IMG/VR virus record: IMGVR_UViG_3300033153_003076
Span: 1 to 28,997 of that record
Source of the DNA: a virus
Length of the DNA stretch: 28,997 nucleotides
Direction: 5' to 3' (one strand)
Shown here: one piece after another, positions 1-28,997 of the stretch
How positions within the stretch are numbered: the stretch's first letter is position 1
Layout: the number at the start of each line of letters is the position of its first letter
Made by a program: the position numbers and the translations under genes
The notes under the pieces: generated by a model
Database searches by the model: none
Told to the model about the DNA's origin: nothing
What the model saw: only the letters and a program-made list of their open reading frames with translations

Positions 1-1082
1 TAGCATTAGGTATGGTTGCAGGTCATGGATTCAGAGAAACAACACTAAAAGAGATAGCAGTAAGCCCACAAAGAGTTTTAGGTAAGACAATCGCAGGTGC
101 AGCACTAAAAGCTTTCACAGTAGAAGCAGGAATTGCAGTTGCAGGTGAAATTGAAAGAGAGATGAAAATATCTCAACATAAAGAGTTATCAAGCCAAGAA
201 TACGGTTTATGGGATTCAGCAAAAAACATAATGATAGCAGCAGGTTTCGCAGGTGGTATTCGTGCAGGTGGTAGTGCTTTTTTAGATTGGAGAATGATTA
301 AAAACATCAAAGCAAGAGGTACGGGTGCAATCGCAAAAGTATTGCAAGATAAAGGTATACCAATTGAAGATGCAATACTACAAGAGGAAATCGTAACAAG
401 GTTTATGCGTAGAGAAATGTCAATGCTCACTAACAACACAACAAAGCACCTAGACATGATGCACAAAGCCGAGAGGGATATTAATCAAGGAAAGCCCGTT
501 GATATCTCTAAGCATACTGAATTAAGCGTTGAAGATAAGGTTAAAGAGTTAGAGGAAGTGGACTTTGGAGACTCTATGACTTTTGAAGCAAATGGTATTG
601 AATATAAAGCAGTAAAAGTAAAAGAAAGTGGAGAAAGAATAGCTTATCAGTTAGAATCACCATCACCAGGTGGCACAGAAAAAGTAATCATCAATAAAAA
701 TACAGGCGAGATTGAAACAAGAATATTAGGAGAAGAAACAGAGACAATAAGTGATGATGGGCTAAGACATACATCTTCTAACATATCTTATGAAGTAAAA
801 GTTAAAAAACAGGGAATAGACGAAGTAGTAGAAAACTCACTAGAAGCAGAAGTTAAAAACATATCAGAAGTTCAAAGAGTAGATGCAGAGACTAAACAAG
901 TAGAAGAAACTATTGACACAGCAACAGAGTTTAAGCCATTAAGTAAAGATGATCCATTCGAGGGAAGTGCTACTAAACAAGAGGGTGAAACTCTCATAGA
1001 AGAAGCAGGAAACAAAGCAGAGTATGATGAGATACAAGCTAAGATAGATGCACTAGAAAAACCTTTAAAGGAGAATAACTAA
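1..1082 (+). CDS. internal virion (ejection-type) protein, 5' truncated by window edge
   Basis: The reading frame is open from position 3 with no stop upstream of the first visible ATG (position 12), so the gene very probably begins before the window and that Met is internal. The visible ~360 residues have an alanine/glycine-rich, helix-prone N-terminal third and a very acidic Glu/Lys-rich C-terminal half. No enzyme motif is seen. It sits directly before a second large virion-type gene, whose ATG overlaps its stop as TAATG. In podoviruses this position before the tailspike usually holds internal core or DNA-ejection proteins, so that role is inferred from context and composition only. Confidence 0.7.
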   Translation, partial: ALGMVAGHGFRETTLKEIAVSPQRVLGKTIAGAALKAFTVEAGIAVAGEIEREMKISQHKELSSQEYGLWDSAKNIMIAAGFAGGIRAGGSAFLDWRMIKNIKARGTGAIAKVLQDKGIPIEDAILQEEIVTRFMRREMSMLTNNTTKHLDMMHKAERDINQGKPVDISKHTELSVEDKVKELEEVDFGDSMTFEANGIEYKAVKVKESGERIAYQLESPSPGGTEKVIINKNTGEIETRILGEETETISDDGLRHTSSNISYEVKVKKQGIDEVVENSLEAEVKNISEVQRVDAETKQVEETIDTATEFKPLSKDDPFEGSATKQEGETLIEEAGNKAEYDEIQAKIDALEKPLKENN

Positions 1083-1222
1083 TGCCAATAGCAAAAGTAG
1101 CCAAAGAAACATTAGAAACACTAACTAAAGAAGTTGCTAAAAAAGCACCGAAACGCACAACCTTTAAACAAGTCAAAGAAGACAAGTCAAAGAAGCTGAA
1201 ATTGCAAAAGCTAAACTTGTAG
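1082..1222 (+). pseudogene. 5' fragment of the large internal virion protein gene, cut off by a frameshift
   Basis: The ATG at 1082 overlaps the upstream stop (TAATG) and has an AAAGGAG site 8-14 bases before it, so it is the natural start of the next gene. The frame runs only 46 codons to a TAG at 1220. Removing one copy of the 14-bp tandem duplication at 1168-1195 puts this start in frame with the open frame that enters the 1444-3660 gene. The fused product would be about 854 residues. No other ATG, GTG or TTG lies in the downstream frame before 1444, so 1082 is the likely original start. Confidence 0.75.
1168..1195. repeat. perfect 14-bp tandem duplication (2 copies) causing a frameshift
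   Basis: ACAAGTCAAAGAAG occurs at 1168-1181 and again, head to tail, at 1182-1195. Fourteen bases shift the frame by two, which is exactly the offset between the start at 1082 and the open frame that continues to 3660. It looks like replication slippage or an assembly or sequencing artefact. Confidence 0.9.
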
Positions 1223-1443
1223 ACGAGGAAGCAGTAGCCGAAACACTAGAAGCTGATTTAACAGAAGAGTTTATATCAACTAGACAAGAAGATATAACTA
1301 AGCAACAACGCTACGAAAGCGGTCAATATGTAAAGAAACAAACAGAGATAGAATCTAAAAATGCAGACCTTGAAGCAATCAAAATTGATGAAGCAGAGCC
1401 AAAGCTAGTTATAGGGCAAGAACAAGCCGATAAACAAGCTTAC

Positions 1444-3660
1444 ATGAAAGCCGACATAGTAAAGCGTGAAGAAGAACTGCAAGGGCTTTATGAGCAACGT
1501 AGAGACATATACACTAAATCACAAGACCTTATAAAAGATAGAACAAACACGCAGATACTAGAAGAAAGTGGAGATGCAAAAGAAGCACTTTATGATATTG
1601 CAGCTTCAAGTGCAGGAAGAGGAAATAAATTCTCAAATATTGAGGGCAGGACTGATTCACTTTACAATAAATTTAGTGCAAGTATGACAGATTTAAAAGT
1701 AGCATTAAGAACAACTCATGCAGGACTTAGACAAAACACAGAGTTAGCACATGAGATTCTAAGATATTTAAAAGATGGTAAGGTTAAAAATCAAGCACTA
1801 CACGCAGAAGCTAAAAAGTTGGGTGACCAATGGACTAAAGTTGCTGATTCAGTTAAAAATACTAGAAACAAAGCAGGAGCACAGATAGGAAAGCTTGAAG
1901 ATTGGATTGTGCCACAGTCACACGATAGAGGTAAGATTCTAAAAGGTGGTTATAAGAAGTGGAAGAAAACAATCATCTCAAAGCTTGATGTCAAAAGAAT
2001 AGAAGCTGAACAAGGTACAGACATTGATACTGTTTTAGTCTCAGCTTATAAAAATATCACTTCTCCGGATGTTGAAAAAGGCATCAAAGGGATGGGAAGC
2101 AAACTTACAAAGCGTGGCGAAGAGTCAAGAGTGTTACATTTTAACACAGGTGACGATATTATTAACTATAATAACGAATTTGGAAATCCCGATATTTTCT
2201 CAACTATGGATAATCACGTTAGACAGCAATCAAATGAAATCTCAATGATGCAGATTCTAGGTAGCAATCCTCAAAATCAATGGGATAAACTCAAAGAAAT
2301 AGCAAGAGCACAAGGGATGGGGGATGTTGCAGAGAAGAAACTTGATGCACTATTCAGAGTTTCAAGCGGTCAAGTTGATGGTGATAGTGTAGTGGATAAT
2401 CTTGATAACTTTTTCTTACAGGCAGGTAGTACATACAGAGGTATACAAATCGCATCAAAGTTAGGAAGTGCAACCATATCTTCTTTAGCAGATTTAGGAA
2501 GCATTATACTAGGTGCAGGGTATCGTGATTTAAGTTCAATTAAAATAATTGGGAGAGGCTTAGATACTATGATGCAAGAAGCACTAGGTAGTGGAGTATC
2601 AGCAAATACAAAACTAGCAAGCAGACTTGGAATCGTAAGTGAGTTTGCATCAGCATCACTAGCTAATAGTAGATTCGCAGAGAATGTTGGTACAGGATTC
2701 GCACAAAAGGCATCAGAGACAGTCATTAGAGCATCAGGACTTGGAGCATATACTAATTCACTAAGGACAGCGTTTGGATTAGAGCTAGCAGGTAATCTTG
2801 CAGATAATCTTGGAAAGAAGCTTGATGATGTGCCATTCAATGATATGCTAAGAGAGTATGGAATAGATGATGCAATGTGGAGCAAGATTAGCAAAACACC
2901 GAAAAAGAATATTAAAAATGCAGAGTTTTTTGATGTTACTGAATTATACAAGATTGATGAAGATTTAGGCTATAAAGTTTCAGAGATGATAACTAATGAG
3001 ATGAACGCATTTGTAATAATGCCAGGGAATCGCACAAGAGCCTGGACTACATGGGGAGCGAAGAAAGGAACACTTCTAGGCGAGACAGCTAGAAATATGA
3101 CTCTCTTTAAATCATTCCCTATTTCAATCGTTATGATGCACACAAACAGATGGGCTATGATGGGCACACAAGGCAAAGTAGCATATGCAGGTGCAGCGAT
3201 AGGAACAAATCTTATCCTAGGCACAATGACTTTATGGGCTTACGACATAGCAACAGGAAAGACACCACGCTCAGTTGATAGAAAAGCAATGATAGGTGAG
3301 TCACTTGCTAAGTCAGGTGGACTTGGAATCTTTGGTGACTTCTTTATAGGGTTAACAGATAGTAGATACGGACAAAGCTTTAGTGATATGATTTTGGGTG
3401 TACCTGCTTCAACGATAAGCGATATTACTAAATCAGCACAAGATTTGATGCACAAAGATGCAGATGATGCAGTAGGTAATATTTATAAAAGAGCAAAGAA
3501 TTATATTCCAGGTCAGAATCTTTGGTATACAAGGGCATTAATTGAAAGGTCGATAGGTGACTTTATGGGTGAAGCGATTGATCCAAATCACAAGAAGAAG
3601 TTACGCAGACAAGAAAAAGCAATGAGAATTAGAGACCAAAAGTTTCTATTCGATAATTAG
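1444..3660 (+). CDS. large internal virion protein (probable DNA-ejection protein), separated from its original start
   Basis: This 738-residue frame is in fact open from about 1190, so the ATG at 1444 is only the first start after the frameshift and has no good ribosome-binding site. The N-terminal ~130 residues are Lys/Glu-rich coiled coil. The middle is Ala/Gly/Ser-rich. The C-terminal part has hydrophobic segments around the alanine/glycine run encoded near 3180-3250, and ends with a very basic helix. The motif MPGNRTRAWTTWG followed by FKSFP, and a terminal NLWYTRALIERS block, resemble the C-termini of large podovirus internal virion proteins, which form the inner core or extend the ejection channel. 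The assignment rests on motif memory and gene order, so the family is not certain. Confidence 0.7.
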   Translation: MKADIVKREEELQGLYEQRRDIYTKSQDLIKDRTNTQILEESGDAKEALYDIAASSAGRGNKFSNIEGRTDSLYNKFSASMTDLKVALRTTHAGLRQNTELAHEILRYLKDGKVKNQALHAEAKKLGDQWTKVADSVKNTRNKAGAQIGKLEDWIVPQSHDRGKILKGGYKKWKKTIISKLDVKRIEAEQGTDIDTVLVSAYKNITSPDVEKGIKGMGSKLTKRGEESRVLHFNTGDDIINYNNEFGNPDIFSTMDNHVRQQSNEISMMQILGSNPQNQWDKLKEIARAQGMGDVAEKKLDALFRVSSGQVDGDSVVDNLDNFFLQAGSTYRGIQIASKLGSATISSLADLGSIILGAGYRDLSSIKIIGRGLDTMMQEALGSGVSANTKLASRLGIVSEFASASLANSRFAENVGTGFAQKASETVIRASGLGAYTNSLRTAFGLELAGNLADNLGKKLDDVPFNDMLREYGIDDAMWSKISKTPKKNIKNAEFFDVTELYKIDEDLGYKVSEMITNEMNAFVIMPGNRTRAWTTWGAKKGTLLGETARNMTLFKSFPISIVMMHTNRWAMMGTQGKVAYAGAAIGTNLILGTMTLWAYDIATGKTPRSVDRKAMIGESLAKSGGLGIFGDFFIGLTDSRYGQSFSDMILGVPASTISDITKSAQDLMHKDADDAVGNIYKRAKNYIPGQNLWYTRALIERSIGDFMGEAIDPNHKKKLRRQEKAMRIRDQKFLFDN

Positions 3661-3661
3661 A

Positions 3662-3667
3662 TATAAT
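3662..3667 (+). promoter_or_regulatory. -10 promoter element before the tailspike gene
   Basis: TATAAT in the context GATATAAT lies directly after the upstream stop codon. The expected start of transcription (about 3673-3675) would leave a leader of only ~10 bases holding the AAGGAG site at 3674-3679. No -35 box is visible. Confidence 0.5.
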
Positions 3668-3683
3668 AACACAAGGAGATATA

Positions 3684-5891
3684 ATGTCATTTAATTCACA
3701 AGCACCGAGAGTTGAGTACACAGCATCAACAGGGCAAGCGGTATTCACTTTTCTTTTTAAGATTTACAACGAATCTGATATAGTAATTTATCAAACATTA
3801 GAGGGTATTCCACCAGATGATGATACAGACTTACTTACGCTAACAACTGATTACACAGTAGCTATTGATGGTGATAATGGTGGTGCAGTAACGCTAAACA
3901 CTGCAACAACAGGAGCGGATGCAATCACTATTCTAAGGTCACTGCCACAAACTAGAGATGTTGATTACCAAACAAATGGCGATTTACTTGCAGATACTTT
4001 GGATGCAGACCAAGATTATCAGACTTATTTAATTGCTGATAATGTGGCAATTAGCGAGAGAGCAATGACACTATCTCAAAACTCTCAAAATGTAAGTAAT
4101 TATTTTCCTACCCCATCATCACTAAGAGGTGTTAGATGGAATCTTGCAGGAAGTGCATTAGAAAATGTGACACTTGACGGGGTAGCAAATATTTTAAACG
4201 CAGACACAATTTCTGATTTACTCCAAGTATCAGTTGCACTGTACGAAACAGTAAATATAAAAGGCTACAACTCTAAAAACGATGGTGGCGGAGATATTTT
4301 CAACTATGATTCAACAATAGACAAATCAACCGCAAACGGTGGAACGATTATTGATCCAGACCAAACACTATCAAACCAAGGAAATGGTGTTGGCACAGGT
4401 TGTTGGGTTAGACAATTGGAAGGTAACATTAATTATAATATGTTCGGTGCTTATGGTGATGGTATTCATGATGATACTATTGCAATTAATAAGGCTTTTG
4501 CTTCAAATGATAATGGCGGAACTGTTGATGGAATTGCAGGAAATAATTATTTAATTACAGATGTAATAGAGGTGAGAACAAGACACCAGGCAAGTGCAAA
4601 CCACAGATATTATTTAGGAAATGGCTGTACTATTACACAAGATACAGATAATACACCAATTTTTCAACTCAAAGGACCAACTACAAATGTAACAGTAAAA
4701 GGGTTTACTGCCACTTATACTAACCCTCAACCAGCAACTAACCTAAATGCTGCAATATTTCAGATGAGAGACAGTACAGCGGAAGAATACGGAAGTAATG
4801 GAGCAGGGGTAAGATTTGCTTTATGGGATTGTGTATTTGAAGATATATTTTCATGGATAACAAATTACCCTGCATCAATGTTTTCATATAAAGATGAAAC
4901 ATATGTTGATGTAAATGAGCCATCACATATATGGGGATGTGTATTTAGAAATTTCTATGGCTTCCCATCTCGTAGAGCTATATTTGGTGGTGTTGGTGGT
5001 GCAGCAGGTTTAGTAGTTAATAGCATTGAGAACTGTTTATTCTTTGGGCAAAATGCAGGAACAGTTGAATTCCTAGTATTGGCACAATGGACAGAATCTG
5101 CTATTAGAGACACAGAAATATTAGTTTTAGATTCTGATACTACTGATATTGTCAGATTAGATGGCTGTATAAATATGATTATCACTAATTTTAGAATGGA
5201 GGATTGTGTAATAAATGCGGACAATAAAGCATTCATATTAACCACAGGTGCAAATATGAATTACACTTTTGACGCATTAACAATAACAAACTGTATTACC
5301 AAGACGACAAATGATGCCTACGGAGTTCGAGGGTTTAGTTCTAAAAATATCTTTAGAAAAATGGCAGTATCTGGTAGTTCATCAATTGACGTTCAAAGTG
5401 GAACATTTTATATGTTTACAACTGACGATGATGGTAGTGCAGAATATACATCAGACTTATACACTAATTTACTAACTGTAGACCCTACAAGCAACTCATA
5501 TTTATATAAACAATCCGCTGATTTTGACAAAATATCATCTCCGAATGTAACTGTGCAAGATTATGCATCGGCTATTAGTGGTGGTGGAGTAGTAGAAACA
5601 CCAGAGTTTGTAATCGCTAATAAAGATGGGTATTTAATCGAAACAACTTTTTCAATTGATTCATCCGTAGGAGTTGATTTGTTCCCTAAAACATTAATTA
5701 ACGGTGTTGAAGCCTACAACGCAGGATTAACAACAGGGAATACAAATGCGATAAAAGGATTCTCCCCTATATGGAAAGATGCAATACTAATATCTAAAGG
5801 CGATAAACTCTCCTTTTCAGTAGATGCTAATAGTAATAGTAGGAATGTCAGTTGTTCATTTGCAATTTTTGAGTATATACAAAAAGTATAA
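3684..5891 (+). CDS. tailspike / tail fibre with T7-fibre-like N-terminus and pectate-lyase-type beta-helix
   Basis: The first ~130 residues match the pattern of T7-like fibre attachment domains: a YTASTGQAVFTFLFK start, then TDYTV, ITILRSLPQTRDVDYQ and a DTLDADQDYQ segment. This domain docks the fibre to the tail. Around residues 249-272 the sequence NYNMFGAYGDGIHDDTIAI begins a pectate-lyase-like parallel beta-helix, the usual fold of polysaccharide-degrading tailspikes. The C-terminal ~90 residues look like a small beta-sandwich tip. At 735 residues the length is normal for a tailspike. The start is set by AAGGAGATATAATG. Depolymerase activity is inferred; the catalytic residues cannot be named by eye. 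Confidence 0.85.
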   Translation: MSFNSQAPRVEYTASTGQAVFTFLFKIYNESDIVIYQTLEGIPPDDDTDLLTLTTDYTVAIDGDNGGAVTLNTATTGADAITILRSLPQTRDVDYQTNGDLLADTLDADQDYQTYLIADNVAISERAMTLSQNSQNVSNYFPTPSSLRGVRWNLAGSALENVTLDGVANILNADTISDLLQVSVALYETVNIKGYNSKNDGGGDIFNYDSTIDKSTANGGTIIDPDQTLSNQGNGVGTGCWVRQLEGNINYNMFGAYGDGIHDDTIAINKAFASNDNGGTVDGIAGNNYLITDVIEVRTRHQASANHRYYLGNGCTITQDTDNTPIFQLKGPTTNVTVKGFTATYTNPQPATNLNAAIFQMRDSTAEEYGSNGAGVRFALWDCVFEDIFSWITNYPASMFSYKDETYVDVNEPSHIWGCVFRNFYGFPSRRAIFGGVGGAAGLVVNSIENCLFFGQNAGTVEFLVLAQWTESAIRDTEILVLDSDTTDIVRLDGCINMIITNFRMEDCVINADNKAFILTTGANMNYTFDALTITNCITKTTNDAYGVRGFSSKNIFRKMAVSGSSSIDVQSGTFYMFTTDDDGSAEYTSDLYTNLLTVDPTSNSYLYKQSADFDKISSPNVTVQDYASAISGGGVVETPEFVIANKDGYLIETTFSIDSSVGVDLFPKTLINGVEAYNAGLTTGNTNAIKGFSPIWKDAILISKGDKLSFSVDANSNSRNVSCSFAIFEYIQKV

Positions 5892-5897
5892 AAGTGA

Positions 5898-5903
5898 TAT
5901 AAT
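5898..5903 (+). promoter_or_regulatory. extended -10 promoter before the lysis cassette
   Basis: TATAAT is preceded by TGA (TGATATAAT) immediately after the tailspike stop, 19 bases before the TTG start at 5922. It likely gives a short-leader transcript of the lysis genes. No -35 element is visible. Confidence 0.5.
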
Positions 5904-5921
5904 AAATAAAAAGGATTAAAA

Positions 5922-6356
5922 TTGACTCCACAAGAACAAGCAGAGAATGACAGAATCAAAAGTTTGCCCGTTATCACTTCTCTGGAAGAGGGGCAAGAAG
6001 AGATAAAAAACTCAGTTGATGAACTTTCACAAATCATTGCATCAGAACAAAAGCAAAACAAAGAAGAGTTTGCAAGAGGTGCGGAAAAGTTCAGCAAACT
6101 TGAAACCAAAATAGTTGAATTGGAGGACACTATGCACAGTGGATTAAGTACAATTAACTCTAGTATCATGGGGTTAAAATCGGAATTGAAAGACGAGAGA
6201 ATATCAAAGTTAACAAATCAAATTGAAAAGAGAGATACAGATGATAGCGAAAGCAAGAAAACGAAAGTATTGTTTGTTCAGGCGGTAGTAGTTGTAGTTT
6301 TATCAGTGTTTTTAACTTCTCTATTCGCAAACGTGCCTAAGTTATCAGTGGGCTAA
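5922..6356 (+). CDS. coiled-coil protein with C-terminal membrane anchor, lysis-cassette associated
   Basis: The start is a TTG with AAGGAT about 6 bases upstream; no ATG is better placed. The 144-residue product is a long charged helix (residues ~10-110) with heptad-like spacing, followed by one strongly hydrophobic segment (about 113-136, with a VVVVVL core) and a short tail. This arrangement resembles XhlA-type holin-associated proteins, though it is longer. It stands first in a cassette that continues with another small membrane protein, the holin and the lysozyme, all within a few bases of each other. A role in lysis is inferred from position and topology; a spanin-like or structural role is possible. 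Confidence 0.65.
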   Translation: MTPQEQAENDRIKSLPVITSLEEGQEEIKNSVDELSQIIASEQKQNKEEFARGAEKFSKLETKIVELEDTMHSGLSTINSSIMGLKSELKDERISKLTNQIEKRDTDDSESKKTKVLFVQAVVVVVLSVFLTSLFANVPKLSVG

Positions 6357-6584
6357 ATGAACTTTTACAAGGGCATAGACTTAGATAGAAACGAAAATCT
6401 TTACAATTACATATCTACTATGCACCCTTGCAATAATGAACTCAGAGAGGTATATATGGAAGCCGACACCTCTCTACAAAAAAGAGTAAGGCTTCACTAT
6501 TTAAAAATATCACTATACAAGACAGCATTTAATCTAAGCATATATGCTGTATTTTATGGAATTATTATTTCAATACAAGGATAA
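6357..6584 (+). CDS. small membrane protein of the lysis cassette, unknown function
   Basis: The ATG follows the previous stop directly (TAAATG). The 75-residue product has a soluble, charged N-terminal part with two Met-Cys-rich turns and one hydrophobic C-terminal segment (about residues 53-74). It lies between the coiled-coil membrane protein and the holin, so involvement in lysis timing or envelope disruption is plausible. I recognise no family. Confidence 0.6.
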   Translation: MNFYKGIDLDRNENLYNYISTMHPCNNELREVYMEADTSLQKRVRLHYLKISLYKTAFNLSIYAVFYGIIISIQG

Positions 6585-6588
6585 AAAG

Positions 6589-7020
6589 ATGGGTTTATGG
6601 AGTACACTATTTAACAGCGGTGACACATTAGACAAAGTAACAGATGCAGTTATAAATACAGGCGACAAGTTATTTTACACAGATGAAGAAAAAGCAGAGG
6701 ATAGAATAAAACAGCGTGAGTTTTTCCCTACTCTGCTAAAAGCATATCACCCGTTTAGAATAGCACAGAGAGTCTTAGCAATGTGGTTTGGTGGATTGTT
6801 TGGATTAGCGTTTATTATCGGTCTAGGAGTATCTATCTTTAACATGGTGGCTACTTACAGACAAACTTTAGCAGGAATACTAAAAAAGGACATCATTATC
6901 ATCTCACTTAACCCACTATTTGAATTAGTTAATGCTTTTAGCTTAGGCATAATAATGTTGACAATCATAGGCTTTTATTTTGCAGGTGGCGCAATAAATA
7001 GTTTACACAAGGATAAATAA
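6589..7020 (+). CDS. holin, GTA/3TM holin-like family
   Basis: The chosen ATG at 6589 has AAGGATAAAA directly upstream and leaves a 4-base gap after the previous gene; an earlier in-frame ATG at 6544 lies inside that gene and is unlikely. The 143-residue product has an amphipathic N-terminus with the block DKLFYTDEEKAE, then LLKAYHPFRIAQRVLA leading into membrane segments at about 64-84 and 111-135. That block-plus-membrane layout is typical of the holin family described for gene-transfer-agent release (PF11351-like). Holins permeabilise the inner membrane at a set time so that lysozyme reaches the wall. The adjacent lysozyme gene starts at the next base after the stop. Confidence 0.75.
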   Translation: MGLWSTLFNSGDTLDKVTDAVINTGDKLFYTDEEKAEDRIKQREFFPTLLKAYHPFRIAQRVLAMWFGGLFGLAFIIGLGVSIFNMVATYRQTLAGILKKDIIIISLNPLFELVNAFSLGIIMLTIIGFYFAGGAINSLHKDK

Positions 7021-7410
7021 ATGAGACTAATAGAAAACATAAAAGAATCAGAGGGTTTTAGAGGTGAAGAGTATCTTGATAGCCTAGATATTCCGACTAT
7101 TGGATTTGGTACACGACTGCCATTAACAGAAGCAGAAGCAGAATTAATTCTATCATTTAGGCTTAATCAGAAAATCAGTCACTTATTAGAAGAAAAACCT
7201 CTAATAGTGAGACTTCCTATTGAGAAACAAGAAGTGTTATTTGAAATGGCATATCAATTAGGGGTTAATGGTCTATTGAATTTTAAAATGATGTGGTTAG
7301 CATTAGAGAACTTTGATTATAAAGTCGCTGCGGTTGAAATGTTAGATAGTCGTTGGAGTAAACAAACACCAAACAGAGCAGAGAAACTAGCAAGACAGAT
7401 GGAAAGCTAG
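7021..7410 (+). CDS. endolysin, T4-type lysozyme (GH24)
   Basis: The 129-residue product hydrolyses the N-acetylmuramic acid to N-acetylglucosamine bond of peptidoglycan. It starts with an MRLIENIKESEGFRGE block, and the catalytic triad falls at E11, D20 and T26, the same numbering as T4 lysozyme, followed by the IGFGT strand. The C-terminus carries RW-(x)5-NRAEKLARQM, matching the usual W..R...E.. end of GH24 enzymes. It is slightly shorter than typical (about 140-165). No signal peptide or SAR-type hydrophobic N-terminus is present, so export should depend on the adjacent holin. The gene abuts the holin stop without a gap (TAAATG). Confidence 0.92.
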   Translation: MRLIENIKESEGFRGEEYLDSLDIPTIGFGTRLPLTEAEAELILSFRLNQKISHLLEEKPLIVRLPIEKQEVLFEMAYQLGVNGLLNFKMMWLALENFDYKVAAVEMLDSRWSKQTPNRAEKLARQMES

Positions 7411-7417
7411 ATTTAGA

Positions 7418-7423
7418 TATAAT
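7418..7423 (+). promoter_or_regulatory. -10 promoter element after the endolysin
   Basis: TATAAT lies in ATTTAGATATAAT (7411-7423), a 13-base string repeated exactly before the antirepressor gene (15444-15456). The ATG it serves is at 7446 behind AAGGAG, giving a leader of about 16 bases. Confidence 0.5.
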
Positions 7424-7445
7424 ACACAAAACTAAGGAGTTAATC

Positions 7446-7670
7446 ATGGCATTTCAAGATAACGCATTTCCAATCGAACAAGGCAGAGTAAATATCACAA
7501 CAGGCACAGTAGAGGGTATTGTTCTGTGTGTTACTGATGGAGATTTAACAGTAAATTGGAAAACAGGCTCACCAAGTACGGTTTCATGTGTTGCAGGAAA
7601 CGCATATAACTTAAAAAATGCTACAAATGCGACAGTAGTTGCAGGTGGTATGTTTCATCATGTAGGTTAA
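7446..7670 (+). CDS. small beta-rich virion-type protein, unknown
   Basis: The 74-residue product is glycine, threonine and valine rich, with alternating hydrophobic residues suggesting an all-beta fold. It has a strong AAGGAG site and its own -10 element upstream. It opens the accessory fibre block after the lysis cassette. The pattern GTVEGIVLCVTDGDLTVNW resembles small decoration or fibre-base proteins of phages, but I cannot name a family. Confidence 0.6.
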   Translation: MAFQDNAFPIEQGRVNITTGTVEGIVLCVTDGDLTVNWKTGSPSTVSCVAGNAYNLKNATNATVVAGGMFHHVG

Positions 7671-7674
7671 AACC

Positions 7675-8052
7675 ATGTCTTTTGGATATGGATATATAAT
7701 TGGTTATGGTTTCGGTGGCGACATTGGAAGCGTAACACCACCAGACACAAGCGACATTGTTTATAATTTAACAGAAGAACTAAGGACTGACACAGGATAT
7801 GAATATGTAACTGATTCTATTGGTGATGACACTAACGGTTATCTTGAAGAGTCTAACGGGGATGCTTACAATCCAAACATTGCACAATATCCTTTAGATG
7901 GAACTATTGATTTATCAAGCGGTCAAGTTATTAACACGAGAACAACTCTTGATGATGTTGAACAAACATTCTTATACTCTTATGCAGTATCAAGCGGTAC
8001 ATTCAGCCTTTTAGCTGTTCACTACAAAGGTGATGGATTGATTCAGATATAG
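7675..8052 (+). CDS. N-terminal part of a frameshifted Ig-like fibre/adhesin protein
   Basis: The ATG at 7675 lies 4 bases after the previous stop. The 125 residues start with a Gly/Tyr-rich segment (MSFGYGYIIGYGFGGD), a common small tail-protein opening. They continue as a beta-rich domain that ends abruptly with QI and a TAG at 8050-8052. The next frame continues smoothly from about 8034 to 8762 with the same composition. Restoring one base near 8037-8042 gives a single ~362-residue protein, with GDG and DSDIAWSIED joined across the break. The product is probably a surface-exposed virion protein; alone this fragment would lack the Ig-like part. Confidence 0.6.
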   Translation: MSFGYGYIIGYGFGGDIGSVTPPDTSDIVYNLTEELRTDTGYEYVTDSIGDDTNGYLEESNGDAYNPNIAQYPLDGTIDLSSGQVINTRTTLDDVEQTFLYSYAVSSGTFSLLAVHYKGDGLIQI

Positions 8053-8762
8053 CATGGAGTATTGAAGATCCATTTAAAATATATGAAATCCCTGCACAAG
8101 TAATTGCACCAATAGCATCAGGTACATTTGCACCAACAGAAGCAACAAAAGATGAGGCATACAGTTACGAAACATCAACACTCTTTACGGGTGGTGAGGT
8201 AGCAACTTATACAGTTAATGGTGATTTACCAACAGGTCTAAGTATTAATGAGAGTACAGGTGAAATATCAGGTACCCCAACAGTTGAAGAGACTGAGAAC
8301 ATATCTATCACAGGTACTAATGCAAGTGGTGAAGATACAACAAACACAGAAGATTTAGTTGTTTCTGATACCGCAGTAGAATATCTTGACACTGTAAATA
8401 GTGCTGTTTCAAACAGTGATGAAACAACAACATATACTAGAAACAGTGCTACTGACTTTGACCTTGCTGTAACAGTAGCAGGAACAAGTGAAACTAGACC
8501 AAGTTTAGTGATATTTACAGCTCCTTCTGAGTTGTTAGCAGGTGATTATATTATTAAAGCAGATGTTACTGTCAACTCTGGAACTTGTGAGGTGAACTAC
8601 ACTTATGCAGGTGTAATTGTACAAGACGATAGAGTGCTAGCAACAGGTTCTTACGAGTTTAATGTGACCGCGAGTGGCTCTTTTAGTAACGTGGTTATGT
8701 ACTTTAATGGTACTAATGAGTTTGATGTAAACTTTACGAATGTATCAATTGTTGATGCATAA
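8043..8762 (+). pseudogene. C-terminal part of the frameshifted Ig-like fibre protein
   Basis: The frame is open from 8034 to the TAA before 8763 but has no start codon with a ribosome-binding site; a GTG at 8508 is only a formal start. Residues encoded at about 8151-8370 form a putative-Ig (He_PIG) domain, with the signature GDLPTGLSINESTGEISGTP. Such domains are common in bacterial and phage surface adhesins. The last ~110 residues look like a beta-sandwich (LLAGDYIIKADVTVNSGTC). It belongs to the gene that starts at 7675 and would bind a surface glycan or extend a fibre. Confidence 0.7.
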
Positions 8763-8772
8763 AGGATAAGAA

Positions 8773-10458
8773 ATGGCTATATATTATGTAGACGTAATCA
8801 ATGGTCTTGATACAAATGTCGGCTCTGAGGCAGAGCCTTGGAAAACAGTAGCTAAAGTATCAGCAACTAATCTCTTAGCAGGAGATACTGTAAAATTTCA
8901 CGCAGGGCAGACATGGAATGAGGGCTTAGATATTACAGAAGATGGAGCTTCTGGAAATGAAATTACTTTCACTATGTACAGTACAGGTGATAGACCTATT
9001 TTTACAGACAGAGTTGAAAGAACAGGGTTTGCTGAGATATCTTCTGGTATTTGGGAAGCATCTGGCGCTGCAGCTAGACTACAAAAGAACGGGCAAGAGT
9101 TAGTAAAAGCAGTCAATTCTGATGAGTGGGATTTGGCAGTAACGGAATGGGTTAACTCCGCTGTTTTAGGTGGTAGTTCTAGCAACTTTAGGATTAAAGA
9201 AAATCCATCAGGTGATACATATATGATGGCAACATCTAATCAAGTATCTACTATACAGTCAAGCACACATCTTATATTTAATCAGTTAGACTTTCAAGGT
9301 GGTTATTCAAGAGCACTAAGGGTTGATGATTGTACTGATATACAAGTTAATGAATGTAATATAGGAACATATGCACAAGATGGTATTAATGTTTACAACT
9401 CCTCAAACATAACGGTTGATGGAAACTCTCTTGACAGTTTAATGAATATATACTACGACTCTTGGGCAGCAGTAGGTGGCTCTTATAGAGGTAATCAAGA
9501 TGGTATTTCCGTAGCAGGAAATTGTGCAAATGTTATGGTAACTAATAATAACTGTAAGAATTGGCAACACGCTTCTATAGCTTTATCATCTGCAACAACA
9601 GACAATATTAAAATACTTTATAACTATTGTGAAGCACCAGACTTATCCTATGGTGGTCGTATAGCGTGGAGTGGTAGTGGTGTTACTGGGGTAGAATGTG
9701 CGTATAATCATATTAAAGATACTGCGGTGCAAAATCAATTTATGGGGCATCATAATCATATACATCATAATATATTTGAGGGAATCAGAAACACACCTCT
9801 AAAAGCAGACAATCAAGGTAATGCTTTTGAACTTAGTCCGTATAATGGTGACGTGAATGATAACTTGTATGAGAATAATATAGCTATTAATTGTGATGGG
9901 GCAATGACTAAAATAGAGGGGTATAACTCTTCCCCACCTAATATATATGACAATATTATTAGAAACAATATATCATACAATTGTGGTCTTGAGAGTATTT
10001 ATGGCAAGTCTAATATTGGTATTTATGTAACAGTTTGGGATGATAACTATAGAAATACATTCATGAATAATCTTGTTTATAGTGAGCATACATCAACACC
10101 ATTTTACCATGCAAGTATTGGCTCTCCATCAAACGCATCAGATTTTAATGCTGAAAATGGAAGTAATCAAGATGTTATCTCAGGAAACATAGATACTAAC
10201 CCTCTGTTTGTAGACTTAGTAAACTTTATTTTAGGCGTAGGCTCTCCTGCAATAGGTACAGGGTTAGTTCCAACAGCAACAGAAGATTATGTGAATAACA
10301 CCATTACTGATGGCGGAGTAGGTACAGGATACGATATAGGTATCTACAATCAAGGATATACAGGAGCAATTATGACAGGTATAACAGAAATAAGAATCGG
10401 GTTTAGTCAGGCAATATTAGATGCGTATAGAAACAAGTGTTTAGCACTTTATGCATAG
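8773..10458 (+). CDS. right-handed parallel beta-helix protein, second spike/fibre or polysaccharide lyase-like
   Basis: The start is set by AAAGGATAAGAAATG. The 561-residue product begins with YYVDVINGLDTNVGSEAEPW, the usual opening of secreted parallel beta-helix proteins. It continues with many N/D-rich rungs (for example NITVDGNSL, NVMVTNNNCKNW, NIKILYNYCEAP) up to about residue 470. This fold is typical of polysaccharide-acting enzymes and spikes. The last ~29 residues (MTGITEIRIGFSQ onward) are a separate module that recurs as the start of the next gene. It lies in the block of accessory virion proteins. No T7-type attachment domain is present, so it may attach to another fibre or be released as a soluble depolymerase. 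Confidence 0.78.
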   Translation: MAIYYVDVINGLDTNVGSEAEPWKTVAKVSATNLLAGDTVKFHAGQTWNEGLDITEDGASGNEITFTMYSTGDRPIFTDRVERTGFAEISSGIWEASGAAARLQKNGQELVKAVNSDEWDLAVTEWVNSAVLGGSSSNFRIKENPSGDTYMMATSNQVSTIQSSTHLIFNQLDFQGGYSRALRVDDCTDIQVNECNIGTYAQDGINVYNSSNITVDGNSLDSLMNIYYDSWAAVGGSYRGNQDGISVAGNCANVMVTNNNCKNWQHASIALSSATTDNIKILYNYCEAPDLSYGGRIAWSGSGVTGVECAYNHIKDTAVQNQFMGHHNHIHHNIFEGIRNTPLKADNQGNAFELSPYNGDVNDNLYENNIAINCDGAMTKIEGYNSSPPNIYDNIIRNNISYNCGLESIYGKSNIGIYVTVWDDNYRNTFMNNLVYSEHTSTPFYHASIGSPSNASDFNAENGSNQDVISGNIDTNPLFVDLVNFILGVGSPAIGTGLVPTATEDYVNNTITDGGVGTGYDIGIYNQGYTGAIMTGITEIRIGFSQAILDAYRNKCLALYA

Positions 10459-10561
10459 GAGCAATTATGACAGGTATAACAGAAATAAAAAAGGGGTTTA
10501 GTCAAGTAATACTAGACACTTTTAGAGACAAATGCTTAGTACTTTACACATCTAAGGGTAT
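10372..10561. repeat. diverged tandem duplication of a 95-bp coding module
   Basis: The segment starting ATGACAGGTATAACAGAAAT occurs at 10372 and again at 10467, 95 bases apart, each preceded by AGGAGCAATT. The first ~43 bases are nearly identical and the rest has diverged mostly at silent or conservative positions. Copy 1 forms the C-terminus of the beta-helix protein; copy 2 opens the following gene. Confidence 0.85.
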
Positions 10562-10637
10562 TGACTATCTAGTAGATAATGCAGGAAATTACCTAGTTGA
10601 CAACAACGGGAATTATTTAACAGTACAAGGGAGTTAA
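10467..10637 (+). CDS. small virion-associated protein sharing the duplicated MTGITEI module
   Basis: The ATG at 10467 has TAGGAG six bases upstream, overlapping the previous stop; an in-frame ATG at 10437 lies inside the upstream gene and is unlikely. The 56-residue product starts MTGITEIKKGFSQVILD, a diverged copy of the C-terminus of the preceding beta-helix protein. It ends with two short repeats, DNAGNYLV and DNNGNYLT, a pattern common at the ends of phage fibre or baseplate-tip proteins. Function unknown; the duplication suggests both products bind the same partner. Confidence 0.65.
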   Translation: MTGITEIKKGFSQVILDTFRDKCLVLYTSKGIDYLVDNAGNYLVDNNGNYLTVQGS

Positions 10638-10638
10638 A

Positions 10639-12012
10639 ATGGGAACAATAAATGCACAACACTACTTAGCAAGTGAAGAGGGTGGAAAACTTCTTGGCTT
10701 GACTGATGGGTTTAATATGGACAAAATAGATATACATGATATTATCAATGATGGTACAAATGTTTATATTGATTTTGAGAAAGATGGTGGTGGTGATATA
10801 ACATTCCGCTATGGTGGTGAAGAGTATACCTTAGACTGTACTACGGGTGATGGAGTTGATGGAGTAGCAAGAATTCAGCTTGAGTTAGGTACAGATGAAG
10901 AACCCGTCTTTCAATTTATATATATGTTCTACTCTGAAAACTCTGAAAAAGTAGAGGTTGCAACATCACAAATAATACCAGATGATGGTAAATTTTCTCC
11001 TGTATGTTACTGCCTATGTCCTACTGTAACTCTAGTATCTGATTCGGGTTCTATATATATACATAGAATAACAGATACAACAAGCAATGGTACTAGAGGT
11101 GGATTAAGTTTTGAAAGAGAAAAGCTCAGACTTGGAACAGCAGGGAATAATCGTATAGTAGGTTGTGAGGTTGAACTTGAGATTGTAGATAATGGTTCAT
11201 CTAGGGATAGTATTCATGTTAAAAGTCTACCAGGAACTTTCTATCAGCTTCATAAGCATGATTGGGCAGGCTATGAGAGTGAGACATATGGTATTAGAGC
11301 AATTTCTCAGGCTGTTGGTGAATGTGCAATAACTGAAAACTCTATTATTAATGACTTAGGGCTTATTGCTGAGACAGCAGAGGGTGTTGCTATAACTGAT
11401 GGACAATCTATTTATATAGATATAGTTGGTATTGGTTCTTCATGCTCTTGTAAAAAGTTAGCTTTCTCAGTAAGTAAACAAGCATATGATACACAAGAAG
11501 AAGCTATTAATGCAGGTCGTGACTTTCTAGGACTACCAGCACCAGCAAATTTGAGACATCTTACTTTTACATTAGCTAGAATGATTTTAACTTATACTGA
11601 TGCAAATGGTGGAACTTGGGCTAATGCCTTATCAGATACTACAGATGTTTGGCAATCTGATACAATATCAACAAAAACTCCTAACTATCCATCAAACTAT
11701 CCTAATAGTTCAGCAGGATACATAGGCTCAACACTTACACATTCTGGAGCAAAAGCAGTTAGAGTTCACTTTAGAGACTTTAATACTGAAAGAAATTATG
11801 ACTATGTTCGTCTACGTAATGCAGGAGGTACAAATGTATTTAGTTATCATGGAAGTCTCGGTGCATTTACCTCAGCAAACATAACAGGAGATACTATCAG
11901 ACCATATTTCCAATCAGATAGCAGTGTGGTAAGAAAAGGTGCTTACATTGATAGATTTGAGTACTTAGTAGAAGTTACAGGTAGTGGTGGTGAACTAATA
12001 GATATGAGATAG
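10639..12012 (+). CDS. virion/fibre protein with C-terminal CUB-like domain
   Basis: The start follows the previous stop by one base with GGGAG upstream. The 457-residue protein has a beta-rich N-terminal region (a GDGVDGVARIQLELG stretch like those of phage fibre proteins) and a Cys-rich middle (CYCLCP, SSCSCKK). Residues ~343-445 read like a CUB domain: TPNYPSNYPNS, then FNTERNYDYVRLRN, then SYHGSLG, then DSSVVRKGAYIDRFEY. These match the NYPNNYP, YDYLEI, G.FCG and SD.S..KGF blocks of CUB. The disulphide cysteines of animal CUB domains are absent there. CUB domains bind proteins or glycans, so a host-surface binding role is inferred. Confidence 0.72.
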   Translation: MGTINAQHYLASEEGGKLLGLTDGFNMDKIDIHDIINDGTNVYIDFEKDGGGDITFRYGGEEYTLDCTTGDGVDGVARIQLELGTDEEPVFQFIYMFYSENSEKVEVATSQIIPDDGKFSPVCYCLCPTVTLVSDSGSIYIHRITDTTSNGTRGGLSFEREKLRLGTAGNNRIVGCEVELEIVDNGSSRDSIHVKSLPGTFYQLHKHDWAGYESETYGIRAISQAVGECAITENSIINDLGLIAETAEGVAITDGQSIYIDIVGIGSSCSCKKLAFSVSKQAYDTQEEAINAGRDFLGLPAPANLRHLTFTLARMILTYTDANGGTWANALSDTTDVWQSDTISTKTPNYPSNYPNSSAGYIGSTLTHSGAKAVRVHFRDFNTERNYDYVRLRNAGGTNVFSYHGSLGAFTSANITGDTIRPYFQSDSSVVRKGAYIDRFEYLVEVTGSGGELIDMR

Positions 12013-12017
12013 GTAAC

Positions 12018-12107
12018 ATGAAAACAACAACCAAGGCACTCTTCACCGCCTTGGTTACAATATCCATCCTCACACTTTACGAATTACTACAAAAACACTT
12101 TAAATAA
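12018..12107 (+). CDS. 29-residue single-span membrane peptide at the late/early boundary
   Basis: ATG at 12018, five bases after the fibre gene, with an AGGTAAC site. The product is a short basic start (MKTTTK) and one hydrophobic segment (ALFTALVTISILTLYELL). Its first codons lie in a perfect hairpin (12031-12054). It may be real, or a by-product of a transcription-end hairpin. Confidence 0.4.
   Translation: MKTTTKALFTALVTISILTLYELLQKHFK
12031..12054 (+). terminator. perfect hairpin at the end of the fibre block
   Basis: CCAAGGC and GCCTTGG form a 7-bp stem around a 10-base loop just after the last virion gene. There is no T run after it, so a factor-independent terminator is uncertain; RNA-end protection or Rho-linked termination is possible. 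Confidence 0.4.
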
Positions 12108-12179
12108 TAGTTAAATATTTAATGTTTAACTAAGCTTACTAATGTTAAACTTCTTTCATATCAACATAAAGGATGAAAG

Positions 12180-12302
12180 ATGACAAACTTAAAAATGCTA
12201 CAAGTCGAAGATACAACTCACAAACAAGCTAAAACACAAGCTAAGAAAAACAAACTTAGTATCAAAGCATATATCCAAAAACTACTTGATGGAGATAAAT
12301 AA
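12180..12302 (+). CDS. small ribbon-helix-helix-like protein
   Basis: ATG with AAAGGATGAAAG upstream. The 40 residues run MTNLKMLQVEDTTHKQAKTQ and then a lysine-rich turn and LSIKAYIQKLL. This fits the beta-strand, helix, turn, helix pattern of Arc/CopG/ParD-type DNA-binding proteins, with the N-terminal strand LKMLQV as the DNA-contacting ribbon. It opens the early region, so a role as a small transcriptional regulator is inferred. Its stop overlaps the next ATG (TAATG). Confidence 0.6.
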   Translation: MTNLKMLQVEDTTHKQAKTQAKKNKLSIKAYIQKLLDGDK

Positions 12303-12502
12303 TGGCAACTCAAATAGACAGCTTAGACATAAGCGGGATGAAGCATATGGATTTTGTGCAACTAAGAGAAATCTTTAATCATGTAATGCAAGAAGATGTT
12401 AGATGGGATAGAGAGGACTATTGGAATGATAGAAATCAAAGACTTGCAAAGTGGCTTGATGATGTAAATGAGTGTTTAATTCACACTAAAATTAAAGGAT
12501 AA
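12302..12502 (+). CDS. small protein of unknown function
   Basis: Starts within the stop of the ribbon-helix-helix gene (TAATG) with GGAG upstream, so translation is probably coupled. The 66-residue product is acidic/basic mixed and helical, with a Trp-rich centre (VRWDREDYWNDRNQRLAKWL). No family is recognised. Confidence 0.6.
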   Translation: MATQIDSLDISGMKHMDFVQLREIFNHVMQEDVRWDREDYWNDRNQRLAKWLDDVNECLIHTKIKG

Positions 12503-12505
12503 AAG

Positions 12506-12601
12506 ATGATGGAAATTACAGGATTTATATTTATTATAGCTGTGTTATTAGAGTTAGATAGATATTTAGAAAGCAAGCGCAGATTTGGCGAAAATCATTA
12601 A
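12506..12601 (+). CDS. 31-residue single-span membrane peptide
   Basis: AAAGGATAAAAG precedes two adjacent ATG codons (12506 and 12509), and the next gene has the same spacing, which supports this as a real gene. The product has one hydrophobic stretch (ITGFIFIIAVLLEL) followed by a basic tail (ESKRRFGENH). Function unknown. Confidence 0.55.
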   Translation: MMEITGFIFIIAVLLELDRYLESKRRFGENH

Positions 12602-12612
12602 AGGATAAACAG

Positions 12613-12744
12613 ATGAGCAACGAAGAATTAAAAATCTACATAGAATCAACGGTAAGTAATCTTAAGAAATATGAAGATAATGATAAGTTTATGAAAGGTT
12701 ACATTGAAGCGTTAGAGCATATACTAGAAAAAATAAAAGGATAA
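12613..12744 (+). CDS. 43-residue acidic helical protein, unknown
   Basis: ATG with AAAGGATAAACAG upstream. The product is almost wholly charged helix (MSNEELKIYIESTVSNLKKY and on). It sits in a row of small early genes separated by 4-12 bases. No family is recognised. Confidence 0.55.
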   Translation: MSNEELKIYIESTVSNLKKYEDNDKFMKGYIEALEHILEKIKG

Positions 12745-12748
12745 GAAG

Positions 12749-12937
12749 ATGAATAGCAATTGTTGTAACGCACCGATAATCGAGAACACTGATTTATGTT
12801 CACTATGTTTCGAGCATTGCATAGATAGTTTTGACGAAGCAATGAGAGTAGAGGGAAAGACCGTTTACTATAACGGAAAAGAAGTAAGGATAAAAGATGA
12901 AAGAGTTAATAGAAATTCAACACAAGTTAGTGGCTAA
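12749..12937 (+). CDS. small Cys-rich, probably zinc-binding protein
   Basis: The 62-residue product carries CC near the N-terminus (MNSNCCNAPI) and a CSLCFEHC block, a plausible four-cysteine zinc site of the kind seen in short phage proteins. Its last 41 bases overlap the ERF gene start, which carries its own AAGGATAAAAG site inside this frame. Role unknown; DNA or protein binding is possible. Confidence 0.6.
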   Translation: MNSNCCNAPIIENTDLCSLCFEHCIDSFDEAMRVEGKTVYYNGKEVRIKDERVNRNSTQVSG

Positions 12938-13499
12938 AAAAAGTCAAGTAAATAACTTTGGCAAATATAAATACAGAAGTGCAGAAGATATTTTAGAAAG
13001 TGTAAAACCACTACTAAAAGAGAATAATTGTGTACTTACTTTAAATGATGATTTAGTTATGGTAGGAGAGCGTTATTACATCAAATCAACTGCTACTATT
13101 ACAAACATAGAAGATAGCGGTGTAAGTGTATCAGCGTTTGCGAGAGAGGCATTAGAACAACGTGGAATGTCAGACGGTCAAATAACAGGTGCTTCAAGTT
13201 CTTATGCTAGAAAATATGCACTTAATGGCTTATTGGCAATTGCAGAGAATGACGATTTAGACACGCAAGAGAATGAGCCTAAAAAGTCACCGCCACCAAG
13301 CAAAGCAACAGCAGAAGATAAAAAACAAGCATGGAGTGACTTTACTAGCATTTGTATAAATGTTGGTGTTGACGGCAAAGAGTTTTTATCGCAAGATGTA
13401 GATATGACAGATGGTAAAGCAGTTTATGCAGAAGTTAGAAAGTGGTTACAGAATGAGCAACTTTTAAGAGACCAACTTATCTCATATAAGAACGCATAA
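12897..13499 (+). CDS. erf: ERF-family single-strand annealing recombinase
   Basis: ERF proteins anneal complementary single strands during phage recombination and genome circularisation. Diagnostic blocks are FGKYKYRSAEDILESVKPLL (residues ~21-40) and GMSDGQITGASSSYARKYA followed by LNGLLAI (~90-114), the P22 Erf-superfamily core. After about residue 120 comes a Pro/Lys-rich linker (KKSPPPSK) and a C-terminal helical part. At 200 residues the length is typical. The stop overlaps the next ATG by one base. The SSB gene two genes downstream is its usual functional partner. Confidence 0.9.
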   Translation: MKELIEIQHKLVAKKSQVNNFGKYKYRSAEDILESVKPLLKENNCVLTLNDDLVMVGERYYIKSTATITNIEDSGVSVSAFAREALEQRGMSDGQITGASSSYARKYALNGLLAIAENDDLDTQENEPKKSPPPSKATAEDKKQAWSDFTSICINVGVDGKEFLSQDVDMTDGKAVYAEVRKWLQNEQLLRDQLISYKNA

Positions 13500-13900
13500 T
13501 GATACTTGAACTAGTACGCACTCCGTCAGGATTAGCACCTATTTCTGATGATAGTGTAAACGCAGTATCTAAAATACAGATGGGCTACACAGTGTTTTTA
13601 GAGTTTAAGCCTAAACGTAATATGAAATTTCATAAAAAGTATTGGGCGTTACTAAACCAAGTGATACTAAATCAAGACCACTATAAAAATGTGAACAATC
13701 TACATGAAGCTATTAAGTTTAAAGGTGGTTACTATGAGACTATCATACCACTAGATGCAAGTCCATTTATAGTTACAAAATCAATAGCGTTTCATTCAAT
13801 GGATAATGCAGAGTTTAACGATTTTTATGATGTTGCATTAGATGAGTGCTTAAAATTAGTTGGCGAAGATGCAGTCAACGAAATAATCAAATTTATATAA
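13499..13900 (+). CDS. DUF1367 / NinB-type phage recombination-region protein
   Basis: The 133-residue product starts MILELVRTPSGLAPISDDS and contains KPKRNMKFHKKYWALLN, resembling the RN-x-x-FH-RKY-x-ALL signature of DUF1367-like phage proteins. These proteins sit beside annealing recombinases and SSBs in many phages; a recombination-accessory role is inferred from this. It overlaps the ERF stop by one base (TAATG) and is followed by SSB after 10 bases. Confidence 0.65.
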   Translation: MILELVRTPSGLAPISDDSVNAVSKIQMGYTVFLEFKPKRNMKFHKKYWALLNQVILNQDHYKNVNNLHEAIKFKGGYYETIIPLDASPFIVTKSIAFHSMDNAEFNDFYDVALDECLKLVGEDAVNEIIKFI

Positions 13901-13910
13901 GGAAGAGAAT

Positions 13911-14330
13911 ATGGGATTACCTACAATAACAGTAATTGGGAATATGAAAAGAATCGAGTATAAAGTTTTACCAAGCGGTAAAGCACTCACTAAATTTCAA
14001 ATAGAATGTGCAGAGAAAAATGCAAAAGGCGAGTGGACTAACTTATATCTAAGTGGTGAGTGTTGGGAGAAGTCAGCGGAATTTGTTAATCAATACTTTA
14101 GAGATGGAAGCCCTGCAATAATAACAGGAAAGCTATACACAAATGTGTATGAGAAACAAGATGGTAGCAAGGTGTATGAGAATAAACTACTATTTCCTAA
14201 TGTTTCATTTGCACCTAAAGATAAGAGTGAACAGCAAGAACAACAACAGAAGTCACAGCCGACATATGTTCATGAGAGAGTGAATAGTGTTCCTCAAATC
14301 GACATAGACGAAGATTCTATACCATTTTGA
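13911..14330 (+). CDS. ssb: single-stranded DNA-binding protein
   Basis: The 139-residue product has an OB-fold pattern: TITVIGNMKRIEYKVLPSGK, then FQIECAEK, then WTNLYLSGECW, then ITGKLYTNVYEKQDGSKVYE. A Gln-rich linker follows, and it ends with the acidic DIDEDSIPF tip that recruits replication and repair partners. It coats single-stranded DNA in replication and ERF-mediated annealing. Start: GGAAGAGAATATG. Length and tail are standard for bacterial-type SSB. Confidence 0.92.
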   Translation: MGLPTITVIGNMKRIEYKVLPSGKALTKFQIECAEKNAKGEWTNLYLSGECWEKSAEFVNQYFRDGSPAIITGKLYTNVYEKQDGSKVYENKLLFPNVSFAPKDKSEQQEQQQKSQPTYVHERVNSVPQIDIDEDSIPF

Positions 14331-14416
14331 AAAACGTAAAAGTAACGCTGCAACTTAAAAACAAAATAGTTGTAGCAAAGAAAAGATATTTTATTAAATA
14401 CAGGAGACAAAAATGA
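14327..14416 (+). CDS. possible 29-residue basic peptide with TTG start
   Basis: A TTG overlapping the SSB stop (TTGA) opens a 29-codon frame whose TGA overlaps the ATG of the next small gene (ATGA). The product is very basic (NKIVVAKKRYFIKYRRQK). A stem GCTGCAAC/GTTGTAGC (14347-14376) lies in the same stretch, so the region could equally be a structured spacer. The double overlap is the main support. Confidence 0.3.
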   Translation: MKNVKVTLQLKNKIVVAKKRYFIKYRRQK

Positions 14417-14502
14417 GAGCAAAATTAATAACCGCAATGATACTCACAGCAACACTTCTAATTACTTTTTGGATTGGAATAATTTATTTGGTTGTGGAAT
14501 AG
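14413..14502 (+). CDS. 29-residue single-span membrane peptide
   Basis: ATG preceded by AGGAGACAAAA. The product is MRAKLITAMI and then LTATLLITFWIGIIYLVV, one membrane span after a basic start. Its stop codon lies in a perfect hairpin (14500-14521). Function unknown. Confidence 0.5.
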   Translation: MRAKLITAMILTATLLITFWIGIIYLVVE

Positions 14503-14521
14503 AGGGTGATGAAGCCCTCTA
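14500..14521 (+). terminator. hairpin closing the SSB operon
   Basis: TAGAGGG and CCCTCTA form a perfect 7-bp stem with an 8-base loop, followed by AAAAGG rather than a T run. The following 70 bases hold no supported gene but could fold weakly (GCCT...AGGC). Termination is likely partial. Confidence 0.4.
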
Positions 14522-14591
14522 AAAGGATAGAAGCCTGTTAACGGACTTCAAAGATGAACTGAGGCAAAAGCAACAGAACGAGGGAATTATA

Positions 14592-14690
14592 ATGGATTTT
14601 TACTTAAATAATGCTATAATTACTATAAGATTAATTCGTAGAGGTCGTAGCTTTCCTACACCCTGCGACTTCTTCCAATTAATGGTGTAG
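14592..14690 (+). CDS. 32-codon leader ORF overlapping the structured leader of the homing endonuclease gene
   Basis: ATG at 14592 with GAGGG ~9 bases upstream. The 32-residue product (MDFYLNNAIITIRLIRRGRS and on) stops at 14688-14690, nine bases before the endonuclease ATG. The frame crosses all helices of the leader structure, so ribosomes translating it would melt the hairpin that covers the endonuclease RBS. It could be a translational attenuator, or a chance frame. Confidence 0.4.
   Translation: MDFYLNNAIITIRLIRRGRSFPTPCDFFQLMV
14615..14620 (+). promoter_or_regulatory. extended -10 promoter before the homing endonuclease
   Basis: ATGCTATAAT (TGnTATAAT) at 14611-14620, 80 bases before the endonuclease ATG; a start near 14627 would place the folded leader at the 5' end of the RNA. 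Confidence 0.5.
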
Positions 14691-14699
14691 GAGCCTCTA
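14639..14699 (+). promoter_or_regulatory. RBS-sequestering hairpin / pseudoknot leader of the homing endonuclease
   Basis: Nested stems TAGAGG (14639-14644)/CCTCTA (14694-14699) and TCCTACACC (14654-14662)/GGTGTAGGA (14684-14692) enclose the AGGAG ribosome site. A third helix GTCGTAG (14644-14650)/CTGCGAC (14663-14669) has TCCTACACC in its loop, so the 9-bp helix then becomes an H-type pseudoknot. Either fold would keep endonuclease translation low. Confidence 0.6.
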
Positions 14700-15317
14700 A
14701 TGTTAAATAATCAAAAAAAATGTACTAAATGCCAAACAACAAAAGAACTATCAGAGTTTAATAATGATAAAGTTTTTAAGGATGGTCTTAATAGTGTTTG
14801 CAGAAAATGTTCAAACATAATAATTAGATTACACAACAGCACAAAAATAGGTCTCATTAGAAAAATATATCAAAACCAAAAAGTACGAGAAAAAAGAAGC
14901 GATAGATTTAGCATAACTTACACGATAGAAGAATTGCAAGAATGGCTTTCAAATGATTGGTTGTTCGATTTACTGCGTATTAATTGGATTAATTGTGGCT
15001 TTCTAAAAGACATGAGACCAAGCATAGATAGAATTGACGACAATAAAGGTTATTCATTCGACAATATTCAAGTTATGACTTGGAAAGAAAATAAAACAAA
15101 ATCAGAAATTGACATGAGAAGCGGAAAGTTGACACATGGAAATAATCCTCAAAAAGCAGTTTTACAATTAAATAAATCAAATCAAATAACAAAGGAGTAT
15201 GTATCGATAAACGAAGCAGGGAGACAGACAGGAATAGATTTTAAGTGTATATCGGCTTGTTGTGTTGGAAGAACAAAAACAGCAGGCGGATATAAATGGG
15301 AACATAAAAAAGGATAG
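14700..15317 (+). CDS. free-standing HNH-type homing endonuclease with NUMOD DNA-binding repeat
   Basis: The 205-residue product has an N-terminal zinc-ribbon-like set of cysteines (C8, C11, C34, C37). A nuclease-like core follows at 106-131 (RPSIDRIDDNKGYSFDNIQV with an EN pair after it). The C-terminus is a NUMOD-type DNA-binding module (VLQLNKSNQITKEYVSINEA through AGGYKWE). This layout is that of mobile HNH endonucleases that cut a target allele and spread by repair. It is inserted between the SSB operon and the antirepressor; no intron halves were evident around it. Translation appears restrained by the leader structure upstream. Confidence 0.82.
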   Translation: MLNNQKKCTKCQTTKELSEFNNDKVFKDGLNSVCRKCSNIIIRLHNSTKIGLIRKIYQNQKVREKRSDRFSITYTIEELQEWLSNDWLFDLLRINWINCGFLKDMRPSIDRIDDNKGYSFDNIQVMTWKENKTKSEIDMRSGKLTHGNNPQKAVLQLNKSNQITKEYVSINEAGRQTGIDFKCISACCVGRTKTAGGYKWEHKKG

Positions 15318-15321
15318 ATGA

Positions 15322-15438
15322 ATGAAACGCATAAACCAAATAGTAGCAATGATGATTAAACTAGACAAAAAAGTGAGTGCTGGTGCAGTGGCAAGAGTTA
15401 TTAACGGAAGACCACTAAAGATTGATTTAATCGCTTAA
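15322..15438 (+). CDS. 38-residue basic protein, unknown
   Basis: ATG at 15322 lies behind AAAAAGGATAG. An ATG four bases earlier in another frame gives only 13 codons. The product, MKRINQIVAMMIKLDKKVSA then a GAVARVINGRPLKIDLIA end, is basic with a hydrophobic centre. No family is recognised. Confidence 0.5.
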   Translation: MKRINQIVAMMIKLDKKVSAGAVARVINGRPLKIDLIA

Positions 15439-15450
15439 GTAATATTTAGA

Positions 15451-15456
15451 TATAAT
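15451..15456 (+). promoter_or_regulatory. -10 promoter element of the antirepressor gene
   Basis: TATAAT in ATTTAGATATAAT, identical over 13 bases to the promoter at 7411-7423. Predicted start is near 15463, giving a ~94-base leader before the ATG at 15557. Confidence 0.5.
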
Positions 15457-15498
15457 TACAAATAGAGATTAAAACATCTAACTCCGAGGAATTAAAAA

Positions 15499-15532
15499 CC
15501 CTCACACGGAATTACCCCTCACAACGGAATCG
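15499..15532. repeat. imperfect direct repeat in the antirepressor leader
   Basis: CCCTCACACGGAATTA (15499-15514) is followed by CCCTCACAACGGAATCG (15516-15532), about one helical turn and a half apart. A related CTCCGAGGAATTA lies just upstream (15482-15494). These could be binding sites for a regulator on DNA or RNA. Confidence 0.5.
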
Positions 15533-15556
15533 CCATTTTATGCTTAAAGGCAAACA

Positions 15557-16234
15557 ATGACTGATTTGATACAAATCACACAAGCAAACATAGACGGTAC
15601 ACCAACTAATGCAGTAGATGCCAGAGAACTTCATGAAACACTTGGAGTAAAAAAAGCATTTACGACATGGATTAAAACTAATCTTGACTCAATAGGTGCA
15701 GAAGAACACAAAGATTATATGTACCTTAAGAATTCCCTAGAGGGAAGTGGATACAAAAAAGTGTATATAATAACAGCAGATATTGCAAAGCATATAGCGA
15801 TGATGAGTAAACTACAAAAAGGCAAAGAAGTTCGTGATTATTTCATTGAAGCAGAAAAACAATCCACGCAAGCCCTAATGTCACCAAACCAAATCACAGA
15901 AGCTTTAGCACTAACAGCTCAGAGTTTAACGCTCATAGATACAAGATTAGATTTTATTCACGAAAGAACAAATAAGCTTGAAGATTATATAGAAGAAGAT
16001 TTAAAATCACGACCTGTTTCATTCGTGCAACAGAGAGCCTTACAAGACGTTAAAAACGCAAAAGTGTATCAACTCTCACCAACAGACGAGAAGATACAAA
16101 AGAAGCTACACATGAAAGTATGGAGTGTATTTAAAAAGAACTTTCACTTACCGAGATATAACGAACTCCCAGCGGTTAAGTTCGATGAAGCTATCTGGTT
16201 TTTAAATAATCTTGAAATGAATGATATGCTATAA
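15557..16234 (+). CDS. AntA-domain antirepressor with ORF6C C-terminal domain
   Basis: The 225-residue product has an AntA/AntB-type N-terminal domain (residues ~18-105): ARELHETLGVKKAFTTWIKT, YKKVYIITADIAKHIAMMSK, then GKEVRDYFIEAEKQ. The C-terminal ~110 residues match the ORF6C pattern seen in Gram-positive and Gram-negative antirepressors (SPNQITEAL ... FHLPRYNELPAVKFDEAIWF). Such proteins bind and inactivate phage repressors or alter host regulation, favouring lytic growth. No cognate repressor is visible in the window. It has its own promoter and an AAAGG site. Confidence 0.85.
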   Translation: MTDLIQITQANIDGTPTNAVDARELHETLGVKKAFTTWIKTNLDSIGAEEHKDYMYLKNSLEGSGYKKVYIITADIAKHIAMMSKLQKGKEVRDYFIEAEKQSTQALMSPNQITEALALTAQSLTLIDTRLDFIHERTNKLEDYIEEDLKSRPVSFVQQRALQDVKNAKVYQLSPTDEKIQKKLHMKVWSVFKKNFHLPRYNELPAVKFDEAIWFLNNLEMNDML

Positions 16235-16235
16235 T
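16230..16235 (+). promoter_or_regulatory. extended -10 element overlapping the antirepressor stop
   Basis: TGCTATAAT at 16227-16235, same TGnTATAAT form as at 14615 and 24818. It would add a second, longer leader to the replication operon transcript. Confidence 0.4.
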
Positions 16236-16288
16236 ACAACCTCTTTCAAAATATTTCCTAATTAGTTAGCTTTTTAGGGAATGTGTGT

Positions 16289-16294
16289 TATAAT
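16289..16294 (+). promoter_or_regulatory. extended -10 promoter of the replication operon
   Basis: TGTTATAAT at 16286-16294. The expected start (about 16300-16302) coincides with the first paired base of the pseudoknot leader, so the RNA would begin with the structure. Confidence 0.55.
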
Positions 16295-16299
16295 CATTG

Positions 16300-16372
16300 C
16301 AAGCTTTTAGTAAGTAGCATTCCTCTTTGGTCGGACGGTGCTACCTACTAAGTGCTTGAGGGGAGTCCGACC
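16300..16372 (+). promoter_or_regulatory. H-type pseudoknot RNA leader upstream of the replication operon
   Basis: Helix 1 pairs 16300-16319 with 16339-16358 (CAAGC with GCTTG, then TTAGTAAGTAGCA with TGCTACCTACTAA; an A-C mismatch and a short TT/GT mismatch). Its 19-base loop contains GGTCGGAC (16329-16336), which is perfectly complementary to GTCCGACC (16365-16372) just downstream. Two interleaved helices, one of 8 GC-rich pairs, are strong evidence of a pseudoknot. It resembles no riboswitch class I know. The gene that follows starts 64 bases later. Confidence 0.7.
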
Positions 16373-16416
16373 GCATCCTCCTTGATACAAAATCATTCAC
16401 TTAAATTTAAACAGCG

Positions 16417-16432
16417 GTAACTTAAAGGTTAC
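16417..16432 (+). promoter_or_regulatory. small hairpin presenting the RBS of the replication gene
   Basis: GTAAC (16417-16421) and GTTAC (16428-16432) pair, placing AAAG of the ribosome site in the 6-base loop, four bases before the ATG at 16436. Confidence 0.4.
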
Positions 16433-16435
16433 ACA

Positions 16436-17089
16436 ATGAAGAAACGAGACAGTTTTATCTTTTATCGAAGCTTTTATGAAGCAATAAACGATTTAGATGA
16501 TGAAACACAACTGCAAATATACCAAGCAATAGCGAGATATTCACTAAACTTTGAAGAGTCCGAGTTTAACGGTATTTCAAAGGCTATTTTCACACTTATA
16601 AAGCCTCAATTAGAAGCAAACAATAAGCGATATGAGAATGGAAACAAGCCAAAGCAAAGCAAAACAGAAGCAAAACAGAAGCAAACTGTAAGCAAGAGTG
16701 GAGCTAATAAGAATAAGAATAAGAATGTAAATGAAAATAAGAATGTTAATACTAATGTAGTTAACGGTTTTAAAAAACCTACGATACAAGATATTAAAAT
16801 TAGATGTTCTGAAATGAAATACAACTTAGACTATGAACACTTTTATAATTACTACGAATCTAACGGGTGGAAAGTAGGAAGAAATAAAATGAAGAGTTGG
16901 CAATCTGCTTTAGCTAATTGGAATAAAAACAACTCAGTTAAAAAACCAAAGCCTATTAGCTTCCAAGAACAAGAGAGACAAAGAGTTGATGCGATAGCTG
17001 ATGTTGTTTTAACTCAAGGCATAAACCCATTTGATCCTAAAAACTATGAACAGCAAGAGGAGTTTACAGATGTACAACTTACGCACTGA
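16436..17089 (+). CDS. DUF6291-type replication/primosome protein
   Basis: The N-terminal ~65 residues (FIFYRSFYEAINDLDDETQL, then GISKAIFTLIKPQLEANNKRYENG) match the DUF6291 domain found in phage replication modules. A Lys/Asn-rich linker (residues ~70-110) includes short tandem NKNK and NVNEN repeats. The C-terminal part (HFYNYYESNGWKVGRNKMKS WQSALANW) resembles the C-terminal domains of phage replisome organisers. A role in helicase loading or origin recognition is inferred. It is preceded by a pseudoknot leader and overlapped by the next gene by 20 bases. Confidence 0.7.
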   Translation: MKKRDSFIFYRSFYEAINDLDDETQLQIYQAIARYSLNFEESEFNGISKAIFTLIKPQLEANNKRYENGNKPKQSKTEAKQKQTVSKSGANKNKNKNVNENKNVNTNVVNGFKKPTIQDIKIRCSEMKYNLDYEHFYNYYESNGWKVGRNKMKSWQSALANWNKNNSVKKPKPISFQEQERQRVDAIADVVLTQGINPFDPKNYEQQEEFTDVQLTH

Positions 17090-17618
17090 ATTAGTAAAAT
17101 CAACACTAAGTAGTTTAAAGATTGATAACAACCCATTTAATCAGCAAATCATAACTGATAAAATTCAGCACATAAGAGACGAACAACTACAAGATTTTTA
17201 CGGAAGATTGTTTGACGAGTCACACAGATATCTAAACGGATTAGACAGAGTCGCAAAAGTAGCCGAACAATTCAAGCCACAAGTGCAAGATAACCCAAAC
17301 GAAGCAAAAGCCAAAGAATTAATCCAATGGTGCGAAACTGCAAACGCAACTGTATTTGACAACGCTAAGAAAAGCGGAAGAACTTTTGACGATGAAATCA
17401 AAGGTACTAAGTTTACGATGCTAAGCGATACAGATTTATACGTCTTGAATCAAATTAAGCCACATTCTAGCCACAAACTATTGATAGGCAACATAAGATG
17501 CTTCCAAGACAGTCAAGTGCAATTACAAGCGTTTGTGGATGCTTTGAAGTTTGCACCATCAGATGCTATTCAAATAGCCAACCCACTAAATAAATTACAG
17601 ATAAAGGGGATAAGATGA
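17070..17618 (+). CDS. protein of unknown function, replication operon
   Basis: ATG at 17070 follows AAGAGGAG; an earlier in-frame ATG at 17031 lies deeper in the previous gene and lacks a site. The 182-residue product is mostly helical with no metal-binding or ATP-binding motif. Position between the DUF6291 protein and DNA-modification genes suggests a replication partner, but nothing in the sequence shows it. Its TGA overlaps the next ATG (ATGA). Confidence 0.6.
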   Translation: MYNLRTELVKSTLSSLKIDNNPFNQQIITDKIQHIRDEQLQDFYGRLFDESHRYLNGLDRVAKVAEQFKPQVQDNPNEAKAKELIQWCETANATVFDNAKKSGRTFDDEIKGTKFTMLSDTDLYVLNQIKPHSSHKLLIGNIRCFQDSQVQLQAFVDALKFAPSDAIQIANPLNKLQIKGIR

Positions 17619-17854
17619 AAAGAGAAGAAATGTTTGAAAAAATTAGAATGGGTGAAGTAGTAAATGGATTTTCACAATTATGGTTAGTTGATTTAATCAG
17701 AGAACATTATGACACATTAGAGTATCAGACGTGTAAAAACTGCAAATATTGGGTAAAGGCAAGTAACCCATCATTAATGAAATGTTCTGGAAGTAACGGG
17801 TGTGAAATCGTAGGAGGAGCATTTTATTGTTCAAATTGGGAGAAAAAAAGATGA
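17615..17854 (+). CDS. small Cys4 (zinc-ribbon-like) protein
   Basis: The 79-residue product ends with a cysteine cluster: CKNCKYWVKASNPSLMKCSG, then GCEIVGGAFYCSNWEKK. A similar C-x2-CKY...C...FCCNKWE pattern recurs in the gene at 21440 and, more loosely, at 22267. Starts by ATGA overlap with the previous gene and ends by ATGA overlap with the next. Probably binds zinc; target unknown. Confidence 0.65.
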   Translation: MKREEMFEKIRMGEVVNGFSQLWLVDLIREHYDTLEYQTCKNCKYWVKASNPSLMKCSGSNGCEIVGGAFYCSNWEKKR

Positions 17855-18123
17855 TAGTAAACACAACAATACTAAGCAAACACATAAAAGACAAAACAAC
17901 AGTAAAGCGAATAATGGATAGAGCAGTTAATCAGATGGGCGTGAAAACATTCAGTAAGATGGGGAAAAATGCAAGAGGTGCGATCTGTTCTTACACTAAT
18001 TTCTGCTTGGATGAATGGATAACATACCAAGAGAAGTTTACTAAGACAGCACGAAAAGACTTTAGAGAACAGGCTAAGTTGCTTTTGGGTGTTGCTAGAA
18101 AAGTACAAAAGGATATGAGATGA
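17851..18123 (+). CDS. 90-residue basic protein, unknown
   Basis: The ATG at 17851 overlaps the previous TGA (ATGA) and follows GGGAGAAAAAAAG; an earlier in-frame ATG at 17827 is inside the previous gene. The product is rich in Lys/Arg (KHIKDKTTVKRIMDRAVNQM and on) and helical, and may bind nucleic acid. Its stop overlaps the methyltransferase start (ATGA), so both are probably made together. Confidence 0.6.
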   Translation: MIVNTTILSKHIKDKTTVKRIMDRAVNQMGVKTFSKMGKNARGAICSYTNFCLDEWITYQEKFTKTARKDFREQAKLLLGVARKVQKDMR

Positions 18124-18974
18124 AAGTGTTAAGTTTGTTTGATGGGATCAGTTGTGGTCAAGTAGCACTCGAAAGATGCGGTGTTAAAATTGATGAGTAT
18201 TATTCAAGCGAGATAGATAAAATGGCTATCTCAGTTACACAAAAGAATTACCCAAAAACAAAACAACTTGGAAGTGTATTAGATGTGTCATGGTTTGGTT
18301 TACCTAAAATTGATTTATTAATAGGTGGCTCACCTTGTCAGGGGTTTAGCACAGCAGGGAAAGGTTTAAATTTTGAAGATTCAAGAAGTAAGTTATTTTT
18401 TGAATTTGTAAGAATATTACAAGAGTTGAAACCAAAATACTTCCTACTTGAGAATGTTTATATGAAGAAAGAGTGGCAAGATATAATCTCTAATTTATTA
18501 GGAGTTGAGCCAATAGATATAAATAGCTCATTAGTAAGTGCTGGATTAAGAAGAAGATTGTATTGGACTAATATACCAAGAGTAACACTACCAGAAGATA
18601 AAGGTGTAATGCTTGAAGATGTTTTAGATAATGCTTATAGTGATAAAGATAAAAGCTACTGTATTGATGCAAATTATGGGAAAGGCTCTAATTTAAAAAG
18701 ATATTTGCACAGAGGTAGCAGACAGATTGTTTTTACTTGTAATGAGTTTATGAAAGAAGTGACAACTAATAAACCAAAAGAAGAAGATTGCAACTCAATA
18801 GGAAAAGCACACAGAGATAAATGGAGATTTTTAACTCCAGCGGAGTGTGAGAAGATTCAAACGTTACCAGTGGGCTACACAGATGGTGTTCCTAAATTTT
18901 GGAGGTATCACGCATTAGGAAATGGATGGACAGTGGACGTAGTTGCACACATATTTAAAGGATTAAAAAGATGA
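18120..18974 (+). CDS. DNA (cytosine-5) methyltransferase
   Basis: The 284-residue enzyme transfers a methyl group from S-adenosylmethionine to C5 of cytosine. Ordered motifs are visible: motif I LSLFDGISCG (4-13), motif IV GGSPCQGFS with catalytic Cys at 73, motif VI ENV (111-113), motif VIII LRRRLYW, motif IX RFLTPAECEKIQTLP, and motif X ALGNGWTVDVV. The target-recognition region is short. No restriction enzyme is adjacent, so it is an orphan enzyme. It may protect phage DNA from host restriction or alter gene control. It sits in a run of ATGA-overlapping genes and has the same AT-rich style as its neighbours. Confidence 0.93.
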   Translation: MKVLSLFDGISCGQVALERCGVKIDEYYSSEIDKMAISVTQKNYPKTKQLGSVLDVSWFGLPKIDLLIGGSPCQGFSTAGKGLNFEDSRSKLFFEFVRILQELKPKYFLLENVYMKKEWQDIISNLLGVEPIDINSSLVSAGLRRRLYWTNIPRVTLPEDKGVMLEDVLDNAYSDKDKSYCIDANYGKGSNLKRYLHRGSRQIVFTCNEFMKEVTTNKPKEEDCNSIGKAHRDKWRFLTPAECEKIQTLPVGYTDGVPKFWRYHALGNGWTVDVVAHIFKGLKR

Positions 18975-19126
18975 ACAAATTTGAGCAATATTTTTTAGGG
19001 ATTTCACAAGCAGACATAAGACAGCAGAAGCAACACGTTAGAAGAGTAAGAAAAGTGACAACGAATATGTTGCGAGCCGAGGGTAAGAGATTGATAGAGA
19101 GAGGATTTTACAATGAACATAGATAA
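18971..19126 (+). CDS. 51-residue highly basic protein, unknown
   Basis: Starts by ATGA overlap with the methyltransferase stop. The product is MNKFEQYFLGISQADIRQQK followed by an Arg/Lys-rich helix, consistent with nucleic-acid binding. It overlaps the next gene by 14 bases. No family is recognised. Confidence 0.55.
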   Translation: MNKFEQYFLGISQADIRQQKQHVRRVRKVTTNMLRAEGKRLIERGFYNEHR

Positions 19127-19370
19127 ATTGCCAAAACAGATAAAGCAAAAACTAAAAAGCAACGTGCAGAAAATTGCAACACTGAAAAGCAGTGAGTTGC
19201 TAGATTACTCCAAAGCCCTCAGACTACAAAAGGACGAGATAGGATTAAACGTGTACGGTTATCTTTTAAATGCCATAGACGAACGCAGAGACTCGTTTAA
19301 CACGGTAAAAAAGACGAGTGAGTGTCGAGACAGTGAGATGATAAAAGAATTTCAAAAGGTAAAGAGATGA
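19113..19370 (+). CDS. 85-residue basic helical protein, unknown
   Basis: ATG with GAGAGGATTTTACA upstream. The product is Lys-rich and helical throughout (MNIDKLPKQIKQKLKSN), without cysteine pairs or membrane segments. Its stop overlaps the next start (ATGA). Function unknown. Confidence 0.55.
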   Translation: MNIDKLPKQIKQKLKSNVQKIATLKSSELLDYSKALRLQKDEIGLNVYGYLLNAIDERRDSFNTVKKTSECRDSEMIKEFQKVKR

Positions 19371-19567
19371 AAACCGATTACACGATAGAAGAATTCAAAG
19401 ATAGTTCATGGGTAACAATCAAAAAAAGCGGTAAGTTTTTCTCTCTTTGTGCGAATGAAGAAGAGGGGATGAGAAGCGTTTGGATTGACTGCGGAAGAAA
19501 AGCAGATAGTTTCTTCACAGCGGATAGTGATGGAGTTATTGCGGAGATAGACAGGGGAATCCTTTGA
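19367..19567 (+). CDS. 66-residue protein, unknown
   Basis: Starts by ATGA overlap. The product looks like a small beta fold (TIEEFKDSSWVTIKKSGKFF, then SVWIDCGRKADSFFT). It is acidic overall, unlike its basic neighbours. Its TGA overlaps the TTG of the next gene (TTGA). Confidence 0.5.
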   Translation: MKTDYTIEEFKDSSWVTIKKSGKFFSLCANEEEGMRSVWIDCGRKADSFFTADSDGVIAEIDRGIL

Positions 19568-19902
19568 AACGTAGCAAATACGGAAACAAAAAAACAAAAA
19601 TAGACGGATACAATTTCGACTCAAAACGAGAAAGTTTATATTACCTAAAATACAAAAGACAGCAGATTGACGGCAAGATAACGAAACTAACCTTACAGCC
19701 GTCATTCATTATTCAAGACAAGTTTAAAGACCGTGACGGAGTATCGCATCGGGCTATTAAGTATGTTGCTGATTTTAAGTTCATTGAGGATGGGCAGATA
19801 GTTATAGTTGATGTAAAGGGATTTTTGACAGATATATTTAAAATTAAGAAAAAGATGTTTTTGTTTAGATATCCAGAGTTGGTTTTTCGAGAGGTTTATT
19901 AA
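19564..19902 (+). CDS. DUF1064 nuclease, PD-(D/E)XK / RusA-substitute type
   Basis: Starts at TTG overlapping the previous stop; no ATG is available in this frame, and the protein begins exactly where the family does. The 112 residues read SKYGNKKTKIDGYNFDSKRE, then LQPSFII, IKYVADFKFIEDGQIVIVDV and KGFLTDIFKIKKKMF. The FDSKRE glutamate, ADF aspartate and D-V-KG lysine form the D/E-x-K type active site of DUF1064 proteins. These are thought to act as Holliday-junction or other structure-specific endonucleases in phage recombination. It closes the operon before a new promoter. Confidence 0.82.
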   Translation: MKRSKYGNKKTKIDGYNFDSKRESLYYLKYKRQQIDGKITKLTLQPSFIIQDKFKDRDGVSHRAIKYVADFKFIEDGQIVIVDVKGFLTDIFKIKKKMFLFRYPELVFREVY

Positions 19903-19938
19903 ATAGTTAAAAGAATTTACACATTTTAGTTAAAACTC

Positions 19939-19967
19939 TTGACTTCGTTAATATATTGTACTATAAT
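19939..19967 (+). promoter_or_regulatory. consensus-like sigma70 promoter
   Basis: TTGACT (19939-19944), a 17-base spacer, then TATAAT (19962-19967). It is one of only two promoters here with a clear -35 box, and starts the small-gene cassette at 19992. Confidence 0.75.
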
Positions 19968-19991
19968 TAGGGTATAACAAAAGGATATAAG

Positions 19992-20138
19992 ATGAAACAG
20001 AGAGAATTAGGTTTTTTACAAACAAGTAAAGGTTTAGTAGAAGTAGTTACAAAAAAGAATAAGTATTATTATTTCAATAAGAAATTAGATAATTGGCTAA
20101 GACTTGATAAATCTGAAATAGAGAAAGGTTTATTATGA
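19992..20138 (+). CDS. 48-residue protein, unknown
   Basis: First gene after the consensus promoter, with an AAAGGATATAAG site. The product (MKQRELGFLQTSKGLVEVVT) ends with KKLDNWLRLDKSEIEKGLL, probably a small beta-strand plus helix fold. Its TGA overlaps the next start (ATGA). Confidence 0.55.
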   Translation: MKQRELGFLQTSKGLVEVVTKKNKYYYFNKKLDNWLRLDKSEIEKGLL

Positions 20139-20473
20139 GGGAGTTAATAAGTAAAGAGTTATTGAGCTTGGTTTTAGGGATTAATAATATTAGTGGAATA
20201 TATGAAATAACTGATAATGAATTAAATTATGCTACTTATGCAGATATAACACAAGGTATGAGAGATTATGATTTAAACCTAGATACTCTAGGCAGATTAT
20301 GTAAAGAGTGGTGTTATGACCTAAATAGTATAATCTTAACAAGTGGTAGATATAGCTATGATAAGTTCTTTGCTTCCAAAGATAATCAGAACTGCATAGG
20401 ATTTGGTGAAACTGAACTAGAAGCTATTATTAATGCTACAGAATACATAGCTAATGAAAAAGGGCTAGTATGA
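20135..20473 (+). CDS. small phage protein, paralogue 1 of a duplicated pair
   Basis: The 112-residue product begins ISKELLSLVLG and shares LNLDTLGRLCKEWC in the centre and ELEAIINATEYIANEKGL at the end with the gene at 20850. That gene has matching blocks and a divergent middle. The pattern (SKELL...KEWC...ELEAII) is widespread in small phage early proteins of unknown function. ATGA overlaps link it with both neighbours. Confidence 0.6.
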   Translation: MRELISKELLSLVLGINNISGIYEITDNELNYATYADITQGMRDYDLNLDTLGRLCKEWCYDLNSIILTSGRYSYDKFFASKDNQNCIGFGETELEAIINATEYIANEKGLV

Positions 20474-20610
20474 AACCAACTAACACAAACCTAGCAGAGT
20501 TTTACGGACTCACTAGACAAACAATCGGAACATATAAAAACTCAAAGAATGAAAAAGTAAAAAGACACTATGAAGCTATGAGAGAATACTTCATTAAAAT
20601 TAAAGGATAA
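20470..20610 (+). CDS. 46-residue helix-turn-helix protein
   Basis: Starts by ATGA overlap. The product MKPTNTNLAEFYGLTRQTIG then TYKNSKNEKVKRHYEAMREY fits a short helix-turn-helix (LAEFYGLTRQTIGTYK) with a basic tail. It is probably a small DNA-binding regulator. It ends just before an AAAGGATAAAAG site for the next gene. Confidence 0.6.
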   Translation: MKPTNTNLAEFYGLTRQTIGTYKNSKNEKVKRHYEAMREYFIKIKG

Positions 20611-20613
20611 AAG

Positions 20614-20853
20614 ATGAATCAAGCAACAGCAGACAGACACTACGCAAACGGGGATGGCAACTTATACGCTTTAGATAAGCATTTAGACGAAGAAGATGCA
20701 AGAAGTGAAGCTTTAGAGGAATTCCAAGAACTAATCCAAAAACACCTTAACGTTATCGAAGAATCAATCTTTCACATCAGAAACATAAGCGAGTCATTCC
20801 CAGATTGTGACTTAGAAGATGAGATAAAAAATTCCGTATTGGAGTTACTATGA
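20614..20853 (+). CDS. 79-residue acidic helical protein, unknown
   Basis: ATG with AAAGGATAAAAG directly upstream. The product is very acidic and helical (DKHLDEEDARSEALEEFQEL). No family is recognised. It ends by ATGA overlap with the second paralogue at 20850, so it lies between the duplicated pair. Confidence 0.55.
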   Translation: MNQATADRHYANGDGNLYALDKHLDEEDARSEALEEFQELIQKHLNVIEESIFHIRNISESFPDCDLEDEIKNSVLELL

Positions 20854-21218
20854 AAGATTTAATCAGTAAAGAGTTGCTTAGTTTGGTTATAGGCGAGAAA
20901 ATATCTTATATAGAATTAAAACCAAAAATAGGCAAAGTTCAAAGATTATTTATTAGCCATAAAGAAGAAAACTATGAATATGAAGAGAGATTAAACCTAG
21001 ATACACTAGGTAGATTAATGAAAGAGTGGTGTCACATTAAAGGCTTCTTAGTAAAAATACATTATCCATTAAATAGAGTGGATATAGCTGTATCAGTTGC
21101 ACAAGATAATTCCACAATATTTGGAGAAAAAGAGTTTATAGAAAATACAGAACTAGAAGCAATAATAAAAGCTACTGAATGGGTAGCTAAAGAAAAAGGA
21201 CTACTATGCACCCACTAG
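20850..21218 (+). CDS. small phage protein, paralogue 2 of a duplicated pair
   Basis: The 122-residue product shares MKDLISKELLSLVIG, LNLDTLGRLMKEWC and ELEAIIKATEWVAKEKGL with the gene at 20135; the middle differs. Function unknown. Its stop overlaps the next small membrane gene by 13 bases. Confidence 0.6.
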   Translation: MKDLISKELLSLVIGEKISYIELKPKIGKVQRLFISHKEENYEYEERLNLDTLGRLMKEWCHIKGFLVKIHYPLNRVDIAVSVAQDNSTIFGEKEFIENTELEAIIKATEWVAKEKGLLCTH

Positions 21219-21298
21219 ACAAAAAGATAATCAAATGGGGCGTAACAATCACACTGTTAAGCGTAGTCGCTCAAATGGCTTTAGAGGTGGTGTTATGA
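21206..21298 (+). CDS. 30-residue single-span membrane peptide
   Basis: Product MHPLDKKIIKWGVTITLLSV then VAQMALEVVL: a basic start and one membrane span. It overlaps the previous gene by 13 bases and the next by ATGA. No clear ribosome site, so translation would be coupled. Confidence 0.4.
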   Translation: MHPLDKKIIKWGVTITLLSVVAQMALEVVL

Positions 21299-21447
21299 CT
21301 AAAAAACAACTACTTGACGAAAACATAAAACGACGCAAAGAAAACACAGAACTCAGAGCAACAATCAAAGACTATGAGGACAGATTCAAAGAGGCAAAAG
21401 CTGTTCTTGATGCGAAACTTAGAGAGATAGGAGGGAGTGATGACTAG
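21295..21447 (+). CDS. 50-residue coiled-coil protein
   Basis: The start at 21295 overlaps the previous TGA (ATGA), whereas an earlier ATG at 21235 would run through the membrane-peptide gene in another frame. The product is one charged helix (MTKKQLLDENIKRRKENTEL and on), likely oligomeric. Function unknown. Confidence 0.5.
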   Translation: MTKKQLLDENIKRRKENTELRATIKDYEDRFKEAKAVLDAKLREIGGSDD

Positions 21448-21778
21448 GGAAGAAGCGAAAGAAGAGATAGGGTGGAATAGGTTTAATGACACAACGGATG
21501 ATGATTTGGAGTTAATAGACAAAATCTATGGTGATTTTGAAAAAGAAAAATCGGAGTTAGCAGAAAAGCTATTAGAGTTATCAACTAAATATAGTGACAA
21601 AGTAGATGAAGTTATAGAGTTGAAGTCAAGGACTTGTGAGAGTTGTAAGTATAATACATATCAATCAGAGTACAAGCATAATTGTGACCATTATGATGTT
21701 TTTGATTTTTATGAGGGCGATTATTTAATTCCTTATGACTTCTGTTGCAACAAATGGGAAGCTAAAGATGCTAAGTAA
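21440..21778 (+). CDS. acidic protein with C-terminal Cys4 zinc-ribbon-like motif
   Basis: ATG at 21440 behind AGGAGGGAG; a GTG at 21437 is an equal alternative. The ~112-residue product has an acidic helical N-terminus and a C-terminal cysteine set: CESCKYNTYQSEYKHNCDHY, then FCCNKWEAKD. This parallels CKNCKYW...FYCSNWEKK at 17615, so the two share a domain. Probably zinc-binding; partner unknown. Confidence 0.6.
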   Translation: MTREEAKEEIGWNRFNDTTDDDLELIDKIYGDFEKEKSELAEKLLELSTKYSDKVDEVIELKSRTCESCKYNTYQSEYKHNCDHYDVFDFYEGDYLIPYDFCCNKWEAKDAK

Positions 21779-22094
21779 GAAAGTAAATCATAAAAGATTA
21801 AAGCCGAAAGCAAAAAAGCTTCCAAAATATTTAGAGTGGTTGCACAATCAAAACGACATAGTGTGTTTCTCATGCGGTATGCAAAACGGACTTGAAGTCC
21901 ATCACGTCAAAGAGACATCCACAGACGAGAGAGATGATAGCAATGTGTTGATGCTTTGTGGCGAAGAGTGTCATAGAAACGGAATGAAGTTATCACCTCA
22001 TTCGACACCTGTAGCATGGAGAAGAGTATATCCTATTCAGATGCAGTTGGATTATGCTAGCGAGTTATTTAGAAGATATAAGGAGATGAGATGA
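21768..22094 (+). CDS. small HNH-type nuclease (NinG/Ref-like)
   Basis: ATG at 21768 (an earlier in-frame ATG at 21735 is inside the previous gene). The 108-residue product has a basic N-terminus (KRLKPKAKKLPKYLEWLHN), then CFSCG, then LEVHHVKETSTDERDDSNVL and CGEECHRNG. This is a compact HNH/beta-beta-alpha-metal fold with zinc-type cysteines (EVHH, N, CH). Similar phage proteins act in recombination as structure-specific nucleases; the exact substrate is not shown. Its TGA overlaps the next start. Confidence 0.75.
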   Translation: MLSKKVNHKRLKPKAKKLPKYLEWLHNQNDIVCFSCGMQNGLEVHHVKETSTDERDDSNVLMLCGEECHRNGMKLSPHSTPVAWRRVYPIQMQLDYASELFRRYKEMR

Positions 22095-22234
22095 GGGAAT
22101 TTACAATATTAATAGTTGGTGCATCGGTTGTTCTATGTGTACTTTCAGTTTCAGTAGCTTGGGTAAAAGTAGAGAAAGACAATAATAAAACTTATATAGA
22201 GTGGAAAAAAATGGAAAACAGTAAGCAAGATTAA
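22091..22234 (+). CDS. 47-residue single-span membrane protein
   Basis: ATGA overlap with the nuclease gene. The product has an N-terminal membrane segment (FTILIVGASVVLCVLSVSVA) followed by a charged tail (WVKVEKDNNKTYIEW). No lipobox is seen. Function unknown. Confidence 0.5.
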   Translation: MREFTILIVGASVVLCVLSVSVAWVKVEKDNNKTYIEWKKMENSKQD

Positions 22235-22236
22235 GT

Positions 22237-22242
22237 TATAAT
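22237..22242 (+). promoter_or_regulatory. -10 promoter element before the Cys-rich protein and terminase genes
   Basis: GTTATAAT (TATAAT 22237-22242) begins three bases after the previous stop, 25 bases before the ATG at 22267. No -35 is visible. It could drive the packaging genes. Confidence 0.45.
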
Positions 22243-22266
22243 ACATCAAACAAAAAAGGAGCAGAA

Positions 22267-22482
22267 ATGCCAGAAGATGAACTAGGACAAGAAGAAGAAG
22301 TAACAGTTGAGCCATTTATGGTTGAAGAAGAGACAGAAGAAAAAGTGTGTCTAAATTGTAGCAAGTTGAAAGTAGGCACTAAGGTTTGTGGACTATTAAA
22401 ACCGTTTAGAGAGTACATGAGATCAAACGGTGTTGATGATATAGAGACAACACACACTTGTGGCGAGTACGAAGCAGTTTAA
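22267..22482 (+). CDS. acidic small protein with cysteine cluster
   Basis: ATG with AAAAAAGGAGCAGAA upstream. The 71-residue product has a Glu-rich N-terminus (EDELGQEEEVTVEPFMVEEE) and cysteines CLNCSKLKVGTKVC with a late CGEY. This is a probable zinc-binding motif loosely like the CKNC proteins at 17615 and 21440. The 48-base gap to the next gene contains only a weak wobble-rich hairpin. Confidence 0.55.
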   Translation: MPEDELGQEEEVTVEPFMVEEETEEKVCLNCSKLKVGTKVCGLLKPFREYMRSNGVDDIETTHTCGEYEAV

Positions 22483-22530
22483 TTCATAGGGCATCATTCG
22501 TGGTGTCTTGTTGAGTTAAAAGGAGAAAAG

Positions 22531-22698
22531 ATGGGCAGAGTTTTAATTAATGATGATGAAGCATTTGAGATATTAGACTATCTAATAAAAAAAGATAATA
22601 GCTATGAAGAGTATTTAGCACAGAAGCTTTTTATATCAATGGAGCTATACTTGCACAAGAGCAAAAGTAATGGCACACAGTCAAGAGAGTTGGGATAA
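22531..22698 (+). CDS. 55-residue protein, unknown
   Basis: Preceded by AAAAGGAGAAAAG, a strong ribosome site. The product MGRVLINDDEAFEILDYLIK and the following helices are mixed-charge and helical. It overlaps the small terminase gene by 29 bases. No family is recognised. Confidence 0.55.
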   Translation: MGRVLINDDEAFEILDYLIKKDNSYEEYLAQKLFISMELYLHKSKSNGTQSRELG

Positions 22699-23197
22699 TG
22701 CGAAAGCACTATTTATGAAAGGTGACAGTTTAAGCGTAATATCTAAAGAGACAGGAATATCAAGAGGGCAGATAGGCAAGAAAGCCAATAAAGAGGGATG
22801 GGGAAAAGAGACTATAACAACACTTGCAAAAGCAGAAATTGAAAACACTATAATAGGGAATGAAATAAAGAGACAAAAGGAGACACTAAACGATACAGAA
22901 AGAGACACTTATAATAATGTGTTCATTTCATTATCAAGTCACCTTAATTTATTCAACTCTTCAACAATAGAGAATCAGCACATAGTAAACAAGGCTCAAC
23001 AAGCAATTAGAGAGAGAGTAGATAATAACATTGAAGAAGCAATCGAGCATTTGCCAAATATCATGGCTATTAGCAAGGTTACAGAAACTAATCGTAAACA
23101 GCTATACGGTGTAACAGAGACATTCAAGCAAAACAACACTGACACCAAAGAGACTAAGACAGGTGTAGGTGAGTTGTATAAGGCTATTAATGAGTAA
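22670..23197 (+). CDS. terminase small subunit (DNA recognition)
   Basis: The 175-residue product starts with a helix-turn-helix (ALFMKGDSLSVISKETGIS RGQIGKKANKEGW), typical of small terminases that bind the packaging site. A coiled helical middle and a Gln/Asn-Thr-rich tail follow; the C-terminal part probably contacts the large subunit. It lies just before the large terminase with one small gene between. The start has only a weak site because it overlaps the previous gene. A 17-bp sequence inside it (22790-22806) is repeated at 23250-23266. Confidence 0.75.
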   Translation: MAHSQESWDNAKALFMKGDSLSVISKETGISRGQIGKKANKEGWGKETITTLAKAEIENTIIGNEIKRQKETLNDTERDTYNNVFISLSSHLNLFNSSTIENQHIVNKAQQAIRERVDNNIEEAIEHLPNIMAISKVTETNRKQLYGVTETFKQNNTDTKETKTGVGELYKAINE

Positions 23198-23266
23198 TTA
23201 TAAATATTTAGTAATATGTAAAAAATGCAATTTAAGCAGAGAAGTAAGCAAAGAGGGATGGGGAAA
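22790..23266. repeat. 17-bp direct repeat flanking the end of the small terminase gene
   Basis: AAAGAGGGATGGGGAAA occurs exactly at 22790-22806 (in the HTH coding part of the small terminase) and at 23250-23266 (in the next gene). Both encode KEGWGK. It is purine-only but for one T, unusual for this DNA. Packaging sites often lie in small terminase genes, so a pac-like role is possible; the coding explanation (shared peptide) is the alternative. Confidence 0.5.
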
Positions 23267-23366
23267 GCACGAATACTATTGTGGACAATGCGAAACTGTT
23301 TTAGATAAAAGAAAAATATTTATTGGTAATACAGAGTTTAAGATAAAGAAGAAACCAAATGAATAA
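23190..23366 (+). CDS. 58-residue zinc-ribbon protein between terminase subunits
   Basis: ATG at 23190 overlaps the small terminase end; an in-frame ATG at 23169 is less likely. The product has two CxxC pairs (CKKCNLSREVSKEGWGKHEY, then CGQC), a classic zinc-ribbon. It shares the KEGWGK hexapeptide and the underlying 17 bases with the small terminase. It might aid DNA recognition or act in transcription. It overlaps the large terminase start by eight bases. Confidence 0.65.
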   Translation: MSNYKYLVICKKCNLSREVSKEGWGKHEYYCGQCETVLDKRKIFIGNTEFKIKKKPNE

Positions 23367-24657
23367 CTTAACTTGCATAGAGGGATTAAAACCATTTTGG
23401 CGAACACCATCAAGGATAAAAGTCTTATATGGTGGACGTGGTAGCGGAAAGTCTTACAGTGCAGCAACTCACGTTATGATGGCATCAAGAGAAGTAACGC
23501 TTAATATCTTATGTTTAAGACAGCTACAAAACTCCATTAGACAATCAATCTACACACTTATTAAAGACCTTATCTTCCAGGCAGGGTTACAAGACGAATT
23601 TCAATTCACAATAGCAGAGATACGACACCTAAAGACTAAATCAACATTCAAATTCATGGGTATTAGTAGAAACGTAGATGAAATTAAATCAACAGAGAAT
23701 ATTGATATATGCTACATAGAAGAAGCTCATGCACTTACTAAAGACCAATGGGATGTTATTAGCCCTACTATTCGTAAAGAACATAGCGAGATAATTGTCT
23801 TATTCAATCCACAACACCGTAATGACTTTGTATTTCAACAGTTCGTAGAGCATCCATCTAAGAATTCAATAGTACGCAAGATTAATTATGATGAGAATCC
23901 GTACCTATCAGAAACAATGAAAGCAGTTATCAATGAAGAGAAAGAGCGAGATTTAGAAGAATATAATCATATCTATCTAGGAGTGCCAAGAGAGGGAGAT
24001 GATAGATCATTATTCGCTTATAGTGACATTGAATCATCAATGGATGGTGACATGGTAGGCGTAGATTGCACAGGTGTTTATTCAATCGCAGCCGATGTTG
24101 CAAGATACGGAAGAGATAAAAGTGTTACAAGTAAGCGAGAGGGTTATAGAATCTACGCACTCAACGAGTATAAGAATTACAATACTATGGAGTTTGCGAC
24201 TGTAATTAGCAATGACTATGGAAGAGGACAGCAACCCGATGCAGTGTTTGTTGATACAATTGGAGTAGGTGCAGGTGTATTTGATAAACTAAAACAAATG
24301 GGTGTAATGGGTACAATAGAAGCTAATGTGTCTATGAAAGCAGAAGAGGTTAAAGTCTACCAGAACAAAAGAGCCGAGATGTACTTCAATCTAAAGAAGT
24401 TTGTAGAGAATGGCGGTAAGCTACCAAATGATAAAGAACTCAAAGAGGAACTACTAGCACTTAAATACTTTTACAATCCTACAAGTGGTAAGATTCAGCT
24501 AATAAGCAAAGATGATTTAAAAGAAGAGTTAGGACGTTCACCAGATAAGAGTGATTCAGTAGCACTTCATTTCTTTAGACGTGTTAGACCGTTATCAATG
24601 AGAAACACAAGACATATGCAAGGAGGAAGCACAAATGAGTGGAATGTTTATGACTGA
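23359..24657 (+). CDS. terL: terminase large subunit, PBSX-type
   Basis: The 432-residue motor packages DNA into proheads and cuts it. The N-terminal ATPase has Walker A GGRGSGKS (25-32), a Walker B-like IDICYIEE (115-122) and the coupling motif around LFNP (148-151). The C-terminal RNase-H-like nuclease shows AADVARYGRD (D246), VFVDTIGVGAGVFDKL (D299) and SPDKSDSVALHFF (D399), a plausible metal-binding acid triad. The sequence style (RQLQNSIRQSIYTLIKD) fits the PBSX-type terminase family. Length is typical. It is followed by small genes, then the portal. Confidence 0.95.
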   Translation: MNNLTCIEGLKPFWRTPSRIKVLYGGRGSGKSYSAATHVMMASREVTLNILCLRQLQNSIRQSIYTLIKDLIFQAGLQDEFQFTIAEIRHLKTKSTFKFMGISRNVDEIKSTENIDICYIEEAHALTKDQWDVISPTIRKEHSEIIVLFNPQHRNDFVFQQFVEHPSKNSIVRKINYDENPYLSETMKAVINEEKERDLEEYNHIYLGVPREGDDRSLFAYSDIESSMDGDMVGVDCTGVYSIAADVARYGRDKSVTSKREGYRIYALNEYKNYNTMEFATVISNDYGRGQQPDAVFVDTIGVGAGVFDKLKQMGVMGTIEANVSMKAEEVKVYQNKRAEMYFNLKKFVENGGKLPNDKELKEELLALKYFYNPTSGKIQLISKDDLKEELGRSPDKSDSVALHFFRRVRPLSMRNTRHMQGGSTNEWNVYD

Positions 24658-24808
24658 TACAGACGAAGCAAAATACAATGAATGGACTAAAGAAGATATT
24701 TATAAAGCGTATCTAATTGAAGTAGAAGCAAAGCAATTATTAATCAAAGAAGTCAATAAGTTAAATCGTAGACTTGCAGAGATACGATACAAAGCAGGAG
24801 ACAGATAG
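24635..24808 (+). CDS. 57-residue charged protein between terminase and portal
   Basis: ATG with a very strong AGGAGGAAGC site, overlapping the terminase end by 23 bases. The product (MSGMFMTDTDEAKYNEWTKE, then a long charged helix) looks like a coiled-coil helper. No family is recognised; the RBS and position support a real gene. Confidence 0.6.
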   Translation: MSGMFMTDTDEAKYNEWTKEDIYKAYLIEVEAKQLLIKEVNKLNRRLAEIRYKAGDR

Positions 24809-24817
24809 CGTTTATGC

Positions 24818-24823
24818 TATAAT
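24818..24823 (+). promoter_or_regulatory. extended -10 promoter before the head genes
   Basis: ATGCTATAAT (TATAAT 24818-24823) with an expected start near 24830 and AAGGAG before the ATG at 24844. It probably drives the portal operon. Confidence 0.55.
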
Positions 24824-24843
24824 ATCGCAACAAGGAGTTTGTA

Positions 24844-25209
24844 ATGGGATGGAATTTAAAGAAGAAATGGAAAAGGTCTAAAATTAGAAAGGTTGCTAAA
24901 AAGATTGGAGATGTTCATAAGCTTATCGCTGATCCAATGGGATTATTTACCACAGCAGACGGTAAACTAGGTGAGTTTCAACAACAAGCCGATATTCTAG
25001 GAATGGGTGCAAGACCTAAAGCAATGGCAGAAGAAGCCGAAAAAGCTGCACAACTTCAACAAACTGAGATAGATAAGCAAAACGCACTCATTGAAGAAGA
25101 AAGACTCAAACAACAAAGAGTTTTAGATGAGAGAAAAAAGAGAATGACTCAGAATCAATTACTATCTGGTAGAGAGACAGGCTCAACAACACTACTAGGA
25201 GCAAGATAA
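24844..25209 (+). CDS. small virion/head-associated protein, coiled-coil
   Basis: The 121-residue product has a very basic N-terminus (KKKWKRSKIRKVAKK), an Ala/Gln/Glu-rich coiled coil (about 60-105) and a TTLLGAR end. Small proteins of this type with a basic start and a helical arm precede the portal in many podoviruses. A structural role near the portal is inferred. It overlaps the next gene as TAATG. Confidence 0.6.
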   Translation: MGWNLKKKWKRSKIRKVAKKIGDVHKLIADPMGLFTTADGKLGEFQQQADILGMGARPKAMAEEAEKAAQLQQTEIDKQNALIEEERLKQQRVLDERKKRMTQNQLLSGRETGSTTLLGAR

Positions 25210-25439
25210 TGTTTCATACTTGTGCATATACCATATTAAAAAAAGACGATACCGAAATAGTTATCAAGCCATATACTAAATTCAATAACATTCCATCGGG
25301 CTACACTCCATCAGCATCAGCAATTATAAGAGATGAAGATGGAAAAGTAGTTATGATTTTATCTCCAGGGAAAGTTACAACAGATTTAGGCATACCAAAA
25401 AAGAAAGTAGTTAAGAAAACAGCTACTGTAAAGAAGTAA
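25209..25439 (+). CDS. 76-residue protein, unknown
   Basis: Starts in the previous stop (TAATG). The product looks like a small beta fold (MFHTCAYTILKKDDTEIVIK and on) and ends in a Lys/Val-rich tail (KKKVVKKTATVKK). It is likely co-translated with its neighbours. Function unknown. Confidence 0.55.
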   Translation: MFHTCAYTILKKDDTEIVIKPYTKFNNIPSGYTPSASAIIRDEDGKVVMILSPGKVTTDLGIPKKKVVKKTATVKK

Positions 25440-25442
25440 GAT

Positions 25443-26975
25443 ATGGCAGATTCATACGAAAAGATAATTAAACGATTCGAGAGTGCCAAAGCTAATAAAC
25501 AGCAATGGGATCACCACATTAGAGAGTGCTACCGTTACTTTATGCCAGAGCGTAACACAATAGACACTAGAGAGAAAGGTGCGAAGAAGCGTGAGTATGT
25601 ATTCGACTCAACAGCACAAGACTCATTAGAAGATTATGCAACACGAATGGAATCTGAACTAATCCCATCTAATATAAATTGGATGAAGCTAGAATCAGGC
25701 ACAGACATTCCAGAAGATAAGCAAGACCAAACAAATGAATACTTAGATAAGACAACTGATACAGTATTTAGTCATATTCGTTCATCAAACTTTGCATCAC
25801 AAGCTCATACATCATTTTTAGATTTAGGTATATCAACAGGGGCTTTAATCGTTGAAGAGGGCGACGGTATTCAATCTAATCTTAATTTTAGATGTGTAAG
25901 TCTCAGCGAGTTAGTTATCGAACAGACACAGCAAGGTATAGTTAAAACAGTGTTTAGAGAGTTTAAGCTACCCGTAGCAGATATTCCACAAGTATATCCA
26001 ACAGCTAGACTCACTCAGAAGTTAGAAGAGTTAATTGCTAATAAGCCGACAGAAGAAGTTTCACTTATAGAGGGTGTTGTATTTGATGGTAGTCTATATG
26101 ATAATATTTTAATGTATCCAGAAAACAATGCTTTTTTAATTCAAGAGAAGATAGAATCAAGCCCTTGGGTAGTATTCAGGGAAGCAACGATACCTGGTGA
26201 GACATATGGACGTGGTAGAGCAATGACAGCACTACCAGACACAAAATCTCTTAATATAATCATGAGAGACTATTTAAAATCTCTGGCTTGGTGGAGCAAT
26301 CCATCTTTTACTGCATCAGACGATGGCGTAATAAACCCTTATAACTTTAAAATGCAACCAGGGCAGATTCATGTAGTAGGAAGCAATGACAACGCAAACC
26401 CTACACTAAGACCTATGGACGTTGGTGGAAGTCCTCAAATTGCAATGGATGCTATAAGTAGATTACAAGACTCTATTCGTAGAGTAATGATATCTAAGCC
26501 ATTCGGTAACGTAGAAGAAACACCTGTAAGAACTGCTACTGAAATGAGTATCAGACAAGCGGATATGGCTAAGACTTCACTAGGTGCATCAAGTCGTATT
26601 CAAAACGAGTTAATGGAAACATTAGTTGCTAGATGTGTTTACATACTTAGAAAAGCAGGGAAAATCGCAGACTTTAAAGTAGATGGTAAGGAAGTTAAAA
26701 TCAAATACACTTCACCTGCTGCTAGACTTCAAGACGAACAAACACTTGCTGCAATGGGTAGAGCAATGGAATTCTTTGCTATGCTACCACCAGAGTTAGT
26801 GCAAAAAGAGATTAGAATCGAAGAGTTCCCTAGTGAGATTATAGAAGTATTAGGGCTACCATCTAAGTTTAAACGCTCAGATGAAGAGAAGCAAGCAGCA
26901 CAACAAGCCGAACAAGAACAACAGAAACAACAAATGGAGATGGCTGCTTCACAAGTAGAGGGGCAACAAGAATGA
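25443..26975 (+). CDS. portal / head-tail connector protein (T7-type)
   Basis: The 510-residue product starts with the connector signature (YEKIIKRFESAKANKQQWD, then CYRYFMPERN), followed by YVFDSTAQDSLEDYATRM and LIPSNINWMKL. Such proteins form the twelve-subunit ring through which DNA enters and leaves the head. Further family-like blocks are PGETYGRGRAMTALPDTKSLN and VEETPVRTATEMSIRQADMA. A Gln-rich C-terminus (residues ~480-510) closes it. Length is normal for podovirus connectors. It sits between terminase and scaffold, as expected. Confidence 0.93.
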   Translation: MADSYEKIIKRFESAKANKQQWDHHIRECYRYFMPERNTIDTREKGAKKREYVFDSTAQDSLEDYATRMESELIPSNINWMKLESGTDIPEDKQDQTNEYLDKTTDTVFSHIRSSNFASQAHTSFLDLGISTGALIVEEGDGIQSNLNFRCVSLSELVIEQTQQGIVKTVFREFKLPVADIPQVYPTARLTQKLEELIANKPTEEVSLIEGVVFDGSLYDNILMYPENNAFLIQEKIESSPWVVFREATIPGETYGRGRAMTALPDTKSLNIIMRDYLKSLAWWSNPSFTASDDGVINPYNFKMQPGQIHVVGSNDNANPTLRPMDVGGSPQIAMDAISRLQDSIRRVMISKPFGNVEETPVRTATEMSIRQADMAKTSLGASSRIQNELMETLVARCVYILRKAGKIADFKVDGKEVKIKYTSPAARLQDEQTLAAMGRAMEFFAMLPPELVQKEIRIEEFPSEIIEVLGLPSKFKRSDEEKQAAQQAEQEQQKQQMEMAASQVEGQQE

Positions 26976-27172
26976 CACAAAAACAAGTAAGTGCTATATT
27001 TAAAGGCACATTTGGAACAGATGCAGGTAAGAAGTGTTTAGACCACTTAGAAGCTGTATTTGTAGACCGTGATATGTACTCAAAAGGAATGACACTTGAC
27101 GAAGTAGCATTTAAACAGGGTGAAGCAAGTGTTGTTAAAAAGATACTAAAGGAGTTTAAAAATGTCAGATAG
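26972..27172 (+). CDS. Bbp19-like small phage protein
   Basis: The 66-residue product (VSAIFKGTFGTDAGKKCLDHL, then EAVFVDRDMYSKG, EVAFKQGEASVVKKIL) matches the layout of the short Bbp19-like family that follows portals in podoviruses: F.GTFGT..GK.CL, then a final G...V...I helix. Function is not established. It overlaps the portal stop (ATGA) and the next start by 11 bases. Confidence 0.65.
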   Translation: MTQKQVSAIFKGTFGTDAGKKCLDHLEAVFVDRDMYSKGMTLDEVAFKQGEASVVKKILKEFKNVR

Positions 27173-27710
27173 AGAATTAAGCAACAAGCTATCAAGTGGT
27201 GAAATCACAAACATGAAGATTGGCGGTGTAACATCAGGGTATAATGTAGTAATACAAGATGAATTAGATGTAGTTGCACCATTCGCACCAACATACGACT
27301 ATATAAAAGAGACAGCAATAACTGTTACAGATGATGTTTATGAGGAAATCGCAAGACTCACAACACCATCAAGAGTTGCAGGAACTTACAAGCTATCACA
27401 ATCAATGCTATACTCATTAAATTCTACAACAACATCAGCATTTTTTAGATTCAGCCTTGATGGTGGTAGTAATTGGAATGAAATAAGAAGAGAGCCAAAA
27501 GACAATACCGACACATTGCCATCAGCGTACACATCAACATACGTTCATTCTGGCGGAGTTTTTGAAGTAATTATACAATCAAGAAAAGAAAATGCAGGAG
27601 ATATATTAACTGTTGCAATACTAGATGTAATATTTGAGCGTCTTACGGGGTTAGCTCATATAACAGCCATATATGCAAAATCCCTGCGATATGGTTGCTA
27701 TATGCGTTAA
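27162..27710 (+). CDS. 182-residue structural-type protein, unknown
   Basis: ATG behind AAAGGAGTTTAAAA. The product is beta-rich after residue ~40 (TSAFFRFSLDGGSNWNEIRR, YVHSGGVFEVIIQSRKENAG), like phage head-fibre or tail-adaptor domains. Its C-terminal ~20 residues (HITAIYAKSLRYGCYMR) read differently from the rest, and the stop lies in a hairpin loop (27701-27718). A head decoration or adaptor role is a guess from position. Confidence 0.6.
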   Translation: MSDRELSNKLSSGEITNMKIGGVTSGYNVVIQDELDVVAPFAPTYDYIKETAITVTDDVYEEIARLTTPSRVAGTYKLSQSMLYSLNSTTTSAFFRFSLDGGSNWNEIRREPKDNTDTLPSAYTSTYVHSGGVFEVIIQSRKENAGDILTVAILDVIFERLTGLAHITAIYAKSLRYGCYMR

Positions 27711-27718
27711 TTCGCATA
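27701..27718 (+). terminator. hairpin around the stop of the 27162-27710 gene
   Basis: TATGCG and CGCATA form a perfect 6-bp stem with a 6-base loop that holds the TAA. A weaker stem CCATAT/ATATGG lies just upstream (27667-27694). No T run follows, so it may be an attenuator or RNA-stability element. Confidence 0.35.
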
Positions 27719-27739
27719 ACTTAACATAAGGACACTTTG

Positions 27740-27805
27740 ATGAGCGAAGAAACATCAAACCCTAGTGATAATTCGCAGGGAACAGAAGAAACACCAACAA
27801 CATAA
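27740..27805 (+). pseudogene. 5' piece of the putative scaffold gene, ended by an in-frame TAA
   Basis: ATG at 27740 with CATAAGGACACTTTG upstream. The 21 codons (MSEETSNPSDNSQGTEETPT and a final T) are the acidic start typical of scaffolding proteins. The TAA at 27803-27805 is followed in the same frame by 48 bases of open coding (ALEDGYKSLQ and on) that run straight into the 27875 frame. The full gene would span 27740-28384, 214 residues if the stop were a sense codon such as CAA, GAA or AAA. Confidence 0.7.
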
Positions 27806-27874
27806 GCTTTAGAAGATGGGTACAAATCTTTACAGACAACATTTAGTCAAAAGACAGCTGAGTACTCAAAAGCA

Positions 27875-28384
27875 ATGGCAGGACAAGTTGGAGCACCAGA
27901 AGCATATGAGTTCAATGAGGGCTTAAATATGTCAGATGGTATGCAAAACTACGCTAAAGAGAATAACTACTCTAATGATGCACTCAATAGTTGGGCAGAA
28001 GCATACCAAGCAGATGCTGAGTCAACGAGAGAAGCATATCGTGGTGAGCAGATAGAGTTGCTTGGTAAAGATGCAGATGCAAGACTCACTAACGTAGAAG
28101 ATTGGGCTAAAGCTAATCTAGGTGATGATTATACGGACACACTAAACGCAATGGTTAGTACAGCCAAAGGTGTTGAGGTGTTTGAAAAGATTATGAAAAT
28201 GAACAGCGGTGTAGCACCTGCACAAGTTGAACAGCCTAAACAGATGTTAGACAGAGACACAGTGAGAAGTATGCAGTTTGCTAAAGACGAATATGGAAAC
28301 CGTAAAATGTCTAGTGATCCACAGTATCGTGCTAAAGTAGAGGGCATGATGAACGAGTTTATAGCGAGTGGAGGAAAGCTTTAG
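27875..28384 (+). CDS. putative scaffolding protein, 3' part after the nonsense codon
   Basis: The 169-residue frame from ATG 27875 lacks a ribosome-binding site; it is the continuation of the gene starting at 27740. The product is acidic and almost entirely helical (PEAYEFNEGLNMSDGMQNYA, NSWAEAYQADAESTREAYRG). It ends with YRAKVEGMMNEFIASGGKL, close to the ends of podovirus scaffold proteins. Scaffolds template capsid assembly and leave before packaging. Position between portal and capsid supports this. If the stop is real, only a truncated form could be made by reinitiation. Confidence 0.75.
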   Translation: MAGQVGAPEAYEFNEGLNMSDGMQNYAKENNYSNDALNSWAEAYQADAESTREAYRGEQIELLGKDADARLTNVEDWAKANLGDDYTDTLNAMVSTAKGVEVFEKIMKMNSGVAPAQVEQPKQMLDRDTVRSMQFAKDEYGNRKMSSDPQYRAKVEGMMNEFIASGGKL

Positions 28385-28392
28385 GCTTCCTC
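28371..28392. terminator. bidirectional terminator hairpin between scaffold and minus-strand gene
   Basis: GAGGAA and TTCCTC, plus an inner GC/GC pair and a bulged A, form a hairpin around a TTTAG loop, spanning the scaffold stop. It is followed on the plus strand by TCTATAATTT and lies two bases past the end of the minus-strand gene, so it could end both transcripts. Confidence 0.55.
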
Positions 28393-28393
28393 T

Positions 28394-28591
28394 CTATAAT
28401 TTAAATGTGCAAGGCACTATGTGTTTTAACATCTTTCTCATTTTACGCTTCTTTTTTCTTTTGTCAATCTTAAACATATTAACTTTTTTATAGGCTTCAC
28501 ACACTTCTTTACTAAATATTAAAAGTGCAGAAGCTGTAAGACTTTCTTTATTTACAAATCTATGGTTTCTTATTATATATTTCTTGCTCAT
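28394..28591 (-). CDS. minus-strand moron-like gene, 65-residue very basic protein
   Basis: Read on the minus strand, the ATG (28591-28589) has AAAAGGATATAAG directly upstream, the same ribosome site used by the plus-strand early genes. A consensus promoter lies 97-130 bases upstream. The product (MSKKYIIRNHRFVNKESLTA and on) ends with a Lys/Arg-rich stretch (KIDKRKKKRKMRKMLKH). It has no membrane segment and one late Cys. Its own promoter, opposite direction and shared terminator within the head operon are the definition of a moron. It may be a nucleic-acid-binding regulator expressed in a lysogen. No family is recognised. Confidence 0.7.
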   Translation of the reverse strand: MSKKYIIRNHRFVNKESLTASALLIFSKEVCEAYKKVNMFKIDKRKKKRKMRKMLKHIVPCTFKL

Positions 28592-28694
28592 CTTATATCC
28601 TTTTATATAAACTCTAGCCTAATAACTAGTGCAGTATCTAATCTGAAAGAAAAAAGAAATGCAAAAGAAAAAAGAGTGTTCGTTCATAGTTAAG

Positions 28695-28722
28695 ATTATA
28701 TCACACCCTTAAAATGTGTCAA
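28695..28722 (-). promoter_or_regulatory. consensus sigma70 promoter of the minus-strand gene
   Basis: On the minus strand, TTGACA (28722-28717), a 16-base spacer ending in TGTGA, then TATAAT (28700-28695). Both hexamers are perfect and a TG extension is present. The start should be near 28688, leaving a ~97-base leader. Confidence 0.85.
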
Positions 28723-28733
28723 GTTTTTCATTC

Positions 28734-28794
28734 ATATAAAAATATATCAATGTCATATTAATTAATATTAGACTTAATATAAAAATATATCAAT
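28734..28794. repeat. 18-bp direct repeats with a palindrome between, divergent promoter region
   Basis: ATATAAAAATATATCAAT occurs at 28734-28751 and 28777-28794. A perfect 14-bp palindrome ATATTAATTAATAT (28755-28768) lies between. One copy abuts the minus-strand -35, the other lies just before the plus-strand -10 (28803). They could be operator sites or UP-elements. Confidence 0.6.
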
Positions 28795-28802
28795 TTCTAT
28801 GA

Positions 28803-28808
28803 TATAAT
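28803..28808 (+). promoter_or_regulatory. extended -10 promoter of the capsid transcript
   Basis: TATGATATAATGG holds TATAAT at 28803-28808 with an upstream TG. The start should be near 28815, giving a ~157-base leader before the capsid ATG. A GGTGTT/AACACC inverted repeat (28809-28831) follows at the very start of the RNA. Confidence 0.6.
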
Positions 28809-28814
28809 GGTGTT

Positions 28815-28971
28815 AAGATATTTAAAACACCTACACAGAAAGATACCTCCTTACAGAGCCTTGACGTTTAGAAGTTTATAGCCGAAAGCTATGACCTCCT
28901 GGATTGTCAGGAGCTACCCTAAACTTGAAGCATAATTATCACAAAATTCTTATTACAAAAGGAGAGATATT
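28815..28971 (+). promoter_or_regulatory. long structured 5' leader of the capsid transcript
   Basis: AAGTTTA (28872-28878)/TAAACTT (28920-28926) encloses two hairpins, TAGC-CGAAA-GCTA (28879-28891) and CTCCTG-(6)-CAGGAG (28896-28913), a three-way-junction layout. CTCCTT at 28847-28852 could pair with the capsid ribosome site AAGGAG (28959-28964). A 14-codon frame (28891-28935) lies inside but has no ribosome site. No known riboswitch class matches by eye. Confidence 0.5.
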
Positions 28972-28997
28972 ATGTCTCAAGACTTAACAAGCGTTCA
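28972..28997 (+). CDS. start of probable major capsid protein gene, truncated by window edge
   Basis: ATG with AAAAGGAGAGATATT upstream, a strong ribosome site; only MSQDLTSV and part of a ninth codon are visible. Podovirus gene order (portal, scaffold, capsid) makes the major capsid protein the likely product. The dedicated promoter and long leader fit a highly expressed gene. Too short for any sequence-based identification. Confidence 0.55.

Follow-up and report, generated by a model that had tools for sequence, protein, structure and literature searches.

A candidate accessory gene in a variable scaffold-capsid slot of apparently lytic podoviruses, and the probable RNA leader beside it

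Structured or autoregulated mRNA leaders are well known in phages, as exemplified by the pseudoknot leader of T4 gene 32, the autoregulation of the P22 scaffold and the operator of MS2 coat. Temperate phages and their satellites also carry exchange slots, in which small cargo genes are swapped fast at a fixed position between conserved genes and which are rich in anti-phage systems. Among the moron and prophage accessory loci described so far are rexAB, bstA and the ST64B locus, antisense to lytic genes (PMC7067206). In this study, we analysed a 28,997-base virus fragment (hereafter the window), which is assigned to a podovirus by profile matches to a portal protein (PF12236), Terminase_3, SSB, an AntA antirepressor and a cytosine methylase, and which carries a small minus-strand gene, ORF65, between its scaffold and capsid genes. 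Like the prophage accessory loci (PMC7067206), ORF65 has its own promoter, runs opposite to the lytic genes, is low in GC, is inserted between genes that adjoin each other in relatives and is not conserved throughout the group. Unlike those loci, it belongs to a phage group without sign of integration, its terminator is only a candidate hairpin, and some cargo genes of the slot have relatives among the group's own non-structural genes. As in temperate phages and satellites, the slot is fixed and its small cargo is rapidly swapped, whereas ten of its cargo proteins gave nothing better than a chance-level E of 0.028 against the PADLOC defence models, and the slot adjoins a capsid promoter and an RNA leader. 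This leader resembles the T4, P22 and MS2 systems in being a structured 5' leader (here pseudoknotted) before a dosage-sensitive assembly gene, but no sequence or Rfam relationship to them was found.

ORF65 is probably an accessory, moron-type gene that is read early by host RNA polymerase in a hypervariable slot, and the slot is probably tolerated through a restart of transcription at the capsid gene. Taken alone, ORF65 is of modest weight; the capsid leader is the greater novelty, and it is the slot together with the leader that deserves specialist attention.

ORF65 and its transcription signals

ORF65 comprises 65 codons and is the lone minus-strand ORF between the scaffold gene (27740-28384) and the capsid gene (from 28972); all other large, plausible ORFs of the window lie on the plus strand. 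In the nearest relative, a 34,380-base contig (L002), a homolog with 60% identity, also of 65 codons, occupies the same place and strand (2771-2968, minus). The features on this side of the junction are as follows.

27740..28384 (+): scaffold gene, which borders the slot on the left; in-frame TAA at 27803-27805
about 28367..28395 (no strand assigned): hairpin that spans the scaffold stop where the two genes converge, without a T-run; candidate terminator, from folding
28385..28799 (no strand assigned): variable slot for accessory genes, unoccupied in some relatives and with different cargo in others, from junction comparison
28394..28591 (-): ORF65, encoding a small, very basic protein, from the ORF and its L002 homolog
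28592..28688 (-): U-rich 5' leader of ORF65, about 97 nt from the predicted start site, from sequence
28597..28602 (-): ribosome-binding site AAGGAT of ORF65, from sequence
28695..28722 (-): sigma-70 type promoter of ORF65, TTGACA-16-TATAAT with TG extension, 12/12 matches

The promoter consists of TTGACA (28722-28717), a 16-bp spacer and TGa-TATAAT (28700-28695), and is the sole 12/12 site of the window. Dinucleotide-shuffled windows contain 0.065 such sites on average, and 6% of them contain at least one. The promoter is notable, though chance alone is not impossible; as far as sequence can tell, it is convincing because it is placed and oriented ahead of an ORF that is under selection (see below). 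The product is computed to be 7.9 kDa in size, with a pI of 10.5 and a net charge of about +15.6. ORF65 has a GC content of 26%, lower than the window (35%) and the scaffold gene (41%), and only 2.6% of 198-nt slices of the window are as low.

These results bear out what the first-pass annotation had described, namely a 65-residue basic protein encoded on the minus strand amid plus-strand genes, preceded by an AAGGAT ribosome site, a leader of about 97 bases and a TG-extended consensus promoter. The annotation had also proposed a hairpin terminator shared with the convergent scaffold gene, and here only the hairpin held up. It folds with -9.5 kcal/mol on the minus strand (z -2.1) and -11.5 kcal/mol on the plus strand (z -1.65); no U-run adjoins it on either strand, a terminator scan of the window did not return it, and as an intrinsic terminator it is not convincing on these grounds.

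In the scaffold gene of the window, the in-frame TAA at 27803-27805 comes after 21 codons, exactly where the Y-M/L-D/N-G-K-Y/F-x-S-V/I-S stretch of the relatives is missing. This may be a deletion, an assembly error or the sign of a downstream start, which are indistinguishable here.

The variable slot in relatives

The annotation had suggested a comparison of scaffold-capsid junctions in related phages. We fetched 63 capsid loci and measured the distance from scaffold stop to capsid start, which yielded 55 distinct junctions in two classes: empty junctions of 123-291 nt (28) and filled junctions of 382-1524 nt (27). All filled junctions but two carry their cargo on the minus strand (25 of 27); the two belong to the distant relatives L008 and L065 and contain plus-strand genes. 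Occupancy is not clustered on the capsid tree, with 15 changes against 15.7 in shuffles, and at least 10 changes are forced by well-supported branches. Such scattering of filled and empty junctions fits the prediction that a moron-type cassette is gained, lost and exchanged. In one pair of relatives, L054 and L055, the capsids are nearly identical, the leaders strongly different, and one junction is filled while the other is empty, a contrast that suggests recombination at the leader.

The cargo is diverse, with two recurring families: a 47-residue protein (nine loci) and a family sharing the motif 'MLELIQKIK' (eight loci). The 47-residue protein had no match in Pfam or PHROGs. Its structure model (pLDDT 89) was tested as a beta-alpha-alpha ribbon-helix-helix (RHH) monomer of the ArtA, NikR and MazE type, and the best PDB match was ArtA-DNA, with a TM score of 0.88 but an E of only 0.14; thus the predicted fold looks like that of RHH repressors at this level of similarity. 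Several cargo proteins are homologous to plus-strand non-structural genes of the phages themselves (17615-17848 and 21440-21769 in the window), and this homology speaks for a role in the lytic cycle. What began as a single odd gene is thus a mapped hotspot of small-gene exchange in apparently lytic phages, and its cargo, nearly always directed away from the capsid gene, supplies candidates for genes of host takeover or regulation.

The capsid promoter and its leader RNA

Downstream of the slot, the capsid gene is preceded by a promoter element and a leader that are both conserved among relatives.

28800..28808 (+): extended -10 of the capsid promoter, TGaTATAAT; score of 6 or more in 37 of 40 leaders (7.9 expected)
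28840..28923 (+): capsid-leader RNA, conserved and very probably structured, from covariation, folding and model search
28847-28849/28856-28858 (+): leader helix P1, from covariation
28862-28866/28905-28909 (+): leader pseudoknot P2, from a partner-swap test
28876-28882/28888-28894 (+): leader helix P3, from covariation
28896-28901/28908-28913 (+): leader helix P4, from covariation
28972..28997 (+): first bases of the major capsid gene, whose L002 counterpart matches PF19821; Shine-Dalgarno sequence AGGAG at 28960-28964

In nearly all of the 40 relatives, the extended -10 is located 20-36 nt before the core of the leader. The folding stability of the leader exceeds that of shuffled sequences (z -3.0 and -3.4). 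When 31 leaders were aligned plainly with MAFFT, 96.4% of the cells in P1, P3 and P4 were paired; double changes numbered 65 (16.4 in shuffles), and the pairing collapsed when the partners were slid by one column. A model built from this alignment found 42 loci, each with one strong match and all directly before a capsid gene; in the resulting alignment, which is fitted to the model, 96.6% of cells are paired and double changes number 124 against 35.3. The pseudoknot P2 joins the strand after P1 to the loop of P4, with a mean score of 12.96 against 9.02 (sd 0.35) when partners are swapped. In several sequences P2 overlaps the last two pairs of P4, so the two helices may alternate. Taken together, these data make it very probable that the capsid leader is a genuine structured RNA, and it may regulate capsid synthesis.

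A motif scan of viral contigs, blind to the capsid, pointed mostly to two kinds of genes among the matches listed that were non-coding and followed by a long ORF. The first kind, among these listed matches, is PF19821 capsids of very different phages, confirmed for sampled members; the second is scaffold-like genes, where the second half of the motif is absent. The motif before the scaffold-like genes may be unrelated to the capsid leader: AGATACCTC..GAGCCT occurs about 48 nt before such genes (MAANFIQDEEL...) in other phages as well, including L093, L102, L105, L140, L161 and similar contigs.

No Rfam family exceeded its gathering threshold in the window, in 10 relatives or in 18 distant loci; when the junction was searched with E values up to 5 allowed, the top match was to sroE, at chance level and elsewhere. 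Named isolates MEP301, CKB-S2, ZCVPP1 and Dunaliella SI2 gave no match with the leader model; for HTVC010P, HTVC203P and ct3Et533 inspection was by eye only. A description of the leader was not found in the open literature, a scope outside which preprints and most subscription journals fall, and the leader is possibly undescribed so far. It seems reasonably likely that it represents an undescribed, widespread class of pseudoknotted mRNA leaders that governs the production of PF19821-type capsids, with free capsid or scaffold protein as the possible signal sensed, and that the antisense slot evolved because the leader and its own promoter insulate capsid expression. The leader RNA would then offer a testable answer to how capsid dosage is set in these phages, and, occurring as it does ahead of capsid genes in distant phages, it points to a general element of control that is missing from current RNA libraries.

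Two further elements were considered and not adopted. On visual inspection the leader seems to be enclosed by a closing helix (AAUAU/AUAUU and variants), which did not, however, exceed the partner-swap control (12.86 against 12.57, sd 0.32). A role of the P1 loop as an anti-Shine-Dalgarno sequence has no excess in the window's own group, where 943 of 1000 controls score as high. Separately, in the capsid leaders of the distant loci L104, L138, L167 and L208 the P1 loop shows a striking complementarity of 9-12 nt to the ribosome site of the capsid gene (control p about 0.01), as would be expected of an anti-Shine-Dalgarno switch.

Origin and role of ORF65

In the mechanism that we favour, the host-type sigma-70 promoter on the minus strand would let host RNA polymerase read ORF65 separately from the structural genes of the plus strand, and probably as soon as infection begins; both the early timing and the use of the host polymerase are what we infer. 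The capsid gene would restart transcription just downstream of the slot from its own promoter and structured leader, and because of this restart the slot would tolerate insertions. Cargo that points away from the capsid gene would not cut off capsid synthesis.

The first-pass annotation had read ORF65 as a moron expressed in lysogens. The architecture of a moron is indeed present, in that ORF65 is a real gene with its own promoter, opposite orientation and low GC, in a slot where cargo is swapped, but the lysogenic part found no backing. Were the phage temperate, ORF65 could be expressed from the prophage to alter the host, for example by phage exclusion. The own promoter, the orientation antisense to lytic genes, the low GC and the variable slot are as expected for such a locus (PMC7067206), and a temperate lifestyle is conceivable because an AntA-type (AntA/ORF6C) antirepressor gene is present at 15557-16234. 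In opposition to this, 20 records (the window, itself a fragment, and relatives, about ten of which have 34-36 kb and appear near complete) contain no match to the tyrosine integrase family PF00589 and nothing over the family cut-off for the repressor domain PF01381 (HTH_3), with matches below it in 2 of 20; serine recombinase PF00239 gave no match over its cut-off and one below it among 17 records. Furthermore, two pattern-limited scans of bacterial genomes returned no prophage relative, and ORF65 itself matched none of the PADLOC defence models. By these scans the group looks lytic, and lysogenic conversion is an unlikely explanation for ORF65. Its relative in L002 matched only Cmr1 in PADLOC, at a chance-level E of 0.028.

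Alternatively, the ORF65 product might bind DNA or RNA of the junction and tune either the ORF65 promoter or the promoter and leader of the capsid gene. The RHH-like gene recurs in the slot of nine relatives, in some of them beside closely spaced divergent promoters; ORF65 is strongly basic, and its homolog in L002 stands in tandem behind an RHH gene. But the half of the relatives without cargo keep the capsid promoter and leader, which means that cargo is not needed for capsid control, and ORF65 shows neither the sequence nor the fold of an RHH protein. Regulation of head expression by ORF65 is rather improbable.

No usable match to ORF65 was obtained in Pfam, PHROGs, NCBIfam or PDB, and a Pfam DUF562 hit (E 0.03-0.04) was under the family cut-off and disregarded. 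The structure model is weak (pLDDT 70), with a long basic helix predicted at moderate confidence, and a fold search with it returned no match. In the mechanism favoured here, the product, with this predicted helix and its very basic charge, may bind nucleic acid or a host machine.

It could further be argued that the minus-strand transcript, and not a peptide, lowers scaffold or capsid expression, as ORF65 converges with the scaffold gene without a clear terminator and its transcripts could enter the scaffold antisense. This is very unlikely given the purifying selection seen at the codon level, and the cargo differs wholly among relatives whose scaffold and capsid are unchanged.

The window and L002, the two sequences available for ORF65, differ at codon positions 1, 2 and 3 in 13, 16 and 27 cases, with dN 0.27 and dS 0.97. 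When the same substitutions are placed randomly, 29.4 residues are expected to be kept against 39 observed (p about 2e-4), and 88% of random-substitution simulations bring a stop, whereas the actual frame has none. The reading frame, whose conservation the annotation had left to be checked, is therefore kept, and because it is kept at 60% identity with this dN and dS, ORF65 is, on comparative grounds, a real protein-coding gene under purifying selection. The scaffold gene is under far tighter constraint (dN 0.02 between the same two phages); ORF65 evolves fast, yet as a protein by the same comparison. Homologs beyond L002 were not found in viral contigs, named phages and phage genomes, or 47 related records. 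A chance ORF in an AT-rich gap, to which the short length and the 6% of shuffled windows with a 12/12 promoter somewhere would lend themselves, is extremely improbable in view of the dN/dS, the absence of stops, the codon-position pattern and the conserved length of exactly 65 codons.

Some minor observations concern the surroundings of ORF65. A 14-nt perfect inverted repeat (28450-28463/28662-28675) links its U-rich leader with its own lysine-rich coding stretch, which may be chance in low-complexity sequence. In L002, the minus-strand region upstream of the ORF65 copy (2971-3220) holds the RHH-like gene (3074-3220) and a 32-residue peptide (about 2971-3069), which is predicted to be a membrane peptide and has a weak, TciB-like PHROG match (E 0.02).
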